From Alphaproteobacteria bacterium (lineage in GTDB: Bacteria > Pseudomonadota > Alphaproteobacteria > CAAHEQ01 > UBA3637), in the NCBI GenBank assembly GCA_015062395.1, contig SUUS01000005.1:1-64000 (forward strand): a DNA stretch of 64,000 nt, in the 5' to 3' direction. Numbering within the stretch: the first letter of the stretch is position 1; every line of letters begins with the position of its first letter. The position numbers and the translations under genes were made by a program. Under the pieces are notes generated by a model, which was not told the DNA's origin, ran no database searches, and saw only the letters and a program-made list of their open reading frames with translations. Below, piece by piece: positions 1 to 64,000 of the stretch.

Positions 1-2
1 GC

Positions 3-2162
3 CAAAAATGCACTGAAACGGGGTGTGAAATAGATTATACTCAAGAAGGATGTTCTTCTTCTTCAAGTTCTTCTGGTTCTTCGGGTAGTTCGTCTTCCTC
101 TAGTTCTGGTTCATCTTCTTCCAGCTCAGGCTCTTCAAGCTCAAGTTCGTCTTCATCAAGTAGCTCGTCTTCAAGTAGTTCTTCGAGCAGTAGTTCGTCA
201 TCTTCCAGTTCGAGTTCTTCGTCAAGTTCGAGTAGTAGCAGTTCGTCTAGCTCCTCAAGTTCCAGTTCTTCTTCTTCGAGTTCGAGCAGTAGTAGTTCCA
301 GCTCATCAAGTTCTTCTAGTAGTTCTAGTTCCTCAAGCAGTTCGTCGAGTTCTTCTTCGAGCTCTTCAAGTAGTAGCAGTAGTTCTTCGTCCTCGAGTTC
401 ATCAAGTTCAAGCAGTTCATCGAGCAGTTCTAGTTCTTCTTCGAGTTCCAGTAGCTCGTCTTCAAGCTCTAGCTCATCTTCGAGTTCTTCTTCGTCAAGT
501 TCAAGCTCTTCGAGCTCTTCGAGCTCCAGCAGCAGTTCCAGCTCTTCGAGTAGTTCATCAAGTTCAAGTAGTAGTAGCTCTTCAAGTTCTTCAAGTAGTA
601 GTTCATCTTCGAGCAGTTCTTCTTCATCAAGTAGTAGTAGTTCTTCAAGTTCTTCTGGTGGTCCTTGTGTAGATGATCCAGATAACTATCAATGGACAGA
701 TGATGGACAATGCATAAAATGTCCTGTTATGAATCTTTTAACAGGGAACAGATACAAACTTTGTCAGCTGAATGGTCAATGGGCATGTTGTTGTATCGGA
801 GGTGGAATAGATTGGAATGTCAAACAAGACGGCAGTGGAGAATGCGTGCTGTGTATAGCTCCGAAAATTTTTGATGGATACAACGATTGTGTTTGTCCGC
901 CAGAAAGAGCCTCATGTGGTGCTAGTGGGGGTATGTGCTGTAAGGAAGGTGAATACTGTGTAGATTTTAGTTGTTGCAAACCAGAACAATATTGTACAAA
1001 TAGCGGTTCTAAACAATGTTGTTTACTTGGAGAAACCTGTACAGCTAGCGGATGTTGTGATGAAAATGCAGGTTATGCAAAGTATGATAGTCAGCATCAA
1101 AAAGCTGGATGTTGTCGTTTGGGGACAACCAGTATAATGCCTTCACAAGGATACAGTGATTCTGTTTGCTGTAAACCAGGGGAACAAGCTTTTAGTGGTG
1201 GGGGATCTACTTCTTATTTGGGACGCTCTATCGGTTGTTGTCCAGCCAACATGGATGTTGTCTTTGGTGGCTCTTATAATGAGGCTAGCAAATGTTGTAA
1301 TCCAAACTCTACATATGATAAATGTTGTCAAGGAACAGATACATATTTTAAAGCACCAGACGGAAGATCTGATGGCTGTTGTCCTTCAGGTTCAACAGGT
1401 TATGCAACATATGATAGTCAATATCAAAAAGCTGGTTGCTGTCCTGCGGGGACAACCAGTATAATGCCTTCACAAGGATACAGTGATTCTGTTTGCTGTA
1501 AACCAGGGGAACAAGCTTTTAGTGGTGGGGGATCTACTTCTTATTTGGGACGCTCTATCGGTTGTTGTCCAGCCAACATGGACGTTGTCTTTGGTGGCGC
1601 TTATAATGAGGCTAGCAAATGTTGTAATCCAAACTCTACATATGATAAATGTTGTCAAGGAACAGATACATATTTTAAAGCACCAGACGGAAGATCTGAT
1701 GGTTGTTGTCCTTCAGGTTCAACAGGATATGCAACATATCCAACCCCTGGTTGTTGTCCTGCTGGAAAAGTAAGTATAATGCCAGATACAGGCTACCGTG
1801 ATTCTGTTTGTTGTAATCCTGGTGTTAAAGCATTTAGTAAAGGGGGAACGGTTGGTTGTTGCGCTCCAGGAGAAGTAACCGTAGAATGTGGTGCTTATAA
1901 CGAAGCAACTGCGTGTTGCAGTCCTGAACAAGCTAAAGAAGATGCAAGTAAATGTTGTAACTCGGGGAGCAGTGAACCATCAACGCCAACTAAAGGTTGC
2001 CTTAACGACATAACCTTAAAAACTGGTGCAGTATATAAGGTATGTTGTGAGGGAGGGGCCCCAACTCAAGTATCTGGTTATGGTGGAACTAACATTAACG
2101 AAATGTACAAATGCAATTCGCCTTGCACAGGAAATTGTGTCGCAACGCTGGTTTCACCATAG
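3..2162 (+). CDS. Polyserine, Cys-rich repeat secreted/surface protein (5' end outside window)
   Basis: The reading frame is open from the first complete codon (position 3) to the TAG at 2160-2162, so the N-terminus lies upstream of the window. The visible part starts with a short Cys-containing stretch (codons 3-53). It then enters about 200 consecutive codons (54-656) that are serine apart from four glycines, followed by GGPC and a roughly 500-residue Cys-rich domain. That domain is full of CC pairs and carries two near-identical 109-residue repeats plus a diverged third. The ATG at 729 lies inside the frame and is not the start, because the frame is uninterrupted upstream. The protein looks extracellular: disulfide-rich with a flexible linker. 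No catalytic motif or sorting signal is seen at the C-terminus. A possible relative is the lipoprotein at 54076-55101. Function unknown; a surface or adhesin role would be inference. Confidence 0.85.
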   Translation, partial: QKCTETGCEIDYTQEGCSSSSSSSGSSGSSSSSSSGSSSSSSGSSSSSSSSSSSSSSSSSSSSSSSSSSSSSSSSSSSSSSSSSSSSSSSSSSSSSSSSSSSSSSSSSSSSSSSSSSSSSSSSSSSSSSSSSSSSSSSSSSSSSSSSSSSSSSSSSSSSSSSSSSSSSSSSSSSSSSSSSSSSSSSSSSSSSSSSSSSSSSSSSSSSSSSSSSSSSSSGGPCVDDPDNYQWTDDGQCIKCPVMNLLTGNRYKLCQLNGQWACCCIGGGIDWNVKQDGSGECVLCIAPKIFDGYNDCVCPPERASCGASGGMCCKEGEYCVDFSCCKPEQYCTNSGSKQCCLLGETCTASGCCDENAGYAKYDSQHQKAGCCRLGTTSIMPSQGYSDSVCCKPGEQAFSGGGSTSYLGRSIGCCPANMDVVFGGSYNEASKCCNPNSTYDKCCQGTDTYFKAPDGRSDGCCPSGSTGYATYDSQYQKAGCCPAGTTSIMPSQGYSDSVCCKPGEQAFSGGGSTSYLGRSIGCCPANMDVVFGGAYNEASKCCNPNSTYDKCCQGTDTYFKAPDGRSDGCCPSGSTGYATYPTPGCCPAGKVSIMPDTGYRDSVCCNPGVKAFSKGGTVGCCAPGEVTVECGAYNEATACCSPEQAKEDASKCCNSGSSEPSTPTKGCLNDITLKTGAVYKVCCEGGAPTQVSGYGGTNINEMYKCNSPCTGNCVATLVSP
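54..656 (+). repeat. Polyserine-coding tract, about 201 codons
   Basis: Reading in the frame of the downstream Cys-rich domain, nearly every codon from 54 to 656 is TCT, TCA, TCG, TCC, AGT or AGC. Glycine codons occur only at 75, 84, 108 and 129. All six serine codons are mixed irregularly, so there is no long pure trinucleotide run. That argues for selection on the amino acid rather than simple DNA slippage. Confidence 0.9.
1069..1930 (+). repeat. Tandem 327-bp coding repeats (two near-identical, third diverged)
   Basis: Copy 1 (about 1069-1395) and copy 2 (about 1396-1722) align with an offset of exactly 327 bp (109 codons). For example, GGGGACAACC occurs at 1121 and 1448. Only scattered substitutions separate them. 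A third, shorter and clearly diverged copy covers about 1723-1930. The first two therefore reflect recent duplication or gene conversion. Each unit encodes several CC pairs and an MPS...DSVCC segment. Confidence 0.9.
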
Positions 2163-2169
2163 CAAAAAT

Positions 2170-2197
2170 AAAGGGCACCTAAAAGTGCCTTTTATTT
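2170..2197 (+). terminator. Rho-independent terminator after the Cys-rich gene
   Basis: Eight bases after the stop codon, AAAGGGCAC and GTGCCTTTT form a stem (one G-T pair) around a CTAAAA loop, followed by a T-rich stretch. Confidence 0.7.
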
Positions 2198-2390
2198 ATT
2201 GTTGTCGTAAGGCTATTTTCTATAAAAATCCATTTATCCAAAGGGGTAAACAATTTTTTACCCTTATATAAAAGGCAATAAATATATCACAAATACGCAA
2301 AACTAAAGTAGGTGGTTGTAAAGTCTTTGTTTGTTTTTTATACAGAAAAATAATTGTAGGGATTGTACCAAAACATTTTTTCAGAACAAT
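2198..2390. other. Intergenic region without a gene
   Basis: No credible ORF on either strand. The only structure seen is an imperfect hairpin at 2241-2264 (AAGGGGTAAA / TTTACCCTT, one bulged G) without a following T-run. Short frames here lack ribosome binding sites and protein-like composition. Confidence 0.5.
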
Positions 2391-2425
2391 AAAAAAACTC
2401 CTTGTTAAAGAACAAGGAGTTTTTA
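2391..2425 (-). terminator. Terminator of rpmB (bidirectional shape)
   Basis: A perfect 14-bp stem, AAAACTCCTTGTT / AACAAGGAGTTTT, with a short loop, flanked by A-run and T-run. It lies 14 bp past the rpmB stop on the minus strand. Confidence 0.8.
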
Positions 2426-2438
2426 AAACTTTTATCAA

Positions 2439-2726
2439 TTAAACTGATTTTTGAGCTTTTAAAATACGTTTTTTTACGCTTTTTGCTTCTTCAGTTAAAC
2501 GACTGTTGGAAGTTGATAACAAATAATTATCCAAACCACCATTGTGTTCAATTGTGCGCAAGCCATGAGCAGAAATACGGAAGCGAACCAAATTTCCCAA
2601 AATTTCACTCATCAAAGATACGTTCTGTAAATTCGGCAAGAAACGACGTCTTGTCGCATTTTTAGCATGGCTAACTGTATTACCAGATTGAACACCTTTT
2701 CCCATCACAGGACAACGTTTTGCCAT
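2439..2726 (-). CDS. rpmB: 50S ribosomal protein L28
   Basis: A 95-residue protein starting MAKRCPVMGKGVQ, the hallmark L28 N-terminus. It continues with the basic N-T-R-R-R-F-L-P-N-L core and a Lys/Ser C-terminus, so it has normal family length. The frame extends ten codons upstream to an earlier ATG. I place the start at 2726 because of the family N-terminus and an AAAGG ribosome-binding sequence just before it. It is a structural protein of the large subunit. The gene stands alone, with a TTGACT-N17-TAAAAG promoter-like pair at 2769-2797 and a strong terminator. Confidence 0.95.
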   Translation of the reverse strand: MAKRCPVMGKGVQSGNTVSHAKNATRRRFLPNLQNVSLMSEILGNLVRFRISAHGLRTIEHNGGLDNYLLSTSNSRLTEEAKSVKKRILKAQKSV

Positions 2727-2768
2727 TTTTTTTACCCTTTCATCATTACGATACAAACATGAGCCTCT

Positions 2769-2797
2769 CTTTTACATCATTTTGAATCAAAAGTCAA
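2769..2797 (-). promoter_or_regulatory. Possible rpmB promoter
   Basis: On the minus strand TTGACT (2792-2797) is 17 bp from TAAAAG (2769-2774), about 45 bp upstream of the rpmB start. The -35 is good and the -10 poor. The -35 resembles those in front of hpf, ffh and rpoH in this window. Confidence 0.4.
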
Positions 2798-2813
2798 CAA
2801 CTTTTTTATAAAT

Positions 2814-3416
2814 TTAGATAAATTTTATTAAAAGAAAGCTTCCGATTAACAAAATAACGAATAAAACAGACAGCCAACCTAGATTTTTTTCTATATAATC
2901 TTTCATGGGTTTTCCCCATTTATACAGCAACCAAGCAATTAAGAAGAAACGCATCCCTCTGGAAATAATGGATGCTATTGCAAATACAAATAAATTTAAT
3001 TCTACTGCCCCACTGGCGATTGTGACGACTTTATAGGGGAACGGTGTTAAGCCTGCAATAAATACAATCCATGCGCCAAATTGATGATACCAGTCTTTAA
3101 AACGATTAAAGGCATCGATTAAATGCCAATCTGTTAACAAAGGTGTTAATGCAATTTCATCCAAAGCAAATCCGATACCGTAGCCCAAAAAACCACCTAA
3201 AACACTGGCAACTGTGCAGTATAAAGCAAGTTGAAATGCTTTTTGCCTTTGTGCTAAAATAAGTGGAATTAAAAAAATGTCTGGAGGTATTGGGAAAAAA
3301 GAGCTTTCTATAAAAGATATAATAACCAAAGCCCAAACAGCATTGCTTTTTGCAGAAATGGTCATCGCCCAATTATACATAGATTTTATTAATTTATTGT
3401 ATGCGTTTTTTAACAT
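2814..3416 (-). CDS. DedA/YqaA-family inner-membrane protein
   Basis: A 200-residue hydrophobic protein with about five membrane segments. It carries the family marks ESSFFPIPPD near residue 40 and the G-x-T-P-F-P-Y-K segment near residue 145. DedA/SNARE-associated proteins are putative lipid (undecaprenyl phosphate or phosphatidylethanolamine) translocases, and the YqaA subgroup is short like this one. The start at 3416 has AGGAGA six bases upstream. It lies between rpmB and the tol operon on the minus strand. Substrate not deducible. Confidence 0.8.
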   Translation of the reverse strand: MLKNAYNKLIKSMYNWAMTISAKSNAVWALVIISFIESSFFPIPPDIFLIPLILAQRQKAFQLALYCTVASVLGGFLGYGIGFALDEIALTPLLTDWHLIDAFNRFKDWYHQFGAWIVFIAGLTPFPYKVVTIASGAVELNLFVFAIASIISRGMRFFLIAWLLYKWGKPMKDYIEKNLGWLSVLFVILLIGSFLLIKFI

Positions 3417-3474
3417 ATTATGTCTCCTGATTGTTTTATAGCAGAAGTCAAAAAAATAATAAAGGATTATTTTG

Positions 3475-3599
3475 TATAATGAAAAATTTTACAAATTTGG
3501 ATACGTGTATTTTTTTATTTGGATGTTTTCAGAAAAAGCTCTTGAGAAAAAAACAAATCCTGTTTATGATATAAAAATATCAAAAAAAGGAGTTATATT
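3475..3599 (+). promoter_or_regulatory. tolQ upstream region with -10-like TATAAT
   Basis: TATAAT at 3475-3480 lies about 120 bp before tolQ, but no convincing -35 sits 17 bp upstream. An AAAGGAG ribosome-binding site precedes the tolQ ATG at 3600. A short open frame from 3472 overlaps the tolQ start and looks like chance. Confidence 0.35.
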
Positions 3600-4316
3600 A
3601 TGCAACAACAAGTCGCTGGTGCCGTTTCTATGTCAATTTTGGGAATGTTTAATCATTCCGATGTTTTTATGAAGGCTTTAATTATCGCTTTATTGCTTGC
3701 ATCTGTTTGGTCATGGGCAATTATTATTGAAAAATGGCGAATCTTTAAGCGTATACGTATTCGTTCAAATACTTTTGAACGCCAATTTTGGTCTGCTGGT
3801 TCTTTGGAAGTTTTATACAATGACTTAAATGGTAAACCAAAGGATCCGTTGTCGGCTATTTTTCTTGCTGCGATGAAAGAATGGAAACGTTCTATGCGTG
3901 TTCGTAAGGAAGGTTCTTTTAAAGGGGTTAATTTACAAGAACGTATCGAAAAAGTTATGCAAATTACAATAGAACGGGAAGTTGAAAAATTAAATAATCG
4001 ATTGATTTTTTTGGCTTCGACAGGTTCTGTAGCGCCTTTGGCTGGTTTGTTCGGTACCGTATGGGGAATTATGTCCAGCTTCCAAGCTATCGGAATAACA
4101 AAAAATACGAACATTTCAGCTGTTGCGCCTGGTGTGGCAGAAGCTTTGCTGACAACAGCAGTCGGTTTGATTGCTGCAATTCCTGCTGTGGTGGCGTATA
4201 ATAAGTTCGCGAATGATATTGAACGCTTTACCAATAAAATGGAAACTTTCGCTGGCGAGTTGGATGCAATTATTTCTCGTCAAATCGAAAATGTCGCTGA
4301 AGAAAAGGAACAATAA
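3600..4316 (+). CDS. tolQ: Tol-Pal system proton channel subunit TolQ
   Basis: A 238-residue MotA/TolQ/ExbB-family protein. One membrane helix lies near residues 22-42 and two lie in the C-terminal half (about 140-160 and 175-200), separated by a cytoplasmic loop. The G-x-F-G-T-V-W-G-I-M segment is the family signature. TolQ and TolR form the proton-driven motor that energises TolA for outer-membrane constriction at division. The ATG has AAAAGGAG upstream and its TAA abuts the tolR ATG. The usual upstream thioesterase gene ybgC is not present here. Confidence 0.95.
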   Translation: MQQQVAGAVSMSILGMFNHSDVFMKALIIALLLASVWSWAIIIEKWRIFKRIRIRSNTFERQFWSAGSLEVLYNDLNGKPKDPLSAIFLAAMKEWKRSMRVRKEGSFKGVNLQERIEKVMQITIEREVEKLNNRLIFLASTGSVAPLAGLFGTVWGIMSSFQAIGITKNTNISAVAPGVAEALLTTAVGLIAAIPAVVAYNKFANDIERFTNKMETFAGELDAIISRQIENVAEEKEQ

Positions 4317-4763
4317 ATGGCTTTTTTATTTCGCAGAAAAAGACGCAAATCTGTTATTAAAAGCGAAGTGAATTTAACTCCGTTAATTGATGTTATGACT
4401 TCTTTATTGGCGATATTTATGATTACAGCGCCATTGTTGACAACAGGGATTCCTTTAGATTTGCCAAATGGCGATGGAAAAAATTTATCTGTGGATGATA
4501 AAACGTTGGATTTATCCGTAGATAAAGATGGCACCATTTTTATGGGTAAAACTAAAATAAATAAAGATGATTTACTCGTCAAATTAAAGGCTGTACTTAA
4601 GGAAAATCCAAACATTAAAATCGTAATCAGTGCTGATAAAGGAACAGCTTATGGCAATGTCATTGAATTGATGGCTTTTTTACGGGTTTCTGGTTATGCT
4701 CAAGTTGGGTTGAAGACAGATATCTCTGTCGTTCATTCGGACGGTAAAAGGATGGTAAAGTGA
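4317..4763 (+). CDS. tolR: Tol-Pal system protein TolR (ExbD family)
   Basis: 148 residues. A basic N-terminus is followed by V-N-L-T-P-L-I-D-V, with the membrane-embedded Asp conserved in TolR/ExbD motors, a single transmembrane helix near residues 25-45, and a periplasmic domain. It starts immediately after the tolQ stop and overlaps tolA by 4 bp (GTGA), so translation is probably coupled. It partners TolQ in proton-motive-force harvesting. Confidence 0.95.
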   Translation: MAFLFRRKRRKSVIKSEVNLTPLIDVMTSLLAIFMITAPLLTTGIPLDLPNGDGKNLSVDDKTLDLSVDKDGTIFMGKTKINKDDLLVKLKAVLKENPNIKIVISADKGTAYGNVIELMAFLRVSGYAQVGLKTDISVVHSDGKRMVK

Positions 4764-5686
4764 ATTCTTCCTTTTGGATTTCTTTAATCGGGCATGTTTT
4801 ATTGGGGGGGATTTTTTTTATAACCTTGCCAAAGTTTAATGCTCCAACAAATTTATCTGAAAACGTCCCTATTTTTATTGATTTAAAAAATGTCGAAATA
4901 TCGGAAAATACAAATTTACCTGCAAAAATAAAAAAAGAAACGGTTGTTCGTAAAACACCTAAACAGGAAGTAAAAAAGAAAACGAATGTTGTCAAAAAAC
5001 ACGTTGAGGTGCCTGTAAAAAAAGTACAGGAAATAAAACCTGTTCAAAAGGTAGAAAAAAAAGCCGATGTTGCAGTCGTAGAAAAAAAAGAAGAAAAAAA
5101 AGTGCTTTCGGTTAAACCTAAAGTAAAACCTGTACCCAAAAAGCCCGAGGTTAGTGCGCCTGTAAAATCGGTAAAAGTACCATCAAAACCTGTAAATGAT
5201 GAACCATCTTTGGATTCGTTGCTTGCTTCTGTTGAAAAAATAAAACCATCTTCAAGCGTTTCTAAAAGTTCTGAAAAAGATGAATTGGCTGATTTGTTGG
5301 AAGGAAGTTTGAATGGGATTAAAGGTGGAAAAACAAAGCCTCTTTCGAATAAATTGAGTGTCAGTCAGTTAGATTTTATACAAACAGCAGTCCGTCAACA
5401 TTGGATGCGACCAGATGATGGTGATTTGGATTTAAAAATCGAAGTTCGTGTTTCTTTAGACAGAGAGGGAAATGTTTTAGATGTTGAATTTTTGGATAAA
5501 AAGTTTTATAATGCCACTGGACGGTTAAAGTCAAATGCTGAAAGCACGATACGTGCAGTTTATATCTGTGATAAATTGGGCAAAGATTCGCCCTTTCGGA
5601 TTTTGGCTTTAAAAAATCCACAGACATATTTCCAATGGAAACAAATCGATCTTAACTTTGATTTTAGAGATGAAGGCAACAGGTAA
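4760..5686 (+). CDS. tolA: Tol-Pal system protein TolA
   Basis: 308 residues from a GTG start that overlaps the tolR stop by 4 bp. One N-terminal membrane helix (about 5-22) is followed by a long Lys/Pro/Val-rich linker with many KP and KK pairs (about 55-165). A C-terminal domain with Q-x-x-W-x-x-P and a V-x-x-D-x-x-G-x-V segment matches the TonB/TolA fold. TolA spans the periplasm from TolQR to Pal/TolB. Family length varies widely; the linker here is moderate. Confidence 0.9.
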   Translation: MNSSFWISLIGHVLLGGIFFITLPKFNAPTNLSENVPIFIDLKNVEISENTNLPAKIKKETVVRKTPKQEVKKKTNVVKKHVEVPVKKVQEIKPVQKVEKKADVAVVEKKEEKKVLSVKPKVKPVPKKPEVSAPVKSVKVPSKPVNDEPSLDSLLASVEKIKPSSSVSKSSEKDELADLLEGSLNGIKGGKTKPLSNKLSVSQLDFIQTAVRQHWMRPDDGDLDLKIEVRVSLDREGNVLDVEFLDKKFYNATGRLKSNAESTIRAVYICDKLGKDSPFRILALKNPQTYFQWKQIDLNFDFRDEGNR

Positions 5687-5688
5687 AA

Positions 5689-6981
5689 ATGAAAAAAATA
5701 TGCGTCTTTTTAATGTGTTTATTTTTTAATACGGCTGTACAAGCACAGTTGAAGATAGATATCACGGGAGGATATCACGAGCCTATGCCTATTGCTATTG
5801 CGCCATTTTCAGGGGAGGGTAGAGCTCAAGATATTCGTCAAATTATCGAGGATAATTTGCAAGGAACTGGATTATTTCGAATCATTGATGAAAATGCTTA
5901 TACTCAAAAATTAACAGATGTCAGATTGTCTCCTGATTTTCCTGCTTGGCAAGTAATTAACGCACAGGCGTTGCTTTTTGCTAATGTTGAAAACACAGAA
6001 GATAATAAATTAAAAATATCTTTTCGCTTATGGGATGTGTATGGACAATATCCGATGCTTGGACGTGTTTTGACTCTGTCATCGAATGAATGGCGTCGTT
6101 TGGGACATATTGTTTCCGATTTGGTTTATAGTCAAATAACAGGTGAAAGTGGATACTTTGATACCAGATTGGTTTATGTCGCTCAAAGTGGTAGTCCTTC
6201 GAAACCTCAAAAACGTTTGGCTGTGATGGATCAAGATGGCGCTAATCAACATTATTTGACCGATGGAAAAAGTTTGGTCTTAACGCCTCGTTTTGCTCCG
6301 AATATGCAAAAAATTGCTTATATGTCGTACAAAGGTGGAAAACCACGTGTTATGATTATGGATTTACGGACTATGGAAGAAACGGATTTAGGGTTGTTTA
6401 CGGGGATGAGTTTTGCTCCACGTTTTTCTAATGATGGCAATAAAATGTTATTTTCTTTATCAAAAAATGGTAATTCTGAAATCTATGTATATGATTTGCA
6501 AACGGGTATCCAAACTCAATTAACGAAACATCCTGCAATTGATACTTCAGCATGTTTTTCTCCTGATGACAGCAAAATTGTTTTCAATTCAGATAGAAGT
6601 GGTTCGCAACAATTATATGTTATGGATTCGGATGGGAAAAATGTAAAAAGAATTAGCTTTTCTGGAAAGGGAAGTTATGCAACACCAGTATGGTCGCCTC
6701 GAGGGGATTATATTGCCTTTACAAAAATACAAGGTGGCGAATTTTTTATCGGTTTGATGCGTCCAGATGGCAGTGCAGAGCGTTTAATCGCTCAAGGTTA
6801 TTTGACCGAAGGTCCAACATTTGCACCAAACGGACGGGTATTGGCTTTTTATAAACAAAATTTAGATGAAAATACGGGTATTTATACCATAGACATTACA
6901 GGTCACAATGAACGATATATTAAAACGCCAGCGCTTGCATCTGATCCAGCTTGGTCTCCTTTATTGTTTGAAAAAAAATAA
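5689..6981 (+). CDS. tolB: Tol-Pal system beta-propeller protein TolB
   Basis: A 430-residue periplasmic protein with a signal peptide (cleavage likely after V-Q-A of residues 16-20). An N-terminal alpha/beta domain starts I-A-I-A-P-F, and a six-bladed propeller shows repeated P-x-F/W-S-P-D-x-x-x-I-x-F/Y units. It interacts with Pal and TolA. It follows tolA by 2 bp. After it, 93 bp separate it from two lipoprotein genes before pal. Confidence 0.95.
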   Translation: MKKICVFLMCLFFNTAVQAQLKIDITGGYHEPMPIAIAPFSGEGRAQDIRQIIEDNLQGTGLFRIIDENAYTQKLTDVRLSPDFPAWQVINAQALLFANVENTEDNKLKISFRLWDVYGQYPMLGRVLTLSSNEWRRLGHIVSDLVYSQITGESGYFDTRLVYVAQSGSPSKPQKRLAVMDQDGANQHYLTDGKSLVLTPRFAPNMQKIAYMSYKGGKPRVMIMDLRTMEETDLGLFTGMSFAPRFSNDGNKMLFSLSKNGNSEIYVYDLQTGIQTQLTKHPAIDTSACFSPDDSKIVFNSDRSGSQQLYVMDSDGKNVKRISFSGKGSYATPVWSPRGDYIAFTKIQGGEFFIGLMRPDGSAERLIAQGYLTEGPTFAPNGRVLAFYKQNLDENTGIYTIDITGHNERYIKTPALASDPAWSPLLFEKK

Positions 6982-7074
6982 AAAAATGATATAAATTTTA
7001 ATTGAAAATTAACATTTAAAGACTTAAAGTAAAAAAAGGAATTATTTTTTAACCTGTAATAAAAGAGGTCTCTT

Positions 7075-8103
7075 ATGAAAAAAACGGCATTGTTTGTTTT
7101 AACATCTTGTGCTTTAGCTGGTTGTTATACGTCTCCAGAAATGACAGAAAATAAATATCGTCAATACTACAGTGATACAGAAATTTGTGGTACAGAAACG
7201 ATGTATCAAAATAAAAATTTAAGAGATTGTATTGAAGGCAGATTGGCTGATGAAGATTTGAACAAAAAGACAGTTTCTATTGTCGAAGTGAAAAATTCTT
7301 TGCCTTTGGTTGTTCCTAAAACAGACGATGATGAAGAAATGTTGGATGCGTCCAGAGTATATGAAGTCGTAGATATTCGTAAAGATGCTTCAGTTGTTGT
7401 TGAAAATGGTGTAGCATCCGAGGAAGAAATAAAAAAAGACGACGTTGAAGTTTCTGACCAGACTGTGACAACAGATGAAATAAACCAGCAAGAAAGTGTC
7501 GCAGATGAAGTCGTATCTCAAGAAAGTGCGAAGGAAGAAGTTCGTGAGCAAGAACAAACAGCTCAAGAAGAAGTTGTTGTTGTAGAAGACTTTGAAAAAG
7601 ACGCAGAAAATAAGCTTCCAGAATTTGTTGATGGCGAAATGGTTGAAGTGCCTGCATTAGATTCTCGCGAAGAAGATGTTCAAGCCGATAATATAGAGGT
7701 TGTTGATGATGTTGTTCATCGTGGGAACGATGTCGTGGTTGACGATTTAGAAGAAAATAAAATTTCTGATGGTGTTTTGGTTGAAAATTCTGAAACAGTT
7801 CAATCGGATAACGGTAATGCTCAATCAATTAATGGTGTCACATTGGTTGTCGGTCCTTTGAAAGAAGATTTGGTCATTGAAGTTAAAACGGCTGCAGAAA
7901 AAAAAGAAGAAGCAAGCCAAACGAAAGAAGTAAAAACGATTAAGGCTGATGAGGTTAGAAGGACTAGAATGAATGGTCAACAAAGGAAACAGATGACTGT
8001 TGAAGAACGCAGAGAAATGGCCAAAAAAAGATATATGGACAGACGGGCTAAAGAAAAAAATAGCAAAAATGAAAAAGAAGTCTTGCCAAGTGAAGAAAAA
8101 TAG
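7075..8103 (+). CDS. Acidic, Val/Glu-rich lipoprotein of unknown function in the tol-pal cluster
   Basis: 342 residues with a lipoprotein signal peptide (lipobox LAGC, Cys about residue 17). After a short globular-looking segment with two Cys (residues 20-65), most of the chain is low-complexity, highly acidic sequence rich in V, E, D and Q. It ends in a basic, helical tail (E-E-R-R-E-M-A-K-K-R, about 310-340). The charge reversal and length would suit a flexible periplasmic tether, but this is inference. The ribosome site AAAGAGG precedes the ATG. I do not recognise the family. Confidence 0.75.
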   Translation: MKKTALFVLTSCALAGCYTSPEMTENKYRQYYSDTEICGTETMYQNKNLRDCIEGRLADEDLNKKTVSIVEVKNSLPLVVPKTDDDEEMLDASRVYEVVDIRKDASVVVENGVASEEEIKKDDVEVSDQTVTTDEINQQESVADEVVSQESAKEEVREQEQTAQEEVVVVEDFEKDAENKLPEFVDGEMVEVPALDSREEDVQADNIEVVDDVVHRGNDVVVDDLEENKISDGVLVENSETVQSDNGNAQSINGVTLVVGPLKEDLVIEVKTAAEKKEEASQTKEVKTIKADEVRRTRMNGQQRKQMTVEERREMAKKRYMDRRAKEKNSKNEKEVLPSEEK

Positions 8104-8147
8104 TTTAATACAATAGTGTGGTTAACTTAAAATAAATGGAGAATATT

Positions 8148-8273
8148 ATGAAAAAAATTCTTATTGCTATGTTGATTGCTTGTGCTTGTGTCACTGCATG
8201 TACATCTAATGATGCAGGTTCTGCAAGAACTCGTTCTTCTGCAGTTGAAACATTGCCAGCAGAAAATAAATAA
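8148..8273 (+). CDS. Small 41-residue lipoprotein
   Basis: The ORF begins ATG at 8148 with TGGAG nine bases upstream and ends TAA at 8271-8273. The protein starts MKKILIAMLIACACVTAC, a compact lipoprotein signal with a Val-Thr-Ala-Cys lipobox. The mature part is only about 23 polar residues. It lies in the gap between the acidic lipoprotein and pal, in the same direction with short spacers. Good SD plus lipobox make it a likely real small gene, of unknown function. Confidence 0.65.
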   Translation: MKKILIAMLIACACVTACTSNDAGSARTRSSAVETLPAENK

Positions 8274-8296
8274 TTAATTTAAAATGGATGGTGAAG

Positions 8297-8794
8297 ATGA
8301 AAAAAACATTGATATTGGCTCTTTTGGCTAGCAGTTTTTTGGTTGCTTGCTCAACGACAGGTAAAGATGCAGATATATCTTCATCAGCAGACAGAATGAA
8401 TGCTTGGGGCGAAGCTGATATTACAAATTTGGAAGAAACAAAGTTTTCATCCAGATTTAATAAAGCAGTCAGTCCAATCATTTACTTTGATTTAAATTCA
8501 GCAGTTTTAAATGGTTCTGCAATGGATATTTTGAACGAACAAATCGTTTGGTTGCAAAATAATCCAGCAGCTATGATTGTTGTTGAAGGTCATTGTGATG
8601 AACGTGGTACGCGCGAATATAATCTGGCGTTGGGTGAAAAAAGAGCTAATGCTGTCAAAGATTATATGTTGGCAAAGGGAATCGAAGCTGGGCGAGTTCG
8701 TACAATTTCTTATGGAAAGGAACGACCCGATGTGTTAGGTTCGACAGAAGATGCGTGGTCAAAGAACAGACGTTCTGTCACTATTGCAAATTAA
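8297..8794 (+). CDS. pal: Peptidoglycan-associated outer-membrane lipoprotein Pal
   Basis: 165 residues with lipobox LVAC and a C-terminal OmpA-like domain. The domain contains I-Y-F-D-L-N-S, G-H-C-D-E-R-G-T-R-E-Y-N and the peptidoglycan-binding N-R-R segment near the end. I start at 8297 rather than the ATG at 8288 because GGTGA sits at the right distance and the signal peptide begins MKKTL. Pal anchors the outer membrane to the wall and is released by TolB/TolA. A strong hairpin follows before cpoB. Confidence 0.95.
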   Translation: MKKTLILALLASSFLVACSTTGKDADISSSADRMNAWGEADITNLEETKFSSRFNKAVSPIIYFDLNSAVLNGSAMDILNEQIVWLQNNPAAMIVVEGHCDERGTREYNLALGEKRANAVKDYMLAKGIEAGRVRTISYGKERPDVLGSTEDAWSKNRRSVTIAN

Positions 8795-8819
8795 TTAAAA
8801 AAAAGCTTTTCAAAAACGT

Positions 8820-8854
8820 GCTTTGCCTTTATGATAAAAGGCAAAGCTTTTTTT
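8820..8854 (+). terminator. Strong hairpin between pal and cpoB
   Basis: GCTTTGCCTTT and AAAGGCAAAGC form a perfect 11-bp stem with a 6-base loop followed by seven Ts. It lies only 14 bp before the cpoB ATG, so it should reduce read-through into cpoB-tilS-ftsH or be followed by an internal promoter. Confidence 0.85.
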
Positions 8855-8868
8855 ATGATGAGGAAAAT

Positions 8869-9705
8869 ATGAAATACTTAAAATTATCTTTTTGCAGTTT
8901 GTTGTCTTTTATTGTGTTTTCTGGTACTGCGCTTGCTCAATTAGATACAGATACTCGGGCAATTTATGATAGAATGGATCGACTGGAACGTGATATCACT
9001 TTATTGCAAAGGCGTATTTATAAATCCGATACCGACGCAGAAAAAAAGAGTGTAGCAAACAATGTTTCAGATGCGCAAAAAGGATCTGTGGAACATTTGT
9101 ATTCTAAAATAACAGAGCTAGAGAATGTAGTTTCTCAAATGACAGCACAATTTGAAGAATTGAATTATCAAACCGTTCAAATGCAAGAAGAATTAAAGAA
9201 ATTAAGTATGGATATTAATGTGCGTTTTGAAAAATTTCAAACAGCGACAGTTGTAAAGATACAAGAAGAACAAAAACAAGATGAAAAAGTTGATGTTGTC
9301 GTGACAGAACCTGTTTTGGATGCTAAAAGTGCGTATAATGCAGCATACGATTTGTTGAAAGATTTAAAGTATGAACAGGCACAGATTGCTCTTTCAGAAT
9401 TTTTGGAAAAGTATCCAGAACATGAATTGGCTGGAAATGCACAGTATTGGCTTGGGGAAACTTTTTATGTTCGTCGGATGTATGAAGATGCAGCCATAGC
9501 TTTTGCGACAGGATTTAAAAAATATAAAAACAGTACGAAAAGTGCTGATAATTTATTGAAATTGGGATTGTCCATGCAACAGTTGGATAAGAAAAAAGAA
9601 GCCTGTACAGCATTTAAAAGTTTGAAAAAAGAATTTTCAACAGCCTCAAGTTTAATTTTAACACGTGCAGACAATGAAGCTAAAAAATTAGGGTGTTATA
9701 AGTGA
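8869..9705 (+). CDS. cpoB: Cell division coordinator CpoB/YbgF
   Basis: 278 residues. The signal peptide is cleaved around A-L-A-Q. A coiled coil follows (residues about 25-120, L-x-x-x-V-x-x-M-x-x-Q heptads), and then a C-terminal TPR domain starting A-Y-N-A-A-Y-D-L-L-K-D, typical of the YbgF family. It links the Tol machine with PBP1b-directed peptidoglycan synthesis in E. coli. I start at 8869 (GAGG upstream, clean signal peptide); the frame is open further upstream through pal's end. Its stop overlaps the tilS GTG. Confidence 0.9.
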   Translation: MKYLKLSFCSLLSFIVFSGTALAQLDTDTRAIYDRMDRLERDITLLQRRIYKSDTDAEKKSVANNVSDAQKGSVEHLYSKITELENVVSQMTAQFEELNYQTVQMQEELKKLSMDINVRFEKFQTATVVKIQEEQKQDEKVDVVVTEPVLDAKSAYNAAYDLLKDLKYEQAQIALSEFLEKYPEHELAGNAQYWLGETFYVRRMYEDAAIAFATGFKKYKNSTKSADNLLKLGLSMQQLDKKKEACTAFKSLKKEFSTASSLILTRADNEAKKLGCYK

Positions 9706-10907
9706 TTACATCTGAAGAGTTTCATCAAAAAATAGAATCGTTATTAGATAAAAAAGTCAGTAAAATAGCTGTTGCTGTATCTGGTGGTGCTGACAGTTTA
9801 TGTTTGACTTTTTTACTAAATGATTGGGCTGTCAAACAGGGAATAGAGCTTTTTGCTTTTACTGTAGATCATGGTTTACGTCCAGAATCTGCAGATGAGG
9901 CGTCTTATGTTCACGATTTGTTGACAGAAAAAGGGATACGTCATGAAACATTGCTTTGGGTGGGAAAAAAACCTCAAACAGCGATTGAAGAAAAAGCCAG
10001 AAATGCCCGTTATGACTTGTTGATAAAAGCATGTAAGGATAAAAACATACAGCATTTATGTTTAGCGCATCATCAAAATGATCAAGCAGAAACTTTTTTA
10101 CTCAGGTTAATTCGTTCAAGTGGAGTCGATGGACTTTCTGCGATGCAAAATAAATCCAAGCGCGAAGATATAACGTTATTGCGACCACTACTAGATGTTT
10201 CCAGAGAACGATTGCAAAAAACTTTGCGGCACCATTTTCATATTCGTTGGATTGAAGATCCTTCGAATAATCAGCCGATATATGAACGCGTCAGATTAAG
10301 GAAATTTCAGCAGCAACTAGATGCAGTCGGTTTGACAGCTTCAGCAATTGGTCTGTCTGCCAAACGTCTAGCCAGAGCCAAAGAAGCTTTGGAATGGATA
10401 ACTAATGACTTTATGGATAAGTACGTGCAAAAGCATCTTGGTGGATTTGTTTTTGTAGATTGGAAACGTTATTCGGAATTGCCTTTGGAAATTAGGTTAA
10501 GAGTTTTGGATAAAAGTATGGCATTTGTTGTTGGAAAGCAATATCAATCCAGAATGGCTCAAATCGAAAAATTACTGGAACAAATGCCCTGTCGTTTAAC
10601 ATTACATGATTGTCAGATTGTTTGTAATAAAAAAGGATTTTATGTTTGTGCTGAATATGCTAAATTACCTGTGGAAAAAATGTTAAACGCGAATGAAACG
10701 ACTTCATGGGGGCGTTTTGAAGTTCTTTGCGATAAAAAAGCAACGGTACGAGCATTGGGTGATGCATTAAAGGTCAAAAACTTACCTGCATTGGTTCGCA
10801 AAACAATTCCTGCATTTTTTGATGAAAAAGGACTTGCTTTTGTGCCAGCTCTTGATTATAAACGAGAAAATACAAATATAAATGGAAGTATTCAGATAAA
10901 GGATTAG
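9702..10907 (+). CDS. tilS: tRNA(Ile)-lysidine synthase
   Basis: 401 residues from a GTG that overlaps the cpoB stop (GTGA). The PP-loop ATP-binding motif S-G-G-A-D-S is at residues 28-33. A-H-H-x-x-D-Q-A-E-T and the R-P-L-L segment follow, then TilS-type substrate-binding and C-terminal domains. It converts C34 of tRNA-Ile(CAU) to lysidine, which lets that tRNA read AUA. A CAT-anticodon tRNA that fits this substrate lies at 38083. Order cpoB-tilS-ftsH is common in proteobacteria. Confidence 0.95.
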   Translation: MITSEEFHQKIESLLDKKVSKIAVAVSGGADSLCLTFLLNDWAVKQGIELFAFTVDHGLRPESADEASYVHDLLTEKGIRHETLLWVGKKPQTAIEEKARNARYDLLIKACKDKNIQHLCLAHHQNDQAETFLLRLIRSSGVDGLSAMQNKSKREDITLLRPLLDVSRERLQKTLRHHFHIRWIEDPSNNQPIYERVRLRKFQQQLDAVGLTASAIGLSAKRLARAKEALEWITNDFMDKYVQKHLGGFVFVDWKRYSELPLEIRLRVLDKSMAFVVGKQYQSRMAQIEKLLEQMPCRLTLHDCQIVCNKKGFYVCAEYAKLPVEKMLNANETTSWGRFEVLCDKKATVRALGDALKVKNLPALVRKTIPAFFDEKGLAFVPALDYKRENTNINGSIQIKD

Positions 10908-10910
10908 AAA

Positions 10911-12878
10911 ATGGAAAATAAATTTCAAAATAATGGGGCTCCGAATAAAAAAATGTATATCAGTTGGTTTGCGATTTTTTTATTTGTTATATTATTATCT
11001 TGGTATATGCCTGCATATGATGCCAATAAGTTGGTTTTACCATACTCTGAACTTAATGCTCAAATTAAAGCAGATGAAATAGCAGAAGTTAATTTAAAAG
11101 GAGGATTAGTTCAAGGAAAATTAAAAGATGGTCGTTCTTTTGAAAGCTATGTTCCTGACGATTCAGGAATCGTCGCAGAATTAAAACAAAAAAATGTTAA
11201 GATAACAGCAGAACCAGTTCAAGATGATGAAATGTCTTTTGGGAGCGCATTAATTTCTTGGCTTCCAATGCTTTTGTTTATTGGCATTTGGATTTTGTTT
11301 ATGAAGCAAATGGCTGCTTCGAATGGAAAGGCGATGAGTTTTGGAAAATCCAGAGCTAAATTATTGAATGGTAAAAACAAAGTGACATTTAAAGATGTCG
11401 CAGGAATTAAAGAAGCTAAACAAGAATTAGAAGAAGTCGTTGACTTTTTAAAAGAACCTGGGAAATTTCAACGTTTGGGTGGTAAAATTCCAAAAGGTGT
11501 TTTGTTAGTTGGTCCTCCAGGGACGGGTAAGACTTTGCTTGCAAAAGCGATTGCTGGAGAAGCTGATGTTCCATTCTTTACGATTTCTGGTTCGGATTTC
11601 GTTGAAATGTTTGTTGGGGTTGGTGCTTCTCGAGTTCGGGATATGTTCGATCAGGCTAAAAAAAATGCGCCATGTATTTTATTTGTTGATGAAATTGATG
11701 CTGTCGGACGTCAACGTGGTGCTGGGCTTGGTGGTGGAAATGATGAACGTGAGCAAACGCTTAATCAGCTATTGGTCGAAATGGATGGTTTTGAAACAAA
11801 TTCGGGCGTTATCTTAATTGCCGCAACGAATCGACCAGATGTTTTGGATCCTGCATTATTAAGACCTGGACGTTTTGACAGACAAGTTGTTGTTGGTAAT
11901 CCAGATGTTAATGGTCGTGAAGAAATTTTGGCCGTTCATGTTAAAAAAGTGCCTTTGGCGCCCGATGTTGATATTCGTGTTATCGCCAGAGGAACTCCAG
12001 GGTTTTCTGGCGCAGATTTAGCTAACTTGGTAAACGAAGCAGCTTTGCTGGCTGCACGTCGAAATAAATTTAAAGTGACCATGTCCGATATGGAAGATGC
12101 AAAAGACAAAGTTTTAATGGGTACAGAAAGACGTTCTATGGTTATGGATGATAAAGAAAAAGAAATGACAGCTTATCATGAAGCTGGGCATGCAATTTGT
12201 TCTTTACACTTACCTGAATCAGATCCTCTGCATAAAGTGACGATTATTCCTCGTGGTCAGGCATTAGGTGTGACAATGCAGTTGCCTGAAAAAGATAAGT
12301 ATTCTCAAAGTTATACTTATTTGAAATCTAGGTTATCTATCTTATTTGCAGGACGAATTGCAGAAGAAATGATTTACGGAAAAGAAAAAGTGACAACTGG
12401 AGCATCAAATGATATTGCTGTTGCGACATCGATTGCGCGTCGTATGGTGACAGAGTGGGGTATGAGCGAAACATTGGGACCTGTTGCTTATGAAGAGCCT
12501 CAAGGAGAAGTGTTTCTAGGTCATTCGATTACGCGCAGAAAAAATATCGCAGATAAGACTGCAGAGGAAGTCGATAAGCAAATCCGTAAAATTATAGATG
12601 ATGCGTATGCAAAAACTAAAAAGGTGTTGACTGAAAATAAAAAAGAATTGGATGATTTGGCAAGTGCTTTACAAGAATATGAAACATTGACAGGCGAAGA
12701 AATAACGAAAGTCCTGAATGGCGAAAAAATCGAAACGGCTAAAGATAAAAAGGACGTTTTTGTTCGTACAACGGTTCCAAATGTTTCTGAAGAAGAAAAA
12801 GAGAATATCGTTAGTATAGAAAGTTTGCGTAAAAATGTCGAAAAAAAGAAATTTTTTAGCAAAAAGACAACCGATTAA
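10911..12878 (+). CDS. ftsH: ATP-dependent zinc metalloprotease FtsH
   Basis: 655 residues. Two membrane helices (about 17-34 and 115-133) flank the periplasmic domain. The AAA module has Walker A GPPGTGKT at 201-208, Walker B with D-E-I-D and the SRH region. The zinc site HEAGH is near residue 425. It degrades misfolded membrane proteins and regulators such as sigma-32, whose homologue is at 58837-59691. It starts 3 bp after tilS and ends at a strong terminator. Length and motifs are normal. Confidence 0.97.
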
Positions 12879-12900
12879 GAGTATAAATTAAGGTTAAAAA

Positions 12901-12935
12901 AATCCTCTGCCCATAAAAAAGCAGAGGATTTTTCT
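12901..12935. terminator. Bidirectional terminator between ftsH and the NMO-like gene
   Basis: AATCCTCTGC / GCAGAGGATT, a perfect 10-bp stem, flanked by A-run and T-run. It serves convergent genes. A nearly identical stem is used at 54030-54063. Confidence 0.85.
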
Positions 12936-12946
12936 ATCACAGAAGT

Positions 12947-14500
12947 TTATTTACCTTCTAACAGGGCATCGATTAATTCTTTGACCGTTGGAATAAATCC
13001 ATTTTTATACATAGGGTCTTGTGCAAAACGATAAGCACTGTGTCCTGCAAACATTAAATTATCTTCGACATCTTTTCCATGAGCAACATCATCTAATGTT
13101 GCACTGATACAAAATGAACGAGGATCTGGTAAGCGTGACATATGTCCATCAGCTTGACTCCATGCAGAAAATAAGCATTGCGATAAACATCCAACACATT
13201 TAGCTCTTGATGCATCGATTTTCTTTTTCGTTTCTGGAGATACAAAAATCAAAGATGAATCAGGTGTTCTTAACGCGACTAATCCTTCTTTGATATATTT
13301 TTCAGCACGTTTTACATCATAGGCTGTCAAAAATACTGTATGAGCTTCAGAAGCTTTAAATGGCTTGACAAATATCGTTTCTTTAACATCTTTATATGGA
13401 ATTTCCGTTTCTTTTCTATCTAATAACTCTTGTAAAAAGCGTGTGCGAATAGCAGAAGAATAAAAACCAGTTGGTGAAAATTGTTGTAAAACAACATCAC
13501 CTTTTTTCAAGCTCATTAATTTATTATACCAGGTGTCAACAACAGGACTTTCTTTTGTCAACAATGGACGAGTTCCTAGTTGAAATGCGATAGGTCCAAT
13601 TTCAGGATTATCAATATAATCATCCCATTCTGATAAATTCCAAACACCACCAGCCATAACAATTGGTGTTTGATTTAAACCAAATGCATTCATTTGTTTG
13701 CGTAATTCTACCAAGCGTTCGTATGGATTTTGAGGTTGTTCTGGATCTTCGCTGTTTGAAAGGCCATTATGACCACCTGCCAACCAAGGGTCTTCATATA
13801 CGACACCTCCTAAAAATTCTTTACAATTTTTGTATGAGCGTAGCCACAATGCTCTGAATGCTCTGGCGCTAGAAACAATAGGATAATAAAAAATACCATG
13901 TTTTGAAGCAATTTCTGCCAAACGATACGGCATGCCAGCACCACAAGTAACTCCATGAATAAAATTTTTAACTTCGCCTAATACTCCATCTACAACAGGA
14001 ATTGCGTGTTGTATTTTTGTTTGATACTTAAAGCGTAATGCACCGAGCGTACCTTGTACTTTTTCGCTTAAAACATCAATTTTAGGTTGTAGTTTATTGG
14101 GGATTTTATCTTTTAAAGATTTAACCATGTTTTCACAAGAATTCATAACCCCTTCTAAAATAGGAATGCTTCCCCCCATTTCCCATAAAACATTCATATG
14201 AATACGACCGTTTCCTCCAGAAATTTCGTGGGCTAATTTAGCTTGTGCAATACCCCCTTTGATTGACATTTCTATTAATTCTGCATGTCTATCGGGTCTG
14301 GAATGACGCATATATGTTTTGGGGATGATATTGCCATTTTCGTCCAACATATCTGCAAATACACCAGATATTGTTCCAACTGCGCCAGCTTGAGCCCATG
14401 CACCACTAGAACGAGCATCGGAAACAGCAATACCTTTTCCTCCTTCGATTAAAGGAATAACCTCTTTACCAGAGATAACAATAGGATTTAATTTTTTCAT
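12947..14500 (-). CDS. Nitronate monooxygenase-like flavoprotein with Cys-containing C-terminal extension
   Basis: 517 residues with the TIM-barrel architecture of the 2-nitropropane dioxygenase/NMO family: G-V-T-C-G-A-G-M-P, V-S-S-A-R-A, A-G-G-H-N-G and P-I-V-M-A-G-G-V in order. NMO enzymes usually have about 320-370 residues. The extra C-terminal part carries C-V-G-C-L-S-Q-C and D-P-R-S-F-C, which might bind metal. Related long proteins include PfaD-type reductases, so the substrate is open. It is monocistronic on the minus strand with a GAGAG ribosome site. Confidence 0.7.
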   Translation of the reverse strand: MKKLNPIVISGKEVIPLIEGGKGIAVSDARSSGAWAQAGAVGTISGVFADMLDENGNIIPKTYMRHSRPDRHAELIEMSIKGGIAQAKLAHEISGGNGRIHMNVLWEMGGSIPILEGVMNSCENMVKSLKDKIPNKLQPKIDVLSEKVQGTLGALRFKYQTKIQHAIPVVDGVLGEVKNFIHGVTCGAGMPYRLAEIASKHGIFYYPIVSSARAFRALWLRSYKNCKEFLGGVVYEDPWLAGGHNGLSNSEDPEQPQNPYERLVELRKQMNAFGLNQTPIVMAGGVWNLSEWDDYIDNPEIGPIAFQLGTRPLLTKESPVVDTWYNKLMSLKKGDVVLQQFSPTGFYSSAIRTRFLQELLDRKETEIPYKDVKETIFVKPFKASEAHTVFLTAYDVKRAEKYIKEGLVALRTPDSSLIFVSPETKKKIDASRAKCVGCLSQCLFSAWSQADGHMSRLPDPRSFCISATLDDVAHGKDVEDNLMFAGHSAYRFAQDPMYKNGFIPTVKELIDALLEGK

Positions 14501-14585
14501 AATAACTCTCTTTCACGTGAACAATTTAACGATTAGTTATAAAAAAAGCAAGCGCTTTATTCTATTGACAAAAAAAGTTCATTTT

Positions 14586-15890
14586 TTATTTAATAATTTC
14601 TTCAATATCTGCCAGTCTGTTGGATTTGATTGTATCCATTTCAAATGCTTTTTTTGTTTTAGGCAGAAGTTGTTTTACTTCGTCGTTTTTACCTGTTAAT
14701 AGCAAGTGTTCTATTTTATAATAATTGGACAAATCATATTGTCCATTTTTAGCATGCGCAATATATAAAAAATACCACGCATCTGGCAGATATTTATCAT
14801 GGACAGTTATGTAATTTAAATGTTCAATCGCTTTTAAAATGTTTTCAGGTGTTTCGCTTTCTAATAAAGCCTGTGCTAATGACAAGCGAATTAAAGATGC
14901 TTCAGGAAGTAATTTATGCGCTTGTGTATAAATATCTATCGCTTCATTTATCTTTCCTGTTTCAAATAAAATTTGCCCTTTTATTTCATAAAAATAAGGG
15001 TTTTCAGGGTGTTTTTCTATCAACTTATTGGTTTTGTTGAGTGCATCTTGAATTTTTGTTTCTTTAAAGTCGGCAATCGCTTGTGCATATAAATCTGCAT
15101 CTGAAGTGCCATTATATAAAACTCGTGTTTGTGCTGGTTCTTTTAAGAATGCAAATAATTTTGCTTTTATTAATTTATATTCTTCATCTTCTTTCAGTTG
15201 AGGGGCGTCTTTTGCCGCTTGTTCTAAAAAACGAATCCTGTCTTTTGTCAAAGGGTGAGAACGTAAGTAATTTGGAACATTATCGATTCTTAATCTTTCT
15301 TCTTTTTCAATTTTACGCATGACTTCGTATAAGCCAGCAACGGAAAATCCAGATTTATTAATCAAGTCAATAGCAATGCTATCAGCACTGTTTTCTTCAG
15401 TTTGTCTATAACTGTTTAACAAGCCACCAGCAGAGCTCATCCCGCCCAGCATAATAGCCATTCCAACATCTCCACGTCCAGATGCAACGGCAGCGATACC
15501 TCCTAAAACGGTTGTAATCAGGGCTGTGTTTTGCGCTTTTTCCATTTCGCTGATAAGGCGAATCGTGTGTCCTCCAACAACGTGACCTGTTTCATGAGCT
15601 AATACCCCAAAAAATTCGTCACTGTAATCTGTTTGTGTAATCAGTCCTGCATGAATGTAAACAACTGAACCACCTGTGACGAAAGCATTTAAAGATAAAT
15701 CATTGATAAAAACAACTTGGACATTTTCTTCGTTCAAACCAGCACTTTTAAAGAGCTTTTTAACGCCTTTAAGTGCATATTGTTCCATTTGAGTGTCTCT
15801 GATAACAGATAAAGGGTTGCAAAAAGCATTTCTTTGTGGCAATATAAGCAAAATTATTAAAAATAATAACTGAAAAAGGATTTTTATCAT
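14586..15890 (-). CDS. bepA: BepA-like periplasmic M48 metalloprotease with TPR domain
   Basis: 434 residues. The signal peptide spans about 1-24, and the M48 domain has the zinc motif H-E-T-G-H near residue 98 with the third ligand E-x-x-A-D/S near 165. The C-terminal half consists of TPR repeats. This layout matches BepA (YfgC), which assists or degrades outer-membrane proteins such as LptD and BamA. The start codon overlaps, head to head, with the ATG of the next gene, so the two promoters must lie inside each other's coding sequence or be very short. Confidence 0.85.
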   Translation of the reverse strand: MIKILFQLLFLIILLILPQRNAFCNPLSVIRDTQMEQYALKGVKKLFKSAGLNEENVQVVFINDLSLNAFVTGGSVVYIHAGLITQTDYSDEFFGVLAHETGHVVGGHTIRLISEMEKAQNTALITTVLGGIAAVASGRGDVGMAIMLGGMSSAGGLLNSYRQTEENSADSIAIDLINKSGFSVAGLYEVMRKIEKEERLRIDNVPNYLRSHPLTKDRIRFLEQAAKDAPQLKEDEEYKLIKAKLFAFLKEPAQTRVLYNGTSDADLYAQAIADFKETKIQDALNKTNKLIEKHPENPYFYEIKGQILFETGKINEAIDIYTQAHKLLPEASLIRLSLAQALLESETPENILKAIEHLNYITVHDKYLPDAWYFLYIAHAKNGQYDLSNYYKIEHLLLTGKNDEVKQLLPKTKKAFEMDTIKSNRLADIEEIIK

Positions 15891-17178
15891 GGCTATGTTT
15901 TCTCCGTTTTTGTGTCGCTCTTATCATAAGGGAAGTTCTAAAATTCGTCAAATGTTTCTTTTGTCTTTTGTTTTTTTATTGGTTGCATGTACTATTCCTG
16001 CTCAAAATCCAAAGGATGCAGTGGGTGTTGTTGTTTCTTCTGATAAAGTCATCGCTTCTGTTGGGCAAGATGTTTTGATGTCTGGAGGAAATGCAGCAGA
16101 TGCAATGAGTGCAATGTTGATGAGTTCAAGTGTTGTTTTACCTTCTCGTACAGGATTGGGAAGTGGTGGAATTTGCCAAGTTTTAGATCCTGTTGCAGGA
16201 TATGTTAAAACGCTGGATTTTTTGCCTAAACCAATTTCTTTTGATGGAAAAATATCTGTTCCAGCGTTGGCCAGAGGTGTTTATACATTGCAAAATAAGT
16301 ATGGTCAAAAACCTTGGGCAGATGTTTTAAAACCTGCTATTTCACAGGCAAAAAAAGGCATTAAAGTTTCAGATTTATTGGCGAGAGATATTGTTTTAAC
16401 TTCTGGATTAGATGCTTCGTGGAAAAATTTAAAAAAAGGCGATAATTTAATTCAAACTCAATTGGCAAAAACGCTGGAAACATTGGCTGTTTCTGGAATT
16501 GGAGGAATATATAAAGGCGATATAGCCAAGTCTTTGGAAACTCAAAATAATCAAATTATGATTGAAGAGTTGAAAAATTTCAAAGTTTCATTTATGGATT
16601 CGATAGATGTTTCTACAGCGTTTGGAAAAGTTTTTTTTCCAAATCCATCTGTCATTCCTTCTGATGGTTATATGGTATTTAGGAATTTGCGCGCAAATAA
16701 AAATGAAAAAATTGAGCGAGGAAAAGAGGCTTTAAAAACAATGAATGAGGTAGTCTTGCCAATGGATGAACAAGTACAAGGCGCTTCTTTGATGACTGCA
16801 GATAAAAATGGATTGGTTGTTGTTTGCAATGTGTCGATGGGGCAGCCCTTTGGAACAGCCTTTTTAACAAAAGAAGGTTTTTATTTGGGGCAAGCCATTA
16901 AAGAAGAAAATTTAAATACAACTTTTGCAAATATATTACAAACAAATCCTGATATTACGGACGTCGTTCTTGCTGTCTTGGGGGTCGGAAATCAAGCGTT
17001 GATTCATGCCATTGAAAAAGCAAATGCGTTTGAGGATAAAGATGATTTACTTCTTCAAATTCCAGAATCGCAAGAAGATTTGATACAATCTCTTTTTTGT
17101 GAAAAAGGATATCCAAATCATTCAAATTCTTGTCAAAAAAATGAAAATGTTTACTTTACTTATACAAAGAATGATTGA
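15889..17178 (+). CDS. Degenerate gamma-glutamyltransferase-like lipoprotein
   Basis: 429 residues, clearly shorter than the usual 550-580 of GGT. The N-terminal GGT signature G-G-N-A-A-D-A is present, as are a T-G-L-G-S-G-G version of the glycine loop and the downstream D-K-N-G...F-G-T region. However, where active enzymes have the autocatalytic Thr (T-T-H-x-S-V), this protein reads G-A-S-L-M-T (codons from 16780). It probably cannot mature or hydrolyse glutathione. The hydrophobic segment ends L-L-V-A-C, so it may be a lipoprotein. An ATG at 15952 is an alternative start, but AAGGA is better spaced for 15889. Confidence 0.7.
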   Translation: MAMFSPFLCRSYHKGSSKIRQMFLLSFVFLLVACTIPAQNPKDAVGVVVSSDKVIASVGQDVLMSGGNAADAMSAMLMSSSVVLPSRTGLGSGGICQVLDPVAGYVKTLDFLPKPISFDGKISVPALARGVYTLQNKYGQKPWADVLKPAISQAKKGIKVSDLLARDIVLTSGLDASWKNLKKGDNLIQTQLAKTLETLAVSGIGGIYKGDIAKSLETQNNQIMIEELKNFKVSFMDSIDVSTAFGKVFFPNPSVIPSDGYMVFRNLRANKNEKIERGKEALKTMNEVVLPMDEQVQGASLMTADKNGLVVVCNVSMGQPFGTAFLTKEGFYLGQAIKEENLNTTFANILQTNPDITDVVLAVLGVGNQALIHAIEKANAFEDKDDLLLQIPESQEDLIQSLFCEKGYPNHSNSCQKNENVYFTYTKND

Positions 17179-17222
17179 CAAAAGGATGTGTTTTTTTTAT
17201 ATTAAAAATTCAGAGGAAAAGA

Positions 17223-17720
17223 ATGCAAGTAAGAAAGTTTTTTCAACAACAAAAAGAATTTATGGCAGGACTAATTATCGTTGCTGGATTCTCTTTTGTT
17301 TTATCTGTTTTTTTCCAGCAGAAAAAAGATTTTGTCGATACAGATAAATTGGTCGTTCATGCAACATATAATAAAGTGGATGGTGTTAATGTCGGTTCGG
17401 CTGTCAGATTAGCTGGAATTCCTATCGGTTATGTCAGCAATATCCAGTTGGATGGGTATTATCGTGTACGGATGACGTTTACTTTAGATACGGACGTTGT
17501 TTTACCTGTGGATTCTGCGGCGATGATTGAAACAAATGGTTTGTTGGGGGGAAAGTATATTGAAGTTTTACCAGGTGGTGAAGAAGATATTATGGTTTCT
17601 GGGGATGACTTCTTTTATACACAAGATGTTTTATTGTTGGATGAATTGTTGGATCGTTTCTTAAGCTTGATGCGCATTAAAAAAGGCGTTGTTGAAAATG
17701 CAATAAAAGGAGATGAATAA
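17223..17720 (+). CDS. MlaD-family (MCE domain) protein, first of a pair
   Basis: 165 residues. One N-terminal membrane helix (about 13-30) is followed by a single MCE domain with G-S-x-V-R-x-x-G-I-x-I-G and L-G-G-K-Y-I-E. MCE proteins bind phospholipids in the periplasm and normally work with an MlaE permease and MlaF ATPase. The start at 17223 has AGAGGAAAAG before it; upstream in-frame codons lack a ribosome site. The stop overlaps the start of the second MCE gene by one base. Confidence 0.85.
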   Translation: MQVRKFFQQQKEFMAGLIIVAGFSFVLSVFFQQKKDFVDTDKLVVHATYNKVDGVNVGSAVRLAGIPIGYVSNIQLDGYYRVRMTFTLDTDVVLPVDSAAMIETNGLLGGKYIEVLPGGEEDIMVSGDDFFYTQDVLLLDELLDRFLSLMRIKKGVVENAIKGDE

Positions 17721-18181
17721 TGAAAAAAAATCCTGTCGAAGCCGTGTTGGGGTTTGCTGTATTGATTTTTGCTGGAGTGTTCTTATTTTTCGCTGCTGGA
17801 CATGTAGATGTTCGTCCTGTTGATGGGTATAAATTACGGGCATCATTTTCTAAAATAGGGGGATTAGAAATGGGTGCAGATGTACGGATTAATGGAATTA
17901 AGGTTGGCTCTGTGACAAAAATTCAGTTGGCTCCAGAAACATATATGGCAGAGTTAGAAATGACAATAAAAAATTCGGTACGATTACCTGAAGATACAGT
18001 TGCTAGTATTGTTGATTCTGGTATTATGGGGGATAAATATGTGCGTTTAGATGTTGGAAAAAGTATGAAAAAAATTCCAGCTAATAGCCGATTGAATCAA
18101 ACAAAACCATATAAATCTTTAGAGGATAATGTTCGCGAGTTTATTTTCTTATCAACAAAAGATGATGTAAAAGAAAAATAA
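17720..18181 (+). CDS. mlaD: MlaD-family (MCE domain) protein, second of a pair
   Basis: 153 residues. An N-terminal helix (about 8-26) is followed by an MCE domain with G-A-D-V-R-I-N-G-I-K-V-G and G-D-K-Y-V-R-L, which matches alphaproteobacterial MlaD closely. It begins on the last base of the previous gene (TAATG) and is followed 2 bp later by the DUF2155 gene. No MlaE or MlaF genes are adjacent, so the transporter partners must be encoded elsewhere if present. Confidence 0.88.
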   Translation: MKKNPVEAVLGFAVLIFAGVFLFFAAGHVDVRPVDGYKLRASFSKIGGLEMGADVRINGIKVGSVTKIQLAPETYMAELEMTIKNSVRLPEDTVASIVDSGIMGDKYVRLDVGKSMKKIPANSRLNQTKPYKSLEDNVREFIFLSTKDDVKEK

Positions 18182-18182
18182 A

Positions 18183-18695
18183 ATGAAAAAATTTTTTGTC
18201 CTTTTCTTTTTGATTTTTTCCACAGCCGTTTATGCAACAGAAATTCCTATGGATATCGCTGTTTTAAGGGGGCTGGATAAAGTGACAGGACGAATGAGTA
18301 CTTTTTCAATTCCAGTGGGAGAAGTTGGTCAATTTGGAAAAACATTTGTTGTTCCCGAAGCTTGCTATACCAGACCACCAGAAGAATTTCCAGAAAATTC
18401 AGCCTTTTTATATGTTTTTGAAAAAAGTTTAAAAGGTGAAAATATCGAAATGTTCAAAGGTTGGATGTTTTCTTCGAATCCAGCTCTTTCTTCTATGGAG
18501 CATCCTGTTTATGATATTTGGGTTATTGGATGTGAAAAAGATGAAAATAAAATCCAGTCTCAAACAGCATCAAATGTTGAAGATGTTGCAAAAGAACAAT
18601 CTCAAAAAGATGTTGTTTTACCTTCGGATGAAATTATTTCTATTCAAGAAGGAACGTCATTTATTCCATCTGTTGTTGAAATGGAAGAGCTGTAA
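18183..18695 (+). CDS. DUF2155 periplasmic protein
   Basis: 170 residues. The signal peptide is cleaved around V-Y-A. The DUF2155 core has L-x-K-V-T-G-R, C-Y-T-R-P-P-E-E-x-P-E-N, G-W-M-F-S-S-N-P-A-L-S and E-H-P-V-Y-D-I-W-V-x-x-C, and the acidic/Gln-rich tail varies. DUF2155 genes commonly follow mlaD in Alphaproteobacteria; the molecular role is unknown. Two conserved Cys could form a disulfide. Confidence 0.85.
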   Translation: MKKFFVLFFLIFSTAVYATEIPMDIAVLRGLDKVTGRMSTFSIPVGEVGQFGKTFVVPEACYTRPPEEFPENSAFLYVFEKSLKGENIEMFKGWMFSSNPALSSMEHPVYDIWVIGCEKDENKIQSQTASNVEDVAKEQSQKDVVLPSDEIISIQEGTSFIPSVVEMEEL

Positions 18696-18704
18696 ACTTT
18701 ATCG

Positions 18705-18738
18705 TTGACTTTTTTTGCTAAATCGTTTAAATTAAACG
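18705..18738 (+). promoter_or_regulatory. Promoter of the yfgM-like/der pair with a dyad over the -10
   Basis: TTGACT (18705-18710), 17-bp spacer, TAAATT (18728-18733). A perfect 7+7 palindrome with one central base, CGTTTAA-A-TTAAACG, spans 18724-18738 and covers the -10, so a repressor site is possible. Confidence 0.55.
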
Positions 18739-18770
18739 AAATGTTAATTTTATAAGAAAAGGGAATATAA

Positions 18771-19454
18771 ATGAAAAAGTCTAAACCTGTTAAAGATAAA
18801 GTCCAGTTGGCTCAAGATATTTTAATAGATGAAGTGACAGAAGATTTGCATAATGAGCAAATTTTTCAAATGTGGCAACGCTATAAATATGTTTTTATAG
18901 GTGCTGTTGTTTTGGTTATTGCATCTCTTGCTGGATTGGAAGCCTACACGTCATGGAAAACAAAAGTGCGTTTGGCAGAATCTGATACTTATGAAGCTGC
19001 AGCTGTTTTGAATGCTAAAGGTCAAGTACAGGAAGCTTTGGCTGAATATGAAACATTGAAAGATGGGAAAACAAATTATGCGTATTTGGCTTTAATGCGT
19101 AAAGCTGGCATCCTTTTGGAAGAAGGTAAAAAGGATGAAGCTTTAGCTGTTTTGGATGAATTACGTCAAAATCAAAAAGCGCCTGAGGTTATCAGAGCAA
19201 TGGCTACATTGGGCTTTGTTAGCCAACAATTTGAAACTGCTGACGTGTCTTATTTGCAATCCATTTTAAATCCATATATGACTGTTGGAAATCCTTTTTA
19301 TGGAATGGCTGCAGAATTGTCCGTTTTATTGTTAATCAAAGATGGACAAAATGAAAAAGCAAGTAAGTTATTGGATGAAACATTGTCGATGACACGTGTT
19401 TCAAGCAATGTTAAAGAACGTTTAAATATAATAAAAAAAGCTTTAGCAGGTTAA
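18771..19454 (+). CDS. YfgM-like membrane-anchored TPR protein
   Basis: 227 residues. A cytoplasmic N-terminus of about 40 residues is followed by a single membrane helix (about 42-62) and a periplasmic TPR-like helical domain with A-E-Y-E-x-L-K and A-x-L-x-L-D-E-L repeats. This matches the YfgM/TPR_21 family, an ancillary SecYEG translocon subunit that works with PpiD. In many proteobacteria it sits just before der, as here (2-bp gap). Confidence 0.75.
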   Translation: MKKSKPVKDKVQLAQDILIDEVTEDLHNEQIFQMWQRYKYVFIGAVVLVIASLAGLEAYTSWKTKVRLAESDTYEAAAVLNAKGQVQEALAEYETLKDGKTNYAYLALMRKAGILLEEGKKDEALAVLDELRQNQKAPEVIRAMATLGFVSQQFETADVSYLQSILNPYMTVGNPFYGMAAELSVLLLIKDGQNEKASKLLDETLSMTRVSSNVKERLNIIKKALAG

Positions 19455-19455
19455 T

Positions 19456-20829
19456 ATGTCTAAGTTAAAAACAATCGCTGTTGTCGGTCGGACAAATGTT
19501 GGAAAGTCAACATTATTTAATCGTTTTGTTGGGAAAAAACAGGCGATTGTTCATGATATGCCTGGTGTGACACGTGACAGAAAAGAAGGTATCGCAGCTT
19601 TATCGGATATTTGTTTTCGCGTTATTGATACAGCTGGATTAGAAACAAAAACGGCTTTGTCAAAAGCGATGTGGGAACAGACACAAAAGGCAATTGATGA
19701 AGCAGATATTGTTTTAATGGTCGTTGATGCTCGTTCTGAAATAAACCCATTGGATATGCAATTAGCTCAAGATTTAAGACGTTTGGATAAGCCTGTTTTC
19801 TTATTGGCGAATAAGTGTGAAGCAAAAGAACAATATCTGGCTGCTACGGAAGCCTATCGTTTAGGTCTTGGGGACCCGATTGCTGTTTCTGCAGAACATG
19901 GTTTGGGTATGCTTGATTTATATCAAGCTTTACTGCCTTATTTTCCAAAAGAAGAACGTGGAAAAAACATTTCTAAAAATACGCAAACAGATGCAGATGA
20001 TAATGTACTAAAATTGGCTATTGTTGGGCGACCAAATGTTGGAAAATCAACTTTGGTTAATCAGTTGTTGGGACAAGAACGTATGTTAACAGGACCAGAA
20101 GCTGGTGTGACCAGAGATGCTATATCGATTCCATTTGAATGGCGTGGACGTAAGGTGATGTTGACGGATACAGCAGGGTTGCGTAAACGGGCAAAAATTA
20201 CACAATCTTTGGAAAAAATATCTGCTGCAGATAGTCGTCATGCATTGAATTTTGCTCAAGTTGTTGTTGTTGTTGTTGATGCGAATACGCCATTAGAAAC
20301 TCAAGATTTAACTGTCGCTCGAAAAGTTGTTGAAGAAGGACGCGCTTTAATTTTAGCAGTTAATAAGTGGGATACGATTAAAAATTCAGCTGTTGTTAAA
20401 AATGCGATTAAGGAACGTTTACACGATTCTCTGCAACAAGTAAAAGGATTGCCTGTTGTTTATATTTCAGCAAAAACAGGGCAGGGAATGGATTTACTGA
20501 TGAAAGAAGTGTTCCGTATTTATAATATTTGGAATAAGCGTGTTCCTACAGCAAAATTGAATTTATGGTTAAAGGCGATGACAGAAGCAACGCCTCCTCC
20601 TTTGGCATCGAATGGACGCAGAATTCCTATGAAGTATATGACTCAGGTAAATACGCGTCCACCAACTTTTGTTATTTTTTCCAGCAATCCAGATGAATTG
20701 CCCGAATCTTATTTACGTTATTTGTCGAATGGATTAAGAAAAGATTATGGTTTAGATGGTATTCCTATTCGAATTTCTATGCGTAAAAGAGCTAATCCTT
20801 ATGCAGAAAAAGGAAAAAAGAAAAATTAG
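19456..20829 (+). CDS. der: Ribosome biogenesis GTPase Der (EngA)
   Basis: 457 residues with two tandem G domains. The first has G1 G-R-T-N-V-G-K-S at residues 11-18 and D-T-A-G near 58. The second has G-R-P-N-V-G-K-S near 197 and D-T-A-G near 243. A C-terminal KH-like domain follows. Der is an essential 50S assembly GTPase. The C-terminal 4 bp overlap the end of the convergent ion-channel gene. Confidence 0.96.
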   Translation: MSKLKTIAVVGRTNVGKSTLFNRFVGKKQAIVHDMPGVTRDRKEGIAALSDICFRVIDTAGLETKTALSKAMWEQTQKAIDEADIVLMVVDARSEINPLDMQLAQDLRRLDKPVFLLANKCEAKEQYLAATEAYRLGLGDPIAVSAEHGLGMLDLYQALLPYFPKEERGKNISKNTQTDADDNVLKLAIVGRPNVGKSTLVNQLLGQERMLTGPEAGVTRDAISIPFEWRGRKVMLTDTAGLRKRAKITQSLEKISAADSRHALNFAQVVVVVVDANTPLETQDLTVARKVVEEGRALILAVNKWDTIKNSAVVKNAIKERLHDSLQQVKGLPVVYISAKTGQGMDLLMKEVFRIYNIWNKRVPTAKLNLWLKAMTEATPPPLASNGRRIPMKYMTQVNTRPPTFVIFSSNPDELPESYLRYLSNGLRKDYGLDGIPIRISMRKRANPYAEKGKKKN

Positions 20830-21443
20830 TTTTCTTTACTGGTTAAGTGAAGCAGATATGTAGTGCCAACACTGACTGCAAGTACTTGATAAAGTATTGC
20901 GTATATCATTTCTAATGAAGCAAAAAAACGTCCAATTCCGATGGGAACAATATCTCCGTATCCAATAGTGGTTATTGTCGCAATACTTAAATAGATATTG
21001 TTTAATAAACCTGTTTCATTTGATAAATTCAGTGCATCATAAATAATTGCAAAGCCAAATGCAACCAAAATATAACCAATAATCAAAGTATAAATAACGG
21101 AAGATTTTGTCAGTATAATAATTGCTTTTTGATGTAATTTTTTTTGATGTTTTAAATCATCAATTTGTTCAATGGACTTTTTATATTCTAAACGAACTTG
21201 TTGAATATGCCGCAAAACCCATAAAGTGACCCATCCACAAAAACTGAAAATAAATAAGGATGCACAGATTACACCTATGGGAGAGGATGAAAAAAAGTAA
21301 GTCAATAAAGCCAAAGAAAAGCAACCTGAAAAAGGCATAATAATCAGGTAAATGAAAACTTTTGCCATTTGTTTTTCAGGTATCGAAACGTCAATTTCTT
21401 TTAAAACGGCTTTTATTTCTTGTTCTTTTAAGGGTTTTTCCAT
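20826..21443 (-). CDS. Two-pore-type potassium channel protein
   Basis: 205 residues. Two N-terminal helices, a cytoplasmic helical stretch and a C-terminal 2-TM pore unit with the selectivity filter T-I-T-T-I-G-Y-G-D identify an Ion_trans_2 K+ channel. The start at 21443 is chosen because GGAG lies seven bases upstream. The longer frame (to 21494) would overlap queA and lacks a ribosome site. No RCK/TrkA domain is attached. Confidence 0.8.
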   Translation of the reverse strand: MEKPLKEQEIKAVLKEIDVSIPEKQMAKVFIYLIIMPFSGCFSLALLTYFFSSSPIGVICASLFIFSFCGWVTLWVLRHIQQVRLEYKKSIEQIDDLKHQKKLHQKAIIILTKSSVIYTLIIGYILVAFGFAIIYDALNLSNETGLLNNIYLSIATITTIGYGDIVPIGIGRFFASLEMIYAILYQVLAVSVGTTYLLHLTSKEN

Positions 21444-21474
21444 GCTATTTCTCCATTTAAAGAGAAATATAGTT

Positions 21475-22512
21475 TTATCCGTCGTTTTTTTCAATCAAAC
21501 AAGCGTCACCATAAGAAAAAAAGCGATATTTATTTTCAATTGCATGTGTGTATGCATTTTTCATGCGTTCAATACCTGCAAAAGCGCATACAAGCATAAA
21601 TAATGTGCTTTGAGGTAAATGGAAATTTGTAAATAAAACATCTGCAAACCGGAAACGATAACCTGGCGTTATGAAAATAGATGTTTCCTGTTCAAATGGA
21701 TGTAATATGCCATTTTCATCTGTGGCGCTTTCCAACAATCTTAAGGCTGTTGTTCCAACGGGGATGATTCTTCTGCCTTGTTTTTTTGCTTCATTAAGAC
21801 GATTGGCAACATCTTGAGTAATAATACCAAATTCAGCATGCATTTTATGATTTTCTGTATCATCAACTTTGACAGGCAAGAATGTTCCTCCACCGACATG
21901 AAGAGTTAAAAATTCTTGTTGAATACCCATATCATTAAATTTTTGCAATAATTCTTCTGTAAAATGAAGACCTGCAGTTGGTGCTGCAACAGCACCTTCG
22001 TGTTTGGCAAAAATCGTTTGATAATTTGCTTTATCAGATTCTTTGCCCCCTTTTTTTCGTTTAATATAAGGGGGTAATGGCATGATACCATTTAAGTGTA
22101 GTTGCGCAAATAAATCAGAACCAGAAACATTGAATTTTAATGTGACTGGGCCGTCTTCATCTTTTTGTAAAACGGTTGCTTTAAAGTCGTTAGAAAAAAT
22201 GACTTCATCATTTATCTTTAAACGTCTAGCGTTTTTGATTAAACATTTCCATGTTGATAAATCCAACTGTTTTAATAATGTTGCTTCGATATTTGCATCG
22301 CCACGTTTGCCATAAATGCGAGCAGGGATTACTTTTGTGTTGTTAAAGACAAGGATATCCCCTTTTTTCAGTAAATCAGGCAAATCTTTGATGGTTTTAT
22401 TTTCGTTTGTTTCTGACTTTATATGTAATAGTTTTGCAGAATCTCTAGGATTTGCAGGTTCATTAGCAATACGATCTTCTGGCAAGTCAAAATTGAAAAT
22501 ATCTACTTTCAT
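21475..22512 (-). CDS. queA: S-adenosylmethionine:tRNA ribosyltransferase-isomerase QueA
   Basis: 345 residues, normal length. It starts with F-x-F-D-L-P-E-D-R-I-A, continues with V-F-N-N-T-K-V-I-P-A-R and A-P-T-A-G-L-H-F-T, and ends with the N-F-H-L-P-Q-S-T-L-F-M-L-V segment. It performs the penultimate step of queuosine synthesis, making epoxyqueuosine at tRNA position 34. It follows the SUKH-like gene by 2 bp and may be coupled to it. Confidence 0.95.
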   Translation of the reverse strand: MKVDIFNFDLPEDRIANEPANPRDSAKLLHIKSETNENKTIKDLPDLLKKGDILVFNNTKVIPARIYGKRGDANIEATLLKQLDLSTWKCLIKNARRLKINDEVIFSNDFKATVLQKDEDGPVTLKFNVSGSDLFAQLHLNGIMPLPPYIKRKKGGKESDKANYQTIFAKHEGAVAAPTAGLHFTEELLQKFNDMGIQQEFLTLHVGGGTFLPVKVDDTENHKMHAEFGIITQDVANRLNEAKKQGRRIIPVGTTALRLLESATDENGILHPFEQETSIFITPGYRFRFADVLFTNFHLPQSTLFMLVCAFAGIERMKNAYTHAIENKYRFFSYGDACLIEKNDG

Positions 22513-22514
22513 TT

Positions 22515-23021
22515 TTAAAAGTCTTCGTCACTAGCTTCATCTTTAATGCTTGTTTCATCGAATGCAACAAAATTTTGAACTAATTCTATTTGTTCTTCGA
22601 CAACATATTCAAATAAGCTTTCAAAATTATCGAAAGACTTAATTAATGTTCCTTCAAATTCTTCAATGATTTCGTATTTATTTGTATTAGGATTGAAGAT
22701 GTAATTTTCATCATCGGTACGACCAATGAAACAGCAATTTTCTTTAGCAGGATTGAGTGCTTGAAATAAGCGATTTTGAGAAACTAAATCTGTTATTGTA
22801 AAGCCTCTTTTTTTGTCTGTATGCATGCTTGATGCAAAAAATTCCATTCCTCCCCAATATAAACCGTCACAAATAAACAGTAATTCCGTATATTCATCGG
22901 GTAAATCGATATCCATAGCGTTTAAACTATCAACTAATTGTTCAAATTTTTCATCACTTAAAGCAGGTCCCATTAAAAATGAGCCCATTTCATCCATTTT
23001 ACTTAAAATTTTTTTTAACAT
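22515..23021 (-). CDS. SMI1/KNR4 (SUKH)-like protein, YrhA type
   Basis: 168 residues, acidic, no signal peptide. It has L-P-x-x-Y-x-x-L-L-x-x-C-D-G-L-Y-W-G-G and F-I-G-R-T-D-D-E-N-Y-I-F-N-P, which fit the SUKH fold. Family members serve as immunity proteins in toxin systems or as regulatory scaffolds. No toxin is adjacent; the neighbours are queA downstream and ptsN upstream on the same strand. AAGGAG lies before the ATG at 23021. Confidence 0.6.
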   Translation of the reverse strand: MLKKILSKMDEMGSFLMGPALSDEKFEQLVDSLNAMDIDLPDEYTELLFICDGLYWGGMEFFASSMHTDKKRGFTITDLVSQNRLFQALNPAKENCCFIGRTDDENYIFNPNTNKYEIIEEFEGTLIKSFDNFESLFEYVVEEQIELVQNFVAFDETSIKDEASDEDF

Positions 23022-23092
23022 TTAAAACTCCTTATTTATTTTTATACAGTATAGACAAAAAAGATTAATAAAATGTGAAGATGCAAAAAATA

Positions 23093-23131
23093 AAACAGCT
23101 CTTCTTATAAAAAGAAGAGCTGATTATTTTT
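23093..23131 (-). terminator. Terminator of ptsN
   Basis: AGCTCTTCTT / AAGAAGAGCT, a perfect 10-bp stem with a 5-base loop and a T-rich 3' side on the minus strand, 12 bp after the ptsN stop. Confidence 0.75.
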
Positions 23132-23142
23132 TTCTATATAGT

Positions 23143-23595
23143 TTAATCTTCGTCAGAAGTTTCGATTATTTGTACAATTTCTTCTGTTGAAGAGGCTTTT
23201 CTTAAAGCTTCGCAAGTTGAATCATTTCTTAATAATTTAGAAATACGAGCCAAAGCTTTCAGATGATCTGCGCCAGATTCTTCTGGAACCAACAAGCAAA
23301 AAATTAATTCAACAGGTTTGCTGTCCACAGCTTCAAAATCAACAGGTAAAGTCCGAATAAACGTACAGTATAAATCTGTTAACCCAGCCAAACGAGCATG
23401 GGGAATTGCAACGCCCTTTCCAATACCCGTTGTTCCAAGACGTTCACGTTCAACCAGTGCATCAAAAATAATTTGTTGTTCACATTTTGTCACAGGCGAT
23501 GCAGCTTTTGAAATTGTTTCCAAAATTTGCTTTTTGCTAGAAACAGAAATATCCAGTTGAATGTTTTCTGGCTTTAATATATCAGTAATTTTCAT
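23143..23595 (-). CDS. ptsN: PTS IIA-like nitrogen-regulatory protein PtsN
   Basis: 150 residues of the EIIA-Ntr/fructose family. The phosphorylatable His is in G-V-A-I-P-H-A-R (about residue 65), and E-R-E-R-L-G-T-T-G-I-G-x-G precedes it. In proteobacteria PtsN modulates K+ transport and nitrogen metabolism. It follows hpf by 3 bp, the classic hpf-ptsN order. The ribosome site AAAAGG lies in the end of hpf. Confidence 0.93.
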   Translation of the reverse strand: MKITDILKPENIQLDISVSSKKQILETISKAASPVTKCEQQIIFDALVERERLGTTGIGKGVAIPHARLAGLTDLYCTFIRTLPVDFEAVDSKPVELIFCLLVPEESGADHLKALARISKLLRNDSTCEALRKASSTEEIVQIIETSDED

Positions 23596-23598
23596 GGT

Positions 23599-24153
23599 TT
23601 AGCCTTTTGTTTTTGGGTCAACCCAACCGATATTTCCATCAGGTCTGCGATAAACCATATTCAAACCACCATGAGCAGAATTACGGAACATTAATGCTGG
23701 TAAATCTGCTAAATCCATACGCATAACAGCGCCACTGACAGAACAAATAGGTAATTCTGTTTGCATTTCTGCAATAATAACAGGAGCTGTTCCTGTTGTT
23801 AATTCTTCTTCGTCTTCGCTTTCGATAACAGAAATGTCAACCATTTCAAATTTTTCATTTTTGTGTTCTGCTAAACGATTTTTATATCTGCGTAATTGCG
23901 TAGCAATACGTTCACATGCTTGGTCAAAAGCAGCATAAGCATCAGAACCTTGAGCGCTACCCTTCAATAAAGCACCAGAAGCTGGATGAACAGAAACTTC
24001 AGCTTTAATCAAATCGCCTTCTTTCGAGAATAATGCTGATGCATTAACAGCATCATCAAAGTATTTTTCAACAACGGCAGACAAATTGTTTTCTGCATAA
24101 GTTTGCATGTTGTCGCCTAAATGAAGTTGTTTTCCTGTAATAGTAATTTGCAT
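23599..24153 (-). CDS. hpf: Ribosome hibernation promoting factor, long form
   Basis: 184 residues. The N-terminal sigma-54 modulation/HPF domain (M-Q-I-T-I-T-G-K) and a C-terminal extension of about 55 residues (A-L-M-F-R-N...N-M-V-Y-R-R-P-D-G-N-I-G-W-V) are both present. The extension marks the long HPF that forms 100S ribosome dimers. The start at 24153 is chosen by family N-terminus and AAGGATAATAAAA upstream; the frame is open 22 codons further. Confidence 0.93.
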   Translation of the reverse strand: MQITITGKQLHLGDNMQTYAENNLSAVVEKYFDDAVNASALFSKEGDLIKAEVSVHPASGALLKGSAQGSDAYAAFDQACERIATQLRRYKNRLAEHKNEKFEMVDISVIESEDEEELTTGTAPVIIAEMQTELPICSVSGAVMRMDLADLPALMFRNSAHGGLNMVYRRPDGNIGWVDPKTKG

Positions 24154-24190
24154 TTTTATTATCCTTAAATTTAATAATCCTACGTTTCTC

Positions 24191-24219
24191 ACTTTAAAGC
24201 TTCTGAACATAAAAGTCAA
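24191..24219 (-). promoter_or_regulatory. Likely hpf-ptsN promoter
   Basis: On the minus strand TTGACT (24214-24219), 17-bp spacer, TAAAGT (24191-24196), about 38 bp before the hpf start. Confidence 0.5.
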
Positions 24220-24349
24220 GAGCCTTTATCAAATAACCTACTAAAAAAACAATTATTTCTTTTTGATATTTAGATGTAAAGGGTAAGTGCAGTCCATACT
24301 TTATAAAAAAAGCATTGAAATTTTACATTTTTTTTGTATGTTAAAACTT

Positions 24350-25408
24350 ATGGAAAAATTTGGAATTTATATTCATTGGCCTTTTTGTTTATCAAAATGT
24401 CCTTATTGTGATTTTGCATCACTTCCTTGTCGAAGTTTCGATGAAAGTTTGCTGTTGCAAGGATATTTGCGTGATTTGAAAAATTTACCTAAAAAACAGG
24501 TTAGCAGCATTTTTTTCGGTGGAGGGACTCCGTCTATGATGTCTCTGCGATTGTTGGAAGATTTGCTTTCATATATACAAAAAGAATTTGGTTTTTCTTC
24601 TGATATTGAAATTTCTTTGGAAGCTAATCCCGATGCAATTGACTTACAAAAAATGCAAGATTTTAAATCGCTTGGAATTAATCGCTTATCTATGGGGGTA
24701 CAAGCTTTAAATGAAACAGATTTGAAATTTTTGGGACGTATCCATGACTTAAAAACAGCTTTAATCAGAATTGAACAAATGAAAAAAGTTTTTCAAAATT
24801 GTTCAATTGATTTAATTTATGCGCGTCCAAATCAAAAAATAGCAGAATGGGAAAAAGAATTAAACATGGCGCTGTCTTTTGATTTGCCCCATTTGTCTTT
24901 GTATCAATTAACAATCGAAGAAGGAACACAGTTTTATAAAAAAGGAATTGAAAGTTGTGATGATGAATTGGCAAGAGAGCTTTATTTAACCACGTTAATG
25001 GAAATGGAAAAAAATGCAATTCCATTGTACGAGGTTTCAAATTTTGCAAAATCTGGTTTCGAATGTAAGCACAACATGCTTTATTGGGAAGGGGATGATT
25101 ATGCTGGTGTTGGACCAGCTGCACATGGTCGTTTAGGACTTGTTGCAACAGAAAATCCTACAAATGTTGCTGACTGGCTGAAATTTGGTAGTATTCAAAC
25201 CCCTTTGTCAGCCCAAGAGCGCTTTGAAGAAAAAATAATGATGGGATTGCGTTTGAAAAAAGGTATGTCAAGTGCTGGAATCCATCCAGACAAACTGAAC
25301 AAAGCCGTTCAAATGGGATGGTTATTTTATAATGAACGAGATGCTTGGATGGCGCCTACTCAAGAGGGGATGTTGATGTTAAATCAGTTGATTGTGATGT
25401 TGATATAG
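24350..25408 (+). CDS. hemW: Radical SAM heme chaperone HemW
   Basis: 352 residues. The radical SAM motif C-L-S-K-C-P-Y-C-D-F lies at residues 15-24, with G-G-G-T-P-S downstream and a HemW C-terminal domain. It is a heme-binding relative of coproporphyrinogen dehydrogenase HemN. I start at the M of M-E-K-F-G-I-Y-I-H-W-P-F-C by family alignment; no strong ribosome site is visible, and ATGs at 24338 and 24287 are in frame. The 3' end overlaps the convergent lpoA-like gene by 53 bp. Confidence 0.9.
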   Translation: MEKFGIYIHWPFCLSKCPYCDFASLPCRSFDESLLLQGYLRDLKNLPKKQVSSIFFGGGTPSMMSLRLLEDLLSYIQKEFGFSSDIEISLEANPDAIDLQKMQDFKSLGINRLSMGVQALNETDLKFLGRIHDLKTALIRIEQMKKVFQNCSIDLIYARPNQKIAEWEKELNMALSFDLPHLSLYQLTIEEGTQFYKKGIESCDDELARELYLTTLMEMEKNAIPLYEVSNFAKSGFECKHNMLYWEGDDYAGVGPAAHGRLGLVATENPTNVADWLKFGSIQTPLSAQERFEEKIMMGLRLKKGMSSAGIHPDKLNKAVQMGWLFYNERDAWMAPTQEGMLMLNQLIVMLI

Positions 25409-26804
25409 TTTCCAAGTGTTCTGGAGACACGCTTTCTTCATCTGGATTTTCTGCCTCATAGGGATGTTCTTCTTCATAACGATTGATTATTTTTATATCT
25501 TCTAGTTGTTCATTTTTCCAATCTTCTATTTCAAAAGAAGTACTTGGTTTTTGAACTTTTATGAATTTTTTAGGTCCTGCAATTTTGTAAATTGCCATAG
25601 GTTGTTCTGAATATCCTTTTTCTGAAAAACGGAATAAACCATTTGTTCCAATAAAACCTGACGGGCTTAAAGTGTTTAACGCTTCGGACGTTTTTTGTTC
25701 CTGTAAAAAAGAAGATAAGGCGACTGCATCATAAGCTAATGAAGCAAGACGATGTGGTTTTTTAGCATAGGTTTGTTCATACTTTTGTTCAAAAGCATCA
25801 TAGCTTTCTTCAGCTAACAGAGGAAAATATGCGCCCATTAAAGCACCTTCATTTGACAAAGATTCTTCATGCCATGTTGATAGGCCTAAAAATAAAACGT
25901 CTTGTGGATAAACATCGTATAATCCAAATAAAGAGGCTATGGATTTTAAACGATTGCCATCATCTGCAATAAATAATGCATCAAAATCAAGTTGTTCTTT
26001 TACAGTTAATTTTTCTTCTTCAGGTATTTCTTCTTCTTTTTTTGCTTGTCCCATTCGAATACGTTTTTTTTCAGCAATTTTTTCTTTGCGTATTTGAACA
26101 AAGTTTTCTGGAAGAACTGATAATACATAGGGTTCAAAGTTTATGAATGTTGGATTGTAAACAGATAATTTAACAATGTCGATTCCACAAAGTGATGCTG
26201 TTTTTTTGGCTGTTTCGATAGCAATATCTCCAGCTTGATTGTCTGGTGCCATAATTGCTAAACGTTTAGCTCCTTTCTCACAGGCAAAGCGAATAATATG
26301 ATGCGTTTGGTTTTGAAGTGTCAGAGCCAAAGAATAAACGCCATTGCTTAAATTTTTGATATCTGAAGTAAAAGAAAAAACAGGAATTTTATGGCTCTTT
26401 GCCAAAGACTTAACGGCTTCAACTTCTTGAGAAAATAACGGACCTAAAATAATTTGTGTTTTTTCTTGAATAGCTTGATTAAAAGCCTGTTTTGTACCTT
26501 CTTTTGTTCCCTTTGTGTCGTAAAAGGAAAGAGTATAATTTTCTTGTGTCGTTTCAAATTGAGCCAACATAGCTGCATTTCTTAAATCTTCGGCAATATC
26601 TGCACTTTTTCCCGTTAAAGGAAGCAACATTCCAACCTGAACGGGTTGTTTTTTTGTTTTAATGACAACATCTTTTTGATTTTGATAAAAAGGAATAACC
26701 GCTCCAGGTACAGTCGTAGATATCGGGCGACTTTTTTCAGTGTTTTTACAGCCAACAGTGAAAAAGAGTAATATCAAACAAAATAAGCCTAGCGCTTTTT
26801 TCAC
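25356..26804 (-). CDS. LpoA-like penicillin-binding protein activator (lipoprotein)
   Basis: 482 residues. The lipoprotein signal ends F-T-V-G-C (Cys about 19). A periplasmic type I binding-protein fold begins V-G-M-L-L-P-L-T-G-K-S-A and runs to about residue 400. A charged, Glu/Ser-rich tail follows. Its place head to head with rsmI-yraN-dolP reproduces the enterobacterial lpoA/rsmI arrangement, supporting a role in activating PBP1a-type synthases. The last 53 bp overlap hemW's 3' end antisense. Confidence 0.8.
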   Translation of the reverse strand: MKKALGLFCLILLFFTVGCKNTEKSRPISTTVPGAVIPFYQNQKDVVIKTKKQPVQVGMLLPLTGKSADIAEDLRNAAMLAQFETTQENYTLSFYDTKGTKEGTKQAFNQAIQEKTQIILGPLFSQEVEAVKSLAKSHKIPVFSFTSDIKNLSNGVYSLALTLQNQTHHIIRFACEKGAKRLAIMAPDNQAGDIAIETAKKTASLCGIDIVKLSVYNPTFINFEPYVLSVLPENFVQIRKEKIAEKKRIRMGQAKKEEEIPEEEKLTVKEQLDFDALFIADDGNRLKSIASLFGLYDVYPQDVLFLGLSTWHEESLSNEGALMGAYFPLLAEESYDAFEQKYEQTYAKKPHRLASLAYDAVALSSFLQEQKTSEALNTLSPSGFIGTNGLFRFSEKGYSEQPMAIYKIAGPKKFIKVQKPSTSFEIEDWKNEQLEDIKIINRYEEEHPYEAENPDEESVSPEHLETISTSQSTDLTSTSPLE

Positions 26805-26892
26805 GATTATTTCCTTTTTTTATTTTATTTTAACCTTTCTTTTGATATACTCTATTTTAACAAAAAAGACAATAAAAAAATAAGGAAAAATA

Positions 26893-27732
26893 ATGACTGG
26901 AACGCTTTTTTTAGTGCCAACACCTATTGGAAATTTATCGGACATAACCCAACGTGGAATAGATGTTTTGCAAAATGCAGATATTATCGCTTGCGAAGAT
27001 ACTCGAATGACGCAAAAATTGATGGGGCTTCTGGGGATAAAAACATCTGCTCAATTTGTTTCTTACCACGAATACAATGCAGATAAAATGCGTCCGATTT
27101 TATTGGAAAAATTAAATGAAGGATCTGGTATTGCGCTTGTTTCAGATGCAGGAACTCCCTTGATTTCAGACCCAGGTTATCGATTGGTAAAAGATGTTTT
27201 AAATGCAAACTTGACGGTGGTTCCTTTGCCTGGAGCCAATGCAGTTTTGCCTGCATTACAGTTGTCTGGTTTAGCATCCGATAGATTTTTATTTAATGGA
27301 TTTTTATCAACAAAGAAAAGCGCCCGACGAACAGAGTTAGATAGCTTAAAAGACGTTCCTGCAACTTTGATTTTTTACGAATCGCCACATCGCGTTATAG
27401 ATACTTTATCCGATATGTTGGATGTTTATGGGAACAGACAAGCAGCTGTTGTTCGTGAACTGACTAAAAAGTTCGAAGAAAGTCGTAGAGGAACAATTCA
27501 AGAATTGTTAGATTACTATCAAGCAAATGGCGAGCCTAAAGGAGAGGTTGTTTTGTTGGTTGCCAGAGCTGATGACGCTCAAAAAGCGCAACAATATGAC
27601 ATACACGCTTTATTAAAAAACGCTTTTTTAAAATACGATACGTTGCGAGATGCTGTGGATGCTGTGACAGCTCAAACGGGACTCGATAGACGTAAAATTT
27701 ATAAACAAGCAATAGAAATAAAAAATGGATAA
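26893..27732 (+). CDS. rsmI: 16S rRNA (cytidine-2'-O)-methyltransferase RsmI
   Basis: 279 residues. P-T-P-I-G-N-L-x-D-I-T at the N-terminus, C-E-D-T-R, S-D-A-G-T-P-L-I-S-D-P-G and F-Y-E-S-P-H-R are all RsmI signatures. It 2'-O-methylates C1402 with RsmH. An AAGGAAAAAT ribosome site precedes the ATG. It overlaps yraN by 8 bp. Confidence 0.95.
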   Translation: MTGTLFLVPTPIGNLSDITQRGIDVLQNADIIACEDTRMTQKLMGLLGIKTSAQFVSYHEYNADKMRPILLEKLNEGSGIALVSDAGTPLISDPGYRLVKDVLNANLTVVPLPGANAVLPALQLSGLASDRFLFNGFLSTKKSARRTELDSLKDVPATLIFYESPHRVIDTLSDMLDVYGNRQAAVVRELTKKFEESRRGTIQELLDYYQANGEPKGEVVLLVARADDAQKAQQYDIHALLKNAFLKYDTLRDAVDAVTAQTGLDRRKIYKQAIEIKNG

Positions 27733-28105
27733 ACGATACAAGGGCTTTTTATCTTATTTTACTGGACATCTGTGTGAACAGGATGCTTGTCGTTTTCTGA
27801 CAAAAAAAGGTTATCGTTTGATTGCTAAAAATTTCAGACCTGCACGAGGTATGGGCGCAAATGAATTAGATTTGATTATGCTCGATAAAAAAACACTTGT
27901 ATTTATTGAAGTAAAAAAAAGAATGGATTTGCAAACAGCTGCGTTTGTTTTCGATGAACGTTTGCAAAAGCGACTTTATAAAGGTGCAGAAGTCTTTTTA
28001 AGTCAAAATCCGCAGTATGCTCATTATGATTGTCGATTTGATGTTGTATTATTGGATGAAAACAAAAATATGCAGCATTTACAAAATGTACTAGAGGAAA
28101 TATGA
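27725..28105 (+). CDS. yraN: UPF0102 (YraN) nuclease-fold protein
   Basis: 126 residues with the restriction-endonuclease-like core: G-x-x-x-E-x-x-A-C-R-F-L near the start, N-E-L-D-L-I-M, then V-F-I-E-V-K-x-R. D and E-x-K are the usual metal/catalytic positions; the cellular role is unclear. It overlaps rsmI upstream and the BON lipoprotein downstream (4 bp). Confidence 0.9.
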   Translation: MDKRYKGFLSYFTGHLCEQDACRFLTKKGYRLIAKNFRPARGMGANELDLIMLDKKTLVFIEVKKRMDLQTAAFVFDERLQKRLYKGAEVFLSQNPQYAHYDCRFDVVLLDENKNMQHLQNVLEEI

Positions 28106-28677
28106 ATAAACTGATTTTGTTTTTTGCGTTATTCTTTTGTACTTCGTGCCAGTTTATTGGCACAATATACAACGTTGGTTCTAAAGTCGGTGCTGTTGTT
28201 ATGGATGAACGAGAATTGGCTGATGATTGGAATGACACCAAAATTAATATGTCAATCAGGACTGCTTTTTTAAAAGATAAAATCAATTATGTTTTAGATG
28301 TTGAAATAACCGTTTTTGAAAGTGAAGTTTTGTTAAATGGAGCTATTCCAACCATTGAGGATATGGATAGGATTGTTCAAATAGCATGGGAAACAAAAGG
28401 TGTTTCAAAAGTTTATAACTATATCCGAGTTGATAATCCTTCTGATTTGGCTACGACGACAAAAGATGCTTTTATCGCTTCGTCTATACGAACAAAGTTG
28501 ACAATGATACCAGGTATTACTTCTGTCAATTATAAAATTACAGTTGATAAAGGTGTTTTGTATATGATGGGGATTGCAAAAGACGAAGATGAATTTCAGG
28601 CTGTTATGAATGTTATTTATGACACCGATGGTATTGATCGCGTTATCAGTCATGTCAGAAAATCCTATGAAAATTAA
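28102..28677 (+). CDS. dolP: Dual BON-domain lipoprotein (DolP-like)
   Basis: 191 residues. The lipobox C-T-S-C is near residue 16. Two BON domains (about 45-115 and 120-190) are marked by V-x-L-x-G and the paired glycine/valine pattern. DolP (YraP) is an outer-membrane lipoprotein that binds anionic phospholipid and supports BamA function and envelope integrity. rsmI-yraN-dolP order matches gammaproteobacteria; the intervening diaA is absent. Confidence 0.85.
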   Translation: MNKLILFFALFFCTSCQFIGTIYNVGSKVGAVVMDERELADDWNDTKINMSIRTAFLKDKINYVLDVEITVFESEVLLNGAIPTIEDMDRIVQIAWETKGVSKVYNYIRVDNPSDLATTTKDAFIASSIRTKLTMIPGITSVNYKITVDKGVLYMMGIAKDEDEFQAVMNVIYDTDGIDRVISHVRKSYEN

Positions 28678-28721
28678 AAATGCTTAAATTTTAAGCATCT
28701 ATTAAAAAAAAGTAAATAAAG

Positions 28722-28834
28722 TTTCGAGTCGCTAAAAATCAATTAAACAGCTTGTTTCGAGTCGTTTAAGGGAATAACTATATCGACTCGAAAAATAAAA
28801 AATATATTTTTTTGTTGCAATAAGCGACTCGACA
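28722..28834. repeat. Four GAGTCG boxes forming nested inverted repeats
   Basis: TTTCGAGTCG occurs at 28722-28731 and 28755-28764. Its complement CGACTCGAAA lies at 28784-28793, and a further CGACTCGA at 28825-28832. The inner pair shares 10 bp (spacer 19). The outer pair shares TCGAGTCGCT / AGCGACTCGA. The block lies wholly intergenic, just upstream of the small RHH gene at 28884, so operator sites are the simplest reading. Confidence 0.8.
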
Positions 28835-28883
28835 GTTTATAAAGAAACTTATCAGAACAACTTATCGAAAAAGGGGAAAAACG

Positions 28884-29090
28884 ATGGCTAGAAAAATGGT
28901 TTTGAGTATTGATGATAAACTCTACACCCGTTTAGAAAAGCATGCAAGACGTAATGGTGAAACGGTTAATGAATTTTTTGTTCGGGCTGTTTGCGATGCA
29001 TTGGATATGTTTGATGATTTCTATGACAGTGTTGAAAGTGTAGATGCTTTGGATATTCGTCCGAACGCTCGTTTTTTTGGAAACAATTAA
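28884..29090 (+). CDS. Small ribbon-helix-helix (Arc/MetJ-type) DNA-binding protein
   Basis: 68 residues. M-V-L-S-I-D-D-K-L-Y forms the beta strand, followed by two helices with N-G-E-T-V-N-E-F-F-V-R-A-V, the pattern of RHH repressors and antitoxins. An acidic C-terminus (D-D-F-Y-D-S-V-E-S-V-D) could be a partner-binding tail, but no toxin gene follows. A terminator comes 20 bp after the stop. AAGGGG lies upstream of the ATG. The GAGTCG repeats upstream suggest autoregulation (inference). Confidence 0.75.
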   Translation: MARKMVLSIDDKLYTRLEKHARRNGETVNEFFVRAVCDALDMFDDFYDSVESVDALDIRPNARFFGNN

Positions 29091-29109
29091 AAATTCCTTA
29101 TAAAAAGAA

Positions 29110-29140
29110 CAGCGCCTTTATCAAAAAGGCGCTTTTTTTA
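29110..29140 (+). terminator. Terminator of the RHH gene
   Basis: GCGCCTTT / AAAGGCGC with a 5-base loop and seven Ts. Confidence 0.85.
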
Positions 29141-29188
29141 ACCAGATATTAAACTTTTCAAAAATAAGATAAGACAAGGAAGGTTTTT

Positions 29189-30541
29189 ATGAAAAAAAGT
29201 ATATTTATTTGGGGGTTATTAACTTCTGTTTGTTTGTCAGGTAGTGCATTTGCGCTGGATGCATTTAGAATTTATGACGATAAACCAGAACAAATCTGTA
29301 ATGAGGTTTCAATCAATGGACAGGTCGACTTATCTGTCGTTATGGAAAAAGCTATTTGTGCTAATCCTGCATTGAAAATTAGCTATTTATCATCATTGAT
29401 TTCTGGGGCAAGTTATGGACAAGGATTGTCAAATTATTTACCAGATATTTCTGTAAATGGTTCGTTATCTACATCTTCATCTAAAAAAGATGGGGCTGAA
29501 AATGCAGACGATAATTCAGACTTGGGCGTAAATGCCAAATTGAACTGGCTTTTATTAGATTTTGGTGGACGTTCAGCAAATGCAAATCGTTTGAAGTTAG
29601 CGCTACAATCATCTTATTTTGCTTACGATGATAAAGTTCAATCGTTGCTTTATGATGTTGCACAAAAATATTATGCAGTTTTATCTGCAGAAGAAAAATA
29701 CGAAGGTTTGATGGAGGCTGAAAAGTCTTTTAAAAAGGCATTCGAAGAAGCTTCCAGTCGTTATGAATTAGGTTTGGTTCCGTTATCTGATAAATTACAA
29801 GCTCAAACGTCTTATGAACAGGCAAAATTATCAAGTAATGTCGCACGAAAAAACATTGCATTAGAACGTGGTAATTTGGCGAAATTACTGAATTTGCCGC
29901 CTTATACATTATTTGAATTAAAAAGACCTGAAAAAAAATTAGAAAAATTACCACCGAAGAAAAAAATAAAAGAGTTAATTGAATTAGCTTTATCACAACG
30001 TCCCGATTATAAGGCATCTAAACAAGATGTTCTGGCTTCTGAAAAGCAAATCGTTATTGCAAAGTCTGACGGACTTCCAACTTTATCTGGTAATTTGAAC
30101 GCAGGAGCGAATAAAGATATTCGACATTCGCAGGATGGTGTGTATAGTGCAGGTGCTGGTTTAACTTTATCAGTTCCATTGTTTACGGGATTTTCTCAAA
30201 GTTATAAAATCAGTCAGGCGCAGTTGCAATATCAAGCAGCACAAAAAAATTTAGAAGTACTTGAAAATGATATTCAAAATCAAGTTTGGTCAGCTGTTCA
30301 AGAATATGAAACATCATTGGAAAGTTTTAAAATTAGTGAAACCTTACTTGCCAGCGCAAAAGAAAATGAGCGTGTTGCTTTTGAATCTTATAAAGTTGGA
30401 AAGGTTAATATCTTAACATTGCTGGATGCGCAATCTTCTTTGGCGTCGGCTCGAGTTGAAAATTCAACATCTTTTTATAACTTTTTAACTGCTCAATATA
30501 CATTACAAAAGGCATTGGGTAAAATGGAGAAGAAACAATGA
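29189..30541 (+). CDS. TolC-family outer-membrane efflux protein
   Basis: 450 residues with a signal peptide (A-F-A-L around 23). Two repeats of the OEP domain are rich in coiled coil, with A-N-P-A-L, Y-E-L-G-L-V-P-L-S-D and its second-half counterpart Y-K-V-G-K-V-N-I-L-T-L-L-D-A-Q. It forms the trimeric outer-membrane channel for the following MacA/MacB system. ATGA overlap (4 bp) with the macA-like gene. Confidence 0.92.
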   Translation: MKKSIFIWGLLTSVCLSGSAFALDAFRIYDDKPEQICNEVSINGQVDLSVVMEKAICANPALKISYLSSLISGASYGQGLSNYLPDISVNGSLSTSSSKKDGAENADDNSDLGVNAKLNWLLLDFGGRSANANRLKLALQSSYFAYDDKVQSLLYDVAQKYYAVLSAEEKYEGLMEAEKSFKKAFEEASSRYELGLVPLSDKLQAQTSYEQAKLSSNVARKNIALERGNLAKLLNLPPYTLFELKRPEKKLEKLPPKKKIKELIELALSQRPDYKASKQDVLASEKQIVIAKSDGLPTLSGNLNAGANKDIRHSQDGVYSAGAGLTLSVPLFTGFSQSYKISQAQLQYQAAQKNLEVLENDIQNQVWSAVQEYETSLESFKISETLLASAKENERVAFESYKVGKVNILTLLDAQSSLASARVENSTSFYNFLTAQYTLQKALGKMEKKQ

Positions 30542-31683
30542 AAAAAGCATTAATTATTATCGCTATTATTTTTGCAGGGATTGCAGGTTTATATTACTTG
30601 TTTAAACCATCAGATAAATTGACACAACGTCAGTTTGAATTTGTTAAAGTTGAACGAGGCAATGTTGTCGAAAAAGTGACTGCAACGGGAACAATAGAAC
30701 CGATAAATGTTGTTAGTGTAGGTACTCAAGTTTCAGGGATTATTGAAAAAGTTTATGCAGATTACAATGATGAAGTTCAAAAAGACCAATTATTAGCTGA
30801 ATTAGATAAATTTGTTTTAAATGAAACGTTATCGGATGCAAAAGCCAGTTTAGATTTAGCGCAAAGCAAAAAGAAAGTTGCTGAAATGAATTTCAATCGA
30901 TATAAAGATTTATATGCTCAAAAATTGATTGCAAAAGCAGAAATGGAAGAAGCTGAAATTTCTTTAGCAACAGCAGATGCAAATTTGTTAAGCGCACAAG
31001 CTAATTATAATAAAGCAAAACAAAATATGGATTATGCTTATATTATATCGCCAGTTGCTGGAACGGTTATTTCTAAAGAAGTAGAACAAGGTCAAACGGT
31101 TGCCGCATCATTTTCTACACCGACACTATTTACAATCGCAGAAGATTTAAAATTAATGCAAATTGAAGCGTCTGTATCTGAAGCAGATATTGGAAAAATT
31201 AAACAAGATATGACTGCTGAATTTACGGTAGATGCTTATCCTACAGATGTTTTTTCTGGAAAGGTAAAACAAATACGTCTTTCTCCTATTACAGAGCAAA
31301 ATGTCGTTATGTACACCGTTATTATTGAAGTGCCTAATGAAGATAAAAAATTGCTTCCTGGGATGACTGCATTTGTGACGATTTTAACGGCTCAAGAAAA
31401 TGATGTTTTGCGTATTCCAAATACAACAGTTCAATTTAAACCATCGGCCTTGCTTCGTCAAAAAATGGACGGTGAACGCCCAAAAAATTTAAAGGCAACG
31501 CAAGCTGTCGTTTATACTTTTGATGCACAAAAAGGCTTAATTAAGCCACATGTTATTGAATTGGGATTAATTGATGTTATGTATGCTCAAGTACTAGAGG
31601 GCGTTCAAGAAGGCGAACAATTAATCAGCGAATTTATCTCAACAGAAAAAGGTTCTGCTCCAAAAGGGCGCCCTCCAATGTAA
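30538..31683 (+). CDS. macA: MacA-like periplasmic adaptor (HlyD family)
   Basis: 381 residues. An N-terminal membrane anchor is followed by the biotinyl-lipoyl half motif V-G-T-Q-V-S-G-I-I-E-K-V-Y, a coiled-coil hairpin (about 85-145), the second lipoyl half (I-I-S-P-V-A-G-T-V-I) and beta-barrel domains. It bridges the ABC transporter with TolC. Position between tolC and the macB parts supports assignment as a tripartite exporter; the cargo is unknown. Confidence 0.9.
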   Translation: MKKALIIIAIIFAGIAGLYYLFKPSDKLTQRQFEFVKVERGNVVEKVTATGTIEPINVVSVGTQVSGIIEKVYADYNDEVQKDQLLAELDKFVLNETLSDAKASLDLAQSKKKVAEMNFNRYKDLYAQKLIAKAEMEEAEISLATADANLLSAQANYNKAKQNMDYAYIISPVAGTVISKEVEQGQTVAASFSTPTLFTIAEDLKLMQIEASVSEADIGKIKQDMTAEFTVDAYPTDVFSGKVKQIRLSPITEQNVVMYTVIIEVPNEDKKLLPGMTAFVTILTAQENDVLRIPNTTVQFKPSALLRQKMDGERPKNLKATQAVVYTFDAQKGLIKPHVIELGLIDVMYAQVLEGVQEGEQLISEFISTEKGSAPKGRPPM

Positions 31684-31696
31684 GCAGGAGTGCTGA

Positions 31697-32416
31697 ATGA
31701 AAAAAACAACGGTTGTTTCTGTTAAAGATTTAAAAAAGACATATTTTATGTCTGGTGGTTTAAGTCAAGAAGTTTTAAAAGGCGTCTCTTTTGAAATCGA
31801 TGCAGGTAATTTTGTTGCAATTATGGGACATTCTGGTTCTGGAAAATCAACATTAATGAATACATTGGGTTGTTTAGATAGACCTACATCTGGAAAATAT
31901 ATTTTAGCAGAAAAAGAAGTATCAAAGTTATCAGATGATGCACTTGCTAGTGTCAGAGGGCAAACATTAGGATTTGTTTTTCAAAATTTTAATTTGTTAA
32001 TGAAACGTACAATTGCCGATAATGTTTCTTTGCCCTTGCTTTATCAAGGGATTAGTAAAAAAGAATGTTATGAACGAGCTTGTCAAATGATAAAAAAAGT
32101 CGGCTTGGATGGTTATGCAGACAGAATTCCATCTCAATTATCGGGTGGTATGCAACAAAGGGTTGCTATTGCCAGAGCTTTGATAAATCATCCTAAAATC
32201 ATTTTAGCAGATGAACCGACGGGAAATTTGGACTCTCAAACATCTGATGAAATTATGGGTATGTTTCAAGAACTTAATGATGAAGGGATAACCATTATTT
32301 TGGTGACCCATGAACCAGATGTCGCGATGTATGCGAAGCGTTTGATACGAATAGCCGATGGCGTTGTTGAATACGATGGTTCAGTTAAAGATTATTTTGT
32401 GAAAGGAAATAAATAA
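31697..32416 (+). CDS. MacB-type ABC transporter ATP-binding protein
   Basis: 239 residues. Walker A G-H-S-G-S-G-K-S (about 43-50), Q-loop, signature L-S-G-G-M-Q-Q-R and Walker B I-I-L-A-D-E-P-T are present. It belongs to the LolD/MacB/FtsE group. In the MacB of E. coli this domain is fused to the permease; here it is separate, with another gene between. It abuts the next ATG directly. Confidence 0.92.
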   Translation: MKKTTVVSVKDLKKTYFMSGGLSQEVLKGVSFEIDAGNFVAIMGHSGSGKSTLMNTLGCLDRPTSGKYILAEKEVSKLSDDALASVRGQTLGFVFQNFNLLMKRTIADNVSLPLLYQGISKKECYERACQMIKKVGLDGYADRIPSQLSGGMQQRVAIARALINHPKIILADEPTGNLDSQTSDEIMGMFQELNDEGITIILVTHEPDVAMYAKRLIRIADGVVEYDGSVKDYFVKGNK

Positions 32417-33025
32417 ATGAAAAAAAGATTATTATTAACGTTATGTATGGTTGTTAGTTTAGGGGCAAATGTCAATGCACGTCAACCTATTGGTTATATT
32501 CATTTGCCAAATGAAGAGATTTTTAACAAAAGAACAGAAATTTCAATCGATGAACAAAATCCAGGTGCAGTTGTTTTTACAAATTCGGAAGGCGCTGTAT
32601 CTATGTATATGGATGATAATAATTATGTTGCCAAGGACGCGCGTACTGGAAAAGTTTTTACAAAGTATCATGAAAATGCAGATGGTTCTTCAAGTGTATA
32701 TGCAGATACAGATAAAGTGAAAATGGATATTCGTACAGATGCAAATAACAATGCCCGAGGCAATATGATTATGATTGAAGGAAATTATAAAATAGAAATG
32801 CGTGTTAATGGTCAGCGTGTTGAAACTTTCATCAGTGAAGCTAGAACAAACAGACTTATATGTAAAAGTGTAGGAAGGTTAGATGATGAGTATGTTTATG
32901 TTTACGATGCCTCTGGAAAGTTAATTGCCGAAGGTTATGGTGAAGATAGTATGAAGGTTCACAACCGCGCCTCTTTTGCTGTTTGCGACAGAGCAATGAC
33001 AGAAATCGAGGAATATGAGGATTAA
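32417..33025 (+). CDS. Periplasmic protein of unknown function inside the macAB operon
   Basis: 202 residues with a signal peptide (cleavage near V-N-A-R, residue 22). The mature part appears beta-rich, with V-Y-A-D-T-D-K-V-K-M-D-I-R and many D/N turns, and contains two Cys near the C-terminal half. No family recognised. It starts right after the ATPase stop and is followed 25 bp later by the permease, so it is likely co-expressed and may be a substrate or accessory factor. Confidence 0.75.
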   Translation: MKKRLLLTLCMVVSLGANVNARQPIGYIHLPNEEIFNKRTEISIDEQNPGAVVFTNSEGAVSMYMDDNNYVAKDARTGKVFTKYHENADGSSSVYADTDKVKMDIRTDANNNARGNMIMIEGNYKIEMRVNGQRVETFISEARTNRLICKSVGRLDDEYVYVYDASGKLIAEGYGEDSMKVHNRASFAVCDRAMTEIEEYED

Positions 33026-33050
33026 TTTTTTATTGTAAAGGATAAAAATA

Positions 33051-34268
33051 ATGTTTAAACGCATATTCGGTGAAGCTTGGATTTCAATCGCATCGTATAA
33101 ATTACGAACATTTTTGACAACATTAGGAATTATGATTGGTGTTGCTGCTGTCGTTTTGATGGTTGCTGTTGGTCAAACAGTTCAAAATGTTATTGATGAA
33201 AGCTTTGCGAGTATGGGGGGAAACTTATTGATTGTTTTGCCTGGCGCATCTTCTAGTGGAGGTGTTCGGACTGCTATGGGGCGCTGGACCGTTTCCAGAC
33301 AGGATATGGATGCGATTAAAACTTTAAAAGACGTTCAAACAACATCTTATGCTTCGATGGCTGGAGTACAAGCTGTTTATGGGAAAAACAACTGGAGTGT
33401 GAACGTGACAGGAACGACTCCTGATTATTTGTCTGTTGGAAATTGGGAGATTGAACGTGGAATTGCTTTTACAGACCGAGATTTAAAATCAGCTGCTTCT
33501 TATGTTTTATTAGGACAAACAGTTGTAGATGAATTATTCGGTCTTGAAAATCCTGTTGGCAAAACGATTCGTTTGCAAAATATCCCATTTATGGTTATTG
33601 GGACACTCAAATCAAAAGGACCAGGCTTAACTGGTGACGATCAAGATAACTTGATTTTAATGCCATTTACGACATTAAGACAAAAAATCAGAGGTTCTCG
33701 TCAACCACAGATGATTAATATCGGTTTTGTTAAAGTTGAAACGGAAGATAAATTGGATGCTGTTATGCAAAGGGTGTCTTATTTGCTTCGTGCAAGACAT
33801 CATTTAAAAGAAATGGACGAAGATGATTTTACAATTCGAAACATGGCAGAATTGGTTGCTCAAGTTAAAAAAGTCGGATTTTATTTATCTTTATTGTTAG
33901 GGGCAATCGCTTCTATATCATTGATTGTCGGTTCTATTGGTATTATGAACATGATGTTAGTTTCGGTGACTGAACGTACACGCGAAATTGGTATTCGAAA
34001 AGCATTGGGTGCTCCGAATAAATGGATTATGACGCAATTTTTGGTGGAAAGCATTTTAATTTCTTTTATGGGGTCTTTTATGGGGCTTGTTTTGGGGATT
34101 GGGGTATCTCAAATCGGTGGCGCAATTTTTGATAAAAATGTTCCTATTTCTGTGTGGACGGTTGTTGTTTCTGTTTCGGTTGCGATTATTGTTGGTGTAC
34201 TATCTGGTATTTTCCCAGCTATTAAGGCTATGAAATTGGATCCTATTGAGGCATTAAGATATCAATAG
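33051..34268 (+). CDS. MacB/FtsX-family ABC transporter permease
   Basis: 405 residues. An N-terminal helix (about 20-45) is followed by the MacB_PCD periplasmic domain and three C-terminal helices. The FtsX hallmark G-I-M-N-M-M-L-V-S-V-T-E-R-T-R-E-I-G-I-R-K-A is near residue 305. It is the membrane half of the split MacB. The weak ribosome site AAAGGATAAAAAT precedes the ATG. Confidence 0.92.
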   Translation: MFKRIFGEAWISIASYKLRTFLTTLGIMIGVAAVVLMVAVGQTVQNVIDESFASMGGNLLIVLPGASSSGGVRTAMGRWTVSRQDMDAIKTLKDVQTTSYASMAGVQAVYGKNNWSVNVTGTTPDYLSVGNWEIERGIAFTDRDLKSAASYVLLGQTVVDELFGLENPVGKTIRLQNIPFMVIGTLKSKGPGLTGDDQDNLILMPFTTLRQKIRGSRQPQMINIGFVKVETEDKLDAVMQRVSYLLRARHHLKEMDEDDFTIRNMAELVAQVKKVGFYLSLLLGAIASISLIVGSIGIMNMMLVSVTERTREIGIRKALGAPNKWIMTQFLVESILISFMGSFMGLVLGIGVSQIGGAIFDKNVPISVWTVVVSVSVAIIVGVLSGIFPAIKAMKLDPIEALRYQ

Positions 34269-34270
34269 CT

Positions 34271-35017
34271 TTAATTTCTTTCATTTTGTTGTGGAATGTT
34301 TTCTGTTTGCACTGTATTGGCAATTCCTAATGCTTCTAATCTGATTTGAGGTGCTAAAGTATGCAACTCTATACGGATATTGTCCAACAGAGTATTGTCA
34401 TTGGGCATGAATTTAAGTTTTTGCAAAAAAACAGAAAGCGATTTTGGATTTCGCAGTATTTGTATTAGCATCTCTTGTTCATCTGACGTCAGAACAGAAA
34501 ATAGGCTCATTAAAAATTTGCACATTTTACTATCAAGCATTTCAGGAAAATCATCGGTTGATTTCTTTAATAATTTTTTCAGCTCTTCCATTTCCTTGTT
34601 TTCTGTTTGAACTTCCTCCATGGATTTAGCCAGTTGTATGGCCAATACTTGTTGGATTTTTTGTGCATCTAAATGCATACATTTAGGAATACCAACGGGA
34701 TGTCCAAATTTCTTTAAAAAGGCAACAAATTGAGTTTGTAAGGTTGGCAATAATTTTGAAAAACCTATTTTTGTTATGGAACGATTAACTTTGTCGCCTT
34801 TGTAAGCATTGATAAAATTCAAGCCTTCTTCTTTGATGCTTCTTTGTTGTCCCAGACATTCTGTGCAACGCAAAATTTGACCGTCAAAAGCTAAAAAAGT
34901 ATCAAACAACGCACAATGATACGGAATCTTTTGAATGGCTTCGAAATAATTTATTTCTAAAAAAGGGCAATTTTCTGCACAATGTTGGCTTGTTGCCTCT
35001 TTTGTTTTTTCAGTCAA
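34271..35017 (-). CDS. Protein of unknown function with N-terminal Cys cluster
   Basis: 248 residues, no signal peptide or membrane helix. The first 70 residues hold H-C-x3-N-C, H-C and C-T-E-C, suggestive of a metal-binding module, and further Cys occur at K-C-M-H and M-C-K. The rest is helical and charged. It is convergent with the macB permease (2 bp apart) and divergent from thyX. I do not recognise the family. Confidence 0.65.
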   Translation of the reverse strand: MTEKTKEATSQHCAENCPFLEINYFEAIQKIPYHCALFDTFLAFDGQILRCTECLGQQRSIKEEGLNFINAYKGDKVNRSITKIGFSKLLPTLQTQFVAFLKKFGHPVGIPKCMHLDAQKIQQVLAIQLAKSMEEVQTENKEMEELKKLLKKSTDDFPEMLDSKMCKFLMSLFSVLTSDEQEMLIQILRNPKSLSVFLQKLKFMPNDNTLLDNIRIELHTLAPQIRLEALGIANTVQTENIPQQNERN

Positions 35018-35054
35018 GCATTTTTCCTTTTTATTGTTGCACTAATGCGAACAA

Positions 35055-35082
35055 ATTATAAAGGATTAAAAAAAAATTGCAA
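35055..35082 (-). promoter_or_regulatory. Promoter of the Cys-cluster gene
   Basis: Minus strand TTGCAA (35077-35082), 16-bp spacer, TATAAT (35055-35060), about 40 bp before the start at 35017. Confidence 0.5.
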
Positions 35083-35115
35083 GGGATTATCTTTTTTTTA
35101 GTTATTTTTCAGGTA

Positions 35116-35144
35116 TTGACCTTATTTGTTTTTTTTGTTAAATT
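35116..35144 (+). promoter_or_regulatory. Promoter of thyX
   Basis: TTGACC (35116-35121), 17-bp spacer, TAAATT (35139-35144), 30 bp upstream of the thyX ATG. Confidence 0.55.
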
Positions 35145-35174
35145 AAAACGTGTCATTAAAAGAAAGGATGAAAA

Positions 35175-35798
35175 ATGGTTCAAGTTGTAAAATCTTCGTT
35201 TGAAATTTTAACGCCAGTTGACGCTGATTTTGTTCTGCGTCATATTGAAAATTGTGGCAGAACGTGTTATCAATCTTTTGATAAAAAAGATGAAACATCT
35301 CATTTACGTTTTTTAAAGCATATTGTTTCCAGACATCACGAATCTGTTATTGAGCATTTTTCTGTTTCAGTTAAATTTATTATGGACAGAGCTATTGCAA
35401 ATGAGTTGGTTCGTCATAGATTGGCTTCTTTCAGTCAAGAAAGTACGCGTTATTGTTGTTATGCAAAAGAGAAATTTGGTAATGAAATAACGGTTATTAA
35501 GCCTGTTATGCTGGAAGAAAATACGCCAGCGTATGACACTTGGAAAAATGCGATGGAAGGAATTGAAAAAGCATATTTAGCAATGTTAGAGCAGGGGCAA
35601 ACTCCCGAAACAGCTCGTTCTGTTTTGCCATGTTGTTTAAAAACGCAAATAGTTGTTTCTGCTAATTTAAGGGAATGGAAACATATCTTTAATATGCGTT
35701 GTTCAGAAGCTGCTCATCCAGACATTCGCTTTTTAATGCGAGATTTAAAGGCAGAATTTCAAAAACGTATTCCAATTATTTTCGATGATGAGGTTTAA
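35175..35798 (+). CDS. thyX: FAD-dependent thymidylate synthase ThyX
   Basis: 207 residues. The ThyX signature R-H-R-x7-S-x-R is present as R-H-R-L-A-S-F-S-Q-E-S-T-R (about residues 79-91). The upstream H-E-S-V-I-E-H-F and the C-terminal R-C-S-E-A-A-H-P complete the family. It makes dTMP with FADH2 and methylene-THF, replacing ThyA. AAAGGATG precedes the ATG. DUF2065 and holC follow at 3- and 2-bp gaps. Confidence 0.95.
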   Translation: MVQVVKSSFEILTPVDADFVLRHIENCGRTCYQSFDKKDETSHLRFLKHIVSRHHESVIEHFSVSVKFIMDRAIANELVRHRLASFSQESTRYCCYAKEKFGNEITVIKPVMLEENTPAYDTWKNAMEGIEKAYLAMLEQGQTPETARSVLPCCLKTQIVVSANLREWKHIFNMRCSEAAHPDIRFLMRDLKAEFQKRIPIIFDDEV

Positions 35799-35801
35799 GT
35801 T

Positions 35802-36011
35802 ATGTTGTCATTTTCTATGCCTGATTTATTAAGGGCTGTTGTTTTATTGGTTTTTATAGAAGGTTTCTTTTATACTTTTTTTCCAAAGCATATACAAGGT
35901 TTTGCAATGCGTTGTTTAATTGATGCTAATCCAGCAAATTTGCGTTTGTTTGGTATGGTTTTATTTGGATTAGGTTTCTTTTTAACTGTTTTATTGGATG
36001 GGACCCCTTAA
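35802..36011 (+). CDS. DUF2065 small membrane protein
   Basis: 69 residues with two membrane helices. F-I-E-G-x-F-Y-x-F-F-P and the L-R-x-F-G segment are typical of DUF2065, often found near hfl genes in other proteobacteria. Function unknown. It lies 3 bp after thyX and 2 bp before holC. Confidence 0.8.
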   Translation: MLSFSMPDLLRAVVLLVFIEGFFYTFFPKHIQGFAMRCLIDANPANLRLFGMVLFGLGFFLTVLLDGTP

Positions 36012-36013
36012 CA

Positions 36014-36463
36014 ATGCGTGTAGATTTTTATCACTTGGAAAAAACATCTTTAGATGATGCATTGCCTTTGATTTTGGAAAAAGCTTATGAGACATCTCAA
36101 AATGTTTTGATTAAAGTTGAAATGGCAGAACGGGCTGATTATTTAAATTCATTGCTATGGACATATAAGCCCGATTCTTTTTTGCCACATGGTGTTGAAA
36201 AGGATGGTTTTTCTGAAAAGCAACCTATTTTTATTACACATAAAGATAATTTTAATCCAAATGATGCCAGTTTGTGCGTTTTAATTGATAATTTGTCTGT
36301 TCCTTTGGAAGAAAATTTTACACGTGTTTTATATTTTTTTGATGGAAAAAATTCTGTTTCTTTGCAAAAAGCGCGTGAAGAATGGAAAAAGGTCTCTTTA
36401 GCAGGTGTTGATAAATTTTATTGGCAACAAGACGAATCTGGAAAATGGCAAAATAAAGGTTAA
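36014..36463 (+). CDS. holC: DNA polymerase III chi subunit
   Basis: 149 residues. It begins V-D-F-Y-H-L, followed by L-L-E/K-A-Y-E, the L-N-S-L-L-W-T-Y region and F-L-P-H-G, all HolC features. Chi links the clamp loader to SSB. The stop region overlaps the convergent MFS gene by 4 bp. Confidence 0.88.
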   Translation: MRVDFYHLEKTSLDDALPLILEKAYETSQNVLIKVEMAERADYLNSLLWTYKPDSFLPHGVEKDGFSEKQPIFITHKDNFNPNDASLCVLIDNLSVPLEENFTRVLYFFDGKNSVSLQKAREEWKKVSLAGVDKFYWQQDESGKWQNKG

Positions 36464-37968
36464 TTTGCTTGTGTCTGTTCAATAATTAATGTTTGTTCTT
36501 TCTGGGCAGCTAGTTTTTCTTTATATTTTTTTCTGGATAAAAATACGTACAATTTGTGGGGGGTTGGCAAGTTTTCATAACAAAGTGTTAAAAATGAAGA
36601 AATAACAACACGTTCGTTGACTTGACCTTCTTCTTTGATTTTAGATAAAAAGGATAAAGAAAGTAAAGCTACGATGGTTGCAAGTAGGAAGAAAAAATCC
36701 CAATGCGATATTAATAATAAGTTAAGTTCTTCTGTTTTTTGTCCATCAAACCAACGGAATAACAGGCTTAATTTTTTATCTTTAAAATAATCTGCAAACA
36801 TTCCCCCTAAAATAGGAGCTGTTCCAGCCATTAATGCGTTGACCATACTGTTAACGGACAAATAAATCGTTGCATTTCCTTTAGGCGCTAATTTCAAGGC
36901 GATATTGTTTGATGCTAACGTGACACCAGCTTGGGCAACACCCATTAAAGCATAGATGAAAACAAGCAATGGAATGGTATAAGGATGCCTTTGTGGAAAA
37001 CCTGTAAATAAAAATAAAAAGATACATAAAACATATAATGGCGCGCAAATCAGTAAAATGGACTTATTATTAAATGTGTCGCTTACTTTTCCCCAAGAAC
37101 GCATAACCAGTACATTTACAACTTGAGTTAATGTCGTTAAAATTAATACAAAACTCATTTCTAAATGAAGGCTTTCCAATAAAACAACCGTAAAAAATGG
37201 AACGGCTAAATTTATGGCAAAGTTCCATGTTCCTAAAAACATAATTAAGCGAGAAAAATTGGTATCTTTAAAAACTTTAAAAATTCGTTTTAAAAAAGAA
37301 TCGGGAGATGGATTTTTTTCCATAGGTGGTTCGCCTATTTTATAATAAACGAGCATCATGTATGCGCCAGCTAAAAATGCAATAAAGAAGGTTAATGCAT
37401 AAAAAGTATTTGTTTTCCACGGCCAAATTTTTAAACATAAAGCAATACTTAAACTAGCGATTAAGGCTGTTGCCATGTTGTATCCTAAACGTTTGGCAAA
37501 AAATGAACCTAAAATTTTCGATGGGATTAAATCTTTCATCCAAGAATTCCATGCACTGCCTGCTAAAGCATTACCGATATATCTAAATGTATAACAAACA
37601 GCCAAAATAACAGCTGCCATGGGGGCGTTTGGTGTTAATGCAAGTATGGCGACGCCCAAAATACAAAAGCGCCCTAACGACGATACGAATAAACAAATGG
37701 CACGCCTGTTGCGATATTTTTCAACAAGGAAAATTCCCAGAAATTGAAAAATGTTTGCTAAAAAAGGAAGCGCAACTAAATAACCAATTAATGCATTGGA
37801 CGCTCCCATCATTAAAGCTACTGCAATTAAGATTGGACCAGCAATTAAACTTTCGAATAATTGAGCAAAAATGCCATCTTGTAATACCCAATTCAAACTG
37901 CTTTTTACTTCTGATTCAGAAAGCTCTTTTGGGGTTATTTTGTTCAGTAAAAATTTTTTTAAATCCAT
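36460..37968 (-). CDS. Major facilitator superfamily transporter
   Basis: 502 residues with about 12 membrane helices and a long loop containing a predicted charged stretch near 200-225. The MFS-type R-x-G-R pattern is weak, but the two six-helix halves and G-x-x-x-D-x-x-P-like turns are visible. GAGGG lies before the ATG at 37968. Substrate not deducible. Confidence 0.75.
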   Translation of the reverse strand: MDLKKFLLNKITPKELSESEVKSSLNWVLQDGIFAQLFESLIAGPILIAVALMMGASNALIGYLVALPFLANIFQFLGIFLVEKYRNRRAICLFVSSLGRFCILGVAILALTPNAPMAAVILAVCYTFRYIGNALAGSAWNSWMKDLIPSKILGSFFAKRLGYNMATALIASLSIALCLKIWPWKTNTFYALTFFIAFLAGAYMMLVYYKIGEPPMEKNPSPDSFLKRIFKVFKDTNFSRLIMFLGTWNFAINLAVPFFTVVLLESLHLEMSFVLILTTLTQVVNVLVMRSWGKVSDTFNNKSILLICAPLYVLCIFLFLFTGFPQRHPYTIPLLVFIYALMGVAQAGVTLASNNIALKLAPKGNATIYLSVNSMVNALMAGTAPILGGMFADYFKDKKLSLLFRWFDGQKTEELNLLLISHWDFFFLLATIVALLSLSFLSKIKEEGQVNERVVISSFLTLCYENLPTPHKLYVFLSRKKYKEKLAAQKEQTLIIEQTQAN

Positions 37969-38082
37969 TTTTCCCTCGCCTGTTATCCTATAGATTAAAG
38001 AAGTTTATTTTTTTTGCAATCTTTTCTTTAAAAAATGCTTGCTTTTTTTTTCAAAGTATGTAAAATACCAAAAATAGATTAT

Positions 38083-38159
38083 GGGTCTGTAGCTCAGTTG
38101 GTTAGAGCGGGGTGCTCATAACGCCTTGGTCGGGGGTTCGAGTCCCTCCGGACCTACCA
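38083..38159 (+). tRNA. tRNA with anticodon CAT (probably tRNA-Ile2, lysidine-modified)
   Basis: A 77-nt cloverleaf with encoded CCA. The D stem is GCTC/GAGC, the anticodon loop CTCATAA (anticodon 38117-38119), and the T arm GGGGG-TTCGAGT-CCCTC. Position 1 pairs as G-T with 72, so it lacks the C1-A72 mismatch of initiator tRNA. The loop context CTCATAA followed by TTGGTC resembles tRNA-Ile(CAU) more than elongator tRNA-Met. The window also encodes TilS, which modifies that tRNA. Met elongator is the alternative. Confidence 0.85.
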
Positions 38160-38164
38160 TAAAA

Positions 38165-38193
38165 AGAAGACAGCGTTCAAGCTGTCTTTTTTT
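38165..38193 (+). terminator. Terminator of the tRNA
   Basis: AAGACAGC / GCTGTCTT with a 6-base loop and a following T-run, 6 bp after the CCA end. Confidence 0.8.
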
Positions 38194-38290
38194 AATCTCT
38201 TTGATGTCTTAAAAAGGATTGACGTCGTTCTTCCCAAGTTTTTTCTTTTCGCCATTTTGTTAGTGTTTTTGAGTCCTGTTTGGAGGGCAA
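38192..38290 (-). CDS. Possible 32-residue ORF (TTG start)
   Basis: On the minus strand a TTG codon at 38288-38290 lies 10 bases after AAAAGGGG and opens a frame ending TAA at 38192-38194. The peptide, L-P-S-K-Q-D-S...K-W-R-K-E-K-T-W-E-E-R-R, has protein-like composition. An ATG at 38294 in another frame is better spaced from the same AAAAGGGG, but that frame runs into the tRNA and its composition is poor. Tentative; otherwise the 38194-38390 region holds nothing I can identify. Confidence 0.2.
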   Translation of the reverse strand: MPSKQDSKTLTKWRKEKTWEERRQSFLRHQRD

Positions 38291-38390
38291 ACATTTATAA
38301 CCCCTTTTACTTTAAGATAAGTATAGCATAAATACAATAAAGAAGCAAATGTTAATCTTTTGAAAACTTTTCTGTGCTATTGGAGTTATT

Positions 38391-38831
38391 ATGAAACACG
38401 TAGATATTTTTACTGATGGCGCTTGTAGTGGGAATCCTGGTCCTGGTGGTTGGGGGGCTATTTTGCGTTATGGTAAAACAGAAAAAGAGTTGTCTGGAGG
38501 CAATCTTCAAACAACAAATAATCAAATGGAAATGACGGCTGTTATTGAAGCTTTAAAAGTTTTAAAAGAACCGTGTGACATTACATTGACAACAGACAGT
38601 CAATATGTTGTTAAAGGAATGACTGAATGGTTGGATGGTTGGATTGCTAAAGGTTGGAAAAACAGTACTAAAAAGCCAGTCGCGAATCAAGATTTGTGGC
38701 AAATTTTAGCTGACTTATCAAAAAAACATCATATTCACTTTAAGTGGGTCAAAGGTCATGCAGGGCATTTAGAAAATGAACGTTGCGATGCGTTGGCAAG
38801 GGCTTTTATCGATACGTTAGTTCAAAAATAA
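38391..38831 (+). CDS. rnhA: Ribonuclease HI
   Basis: 146 residues. [16 protein letters not shown] at the N-terminus, the catalytic E in Q-M-E-M-T-A and D in T-D-S-Q-Y-V, then H-A-G-H. It cleaves RNA in RNA-DNA hybrids. GGAG lies nine bases upstream. The last 15 bp overlap the convergent DsbD-like gene. Confidence 0.96.
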
Positions 38832-40265
38832 TGACAAAAGCAAAATAAAGAAAATTAAGCTATTCATCCAAAAGGGGAATTTGAAAAAGATTGTTTTTTT
38901 ATATCGCAATGACTTTTTTAATTGAATAAGCCAAAAAGGTTTAAATAAAAATACGATAAAGGGCAGCGTAATAAAAACAGCCAGTATGCAGAAAAATGAA
39001 AGTAAATCTGTAAATTGTGTTGGAATTGTCAAATTAAATTTCGGCCAAAAAATAAAGTAAGGAACAATGGTGTTTAAAACACCAGCGCTAAATGCTGTCA
39101 GAGGATAACTTGACAGCGCACAAAACAAGAATAAAAAGATGCAAAAATTTATCCATAAAATGCTGTTTAGTAGCATGTGATATGGGAAAAAAGTATAAAT
39201 AATTGCACCAGATAATGTGCCTAATAAAATGCATAAGATACTGTGGAATATATCTTTTTGTGTTTGAATTTCATTCCTTGCTTTTAAATTAAACAAGAAG
39301 CTGAAAGATGGGGATAATAAAATAAATATGAACCACATGTAAAAAGGAATAGTCTTTTGCTTTGTATTAAAAAATAAAGACGGTATATTTTTCTTTAGGG
39401 CAGTTGCAGTCAGTTGCCACATTTGATTTTTGCTATGCATAAATAATAAAATATCTTGATTTTGAACATTTTCTTGCGTTTTTAGTATAAAAAAGCCTTG
39501 ATTATCAGAAATGTTTGAATAAATTAAATTATATTCAATTGGATTATTATTTTTCGCATTTAAAATCAAAAAGGATGGATTTTGAATAGACGCGGGGAAG
39601 TTTGCTTTAATCCATAGTTTATTTTCAGATAAAACGCCTGTCTTTAGAATAGCATCATTCGCTGGGTTTGCTGTAAAATCCAAAGAACGCATGATAAAAG
39701 CTGTATATGGGGTATAGTAATTAACTATTGGTAATAAAGTTAAATTCACATCAAGCTTTTCTTCTGTGCAATTTTCATCACAAAGCAATCCACTGAATGA
39801 GATATTAAAATCCATTTTTTGATTTTCAACATTGAATTTTACTAAAATAGGGAATAGAACTTTACTTTTGTAAATAAGACCGTCAGATGTGTTTAACGGC
39901 AATTCAATGGGCCAAAATATCTGACTATCTTTTACAGCTTTGGAAGGCATTAATTTTATTAACGGATTTTTTAATGTTATACCGTTTTTTATTTCGACTT
40001 CTAATCCCAACCAAGTTTCTTTAAGGTCCAAAGTTCCCGAGTCGCAACTTAATAAACGCATTTTCATAAATTCGTTTTCTTGCCAATCTCCGATTCCATT
40101 TGATTTGGATAGGGGATTTTTCTTTGTATCAGAGAGGGAGGTAAAGTTCAATAAAAAATCCAGATTATATGGGGAATTACCTGAATTTTCCTTGGATAAA
40201 GCAACATTACTAGCTGTTCCAAAGAGAATAGAAAAAAACAGAAAAATAAAAAAAATAAATCTCAT
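38817..40265 (-). CDS. DsbD/ScsB-like membrane protein, reduced
   Basis: 482 residues. A signal peptide (about 1-24) is followed by a periplasmic domain resembling the DsbD-type N-terminal domain: M-K-M-R-L-L-S near the start, F-W-P-I-E-L-P, and L-L-C-D-E-N-C-T, which keeps a C-x4-C pair. About seven membrane helices follow from residue 300. No C-terminal thioredoxin (CxxC) domain is present, and the membrane part lacks the proline-flanked Cys pair I would expect in DsbD. It may be a non-redox derivative. It overlaps rnhA's end. Confidence 0.5.
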
Positions 40266-40383
40266 AATCTTTAATATATATAAAAAAGGTTGATTTTGTC
40301 AAAAAAAATTTGTATTCTCTAGCACCAAGGGCTTTTTTTTACAAAAACCCGAATTTGTTTTTATTAATTTGACGGAGGTTATA

Positions 40384-40935
40384 ATAGTTATCGCAAATAA
40401 TTCAGGCTTTGAATCGAACGATGTAAACGGTCCAAAAGCCAATGAAGCCATCAAAGCCAGAGAGGTACGTTTAATCTTGGCTGATGGTCAAAATGTTGGA
40501 GTTGTCAGTATTAAAGAAGCTTTGTTAAAAGCAAAAGATGCTGGATTAGATTTGGTTGAAATTTCTCCTGGTGCGCAGCCACCTGTTTGCAAAGTGTTGG
40601 ATTTTGGAAAATACAAATACGAATTGCAAAAAAGAAAGAATGAAGCCAAGAAAAAACAAAAAGTTGTTGAAGTTAAAGAATTAAAATTGACTCCAATGAT
40701 TGATACGCATGATTATGATGTCAAATTAAAAAATGCTAAAAAGTTTTTATCTGCTGGAAATAAAGTAAAATTTACCTTGCGTTTCAGAGGGCGCGAACTG
40801 TCTTACCAACAACAAGGATTGGATGTTTTGCTGAAAATCAAAGAAGATTTGGCTGATTTAGGAAAAGTAGAACAAGAACCTAAATTAGAAGGTAAAATGA
40901 TGGGAATGTTGGTCGTTCCACAATCTGTTAAGTAA
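40384..40935 (+). CDS. infC: Translation initiation factor IF-3, non-AUG start
   Basis: About 183 residues. R-L-I-L-A-D-G-Q-N-V-G-V-V-S, the K-K-K-Q linker and the C-domain F-R-G-R-E-L are all IF-3. No ATG, GTG or properly spaced TTG is available. GGAGG is at 40374-40378, and the in-frame codons after it are ATA (40381), ATA (40384), GTT, ATC (40390). The TTG at 40369 lies upstream of GGAGG and cannot use it. ATA at 40384 (5-nt spacing) is my choice; ATC at 40390 is possible. E. coli infC uses AUU and is autoregulated through it. No rpmI-rplT follows. Confidence 0.93.
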   Translation: MVIANNSGFESNDVNGPKANEAIKAREVRLILADGQNVGVVSIKEALLKAKDAGLDLVEISPGAQPPVCKVLDFGKYKYELQKRKNEAKKKQKVVEVKELKLTPMIDTHDYDVKLKNAKKFLSAGNKVKFTLRFRGRELSYQQQGLDVLLKIKEDLADLGKVEQEPKLEGKMMGMLVVPQSVK

Positions 40936-40962
40936 AAAAACTGGCTTTAAACGAAAAAATAA

Positions 40963-40991
40963 TTGACCTGTTATAAAAAAAACGGTATAAT
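40963..40991 (+). promoter_or_regulatory. Strong sigma-70-type promoter
   Basis: TTGACC (40963-40968), 17-bp spacer, TATAAT (40986-40991), 40 bp upstream of the unknown secreted-protein gene. It is the best plus-strand promoter match I noticed in the window. Confidence 0.75.
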
Positions 40992-41030
40992 ATAAGTATA
41001 TATTATATGTTATATAAAACGGGGGTTTTG

Positions 41031-41720
41031 ATGAGAAAGTTATTTTATTTATTGTTTGCTGTAATTTTTACTTGTTTTACAATAAGTGTTGCTTGGGCTT
41101 TTGGGGATGATTATAGTTCAAATGAACAAACTTCTGTGCCTCCTTCTTCGGCACCAAAAAGTTCTACTGATGCTATGACTACTCAAACGGTAGCGGCGCA
41201 ACAAAGTTCAACACAGACAACAGGTGGAAGTTTGCCTTTGTATAGTTCTCTGATGGGGAAATTACGTGCAGTTGAAGGCGACCGTTGGGCTCAAGATGTT
41301 ATTTTAAGTTTGGATTCACAACAAAGATTGCTTTCTTTTGCTGGGTTCCATTATTGGGTTATGGACTATGGTATGATTCGTGAATATGCTTTGCGTCCGT
41401 GGGAATTTGGCTTCCTTTCTTATTCTCATGCATTAAATGATACTTTGGGATATGAAGAATCAACTGGGGAATCAATCTATAGAAATATCTTCCAATGGAC
41501 GAATACAGTTGTAAAAGGAATTAATGTAGTCAGTTCTACATTGGGATTGGGTATCGGTCCAATTCCAGGAACATCAGCTATTACATCTAATGTACAAAAT
41601 GCTTGGACTGGCGTTTTGAGTAGTACGAAAGAGATTGTTGGTACTGGCTCTTTGGGTGAGCGTGCTGGAAATGTATTCAGTAGCGCCATCAATGGATTTC
41701 AAGAATTGTTTAAATTTTAG
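41031..41720 (+). CDS. Secreted/periplasmic protein of unknown function
   Basis: 229 residues with a signal peptide ending around A-W-A-F (residue 24). A Ser/Thr/Gln-rich linker follows (about 28-68), then a globular part with Y-W-V-M-D-Y-G-M-I-R-E-Y-A-L-R-P-W-E-F-G-F. The C-terminal section is glycine/serine-rich with amphipathic helices. I start at 41031 (GGGGG five bases before, clean signal) rather than the ATG at 41007. It is monocistronic between a strong promoter and a strong terminator. No family recognised. Confidence 0.75.
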   Translation: MRKLFYLLFAVIFTCFTISVAWAFGDDYSSNEQTSVPPSSAPKSSTDAMTTQTVAAQQSSTQTTGGSLPLYSSLMGKLRAVEGDRWAQDVILSLDSQQRLLSFAGFHYWVMDYGMIREYALRPWEFGFLSYSHALNDTLGYEESTGESIYRNIFQWTNTVVKGINVVSSTLGLGIGPIPGTSAITSNVQNAWTGVLSSTKEIVGTGSLGERAGNVFSSAINGFQELFKF

Positions 41721-41740
41721 ATTAAACGTCCAGTATTATA

Positions 41741-41772
41741 AAAAGCCTTGCTAAAGTTGCAAGGCTTTTTTA
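41741..41772 (+). terminator. Terminator of the unknown secreted-protein gene
   Basis: AAAAGCCTTGC / GCAAGGCTTTTTT with a 7-base loop. Confidence 0.85.
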
Positions 41773-41811
41773 TACCTGTACACATAGCTATGGACGCTTG
41801 TATATCTGTTC

Positions 41812-41850
41812 AAAAAAATACCATCAACTGTTGAGTTGATGGTATCAAAT
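41812..41850 (-). terminator. Terminator of recA
   Basis: ATACCATCAACT / AGTTGATGGTAT, a perfect 12-bp stem with a 4-base loop. On the minus strand it is followed by a run of six Ts. Confidence 0.85.
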
Positions 41851-41867
41851 TTTTGATAAGTGAAAAT

Positions 41868-42917
41868 TTATTCGCAAATAACGCCGTCTTCATCAACGAC
41901 TGGTGCTGTATCTAAAATCATTTTTTGTGATAATTCTCCACTATCAGCACGAATAGCTTTTTCGATTTCTGCCATTTTATCTGGATTGGATTTTAAGAAT
42001 GTTTTTGCACTTTCTTTTCCTTGTCCCAATTTTTCCCCTTTGTAAGAATACCAAGAACCAGATTTATCTACGATGCCAGCTTTAACACCCAAATCTAACA
42101 ATTCACCTGTTTTTGAAATACCTTCACCATAAATAATGTCAAAATCAACCGTTTTAAATGGAGGAGCTACTTTGTTTTTAACAATTTTGACCCTTGTTTG
42201 GTTTCCGATGGTATCTTCTCTGTCTTTGACTGCCCCGATTCTGCGAATATCTATGCGAACAGAAGCATAGAATTTTAAGGCATTACCACCAGTTGTTGTT
42301 TCAGGGGAGCCGAACATAACACCAATTTTCATACGAATTTGATTGATAAAGATAATTAATGTGTTAGAACGGGAAACAGAAGCTGTTAATTTACGCAATG
42401 CTTGGCTCATCAATCTGGCTTGTAATCCCATATGTTGGTCGCCCATTTCTCCTTCGATTTCTGCTTTTGGAACAAGTGCTGCAACCGAGTCAACGACCAA
42501 AACATCAATAGCACCAGAACGAACCAAGGTATCTGCAATTTCCAGTGCTTGTTCCCCTGTGTCGGGTTGTGAAATTAATAAATCATTGATGTTAACGCCT
42601 AATTTTGCTGCGTATGACGGATCCATTGCGTGTTCTGCATCAATGTAAGCACAAGAGCCACCTGTTTTTTGTGCTTCTGCAACAACATGTAATGCCAAAG
42701 TCGTTTTACCAGAACTTTCCGGACCATAAATTTCAATAATACGTCCACGTGGAAGTCCTCCGATGCCCAATGCTAAATCCAGCCCCAAGGAACCAGTGGA
42801 GATGGATGGAATTTCAACAGCGTTATCACATTGTCCTAAACGCATAATAGAACCTTTACCAAAGGTGCGTTCAATTTGTGTTAAGGCAGCGCCCAAAGCT
42901 TTTTCTTTATCTAACAT
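41868..42917 (-). CDS. recA: Recombinase RecA
   Basis: 349 residues. Walker A G-P-E-S-S-G-K-T (about 65-72), D-A-E-H-A and V-V-D-S-V-A-A-L, the L2-type [13 protein letters not shown], and a C-terminal acidic tail. It carries out homologous recombination and LexA/UmuD co-proteolysis. The start at 42917 follows AAAGGA; the frame is open 15 codons further upstream. I looked for GTTC-N7-GTTC or CTGT-N8-ACAG SOS boxes in 42918-43115 and found none that fits. Confidence 0.97.
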
Positions 42918-43115
42918 ATTTATTCCTTTCATCCTTTTAACTTTATTATCAAAACGAATCACTAAAACCTTTTAAAAGCGCATTATTGCGAACATTTTTA
43001 GGGTTTAAAAATTTTTTCTTTTTTTAATGTACACGTTTTGTTCTTTTTGTGCAAGTAAAAAAACATTTATTTTTTATTAACTTTGACCTATTATACTAAT
43101 GAAACGAGGTAAAAA

Positions 43116-45320
43116 ATGAATAAGAATAGAAACTTACATAAAAATCTGCATTTTTGGTTTTGGTCTTATAAAAATTGGATAATTACTTTTGGATTTGCAT
43201 CTGTTGTTTTTTTGTGCATGATGAGCTTAAGTTATCAATGGAGTTGTCATGTTATAGAATTAGATGTCGAATCTGCTGAATGGGCTGTATATAACATTGC
43301 CAGAGCATTTATTTGGTATGCGATTTTTCTAATTGCATCGATTTTATTTATCGGATTAACACGTGTTTATGGTTTCTTTTCAAGTTCAGATGCAAACCGT
43401 TTAGCGCGTCATAAATTACAGGTATTATTTCAACATAATCAACGATTAAAAGAAGTTTTAGATGATACCAAACATATTTTGGAGTGGGCTAAAATTGGTA
43501 TATTGGTTATTGAAAAAAAGCAAATTATTTTTGCCAACCCTAAAATGGCTTCGTTATTGGGATATTCAATTAACGAGCTGGAAAAACTTTCTTTAAAAGA
43601 TTTACTGATTAAAAGAAGTGTATTTCCTTTATCTGATTTATTACAATCTAAATCAGATTTCAGTCGAGAATACAAACTTCAATTACAAAAGAAAAATGGG
43701 GATATTTTATATGCACGTGTTCGTTTTAGTGCAATTTCTCAAAAAAAAGAAAATAAATTTTTGCTTTTGGTTGATGATGAAACATACTTCAGACAGCGTG
43801 ATGAATTTGCCAAAGACTATACAGCATTATTTTCTGTTTTATCGTATTTGCGTAGCGCAGATGAAACAGACGATGAAGCTGTTTTAATTAATCAAGTTTT
43901 GAAATTAATTTTAAAAGCTTATGATTTTTCAGTTGGTTTTTATGGGAAAGTTCGTGGTAAAAAAATAAATTTAGAATTAGTGACTGCCAAAAATAAAAAG
44001 CTGATGCCTTCAATTAAATTTTTAAATTTAGATGATCCTGAAGATAAAGAATCTGCTTTGGTTCATGTTGTAAATACAAAGCATGCTTTTGGTTGTCCTG
44101 ATACATCGGCTTTACCCTATTATCAAAAGTATTGGTATGCTTTGGATAAACACGCCTTTAAATCGACTTATGCATTTCCAATAGTTATCAATGGAGTTTT
44201 AGAAGGTGTCATTAGCTTTTTTGCTCCCAGAACATATGATTTTAATAATACCAGACCAGAACGTTTGGGAAATTTAATCGAAGAATTGTGTAAAAATATC
44301 GAAGAACAAAGAACGCGTAGATTAACTCAAACAGCGATTCGCAACTATGAAGAACGATTACGTGCTCAAATTCAAGAACTGGAAACAAATAAGCAAATAA
44401 TGGAACATCAAGCTGCAGATATGAATCTGATGATTGGGGATTTGATTGCTGCAAAAGATGCCGCAGAAGCTGCAAACAAGGCTAAAACGGAGTTTTTAGC
44501 AAATGTTAGCCATGAATTAAGAACGCCTTTAAATGCTATTTTAGGCTTTTCTGAAACCATACAAATGAAGACTTTTGGCGAAATAGGAAATCCTCAATAT
44601 GCAGACTATATTAACTATATTCATTCAAGTGGTATTCATTTGTTGTCTTTGATTAATGACATTTTAGATTTATCAAGAGTCGAAAGTGGGCGCCAGCATT
44701 TAAATGAAAAAGAGGTTTCCATTAAAGCTGTCGTCGATGAGGTTATGTCTTTAGTATCGCATTATCCAGAAGCTGATAAAAAACAATTTTCTGTTTTAAT
44801 GGAATCAAAAGCTTCTACGCTTTTTGTGGATGAACGAATTTTAAAACAGATACTGTTAAATTTACTTTCGAATGCTATTAAGTTTACGCATGATAATGGG
44901 CAGATTTCTTTGCGTGTTTTTGATGAAGACAAACAATTGGCTTTTGAAGTAAAAGATGACGGTATTGGTATCCCAGCTGATAAAATTTCAATGCTCTTTA
45001 CGCCTTTTACGCAAGTGGAAAATATCTTTACAAGAGCGCATAAAGGCAGTGGTTTAGGATTGTCATTAGTTAAGCATTTAATCGCTTTACATGGTGGACA
45101 TGTTGAAATGACATCGGTTGAAGGTCGTGGAACTACAGTGACAGTTTATTTCCCTGAAAACAGAATTGTTGCTTTGTCAGATTCAAATAAAACAGACGTT
45201 TTAAAGCAAGAAAAAACAACCATTAAAAATAAAATTACGACAAGTAAAAAAGAAAAGAAATCTTCAAAATCAACAGTAAAAAGTAAAACAACTAAAAAAG
45301 TAAAAAAGGATGAAAAATGA
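43116..45320 (+). CDS. Membrane sensor histidine kinase with PAS and GAF-like domains
   Basis: 734 residues. Two membrane helices (about 20-42 and 66-88) flank a short periplasmic loop. A PAS domain (about 120-230, G-I-L-V-I-E...G-Y-S-I-N-E-L) and a GAF-like domain (about 240-390) follow, then coiled coil. The H-box is F-L-A-N-V-S-H-E-L-R-T-P-L, and the HATPase_c N/G boxes are N-A-I-K-F, D-D-G-I-G-I-P and G-S-G-L-G-L-S-L. The C-terminus is a Lys-rich, disordered tail. No response regulator is adjacent. It overlaps the binding-protein gene by 4 bp. Confidence 0.88.
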   Translation: MNKNRNLHKNLHFWFWSYKNWIITFGFASVVFLCMMSLSYQWSCHVIELDVESAEWAVYNIARAFIWYAIFLIASILFIGLTRVYGFFSSSDANRLARHKLQVLFQHNQRLKEVLDDTKHILEWAKIGILVIEKKQIIFANPKMASLLGYSINELEKLSLKDLLIKRSVFPLSDLLQSKSDFSREYKLQLQKKNGDILYARVRFSAISQKKENKFLLLVDDETYFRQRDEFAKDYTALFSVLSYLRSADETDDEAVLINQVLKLILKAYDFSVGFYGKVRGKKINLELVTAKNKKLMPSIKFLNLDDPEDKESALVHVVNTKHAFGCPDTSALPYYQKYWYALDKHAFKSTYAFPIVINGVLEGVISFFAPRTYDFNNTRPERLGNLIEELCKNIEEQRTRRLTQTAIRNYEERLRAQIQELETNKQIMEHQAADMNLMIGDLIAAKDAAEAANKAKTEFLANVSHELRTPLNAILGFSETIQMKTFGEIGNPQYADYINYIHSSGIHLLSLINDILDLSRVESGRQHLNEKEVSIKAVVDEVMSLVSHYPEADKKQFSVLMESKASTLFVDERILKQILLNLLSNAIKFTHDNGQISLRVFDEDKQLAFEVKDDGIGIPADKISMLFTPFTQVENIFTRAHKGSGLGLSLVKHLIALHGGHVEMTSVEGRGTTVTVYFPENRIVALSDSNKTDVLKQEKTTIKNKITTSKKEKKSSKSTVKSKTTKKVKKDEK

Positions 45321-46363
45321 AAAAAATATCAGGATTTATTTTTGCTTTAATTTTTAGCAGTTATAGTTTTATGGTTTGTGCGCAGGTAAGTGCAACTTAT
45401 GAAGAAGAAAATGTTTCTTCCCCGATTCAGGCTGTAAAACCTCGTCTGATTTGTGGAGATGATGAACGTCCGATTGTTGTGAGTGGATATATGAATTATC
45501 CTCCGTTTGGTTGGAAGGAAAAAATTGGTGTGCAGTCTTCTTTTGGCGAAGATAAATCTATTTATCAATACTATGGTTTAGGAATGCTTCTTTTTGATAA
45601 GTTTGCCAAGGAAAGTAATTTGAAATATGCCACTGCGAATTTTTTAAATTATGATGAGGCAAAATATGCATTAAGCAGAGGCTATGTGGATGTTTTGCTT
45701 GGAAATTATTTTGAACAAAAATCTTATTCGAACGTTAATTATTTTTATCCTGGTTATATTACAAATCCAATAGTGATTGTTTCTTTAAAGCCTAAAGATG
45801 GCGAAAAAGGCCCACAGTCTTGGGATGATTTAAAGGGGAAAAAAGGATTCGTTCGAGCTGAAGAAAATTTGTTGGATTTAATTCAAACGCAATTACCAAA
45901 GGAAACGCAGATATCAACAGTTAATGGGGCTAGACGTGCATTCCAAGCGTTGTTGCGCAAAGAAGTTGATTTTTTATTAATGAGCCAGCTAGCCTATGAA
46001 ACTGAAGTTCGCAGGTTTAAAATTAAAGAGTTTGTTTCTTATGAAAAAGCAGCATTATTTTCTCCTACTATTTTCTTTTCTTATGCATCGGGAAGTCCTT
46101 GCGCCCAATTTATTAAAAATGCATTTGAAGCAAAATTAAAAGAATATACATCAGATAAACAATTAATAGATTCTTTGATGCGATCACAAATTGCTTTATG
46201 GGAACGAAAATTTATTAAAGAACCTTCTCTGATAAAGCAGATTGATATGGTTATCGAAGAAGAAAAAGAAGAGGAAACTTCTGATTTAGATGCTTGGTTA
46301 GCGCAACAGGCAAAAGCCAAAGAAGGTAGCAGGGAAAAATCACAAACTTCGGTTGGGATTTAA
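45317..46363 (+). CDS. Family 3 extracellular solute-binding protein
   Basis: 348 residues. The signal peptide is cleaved near V-C-A-Q. The SBP_bac_3 fold has the typical V-S-G-Y-M-N-Y-P-P-F-G start, the G-x-x-x-D-V-L-L-G-N segment, and G-K-K-G-F-V-R. A Glu-rich C-terminal tail (about 305-320) is unusual. The ATGA overlap with the histidine kinase and the absence of permease/ATPase genes suggest a sensory partner rather than a transporter component (inference). Confidence 0.75.
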   Translation: MKKISGFIFALIFSSYSFMVCAQVSATYEEENVSSPIQAVKPRLICGDDERPIVVSGYMNYPPFGWKEKIGVQSSFGEDKSIYQYYGLGMLLFDKFAKESNLKYATANFLNYDEAKYALSRGYVDVLLGNYFEQKSYSNVNYFYPGYITNPIVIVSLKPKDGEKGPQSWDDLKGKKGFVRAEENLLDLIQTQLPKETQISTVNGARRAFQALLRKEVDFLLMSQLAYETEVRRFKIKEFVSYEKAALFSPTIFFSYASGSPCAQFIKNAFEAKLKEYTSDKQLIDSLMRSQIALWERKFIKEPSLIKQIDMVIEEEKEEETSDLDAWLAQQAKAKEGSREKSQTSVGI

Positions 46364-46365
46364 AG

Positions 46366-47769
46366 CTAATTAACTAACAGAGCATCTATTTGAGCTTTTC
46401 TTTTCTGAAAGTTTTGTAGCGTTTGATTTTTTAATGTTCTTTGAGGGATGGTGTGTTTTTTTAATGGATTGACAGGTTTTCCTTTTTGCAATACCTCATA
46501 ATGTAAATGAGAACCAGTTGAACGGCCTGTATTTCCAACATAACCAATGATTTCGCCTTTTTTTACAAAAGAACCTTTTTTTAACTCGGGATTAAAAGAA
46601 TCCAAATGCCCATATGCAGTTGAATAAGTATTGTTATGCTTTATTTTTATGTATTTTCCATATCCACCATTGCGACCGATTCGTTCAATTGTTCCGTCTG
46701 CTGCAGCAGGGATTGGCGTTCCTGTTTTTGCTGGAAAATCAATTCCTTTATGTTGTATTTGATAACCTAAAATGGGATGCAAACGCATGCCAAAATTAGA
46801 AGAAATACGTCCTTTACCTAGTGGGCGTTGCAACAAAACTTGGGGGGAACTTTGTCCTTGAGCATCATAAAAACCAGGAATTCCCAGACCATCTATGAAA
46901 AAATATCTTTGATGTGTTGTTTGTTCTGTTGAAAATGAAACAAAAACTAATTGACTTTTCCCGACAACAATTCCTTTGTCTGTTGTTTTTTGTTCATATA
47001 AAATCTTAAATGTTTGCCCTTTTTTTAAATCTTTATTAAAGTCGATAGCGCCATCTAAAGCATGAATGACTTGGTTTGTTATTGTTGGAGGTATTCCTGC
47101 TTTTTGGGCTGCATTTGAAAAATTTGTTTCAATAATTCCTTCTAAGCCGATAAATTCACTTTGTATAATGCCTTCTTTTGTTTGAGGGATAAATTCGCCA
47201 TTTTTATTTTTTAAAACGGATATGATGTCTCCATTTCTTGTTTCCATTTTAAAGCCTATGAAATGGTCTTTGTCTTCTTTTGTGTTTTCAAAAAATAATT
47301 CAAAAGTTTGTTGTGGGCGCAGTTTTCGAACATCGTAAACTAAATTCAACGCTTTTGATGCATCCAAAGCATCTTGCATCGATGTTTGTCCTCGTTTCAA
47401 CAATCCAGATAATGTTTCATTTTTGTTTAAAACCAAAGGAATAACAGAAATGTTTTTTTCTGTTGTTTGTAAAATGGTTTCAGGGTCACTGGTTTGTTTT
47501 TCTTCTGTTAAAATTACGTTTTCTTTCGTTTGGGAAACTTCTGCATTGATGGATGTTTTTTCTTTTGGGGGATAAATTAATAATAAAACAATAACACAAA
47601 TAATTCCAATTAAACAACCGATAAAAGTATAAAGCAATTTAATATCGAATTGTTCTTGATATTCCGTTCTGTGCCGTCTGTACGCAGGTTTGGTCCACAG
47701 ATATAATCGGTGAAACAGACGTTTGATTGATTTAAATAAATATAATAAAAAACAATTTTTCATTTTCAT
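46366..47769 (-). CDS. MepM-like M23 peptidoglycan endopeptidase
   Basis: 467 residues. A basic cytoplasmic N-terminus is followed by one membrane helix (about 47-66), a LysM/OapA-like region (L-N-K-N-E-T-L-S-G-L-L), and a C-terminal LytM domain with H-K-G-I-D-F-P-A (zinc H-x3-D), A-Y-G-H-L and S-H-L-H-Y-E. All zinc ligands are present, so it should be active on cross-links. The start is uncertain: ATGs at 47769 and 47763 are available, without a strong ribosome site. It is downstream of udg on the same strand. Confidence 0.85.
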   Translation of the reverse strand: MKMKNCFLLYLFKSIKRLFHRLYLWTKPAYRRHRTEYQEQFDIKLLYTFIGCLIGIICVIVLLLIYPPKEKTSINAEVSQTKENVILTEEKQTSDPETILQTTEKNISVIPLVLNKNETLSGLLKRGQTSMQDALDASKALNLVYDVRKLRPQQTFELFFENTKEDKDHFIGFKMETRNGDIISVLKNKNGEFIPQTKEGIIQSEFIGLEGIIETNFSNAAQKAGIPPTITNQVIHALDGAIDFNKDLKKGQTFKILYEQKTTDKGIVVGKSQLVFVSFSTEQTTHQRYFFIDGLGIPGFYDAQGQSSPQVLLQRPLGKGRISSNFGMRLHPILGYQIQHKGIDFPAKTGTPIPAAADGTIERIGRNGGYGKYIKIKHNNTYSTAYGHLDSFNPELKKGSFVKKGEIIGYVGNTGRSTGSHLHYEVLQKGKPVNPLKKHTIPQRTLKNQTLQNFQKRKAQIDALLVN

Positions 47770-47815
47770 TAAAATTGCTTGTTTTTCTTTAAAAGTCAAG
47801 CTTAATTTATGTATA

Positions 47816-48610
47816 TTAGGCTTTTTTTAGTTCGTTTAATTTTTCTGATATATTTAAAAAATCACGCCAAGCATTTTTCTTTTGAGCTGGAGTTCTTAAT
47901 AAAAATGCAGGGTGAAACACTGGCATCAGCAAAATGGGTGCGCTTAAATTTGGCGTTTGATATTGATGCCAAACACCTCTTGCTTTTGAAATGGTTTCTG
48001 TGGTATTGATGAGCGATGTAAAAGAAATCGAACCCAGAGTGATAATAATTTTGGGCGCAATTAATTCGATATGTCTTTGAATAAAGGGCATACAAAGGGC
48101 GATTTCTACATTTGATGGATTTCGGTTTCCTGGTGGTCGCCATGGTATAATGTTCGAAATATAAGCATTCGTTTGGCGAGATAATCCAACAGCAAGCATC
48201 ATTTTATCCAATAATTGTCCACTGGCTCCTACAAAAGGCAATCCCAAACGATCTTCGTCTGCACCAGGCGCTTCTCCTATAAACATTACATCTGCATTTG
48301 GATTCCCTTGACCAAAAACAGTATTTTTTGCAGTCTTTTTTAATGCGCAACCTTCAAAATTTTGTAAAGCTTCTTTTAATTGTTCTAAATTTTGTGCCTG
48401 AGATGCTGTTTGAGATGCTGATTGCAACAAATTATCAGCAGGTATTTGTGGCAGAACAGATGATATAGCCATACTAGCAGGAGGAGATAATTCTTTTTTT
48501 AATAAAATTTGTTCGGACGCAGGACTAAAACGATTGCTTGGTTCCAAAGCAATGGTTTCTGTCACGCCACTTTGAATATACCAGTTTAAAATTTCTTTGA
48601 CTACTTGCAT
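47816..48610 (-). CDS. Uracil-DNA glycosylase superfamily protein (family 4 type)
   Basis: 264 residues. An N-terminal variable part of about 85 residues is followed by V-M-F-I-G-E-A-P-G-A-D-E-D-R-x-G-L-P-F-V-G (motif 1) and the downstream H-P-A-F-L-L-R. Alphaproteobacterial members have the same layout. The Fe-S cysteines of classical family 4 are incomplete: only one Cys is seen just before the fold (F-E-G-C-A-L). It removes uracil from DNA. It is the first gene of a udg-mepM minus-strand pair. Confidence 0.85.
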   Translation of the reverse strand: MQVVKEILNWYIQSGVTETIALEPSNRFSPASEQILLKKELSPPASMAISSVLPQIPADNLLQSASQTASQAQNLEQLKEALQNFEGCALKKTAKNTVFGQGNPNADVMFIGEAPGADEDRLGLPFVGASGQLLDKMMLAVGLSRQTNAYISNIIPWRPPGNRNPSNVEIALCMPFIQRHIELIAPKIIITLGSISFTSLINTTETISKARGVWHQYQTPNLSAPILLMPVFHPAFLLRTPAQKKNAWRDFLNISEKLNELKKA

Positions 48611-48685
48611 TTAAATACTTTTCAATCCGATAAATTTCCTTTATACTACACCATATTGAAATAAAAAGCGAGTCTAAAATATAAG

Positions 48686-50512
48686 ATGGTTAAAAAAATG
48701 AAAATAAAGACGGTATTTTTTTGGGGGTGTTTGTGTGTTTTTTTATCAGCCTGCGTTTACTTTAGTTTACCTAAAGCAGATAAGCCCAAGTTTTTAGAAA
48801 TACCAGAAAATAAAACAGACCAGATTGAAGAGGTATCTTCTCCAGAAATCGATTACGAAGCAATAGTCGAAGCTTATTTTGCTTCAAGACCTGTTCGTGA
48901 TGTTCCAAATGAAGCTGATTTTTCTTCTTTTTTGGTTGCAACATATGCAAAAAATAATAAAGATTTTTCCAAAACGGCAGATATGTATGCACAAGTTTTA
49001 AATTCAGATCCTGAAAATAAGGAAATTAAAGAAACTCTTTACCAGTACTATGTTTTGTCTGGCAAGGTTGAAAAGGCTGTGGAATATGGCAATCTGGCAT
49101 TGGATGAAAATAAAGAAAACTTGTTGCCTCAGTTGTTGATTTTGGCTGATAAAGTTTATCATAAAAAATATCAAGAAGCATCAGATATGCTTCAAAATTT
49201 GAATGCAGGAGGTAATACCTTTCTCGGACCATTATTAAAAGCATGGATTTTGGTCGGGTTAGGTGAAAAGGAAAAGGCTTATGCATCATTGGAAACATTG
49301 AAAAAAGACGATAGCTTATATATTGCATATTTGCTGCATAAAGGGATGATGAGTGATTATTTTTCCCAAACGCAACAGGCTGCAACTTTTTATGATGAGT
49401 TATTAAAACGTGACGCAGCTAAAAATGTGCGTGTTTTGCTTTTATTGAAAGAGTTTGAAACCAGAACTCGAGGGTTAAAAGATAAAAAAACGTTTGCGTT
49501 GAATTATGCTTCTGTACAGGATGAAAGTTTTATTTCTAAAGAAATGTTGTCTTCTCCAGATAATAGCGCTGTTTCTAAAGGTCCAGAACAGGGAGTCGCT
49601 TGGGTTTTATTTGATTTAGCTTCTGCAATGGGACAAATCAAAGATTTAGATTTGGCTTTATATTTTGCACAATTAGCTCTTTATTTAAATCCAGAGTCTT
49701 CCGTCATTCAGCTATTTATTGGTGAAATTTTAGAAGAACAACAACTTTTGACATTGGCAAATAATTTTTATCAGAAAATATCTCCTGAAAAAAATATCTT
49801 TTTATCTGTTCAACTGCGTACAATAATGAATCAAATAAAAATGGGGGATGTTGCATCAGCTATAACGTCTTTAAATGCATTAATTACTCTGTTTCCAAAT
49901 GGGGCGTTATTGCATATGACGTTGGGTGATGCGTATCGAGCGAATGATAATTATGAAATGGCTTTACAGTCATATATTCAAGCGACAAATTTGGCAAATC
50001 CAAAAGATGCACAAACATCTTTGCTTTATTTTTATCAGGGTATTTGTTATGAACGTTTGGGGCGTCTGGATGAAGCATCTGCGTTTTTTGAAAAAGCCTT
50101 GATGTTAAATCCGTCGAATCCAGTTTATTTAAATTATGCTGGTTATACGTGGTTAGAGCAAAAGAAAAACATTCCAGAGGCGTTAAATTTAATAAAAAGG
50201 GCTGTCGAAATGGTACCAAATGATGGCGCTATTTTGGATTCTTTAGGCTGGGCATATTATTTGATGGGGGAATACGAAACAGCTTTAGGATATTTGGAAA
50301 AAGCTGTTGAGTTGCAAGCTGGAAATGCTGTTTTAAACAGTCATTTGGGCGATGTTTATTGGCGATTAGGGCGTTATAGAGAAGCACGTTTTCAGTGGAG
50401 CCATGCGTCAACATTAAAAGAAGAAAACAGTGAAAATTTAAAAGCACAGTTGGCTGAAAAAATAGAAAAAGGCTTGCCATTACCATCAGCGCAGATGGCA
50501 ATAAAAAACTAG
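48686..50512 (+). CDS. TPR-repeat lipoprotein
   Basis: 608 residues. The lipobox is L-S-A-C (Cys about 26 from the first ATG; a second ATG at 48698 is equally plausible). The chain carries many TPR units, with the clearest in the C-terminal third (A-L-x-S-Y-I-x-A, A-x-A-F-F-E-K-A-L-x-L-N-P-x-N, L-G-W-A-Y-Y-L-M-G-E-Y-E-x-A). Homologous TPR lipoproteins are widespread in Alphaproteobacteria and are thought to act in envelope assembly; the role here is unknown. It is divergent from udg. Confidence 0.8.
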   Translation: MVKKMKIKTVFFWGCLCVFLSACVYFSLPKADKPKFLEIPENKTDQIEEVSSPEIDYEAIVEAYFASRPVRDVPNEADFSSFLVATYAKNNKDFSKTADMYAQVLNSDPENKEIKETLYQYYVLSGKVEKAVEYGNLALDENKENLLPQLLILADKVYHKKYQEASDMLQNLNAGGNTFLGPLLKAWILVGLGEKEKAYASLETLKKDDSLYIAYLLHKGMMSDYFSQTQQAATFYDELLKRDAAKNVRVLLLLKEFETRTRGLKDKKTFALNYASVQDESFISKEMLSSPDNSAVSKGPEQGVAWVLFDLASAMGQIKDLDLALYFAQLALYLNPESSVIQLFIGEILEEQQLLTLANNFYQKISPEKNIFLSVQLRTIMNQIKMGDVASAITSLNALITLFPNGALLHMTLGDAYRANDNYEMALQSYIQATNLANPKDAQTSLLYFYQGICYERLGRLDEASAFFEKALMLNPSNPVYLNYAGYTWLEQKKNIPEALNLIKRAVEMVPNDGAILDSLGWAYYLMGEYETALGYLEKAVELQAGNAVLNSHLGDVYWRLGRYREARFQWSHASTLKEENSENLKAQLAEKIEKGLPLPSAQMAIKN

Positions 50513-50550
50513 CATATTTTATTTTTTTATGCTGTTCTTTGAGATTTATT

Positions 50551-51699
50551 TTATACAAAATCTTCAAATATCTTTTTTATATTTTCCCAAAATGTACTTG
50601 TTTTAGGTGTTGATTTTCCTGTATCTTCTGCATCAAATTCTTCCAATAATTCTTTTTGTCTTTTGGTTAAGTTTGTTGGAATTTCAACATTTAAAGTGAC
50701 GTATAAATCTCCTCGTGCAGAACCTCTCATAACAGGCATACCACGACCTTTAATTTTGACTTGTGTTCCACTTTGTGTTCCTGCGTGTATTTTAATTGTT
50801 TCTTTTTCGCTTCCACCATCTATTGTTGGGATTTGAATTGAACCACCCAATGTTGCCATGGTCATTGATATGGGAACAGAACAGTACAAATTCGTTTCAT
50901 GACGTGTAAACAATTTACCTTCCTCAACCGTGATAAAAATGTATAAATCACCATTTTCGCCACCGTTTAAGCCTGCTTCGCCCTTTCCAGCCAGACGCAT
51001 ACGAACGCCTGTATCAACTCCAGCAGGAACAGAAACTTCCAACGTTTGTTTTTGTTTAATGCGTCCTGTTCCACGACATTCTGAACAAGGCTTTGTGATA
51101 ACGTGACCAGAACCATTGCAAGCAGGACAAGCAGATTCCATCATGAAAAATCCATTTTGTCTGCGAACACGTCCACTTCCACCACATGTAGAGCATTTTT
51201 CGATATTTTCTCCCCCTTTTCCTGCGCATTTTTCGCAAGGAACAAAGGTGTTTATATCAATTTTTTTCTTTACCCCAGAAAAAGCTTCTTTTAATGAAAT
51301 GGTCAAATCATAACGTACATCATTGCCACGAATGCGCATGTCATTTTCTTGAGGTCGAGCTCTGCCCCCCATAAAGCCATTAAAGACTTCTTCAAAGAAA
51401 TCAGAAAATCCTCCACCAAAACCACCAGAAAATCCCCCTGCAAAAGGGTTTCCTCCGAAACCAGAGGCGCCACCTTCAAAGGCTGCATGACCATATTGAT
51501 CATAGGCTGCCTTTTTTTGCGAATCAGATAAAACTTCATAAGCTTCAGTAATTTCTTTAAATTGAACTTCTGCTTGTTTATCATTTGGATGCAAATCGGG
51601 ATGACATTTTTTAGCCATATTCCGATATGCACTTTTAATTTCTGTGGCGCTGGCAGATTTTGACACGCCTAAAACTTCATAAAAATCTTTTTTTGTCAT
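50551..51699 (-). CDS. dnaJ: Chaperone protein DnaJ
   Basis: 382 residues with a complete class I layout: J domain with H-P-D (about 33-35), G/F-rich linker, and four zinc repeats (C-E-K-C-A-G-K-G, C-S-T-C-G-G-S-G, C-P-A-C-N-G-S-G, C-S-E-C-R-G-T-G). The substrate-binding domains complete it. I start at 51699 (M-T-K-K-D-F-Y-E-V-L-G, AAAGG upstream). DnaK is not next to it in this window; rpoH lies 7 kb further on. Confidence 0.96.
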   Translation of the reverse strand: MTKKDFYEVLGVSKSASATEIKSAYRNMAKKCHPDLHPNDKQAEVQFKEITEAYEVLSDSQKKAAYDQYGHAAFEGGASGFGGNPFAGGFSGGFGGGFSDFFEEVFNGFMGGRARPQENDMRIRGNDVRYDLTISLKEAFSGVKKKIDINTFVPCEKCAGKGGENIEKCSTCGGSGRVRRQNGFFMMESACPACNGSGHVITKPCSECRGTGRIKQKQTLEVSVPAGVDTGVRMRLAGKGEAGLNGGENGDLYIFITVEEGKLFTRHETNLYCSVPISMTMATLGGSIQIPTIDGGSEKETIKIHAGTQSGTQVKIKGRGMPVMRGSARGDLYVTLNVEIPTNLTKRQKELLEEFDAEDTGKSTPKTSTFWENIKKIFEDFV

Positions 51700-51765
51700 G
51701 ATAGAAAACCTTTTAACATATATAGGTATTTTTTTCAATAAAAAAAGAGGTTTACTACATTTATT

Positions 51766-51794
51766 TTGATTTTTTTTGTTTTTTATGTTATAAT
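51766..51794 (+). promoter_or_regulatory. Promoter of the paralogue pair
   Basis: TTGATT (51766-51771), 17-bp spacer, TATAAT (51789-51794), 35 bp upstream of the first ATG. AAAAAAGGAG follows as ribosome site. Confidence 0.65.
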
Positions 51795-51828
51795 AATAAT
51801 ATGTTTAAGGTAAAAAAAGGAGTATGAG

Positions 51829-52932
51829 ATGTCAAATAAATTCAAATCAATGTTAGCTGCAGGTACAATTTTAGCAGGTACAGTTTTGGCGCCATCAGCA
51901 AATGCAGCAGAGCAGAAAGATACGCGCAACGGATGGGAACGTTTTGTGCATGGGACAACCGAAATAGTTGATAAGGGAACGCACTATTTAACAGAAGCAG
52001 CGCTTTATCCAGTTCGTTTGGTTGGGACTGCAGTTGATGCAGTTGGCTACGGGGCAGAAAAAGGGCTGGATTGGGTTGGAGATAATGTTCCTGGTGTAAA
52101 ACCTGTGACGGATTTAGTTGGTGATGGGATTCGAACTGCAACTGGTTTGGGTGCTTCAGCATTAGATATAACTACAAATTTAACTCAAAAAGCTGTTAAG
52201 TATCCTATTCATTTGACTGGAAGTGTTGTTGATGCGACAGCAACTGCAACCAGAGATGTTGACGAAGCTGGACGTCGTTTGACTAAAGAGGCTGGGATTT
52301 TAACGTCTAAATTTGTTTCAAATACGATGTTAGCGACGAATGCAATGGCAAATACGACTATTGATTTAACAAAAGATTTATTGCGATCTGGCGTTAAAAG
52401 TGCAGGCGATTTAACTGCGCAAACAGTCGGTGTCTTTGATAAAGAAGCAGGGGCTAATGTTCAACAGAATGTTGATGCTGTAGATGGTGCAACGCGTTTA
52501 CTTAATACAGGGGATACTTTATTGCGTGGTTTTGTATCAGCAGCACCAGGATTGGCCGTAAAAGCTGCGCCTTTGTTGAATGATGATATTCGTGGTGATA
52601 TGGTTGATAAAGTTAAAACTGTAATCAATGAAGTATCGAATGGAAATCCTGATGCCCTTTCAAAAGCGATGGAACATAATGCAGAAGAAATAAAAGAAGG
52701 TATTCAGGGAACAATAGAAAATATAGCTAATAAACCACCAAAAGAAATCGTTTCAACATTAAAAACAACATTGGCTGGTTTAAGTCAAACAATGTCTGAT
52801 ATTGAGCGAAATCAACCAGCACCATCACTTCCAACATTTAATTTAGAAGGTGGTGGGCGTGAAGACGTCAAATCGGTTGTTGATAGTTCCGAAGCCTATC
52901 GTGCCAAATTGAACCAAAATGGGGGACGGTAG
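51829..52932 (+). CDS. Secreted amphipathic-helix protein of unknown function (paralogue 1)
   Basis: 367 residues. A Sec signal peptide ends S-A-N-A-A-E. The mature protein is built of amphipathic helical stretches with recurring Y-P-[VIL]-x-L-x-G-x-x-x-D units (two copies) and many D/T/A/V residues, ending N-G-G-R. It shares extended similarity with the next gene, including G-D-N-V-P-x-x-K-P-V-T-D and D-A-T-A-T-A-T-R. Phasin- or apolipoprotein-like surface helices are suggested by appearance only. No known family recognised. No Cys is present. Confidence 0.8.
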   Translation: MSNKFKSMLAAGTILAGTVLAPSANAAEQKDTRNGWERFVHGTTEIVDKGTHYLTEAALYPVRLVGTAVDAVGYGAEKGLDWVGDNVPGVKPVTDLVGDGIRTATGLGASALDITTNLTQKAVKYPIHLTGSVVDATATATRDVDEAGRRLTKEAGILTSKFVSNTMLATNAMANTTIDLTKDLLRSGVKSAGDLTAQTVGVFDKEAGANVQQNVDAVDGATRLLNTGDTLLRGFVSAAPGLAVKAAPLLNDDIRGDMVDKVKTVINEVSNGNPDALSKAMEHNAEEIKEGIQGTIENIANKPPKEIVSTLKTTLAGLSQTMSDIERNQPAPSLPTFNLEGGGREDVKSVVDSSEAYRAKLNQNGGR

Positions 52933-52990
52933 ATTGGCTGCAATATAAAGTTATATTTCTTGTGGATAAATGAAATTTTAAGAGGATAAA

Positions 52991-54016
52991 ATGACAGAAA
53001 TCAAACAAGATGATATAAAATCGGAAACAGTATCGAAAGAAGATGAACGTAACGGTGTTGAAAAAGTCGTTCATTCTGCGACACAAATTGTTGATACTGG
53101 GGTTCATTATTTGATGGAAGGTGTTTCCTATCCTTTAAAGTTACTTGGATATGGTTTGAATTGGGGCGATTATGGAGTTCAAAAGGGTTTGAATTTTGTA
53201 GGTGATAATGTTCCTTTTGCGAAACCTGTGACTGATACACTGGGAAGCGTTTCTTATACAGTAAAATCATTGGCAACAGGCGCGTTAGGTCTGACTTCTG
53301 GCGTTTTGAGCAAAACAGTGAAGTATCCAGTTAATTTAGTCGGTTCTATTATCGATGCTACAGCAACGGCTACTCGTTCACCATCAAGAGCTTTGGGTGG
53401 TTTGTTAAAGCAAACGACCTTCCTTACATCTGATTATGCTGCAGATTTGTGTTTTAGTACAGCTGTAAATGGTGGTTTAGTTTTGTTCGATACTCAAAAT
53501 TTGATACGAAATACAGTTAAAAATACAGGAAAAATAGCATCAAATACGGTTTCTGTTTTTGATAAGAATTTATCTGATAAAATAAGCTCTGATGTTGAAG
53601 CTATCGATGGCATGGCACATTTTACAAATATAACAAGTTCTGGAGCAACAGCAGCGATAGCCTCTGTTCCTGGTGTCGTTTTAAATGTTCCGAGTTTTTT
53701 AGAAAAAGTTTTTTCGCAAAATGAAACAGAAGAATCAGCTAAAGCAAAAGATAAAATTTCAGATGAAACCATGGTAGAAGATTTAAAAGAGTTTGGAAAA
53801 GCCTATATTGATACGTTTGGTGCTATAAGGAATAAAGATGCCTCATCTTTAAAGAAGTATTTACAAAAGATGAGTCGTTCTGGAGAAAAAATAGGAAGAA
53901 ACATTTCAGATATGGAACCATCATTACCAGTCATTGAGAAAGAAAGTAAAGAGGAAAAACGTAAAAATGTTTTTACAGATACGCCAAGGCAGATTAAAAA
54001 TTCTGGTGGACGATGA
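52991..54016 (+). CDS. Paralogue 2 of the amphipathic-helix protein, no signal peptide
   Basis: 341 residues. It shares the Y-P-[LV]-x-L-x-G units, G-D-N-V-P-F-A-K-P-V-T-D and D-A-T-A-T-A-T-R with the preceding protein, and again ends in G-G-R. Unlike paralogue 1 it begins with a polar, charged segment and lacks a signal peptide, so it may stay in the cytoplasm or be exported differently. AGAGGATAAA precedes the ATG. The shared promoter and terminator imply a two-gene operon. Confidence 0.8.
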   Translation: MTEIKQDDIKSETVSKEDERNGVEKVVHSATQIVDTGVHYLMEGVSYPLKLLGYGLNWGDYGVQKGLNFVGDNVPFAKPVTDTLGSVSYTVKSLATGALGLTSGVLSKTVKYPVNLVGSIIDATATATRSPSRALGGLLKQTTFLTSDYAADLCFSTAVNGGLVLFDTQNLIRNTVKNTGKIASNTVSVFDKNLSDKISSDVEAIDGMAHFTNITSSGATAAIASVPGVVLNVPSFLEKVFSQNETEESAKAKDKISDETMVEDLKEFGKAYIDTFGAIRNKDASSLKKYLQKMSRSGEKIGRNISDMEPSLPVIEKESKEEKRKNVFTDTPRQIKNSGGR

Positions 54017-54029
54017 ATAACTTTTATAA

Positions 54030-54063
54030 AAAAATCCTCTGTATTTAACAGAGGATTTTTTTG
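54030..54063. terminator. Terminator of the paralogue pair
   Basis: AAATCCTCTG / CAGAGGATTT with a 7-base loop and flanking A and T runs; it can also serve the converging Cys-rich lipoprotein gene. The stem nearly equals that at 12901-12935. Confidence 0.85.
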
Positions 54064-54075
54064 AAATAACTGTCT

Positions 54076-55101
54076 TTATTTTACCTCTAAACATTCTCCG
54101 TCTAAAGCTTTGTTTCCTTCTGGACAGCAAATGTATTTATTGCCAAAGCCTGTGTTTTTTGTTTCAACAGTTCCTTCTGGACAACATTCAAAGTCATTCC
54201 ATTTTTCGCCAACCCAACGTGCTTGAGATGCATTGTCTGGACAGCAAATCGAATCGCTTCTAGATGGAATAACTGTTGCTTTCATTCCTTCGCCACAACA
54301 TTGGAATTTTTCAGCATTCCAAGCTAAAGAATTTGCTTCAGCAGGACAATAAGCTTGACCTTTACCATTGGGCGCAGTTAATAAAACTTTTCCTTCTTTT
54401 GCTAATTCTGCTTTCGTGACGCAAATACCATCCTTACCGACTTCGTGTTCTGCACAACAAATGTATTTATCTCCGACACCTTCGTTTTTAACTTCGATAG
54501 TTCCTTTTGGACAGCATTCATAGTCAAATCCTTTTTCGCCAATCCAGCGAGCAGAAACAGAACCGACAGGACAACAAATTGAATCTTCTCTAGAAGGAAT
54601 TTCTGTAGCATTTAAACCATAACCACAGCATTTATATTGAACGCCATTCCAAGCTAATGAGTTTGCTTTTTTTGGACAATATGCACTACCTTTGCCATTT
54701 GGTGCTGTCAAATAGGCAAAAGCATCCGTATCGACTGTAGGAGCTTCTTCTTTTTCTTCAACCACTATCTTTTCTTCGACTGGTTCTTCTATGGATTTTT
54801 CAGCTACTTCTGGTTGTGTTTGTTGTATTGGTTCTTCTAATGGAATAAAACCATCTGCTACAACAGAATTTGCCTCTACAATATCATTTGTTGGTGTTGG
54901 GGCAAAATTTTGAGATTCATCGACGCAATAACCATCTTGTCCAACTGTTCCAAATGGACAACAAATGACAGCATCGCCCATGCCAATGTTGTTTGTTTCA
55001 ACAAAGCCCATTGGACAACTAGCTGAATGATTGCTTTGACAGGCTGCTAATGCTGCAAAGCCACAGACACCAGCTAAAAATAATTTGATTTTGGATGACA
55101 T
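54076..55101 (-). CDS. Cys-rich repeat lipoprotein
   Basis: 341 residues. The lipobox is A-L-A-A-C (Cys 21). An acidic Glu/Pro/Val linker (about 65-128) precedes two tandem units (131-240 and 241-341) with a period of 110 residues. Each unit has L-T-A-P-N-G-K-G, Y-C-P, CC, I-P-S-R-x-D-S-I-C-C-P, C-C-P-x-G-T and K-Y-I-C-C. The CC pairs, the P-S...D-S-x-C-C core and the period resemble the polyserine protein at 3-2162, so both may belong to one family. Outer-membrane anchoring is likely; function unknown. Confidence 0.8.
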   Translation of the reverse strand: MSSKIKLFLAGVCGFAALAACQSNHSASCPMGFVETNNIGMGDAVICCPFGTVGQDGYCVDESQNFAPTPTNDIVEANSVVADGFIPLEEPIQQTQPEVAEKSIEEPVEEKIVVEEKEEAPTVDTDAFAYLTAPNGKGSAYCPKKANSLAWNGVQYKCCGYGLNATEIPSREDSICCPVGSVSARWIGEKGFDYECCPKGTIEVKNEGVGDKYICCAEHEVGKDGICVTKAELAKEGKVLLTAPNGKGQAYCPAEANSLAWNAEKFQCCGEGMKATVIPSRSDSICCPDNASQARWVGEKWNDFECCPEGTVETKNTGFGNKYICCPEGNKALDGECLEVK

Positions 55102-55182
55102 TTTAAACTCCTTATTTAAAAAAACGCGTTTTCATATTCGAAGTATAGCGTTGTTTTTATTAACAAAAGTTTAACTCAATAT

Positions 55183-55217
55183 AAAAAAACGCCTCTTTTT
55201 AATAAGGCGTTTTTTTT
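55183..55217. terminator. Terminator after rplS
   Basis: AAAACGCCT / AGGCGTTTT with A and T runs on both sides, 18 bp past the rplS stop on the minus strand. Confidence 0.85.
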
Positions 55218-55234
55218 GCTTCTTAAAAGTAAGC

Positions 55235-55606
55235 TTAAGCTTCTTCTTTTGTTGCTTTTGTATCTTCAGCAATACGCGCTTTTTTACCGAATAAATTACG
55301 CAAGTAATAAATTTTAGAACGGTGAATTTTACCACTGCGAACTAATTCAATTTTAGCTACATTTGGTGAGTAAAGTGGGAAAACACGTTCTACACCTTCG
55401 CCAAAAGAAATTTTACGAACTGTAAAGTTTGAGTTTAAACCATCGTTATTGCGAGCGATACAAACACCTTCAAAAATTTGAATACGTTCACGTTCGCCTT
55501 CTTTAATTTTGCAATGAACTTTTAAAGTATCCCCAGCCTTGAAAGACGGGATATTTTTTGCTAATTTTTCCATTTGTTCTTTTTCAAGAGTTTGAATAAT
55601 ATCCAT
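55235..55606 (-). CDS. rplS: 50S ribosomal protein L19
   Basis: 123 residues. [13 protein letters not shown]-x-E-G-x-R-E-R-I-Q-x-F-E-G and the C-terminal L-Y-Y-L-R-N-L-x-G-K-K-A-R-I are L19. It sits at the 30S/50S interface. It is the last gene of the ffh-rpsP-rimM-trmD-rplS operon; AAAGGAT lies before the ATG. Confidence 0.96.
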
Positions 55607-55619
55607 TTTTTTATCCTTT

Positions 55620-56306
55620 CTAAAGTTTTTCCTGATATTTTTCCCAAATATCTGGACGAATTTGTTGGGTTATTTTTTTTGACTGTTCTTTTCGCCAAAT
55701 TTCGATGTTTTTATGATGACCTGAAAGTAATACTTCTGGAACAGACTTGCCATTCCATACTGCTGGTCTGGTATATTGAGGATATTCTAATAAACCATCT
55801 CCTGCAAAACTTTCATCTGCAACTGAATCTGCATTTCCTAAAACGCCAGGTACATAACGCAACACAGCATCTGTTAACATTAAGGCTGCAGGTTCTCCAC
55901 CAGATAAAACAAAATCGCCAATGCTGATTGTTTCAAAAGGCCAACTTTCAATAACACGTTCATCAATTCCTTCAAATCGACCACTTAAAATCGTTATTTC
56001 ATCTTCTTTTGCCAGACGAATAACGGTTTGTTGATTTAAAGGTTTTCCTTTCGGGGACATATAAAGTAATGCGCCTTTTTTATAAACACTGCGAATAGCC
56101 TTATCTACAACATCGGCTTTCATTACTTGACCTGCACCACCACCAAAAGGTGTGTCATCTACAGTTTTATAGTTATCTGTTGCAAAATCACGTATGTTAA
56201 TGGCTTGATAACTCCACAATCCTTTTTCAAGAGCTTTTCCCATCAAAGAATAATTTAAAAAGCCTGGGAACATTTCTGGATAAAGTGTCAGAAAGTTAAT
56301 TTTCAT
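55620..56306 (-). CDS. trmD: tRNA (guanine-N1)-methyltransferase TrmD
   Basis: 228 residues. [11 protein letters not shown][11 protein letters not shown], G-R-F-E-G-I-D-E-R and [10 protein letters not shown] contain the trefoil-knot SAM site. It methylates G37 of tRNAs to keep the frame. Overlaps rimM by 11 bp. Confidence 0.96.
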
Positions 56307-56805
56307 TTTCTGCCTCTATTTCATCAGGGATGTTTACCCAAATTTTACGAGCCTCTACGTCCACTTTTTGAATGGTTTCAGGACTCATAGCAAGTAATAA
56401 TTCTTCTTTATTTTCTTTTTGGATAAATAAAATATCACTTGCACCGTAATTTTGCACATCTTTAACAACGCCAATTTGAAGCGCATTTTCAAAAACGGAC
56501 ATATTTAATAAGTCACATACATAGTATTCGTTTTGTTTTAAATCAGGAAGCGATTTTCTGGACACAAATAATTTTGTTCCTCTCAACAGTTCTGCATCAT
56601 TTCTGTCATGAATGTTGTTTACAATAGCTATGACCTGATTTTTAGCGATTCGTTTGACTAAAACATCTAATTTTTGACCGTTTTTATCGTAAAAAGGTGC
56701 ATATGTTGCAAAATCCACAGGATTACAATTCGAATCGATTTTAACTTCTCCTCGAATGCCATGTGGTGCGACAATTTTTCCCATTTCGATAAAAGATTCA
56801 GTCAT
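56296..56805 (-). CDS. rimM: Ribosome maturation factor RimM
   Basis: 169 residues. The N-terminal M-G-K-I-V-A-P-H-G-I-R-G-E-V-K barrel and a PRC-like C-terminal domain (Y-Y-V-C-D-L-L-N) are present. It assists 30S head assembly and binds S19. An AGGAAA site precedes the ATG. Confidence 0.94.
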   Translation of the reverse strand: MTESFIEMGKIVAPHGIRGEVKIDSNCNPVDFATYAPFYDKNGQKLDVLVKRIAKNQVIAIVNNIHDRNDAELLRGTKLFVSRKSLPDLKQNEYYVCDLLNMSVFENALQIGVVKDVQNYGASDILFIQKENKEELLLAMSPETIQKVDVEARKIWVNIPDEIEAENEN

Positions 56806-56815
56806 TTAAACTTTC

Positions 56816-57250
56816 CTATTCAGCTGGAGTTTCTTCAGCAGCAGGAGTTTCTGCAGCGGCAGCAGCTTCTGCTTCGGCAGCAGCTTTAGCTTCAGCAGCT
56901 TCTCTTGCTTTTTCTTCTGCTTCGCGAATACGTTCTAATGCTTTAGCTTTTGGAGCAGATTTTTTAGGTTGTTCTGCATTTGTTTTTGTTTTTTTAGCTT
57001 CAACAATACCAGCAGCAGCCAATAAACGTTCCATACGATCTGTTAATTCAGCACCTTTTGCAATCCAAGCTTTTGCTTTTTCTGCATCGATTCTGAAGTG
57101 ATCAGGATTGTCTTTTTCAACCAATGGGTTGTAAAAACCGATTTGTTCAATGAAACGACCATCACGAGGTGCACGATTGTCGGCAACTACGATTTTGTGA
57201 AATGGACGTTTTTTTGACCCACCACGGGCTAATCTGATACGAACTGACAT
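56816..57250 (-). CDS. rpsP: 30S ribosomal protein S16 with Ala/Glu-rich extension
   Basis: 144 residues. The conserved S16 core ([17 protein letters not shown]) takes about 85 residues. A Lys-rich then Ala/Glu-rich helical tail of about 55 residues ends the chain, longer than in most bacteria but similar to alphaproteobacterial S16. The start at 57250 has AAAGGA; the frame is open 17 codons upstream into ffh. Confidence 0.95.
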
Positions 57251-57278
57251 ATATTTTCCTTTCCTTTGTTTGTTCGAG

Positions 57279-58670
57279 TTAAAACGGTGAAAACCCTCCA
57301 CCGTTATTCATAAATGGGTTTGAACCACTACCCATAGATGATATTTTTTTCATCATACCGATAGCGCCCAGAGGACCCAACTTTTTGAATTTCTTTGATG
57401 TTAAAGCCATTTGCTCATACATTTTAAGCAAACGATTGACATCATTGACACTGACACCAGCACCTTTTGCAATTCGCAATTTCCTACCAGCTTTTAAGAT
57501 TTCAGGTCTTTTGCGTTCAGTCGGTGTCATTGATAAAATAATAGCTTCTTGTCGTTTAAAAACTTTGTTATCGATGTTGGCTTGTTCGATTTTATCACGG
57601 AATTTTGACATGCCAGGTATCATCATCATGATACCTTTAATATCGCCAAAAGACTGAATTTGGCGCAGTTGAGACAGCATGTCTTCTAAATTAAAACGAC
57701 CAGAAAACATTTTTTCAGCCATGTTCATTGCATCTTGCTGATTGACTTTTTCCATAGCTGTTTCAACTAAACCGACAATATCACCCATCCCCAAAATACG
57801 GCCAGCAATCCTTTTAGCATCGAATGTTTCTAATGCATCTGTTTTTTCACCAACACCTAAAAATTTAATGGGTTTTCCAGTCATTTGCTTCATTGACAAA
57901 GCTGCCCCACCGCGAGAATCTCCATCGACTCTGGTCATAATAACTCCAGTGATGTTTAGTGCATCATGGAAAGCATTTGCAACATTAACAGCGTCCTGTC
58001 CTGTTAGGGCATCTACGACCAGTAATTTTTCCACAGGATTTGCTATTTTTTCAACAGCTTTTACTTCTTCCATCATTTCATCATCGATGTGTAAGCGTCC
58101 TGCTGTATCCAAAATTAAAGTATCATATGCTTCGCTTTTGGCTTTTTGGATAGCTCGTTGAGTAATTTCCAAAGGTTTTTGATGCGCAATAATTTCAAGA
58201 CTGTCAACATTAATTTGTTTTGCTAATCCAGCTAGTTGTTCTTGAGCTGCAGGGCGATACACGTCTAATGAAGCCAATAATACTTTTTGTCCTTCTTTTT
58301 TTAATTTGGCGGCTAACTTGCCACAAGAAGTTGTTTTACCACTTCCCTGTAAGCCAACTAACATATAAGTGGAGGGCGCAACTGATTTTTTTAATTCTGT
58401 ATTTTGAGTTCCCAATAATTCAATCAATTCATCATTAACAATTTTCACAACCATATTGGCAGGAGATATAGATTTGATGACTTCTTGTCCTACAGCTTTT
58501 TCTTTTACGGATTGAATAAAGTTTTTAACAACTGGTAAAGCAACATCAGCTTCCAACAATGCGATTTTGATTTCGCGCATGGTTTCGTTCACGATATCTT
58601 CCGTTAAGATACCTCTACCTTTTAATCTGTCAAAAACACCAGCCAATTTATCGGCTAAACTTCTAAACAT
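57279..58670 (-). CDS. ffh: Signal recognition particle protein Ffh
   Basis: 463 residues with N, G and M domains. The G1 motif [10 protein letters not shown] is near 107-116, followed by [15 protein letters not shown] and [10 protein letters not shown]. The M domain is Met-rich and ends in a Gly/Asn tail. It targets nascent membrane proteins together with 4.5S RNA and FtsY. The start at 58670 follows AAAGGAG. It leads the rpsP-rimM-trmD-rplS operon. Confidence 0.96.
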
Positions 58671-58780
58671 TTTTGCTCCTTTAAAGCATATAATAAAAAC
58701 GACACCAGTGTGTGTACTCACAGACTGATGGGTCTCCGTAAAGACTGCTTTCTCACAGTGTTTGGATAACTTTAAGAAAC
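58671..58780 (-). ncRNA. Possible structured 5' leader of ffh
   Basis: The transcript from the promoter at 58781-58809 would have about 95-105 nt before the ffh ATG. It contains two CAGTCT copies with AGAC between them, giving two mutually exclusive short hairpins, and TGTGAG also occurs twice. A weak ACAC-ACTG-GTGT hairpin precedes a T-run (CGTTTTTATT) close to the ffh ribosome site. It could be a leader with switch-like pairing or a short sRNA. It does not match the 4.5S RNA GGAA/GCAGCC core. A conserved 'ffh' leader motif has been described in bacteria; I could not compare it. Confidence 0.3.
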
Positions 58781-58809
58781 AATATACCTATATTTGACTT
58801 AAAAGTCAA
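58781..58809 (-). promoter_or_regulatory. Promoter of ffh operon with palindromic -35
   Basis: Minus strand TTGACT (58804-58809), 17-bp spacer, TATATT (58781-58786). The -35 lies in the perfect palindrome TTGACTT-TT-AAGTCAA (58794-58809), which could be an operator. Confidence 0.6.
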
Positions 58810-58836
58810 GCACTTTTTTGTTTCTGGCGAAAGTTT

Positions 58837-59691
58837 TTAAGCTAACATATATTTGGAAATTTTTTGAAAAGCTTTACTTTCGATTTGACGAACGCGTTCT
58901 CGGCTGATATTAAAGTGAATACCTAAATCTTCCAATGTCGTTGGATTATCGGTTAAAAATCTGGCTTTAACGATTTCTTGCTCCCGTTCAGACAACGTTG
59001 CTATTGCAGCAGCCAGTTTTTCGTTTTTGATATTTTTTTCTTGGCGTTCCATTAAAACTTCTTCTACATTTGGAGTCGTATCAGTTAAAAAGTTTTGCTT
59101 TTCTTCATCAGAATCATCGTATGCAAATTCGTTTAAAGAGGCATCCCCATGCAACCGTTGTTCCATATCCCAGACATCTTGCTCTGAAACGCCCAGCTGA
59201 TTTGAAATATGGGCAACTGTTTCATCATCCATATCCGTACTTTGATACAATCCAAGTTTTGCCTTAATTTTTCCCAGATTATAGAATAATCTTTTTTGTG
59301 CTGCAACCGTTCCAATTTTGACCAAAGACCATGATTTTAGGATAAAGTCAGAAATAGCTGCTTTTATCCACCAAATAGCATAGGTTGATAAGCGAAATCC
59401 TTTGTCGGGATCAAATTTTTTTATAGCCTGCATTAAACCAATGTTTGCTTCAGAAATTAAGTCTGCTAAAGGCAACCCGTAATGCCTGAAAGAAAGAGCC
59501 ACTTTTGCTGCCAATCTTAAATGAGAAGTTGTTAATTCGTGTGCTGCATTTAAATCATTATAGTTTTTATAACGTTGAGCCAACATATATTCTTTATCAG
59601 GTTCAAGCATCGGAAATTTGGCAATTTCACGTAAGTAAACAGATAACGATGTTTCTGATAAATTGGGTATTAAAGCTGTTGTATATGCCAT
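58837..59691 (-). CDS. rpoH: RNA polymerase heat-shock sigma factor RpoH (sigma-32)
   Basis: 284 residues. Region 2 has D-L-I-S-E-A-N-I-G-L-M-Q-A-I-K-K-F-D-P and Y-A-I-W-W-I-K. The RpoH box appears as Q-K-R-L-F-Y-N-L. Region 4 has L-S-E-R-E-Q-E-I and an HTH with I-S-R-E-R-V-R-Q-I-E. Start 59691 (M-A-Y-T-T-A) is preferred because AAAGGAT is seven bases upstream; an ATG at 59697 is only one base from it. It transcribes chaperone genes such as dnaJ; FtsH (10911) is its usual degrader. Confidence 0.95.
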   Translation of the reverse strand: MAYTTALIPNLSETSLSVYLREIAKFPMLEPDKEYMLAQRYKNYNDLNAAHELTTSHLRLAAKVALSFRHYGLPLADLISEANIGLMQAIKKFDPDKGFRLSTYAIWWIKAAISDFILKSWSLVKIGTVAAQKRLFYNLGKIKAKLGLYQSTDMDDETVAHISNQLGVSEQDVWDMEQRLHGDASLNEFAYDDSDEEKQNFLTDTTPNVEEVLMERQEKNIKNEKLAAAIATLSEREQEIVKARFLTDNPTTLEDLGIHFNISRERVRQIESKAFQKISKYMLA

Positions 59692-59776
59692 TTTCATATC
59701 CTTTCTTTAGCAATATGACTGTTCCCCATTCGGGCAAACATACGTTTAACCTTGACAGCAAGCATTAAACATGATA

Positions 59777-59806
59777 AGCATAACATTAACAAGGAAAAAA
59801 AGTCAA
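59777..59806 (-). promoter_or_regulatory. Likely rpoH promoter
   Basis: Minus strand TTGACT (59801-59806), 18-bp spacer, TATGCT (59777-59782), giving a leader of about 80 nt before the rpoH ATG. Confidence 0.5.
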
Positions 59807-59844
59807 GAAAATTTTTTATTTTTTTTAAGAAAGAGAATGATTAT

Positions 59845-60654
59845 ATGATTGATGTTGAAATAAGTGTTGTTATTCCTGTTTATAACACAGGTAAATTTTT
59901 GGCAGAGTGTTTGGATTCGGTCTTATCCCAAACATTCCAAAATTTAGAAGTTATTTGCGTTAATGATGGTTCGACGGATAATAGTGAAGAAATTTTGGCG
60001 CAATATTCCCAAAAAGATAATCGGATTAAAGTTATTAATCAGAAAAATCAAGGTGTTGTCACTGCAAGGAATAATGGAATATCTTAAGCAAAAGGGACGT
60101 ATATTTTCCCTCTTGACAGTGACGATAAAATTGCATCTTGTGCATTACAGGAATGTTATGATGCTATTACAGAAAATAAAGGTGATGTGATTACATCTGA
60201 TGTAGAATACTTTGGGGAGGTATCGAATCTTTCAGTTAGTTCATTAAAAATGCATTTTCCTAAACAAACTAAATGGAATATGTGTTTTAAAAATTGTTTA
60301 GTTAATGCAGCTTTATTCAGAAAATCGGATTTTGATGCATTTGGGGGATACGATACTGAATTTAATGATGGTATCGAAGATTATGATTTGTGGTTAAATT
60401 TTGTTATGCATGGAAAAAAGATATATCGAATTGATAAAGTATTGTTTTATTATCGTCAGAAAAATCCTGCAGAATCTCGTCAATTTCAAACAGCGCCCAA
60501 AGTAAAAGAATTGATTAAAAAGTTGGAAAGAAAATATCCGTATTATCGCTTTGTTCGCTTGTTGATGCCATTTCGGAAAATCAAAAGATTGGTGCTCAAA
60601 GTTTCGAATAAACATATTCGCGTTTTGGGGATTGTTGTTAAAAAGTTTCATTAA
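59845..60654 (+). pseudogene. Family 2 glycosyltransferase interrupted by an in-frame stop
   Basis: The ATG at 59845 opens a GT-A domain: V-V-I-P-V-Y-N-T-G, V-N-D-G-S-T-D-N-S, then A-R-N-N-G-I-S followed by TAA at 60085-60087. In the same frame the sequence continues A-K-G-T-Y-I-F-P-L-D-S-D-D (the metal-binding DxD region) and runs to a TAA at 60652, 268 sense codons in all. The expected residue at the stop is usually K, E or Q, so one substitution (for example AAA to TAA) explains it. Either a recent pseudogene, suppression, or sequence error. GT2 enzymes build surface polysaccharide. Confidence 0.8.
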
Positions 60655-60655
60655 A

Positions 60656-60682
60656 AAAAGCGACCAAACGGTCGCTTTAAAT
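60656..60682. terminator. Hairpin between the glycosyltransferase and the BI-1 gene
   Basis: AAAGCGACC / GGTCGCTTT, a 9-bp stem with a 4-base loop, flanked by an A-run; best placed to end the minus-strand BI-1 gene. Confidence 0.7.
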
Positions 60683-61435
60683 TTATTTTCTATCGCCTAA
60701 AAATCTCAATAACATTAAAAACAGGTTGATGAAATCCAGATACAACGTTAATGCGCCAGAAATGGATTTACTCTTTGATACTTCTATACTGTCATTTGGA
60801 TTGTACATTTGTTTGATGCGTTGGCTGTCATAAGCAGTTAAGCCAACAAATACAAAAACTCCGATAATAGATACAGCGTAAGATATAGCAGGGCTTTTCA
60901 TAAACCAATTAACAATCATTGCGATAATAATTCCCCAAAGTCCCATATTCATAAATGCGCCCAGACCAGTTAAATCTTTTTTTGTTGTATAGCCGTATAA
61001 ACACAAACCACCAAAAGCCCCAGCTGTGACAATAAATGTTTGAAATATGCTGGCTGTGGTAAAGACTAAAAGAGCGCTAGAAAAAGAAAATCCCATCAAC
61101 GCAGAAAAAATCCAAAATATAGTTTGTGCTTTTTCTGGATTTAAATTTCGAACGGCTGATGCAAACATAAAGACCAAAATAAATGGAGCGATGATAACCA
61201 GCCATCCAAACAAAGAATAACTCATTGTGCCAGAAGGGGAAACTGTAAATAATAAACGTAAAAAGTTAGGTGTTGAGCCAAGATATGCTGTTAAGGCAGA
61301 CACCAAAAGTCCCAAGCCCATCATTTGATAGACTCGTAAAAGATAAGTGCGTAAACCTTGATTCATTCGAATGGATGTGCTTGAATGTGCTCCAGTTAAA
61401 AAATCGCTGTGACGGTTTGTTTGATTAAAATTCAT
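60683..61435 (-). CDS. Bax inhibitor-1/YccA family membrane protein
   Basis: 250 residues with about seven membrane helices. The N-terminal polar segment ends with L-R-x-Y-L-L-R-V-Y-Q-M-M-G-L-G-L, and the C-terminal F-V-G-L-T-A-Y-D-S-Q and L-Y-L-D-F-I-N-L-F patterns are diagnostic. YccA/YbhL members associate with FtsH (modulating its activity) or act as Ca2+/H+ channels. AAAGGAG precedes the ATG. Confidence 0.92.
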   Translation of the reverse strand: MNFNQTNRHSDFLTGAHSSTSIRMNQGLRTYLLRVYQMMGLGLLVSALTAYLGSTPNFLRLLFTVSPSGTMSYSLFGWLVIIAPFILVFMFASAVRNLNPEKAQTIFWIFSALMGFSFSSALLVFTTASIFQTFIVTAGAFGGLCLYGYTTKKDLTGLGAFMNMGLWGIIIAMIVNWFMKSPAISYAVSIIGVFVFVGLTAYDSQRIKQMYNPNDSIEVSKSKSISGALTLYLDFINLFLMLLRFLGDRK

Positions 61436-61510
61436 AATTAAGCTCCTTTATCTAAATTAATTTATTTTAATATAGGGGGATTTTATGAATTTAGCAAGCT
61501 TTTTATAACA

Positions 61511-61543
61511 AAAAAAACACCGTATTAAACGGTGTCTTTTTTA
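61511..61543. terminator. Terminator of rpmG
   Basis: ACACCG / CGGTGT with A-run and T-run on either side, 20 bp beyond the rpmG stop on the minus strand. Confidence 0.8.
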
Positions 61544-61563
61544 TAAAAATCCAAGAAAAAATC

Positions 61564-61731
61564 CTATTTAATTTTCTTTTCAACGTATTTTACATGTTTA
61601 CGTGTTTTTGGATTGTATTTATTTACTTCCATTTTTTCTGGTTTGTTTCTTGGGTTTTTCTTTGCGACATAGAAGTGTCCTGAACCATCTGTTGCTTCTA
61701 ATCGAATTTGAATAGTTGTCGGTTTTGCCAT
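61564..61731 (-). CDS. rpmG: 50S ribosomal protein L33
   Basis: 55 residues on the minus strand, ATG at 61729-61731, stop TAG at 61564-61566. The sequence [12 protein letters not shown]...[15 protein letters not shown] and [10 protein letters not shown] is L33 of the Cys-free, proteobacterial type. AGGTGA lies six bases upstream. Confidence 0.95.
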
Positions 61732-61778
61732 TTGTAATCACCTAAAAAATAAAAAATCGTTCAAACTTTAGACTCGCA

Positions 61779-61806
61779 ATTATACATTAAAAAAAACATC
61801 TGTCAA
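61779..61806 (-). promoter_or_regulatory. Strong promoter of rpmG
   Basis: Minus strand TTGACA (61801-61806), 16-bp spacer, TATAAT (61779-61784), both consensus hexamers, about 48 bp before the rpmG start. Confidence 0.8.
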
Positions 61807-61822
61807 GATATATTTTTAAAAT

Positions 61823-62776
61823 TTAAGCATTAAAAGTGCGAGTCATATTTAAAAATTTCTGTCTTCGTGTCATTTGGATTGTTTGAGGATCCATTTTATC
61901 GTAAGCTAAAAGATGTTTTTCGATAGATTTCCCAACCTCTTGAATGACTTGAAGTCTGTGTCTGTGTGCTCCACCAAAAGGTTCCGAAATGATTTCATCA
62001 ATGATTTTTAAATTCATTAAATCTTCAGCTGTTAAACGTAAAGAATTAGCAGCTTGTTCAGCTTTTGATGCATTTTTATATAAAATTGCAGCACATCCTT
62101 CTGGCGAGATAACAGAATAAATAGAATGTTCTAACATCATAACTGTATTTGCCGTTGCAATAGCAATAGCACCACCAGAACCACCTTCTCCAATAATTGT
62201 AGCAATAACAGGGACTGTTAAATCAAAAGAAACTTCCATCGCTTTTGCGATGGCTTCTGCTTGACCACGTTCTTCGCCTTCAACACCAGGAAATGCACCA
62301 GCAGTATCTACGAATGTTAAAATAGGAATTTGAAAGTGTTCAGCCATACGCATTAAACGGATAGCTTTACGATAACCTTCTGGTTTGGCCATACCAAAGT
62401 TATGACGAACGCGCGTAGCCGTATCTCGACCTTTTTCTTGACCAATAATCATGACAGTTCTGCCGTTGAAACGACCAATGCCACCGATGATAGCTTCATC
62501 TTCGCCAAAACATCTGTCGCCACGTAATTGCACAAAATCAGAGATAAGAGCCCGAATGTAATCAACTGTATGTGGACGGTTTTCATGGCGTGCAACATTT
62601 GCTTTTTGCCATGCCGTTAGATTAGAATATGTCATTTCCAGATGTTTTTGCAATTTGGTTTGTAAACGGGATAATTCTGCATCAATATCCAAACCTTCTG
62701 GAGTACTTAACGAACGTACAGCCTCTATTTTTTCTTCGATTTCTCCAATCGTTTTTTCAAAATCAAGTGTCTTCAT
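61823..62776 (-). CDS. accA: Acetyl-CoA carboxylase carboxyltransferase subunit alpha
   Basis: 317 residues. F-E-x-x-I-G-E-I-E-x-K-I-E, R-P-x-x-x-D-Y-I, G-D-R-x-F-x-E-D and the oxyanion region I-G-E-G-G-S-G-G-A are AccA. It works with AccD to transfer CO2 from biotin to acetyl-CoA, the first step of fatty acid synthesis. AAAGGT precedes the ATG. Normal length. Confidence 0.96.
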   Translation of the reverse strand: MKTLDFEKTIGEIEEKIEAVRSLSTPEGLDIDAELSRLQTKLQKHLEMTYSNLTAWQKANVARHENRPHTVDYIRALISDFVQLRGDRCFGEDEAIIGGIGRFNGRTVMIIGQEKGRDTATRVRHNFGMAKPEGYRKAIRLMRMAEHFQIPILTFVDTAGAFPGVEGEERGQAEAIAKAMEVSFDLTVPVIATIIGEGGSGGAIAIATANTVMMLEHSIYSVISPEGCAAILYKNASKAEQAANSLRLTAEDLMNLKIIDEIISEPFGGAHRHRLQVIQEVGKSIEKHLLAYDKMDPQTIQMTRRQKFLNMTRTFNA

Positions 62777-62878
62777 TTTATAAAATTACCTTTAAACATC
62801 TTTTTTTCTATCTTTTTTGAAAATATATGATATTGTAAAAATCATCAAATCAACTTTTATAACAGAAAGGAAACAATT

Positions 62879-62953
62879 GTGGTTTGGCGTTTTATTTTAA
62901 TCTGGGTCGCTTTTTTTATTTTTATGTTTTGGTTGGCTGGATTTGTGAGGTAA
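62879..62953 (+). CDS. Possible 24-residue membrane peptide (GTG start)
   Basis: GTG at 62879-62881 lies eight bases after AAAGG and opens M-V-W-R-F-I-L-I-W-V-A-F, a single hydrophobic helix ending G-F-V-R, with TAA at 62951-62953. The next gene's ATG follows 3 bp later and its GAGG ribosome site lies inside this ORF, so translation may be coupled. Too short to assign; consistent SD and composition give modest confidence. Confidence 0.45.
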   Translation: MVWRFILIWVAFFIFMFWLAGFVR

Positions 62954-62956
62954 AAA

Positions 62957-63361
62957 ATGATGATATTAGTCAGCTTTTTAAGCGTTTTTGTTGCTGCTGC
63001 GTTATTGTGGTTAGCTTTTGTTATTTCGTATTTGTCAAATGGTGCTGTTTCCTTTGGTGGAAATACTATTATTACATTGATGGGGCTGTTTTTACCTTTT
63101 GTTGTGATGGGAATGGCTTTTGCGTTTGTTTATTTAGCAATGGAATTAAAACGATTGCAATTAAAATTAACAGATTGGGTCAATGTCTTTAAGTGCGAAG
63201 TTTTGAACGATACCGTGGCCGTTCATGAACAGATTGGTCAAATGGTTCAAGCGCAAATGGACGATACGCCTGCTGTGATGAGCATATCTAAAAGCGAACC
63301 TATGGCAAAATATAAAGATTTAGAACTGCCTGAAGACGTGGAATTACGTTTCAAAAAATGA
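62957..63361 (+). CDS. Membrane protein of unknown function
   Basis: 134 residues. Two membrane helices (about 3-25 and 37-60) are followed by a cytoplasmic, mostly helical tail with Q/V/M residues and a charged end (L-P-E-D-V-E-L-R-F-K-K). GAGG before the ATG. Its TGA overlaps the next ATG (ATGA), so it is probably co-transcribed with the binding-protein gene. No family recognised. Confidence 0.6.
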   Translation: MMILVSFLSVFVAAALLWLAFVISYLSNGAVSFGGNTIITLMGLFLPFVVMGMAFAFVYLAMELKRLQLKLTDWVNVFKCEVLNDTVAVHEQIGQMVQAQMDDTPAVMSISKSEPMAKYKDLELPEDVELRFKK

Positions 63362-64000
63362 AGTATATATTCATATTTTTACTGTTTTTATTAAATACTA
63401 CGGCTTTTGCAACAGAGCCTGTACATGCTGTTTCTATGCATGGACAACCCAAATATGCTGCAGATTTTAAGCATTTTGATTATGTGAATCCTAATGCTCC
63501 AAAAGGTGGTACTTTAAAGCAAGCTTCATTTGGTTCTTTTGATACTTTAAATCCTTTTTCAATAAAAGGAAATGTGGCTCCTGGTCTTGGCTTGCTTTTT
63601 GAAACACTGATGGTTTCTTCTGCTGACGAACATTTTTCACAATATGGATTAATTGCTCAAAAAATAGAAGTTCCAGAAGATAGAGCGTGGGTTGCTTTTC
63701 ATATTAATCCTAAAGCGCGTTTTCAAAATAATGAACCGATTACTGCTGAAGATGTCGTTTTTAGTTTTGAATTGTTAAAAGAAAAAGGCATGCCTCAATA
63801 CCGTTATTACTATGCTGGCGTTGATAAAGCCGAAGCGACGGATAAATATCGTGTTTTATTTACCTTTAAAGAAGGGGAAAATCGAGAGCTTCCTTTAATT
63901 TTGGGACAAATGCCTGTCTTGTCAAAGGCTTATTGGAAAGACCGAGATTTTGACGCAACATCTTTGGAGGTTCCTGTCGGTTCTGGTGCTTACCGTTTGA
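63358..64000 (+). CDS. Family 5 extracellular solute-binding protein, YejA-like (3' end outside window)
   Basis: The visible 214 codons start with a signal peptide (cleavage about T-A-F-A, residue 17). A-V-S-M-H-G-Q-P-K-Y and F-D-Y-V-N-P-N-A-P-K-G-G-T-L follow, the usual N-terminus of YejA/oligopeptide binding proteins, and later I-T-A-E-D-V-V-F-S-F. It should feed an ABC importer of peptides or microcin-C-like compounds, with permease genes expected beyond the window. ATGA overlap with the preceding gene. Confidence 0.85.
   Translation, partial: MKYIFIFLLFLLNTTAFATEPVHAVSMHGQPKYAADFKHFDYVNPNAPKGGTLKQASFGSFDTLNPFSIKGNVAPGLGLLFETLMVSSADEHFSQYGLIAQKIEVPEDRAWVAFHINPKARFQNNEPITAEDVVFSFELLKEKGMPQYRYYYAGVDKAEATDKYRVLFTFKEGENRELPLILGQMPVLSKAYWKDRDFDATSLEVPVGSGAYRL

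Follow-up and report, generated by a model that had tools for sequence, protein, structure and literature searches.

Galaxin-type di-cysteine repeat proteins belong to the coral skeletal matrix and have relatives in molluscs and squid. The galaxin repeats are about 30 aa long with two CC pairs each, the galaxin-like members include a separate acidic domain, and the galaxin di-cysteines have been suggested to form vicinal cyclo-cystine loops (PMC2726143). In granulin, the CC pairs run along stacked beta-hairpins to form a disulfide ladder, and natural half-modules occur (PMC4527844). Here we analyse a bacterial lipoprotein built from di-cysteine modules, encoded in an alphaproteobacterial window (the whole stretch of 64,000 nucleotides under analysis), and compare it with a second CC-rich protein of the same window and with these animal systems.

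The lipoprotein gene and its signals

The lipoprotein gene lies at 54076-55101 on the minus strand and encodes a protein of 341 aa with two di-cysteine modules, as supported by the open reading frame, an orthologue (locus L045) and dN/dS. A ribosome-binding site, AAGGAG, is read directly from the sequence at 55108-55113 (minus strand), 6 nt 5' of the ATG. Between rplS and the lipoprotein gene, a probable intrinsic terminator (AAAAACGCC-loop of 12-GGCGTTTTT) was recognised by eye at 55183-55214 on the minus strand; the pattern scan for terminators allowed loops of up to 8 only, and this 12-nt-loop hairpin is therefore absent from its list. Because the probable terminator separates rplS from the gene, the latter is likely its own transcription unit.

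The signal peptide covers residues 1-21 (55039-55101, minus strand) and ends in LAA, with LTAC at the corresponding place in the orthologue. It is followed by Cys22, the predicted lipidated residue (55036-55038, minus strand), with Gln at position +2. The lipobox pattern [LVI][ASTVI][GAS]C matches both FAALAAC22 in the lipoprotein and IGALTAC in the orthologue. In Lol sorting, a Gln at +2 after the lipidated Cys predicts an outer-membrane destination, so that the lipoprotein is predicted to be sorted to the outer membrane. With its lipobox LAAC, its AAGGAG site and the purifying selection described below, this is a real gene.

Module architecture

The mature protein begins with a half-module of the C-CC-C type with 4 Cys (residues 24-60; 54922-55032, minus strand), which matches positions 64-100 of the module HMM with an E-value of 2e-7. 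An acidic linker of 68 residues follows (residues 61-128; 54718-54921, minus strand), with 19 D/E versus 3 K/R and a pLDDT mostly below 50. Two full modules complete the protein, both defined by the CC layout C-(CC)4-C and the module HMM: module 1 at residues 129-228 (54418-54717, minus strand; pLDDT about 80-89) and module 2 at residues 239-338 (54088-54387, minus strand; pLDDT mostly 84-92). The modules are about 100 aa long and repeat with a period of 110 aa. The CC pairs are found at residue 47 in the half-module, at residues 158, 176, 196 and 215 in module 1 and at residues 268, 286, 306 and 325 in module 2, which places CC pairs within a module 18-20 residues apart.

The first part of each module is a sub-unit of about 38-40 aa, CP..a.SlaW.G...f.CC.....ipSr.DSiCC. 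Because the second half, CP..s.SarW.G...dYeCCp.GT...n.g.gdkYICC, is a diverged copy of the first, the module consists of two sub-units in tandem. Over seven modules, the invariant non-cysteine positions fall in KG, CP, AW, PSR-DS, CCP, RW-G, D-ECCP-GT-E--N-G-G-YICC and G-C.

Conservation and distribution

A full orthologue, retaining the half-module, the linker and the two modules, is found at L045 in G001, a congener represented by a yak-rumen alphaproteobacterial metagenome-assembled genome. Between the window lipoprotein and L045, identity is 72% for orthologous modules and 57-63% for paralogous ones, and since the orthologous modules are the closer ones, the module duplication is older than the split of the two species. 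The dN/dS of module 2 is about 0.16, indicating purifying selection. In three genomes of genus g6 (L046-L048), a single module copy, 48-51% identical, forms the C-terminal end of a secreted Sel1-like-repeat protein. In contrast to the lipoprotein, the g6 proteins have a signal peptide without a lipobox, a Sel1-like N-terminal domain and 12 Cys rather than 10 in the module. The alignment-based scan of genome contigs yielded the four loci used here.

The module is known from 5 genomes in two genera of one alphaproteobacterial family. Among 43 genomes of the order in which it was sought, it is absent outside the window genome, G001 and the three g6 genomes. Searching alphaproteobacterial genomes with an HMM of the modules had been proposed in the initial annotation; against 385 sampled alphaproteobacteria, among them a few from the same family, the HMM matched only the window's own genome at an E-value of 1e-4, and the module is confined to the two genera of the one family. 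Single-protein scans of genome and viral contigs gave no confirmed relative of the lipoprotein. Nothing informative was matched in Pfam, NCBIfam or PHROGs, and a PDB sequence search returned chance matches only (E 1.2 with the single sequence and 0.42 with a profile).

Convergent to the lipoprotein gene in the window are two plus-strand genes for paralogous proteins, 51829-52932 and 52991-54016, whose family is unassigned (R-VHGATSIVDTGVHYL...); the first has a signal peptide. In G001, one copy (L019:5430-6539, minus strand) is convergent to the orthologue and is its sole conserved neighbour. An lgt-like gene (prolipoprotein diacylglyceryl transferase, assigned by eye) is found about 3 kb from the orthologue at L019:618-1454, minus strand.

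Relationship to the polyserine protein

At 3-2159 on the plus strand, an open reading frame encodes a polyserine CC-repeat protein whose N-terminus is lost at the contig end. The initial annotation had proposed that the lipoprotein shares with it a CC-pair module with a CCxxG...P-S...DS[IV]CC signature and a period of 109-110 residues. In the lipoprotein the signature reads CCGEGMKATVIPSRSDSICC, where the polyserine protein has CCPAGTTSIMPSQGYSDSVCC, and it is shared beyond what chance gives with the cysteines held fixed. Both periods are as described (110 and 109), but their near equality is rejected as evidence of kinship because the cysteine layouts differ: the polyserine protein has an exact 109-aa repeat with 12 Cys in six CC pairs, and the lipoprotein repeat fills its period with 10 Cys arranged as C-(CC)4-C and a spacer. 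That the two periods nearly agree, at 110 and 109 residues, is a coincidence.

Because Cys-rich proteins give inflated scores, all null shuffles kept the cysteines in place. Aligned by hhalign, the module profile (A1) and the polyserine repeat profile (A2) scored 37.2 over the first 50 columns or so (2-50), a value that none of the 300 shuffled profiles reached (mean 17-18, maximum 35.5). The HMM-HMM comparison that the initial annotation had suggested is therefore significant beyond the cysteine pattern, over those first columns only. With the full module, the best domain in the polyserine protein scored 11.9 bits, which was attained by 2 of 500 pooled and 1 of 500 within-segment shuffles, and the second half of the module gave no significant alignment with the polyserine protein (10.7 bits with a second-half HMM). 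An HMM of the sub-unit (the first 40 residues or so) found 10 matches of at least 16 bits among the order's other CC-rich proteins, versus 0.05 per shuffled set, and none of 40 shuffled sets contained a protein of at least 20 bits. Two of the ten matches are in the polyserine protein, at full-frame residues 351-390 (1053-1172, plus strand; 17.0 bits) and 459-499 (1377-1499, plus strand; 21.3 bits), and the second iteration of this search added a copy at residues 568-604 (1704-1814, plus strand). The proposal of a common module thus holds for the sub-unit, in the HMM and hhalign searches alike, and fails for the whole 110-aa module. These comparisons support a relationship between the two proteins through a two-hairpin sub-unit of about 38-40 aa.

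Carriers of related sub-units

Ahead of related CC repeats, prepilin-like N-termini of the form GRSM[IVL]EM[LI]xVLAxIG... were found in G009, G023, G059 and G061 and in several genes of the window genome. The prepilin reading is based on this motif because the Pfam N_methyl model scored below its cut-off on both tested prepilin-like proteins that gave a match. The first residues of the polyserine protein, QKCTETGCEIDYTQEGCSSSS, nearly repeat a stretch, QKCTENGCEMDYTQEGCSSSS, that lies behind a prepilin-like N-terminus in L057 of the same genome; the missing N-terminus of the polyserine protein is for this reason most likely prepilin-like as well. As had been suggested from the two window proteins, related sub-units are carried on different stalks: the acidic-linker lipoprotein, the secreted Sel1-repeat proteins, and prepilin-like, polyserine-linked and other secreted proteins.

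Several observations accompany these genes. Polyserine/CC genes lie at contig ends across the genome, namely window 3-2159 (plus strand), L057, L010, L013 and L025 (contigs C35, C3, C14 and C19), and their copies share high-identity stretches, which has the look of a multicopy recombining family that breaks the assembly. The window's own genome of 1.36 Mb holds 18 matches to the prepilin-like N-terminus (L055-L072), in several of which nearly identical leaders (LKSNSQADSAFASQRFQ-GRSM) precede differing C-terminal domains; some have EGF-like repeats, such as a 1870-aa open frame on C33. In genus g9, L033:520-2655 (minus strand) encodes a prepilin-like CC-repeat protein with a terminal domain LNWWSAGAWC...LGSRSSGGRAICVK, which recalls the C-type-lectin-like ends of diversity-generating retroelement targets and has no Pfam match at an E-value of 0.1. 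A 981-aa frame at L040/L043 (G001, contig C10) contains ephrin-receptor-like repeats (PF07699, E 3e-12) together with sub-unit copies GSRWNGIQYVCCQAGEV...YICCP at 25 bits.

Link to the Galaxin_repeat family

The iterated sub-unit search, with a null at each step, reached proteins on contigs C14 and C4 of the window genome with the pattern CCPSGQsAYWdGSSAQCCsGtVYk......yaCC. These two proteins independently match the Pfam family Galaxin_repeat (PF24748), the C14 protein at 30.7 bits, above the cut-off, and the C4 protein at 19.7 bits, below it. Matches to PF24748 at an E-value of 0.01 or less occur in 7 of 43 genomes of the order, in 4 of them over the cut-off, and in an evenly drawn sample of the class only two genomes from other families reach an E-value of 0.001, both under the cut-off. 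Neither the lipoprotein nor the polyserine protein nor the A1 members match PF24748 over the cut-off, and G001 has no match; those in the window genome are to genes other than the lipoprotein. The lipoprotein is not filed as a PF24748 member because it does not match the model, and its link through the iterated sub-unit search, an indirect one, makes it probably a distant relative of the galaxin-type di-cysteine repeat proteins, like which it would work. The initial annotation did not recognise the repeat family as described, which is right for the lipoprotein module itself, as it has no Pfam or NCBIfam family, and wrong for the wider kind, since paralogues in the same genome match PF24748 and the kind is known from corals. 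A literature search, which covered few subscription papers, found no paper joining galaxin with pilin, or galaxin-like with alphaproteobacteria and repeat.

Predicted structure and disulfide connectivity

AlphaFold2 predicted all-beta modules in the lipoprotein, whose strands stop at the CC pairs. The modules have a pLDDT of about 80-92 and the linker a low one; the model was built from a 5-sequence alignment with a pTM of 0.37, and the method is weak for disulfide-rich proteins. The polyserine repeat was likewise modelled as all-beta with strands at the CC pairs, at lower confidence and with the same non-significant PDB neighbours, both models being of low alignment depth. Fold searches with the two models against PDB and viral structures gave no significant likeness, and TNF-receptor-like domains topped both lists at E-values above 0.1. 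For a disulfide-rich peptide AlphaFold gave the wrong connectivity (PMC11035057), and because such bonds can be misassigned, we infer the connectivity from the cysteine pattern.

The number of cysteines per unit is always even: 4 in the half-module, 10 in each of the two modules and 12 in the g6 module. Each ladder has a single Cys at both ends, and the half-module has one C where the full module has its first CC. In the g6 module, a VCC pair replaces the single AYC and an extra upstream Cys (DMC) appears alongside, a paired gain that would be expected of two cysteines bonded to each other. The even counts, the single end cysteines and the paired gain in g6 together favour bonding from rung to rung over vicinal disulfides, and would give a ladder as in granulin (PMC4527844). 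DsbA-like oxidoreductases and type II/IV-type (pilus or secretion) ATPases are encoded in the same genome.

Discussion

What, then, may the lipoprotein do? Taken together, the lipid anchor, the Gln at +2 and the stiff modules on a flexible acidic linker suggest a protein for display at the cell surface. Lipidation of Cys22 would anchor it in the outer membrane, and the linker would keep the two stiff modules off the membrane. Each module would comprise two tandem sub-units of about 38-40 aa, each sub-unit a pair of beta-hairpins, and the CC pairs would serve as rungs, with one Cys of a pair bonded to the rung before it and its partner to the rung after, hence the single Cys capping the ends. 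The sub-unit would be part of a galaxin-like di-cysteine repertoire that this lineage also mounts on prepilin-like, polyserine-linked and secreted proteins. Possible ligands are a host or dietary polymer or neighbouring pilin-borne modules, with the conserved IPSR-DS and ARW-G loops as the candidate surface for contact. We give an even chance to this reading as a whole, an outer-membrane lipoprotein with stiff disulfide-ladder modules on a flexible linker and an adhesive or structural display role at the surface.

The main alternative is a lipoprotein that faces the periplasm as a structural or accessory component of the envelope, such as a partner in the docking or assembly of the CC-rich pilin-like proteins. 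Lipoproteins often act as pilotins or docking factors, and the genome contains many prepilin-like genes and pilus-type ATPases. The lipoprotein gene is single-copy and conserved across the genus together with the convergent gene beside it, and the pilin-like genes are multicopy and variable. However, no pilus gene adjoins the lipoprotein gene in the window, and in g6 the module belongs to a Sel1-repeat protein encoded at a different locus, which leaves the periplasmic role unlikely. A metal- or redox-active protein, whose CC pairs would hold metal or be closed as vicinal disulfides, would draw on the cyclo-cystine loops proposed for galaxin (PMC2726143) and on the acidic linker. It is very improbable, as the even cysteine counts, the single end cysteines and the two-Cys gain in g6 fit cross-linked rungs, and no conserved His or Met lies beside the pairs.

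The kinship of the two window proteins has a rival of its own, namely that they merely converged in cysteine spacing with no homology. The full-length module score is indeed matched by 1-7 of 500 Cys-fixed shuffles for the polyserine, C33 and C14 proteins, and the Cys-fixed hhalign nulls climb to a probability of 84. Against convergence, the sub-unit HMM had its ten real matches far beyond the shuffled sets, the hhalign score exceeded all 300 shuffles, and the iterated sub-unit search held against its own null. Convergence was already disfavoured and is quite improbable. Homology through the sub-unit is the preferred reading. The repertoire across the order, on several carriers (lipid, Sel1, prepilin and polyserine), is the more interesting part, and the module itself has no family model. 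Di-cysteine ladder modules have been seen as animal features, as in galaxin and granulin; here they would form a diversified surface repertoire of small-genome uncultured alphaproteobacteria. The module may offer a handle on surface construction in these poorly known bacteria, and the lipoprotein, with two modules and 20 Cys, is a compact testable protein for CC-pair bonding, a question open for galaxins.

Tentatively, and short of calling it probable, we propose that this lineage of uncultured gut alphaproteobacteria uses exchangeable disulfide-ladder (galaxin-like) display modules on lipid anchors, Sel1 scaffolds, prepilin stalks and polyserine linkers for attachment to host or polymer, the pilin-borne copies diversifying by recombination, as a bacterial counterpart of the animal galaxin, granulin and TNFR-type modules. 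The TNF-receptor and follistatin-type Cys-rich domains are also elongated disulfide-stabilised modules and head the fold-search lists without significance; they differ in giving E-values above 0.1, a TM of about 0.1 and no sequence match. Like granulin (PF00396), the lipoprotein has a half-module, and its CC pairs at predicted hairpins would form a disulfide ladder, whereas it has 10-12 Cys over about 100 residues, versus 12 over about 55-60, and longer loops. It has no Pfam match to PF00396 and a spacing other than that of the 12-Cys granulin motif, so that by analogy it would work like granulin and is not a member. With galaxin the lipoprotein shares tandem CC-pair repeats in a Cys-rich secreted protein and an acidic segment comparable to the acidic domain of galaxin-like members (PMC2726143). 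It differs from galaxin in a sub-unit of about 38-40 aa with a CC every 18-20 residues, versus two CC per 30 residues or so, and in being lipid-anchored and bacterial with no sign of a biomineral role. The lipoprotein is a narrowly distributed new form of galaxin-like di-cysteine repeat protein.
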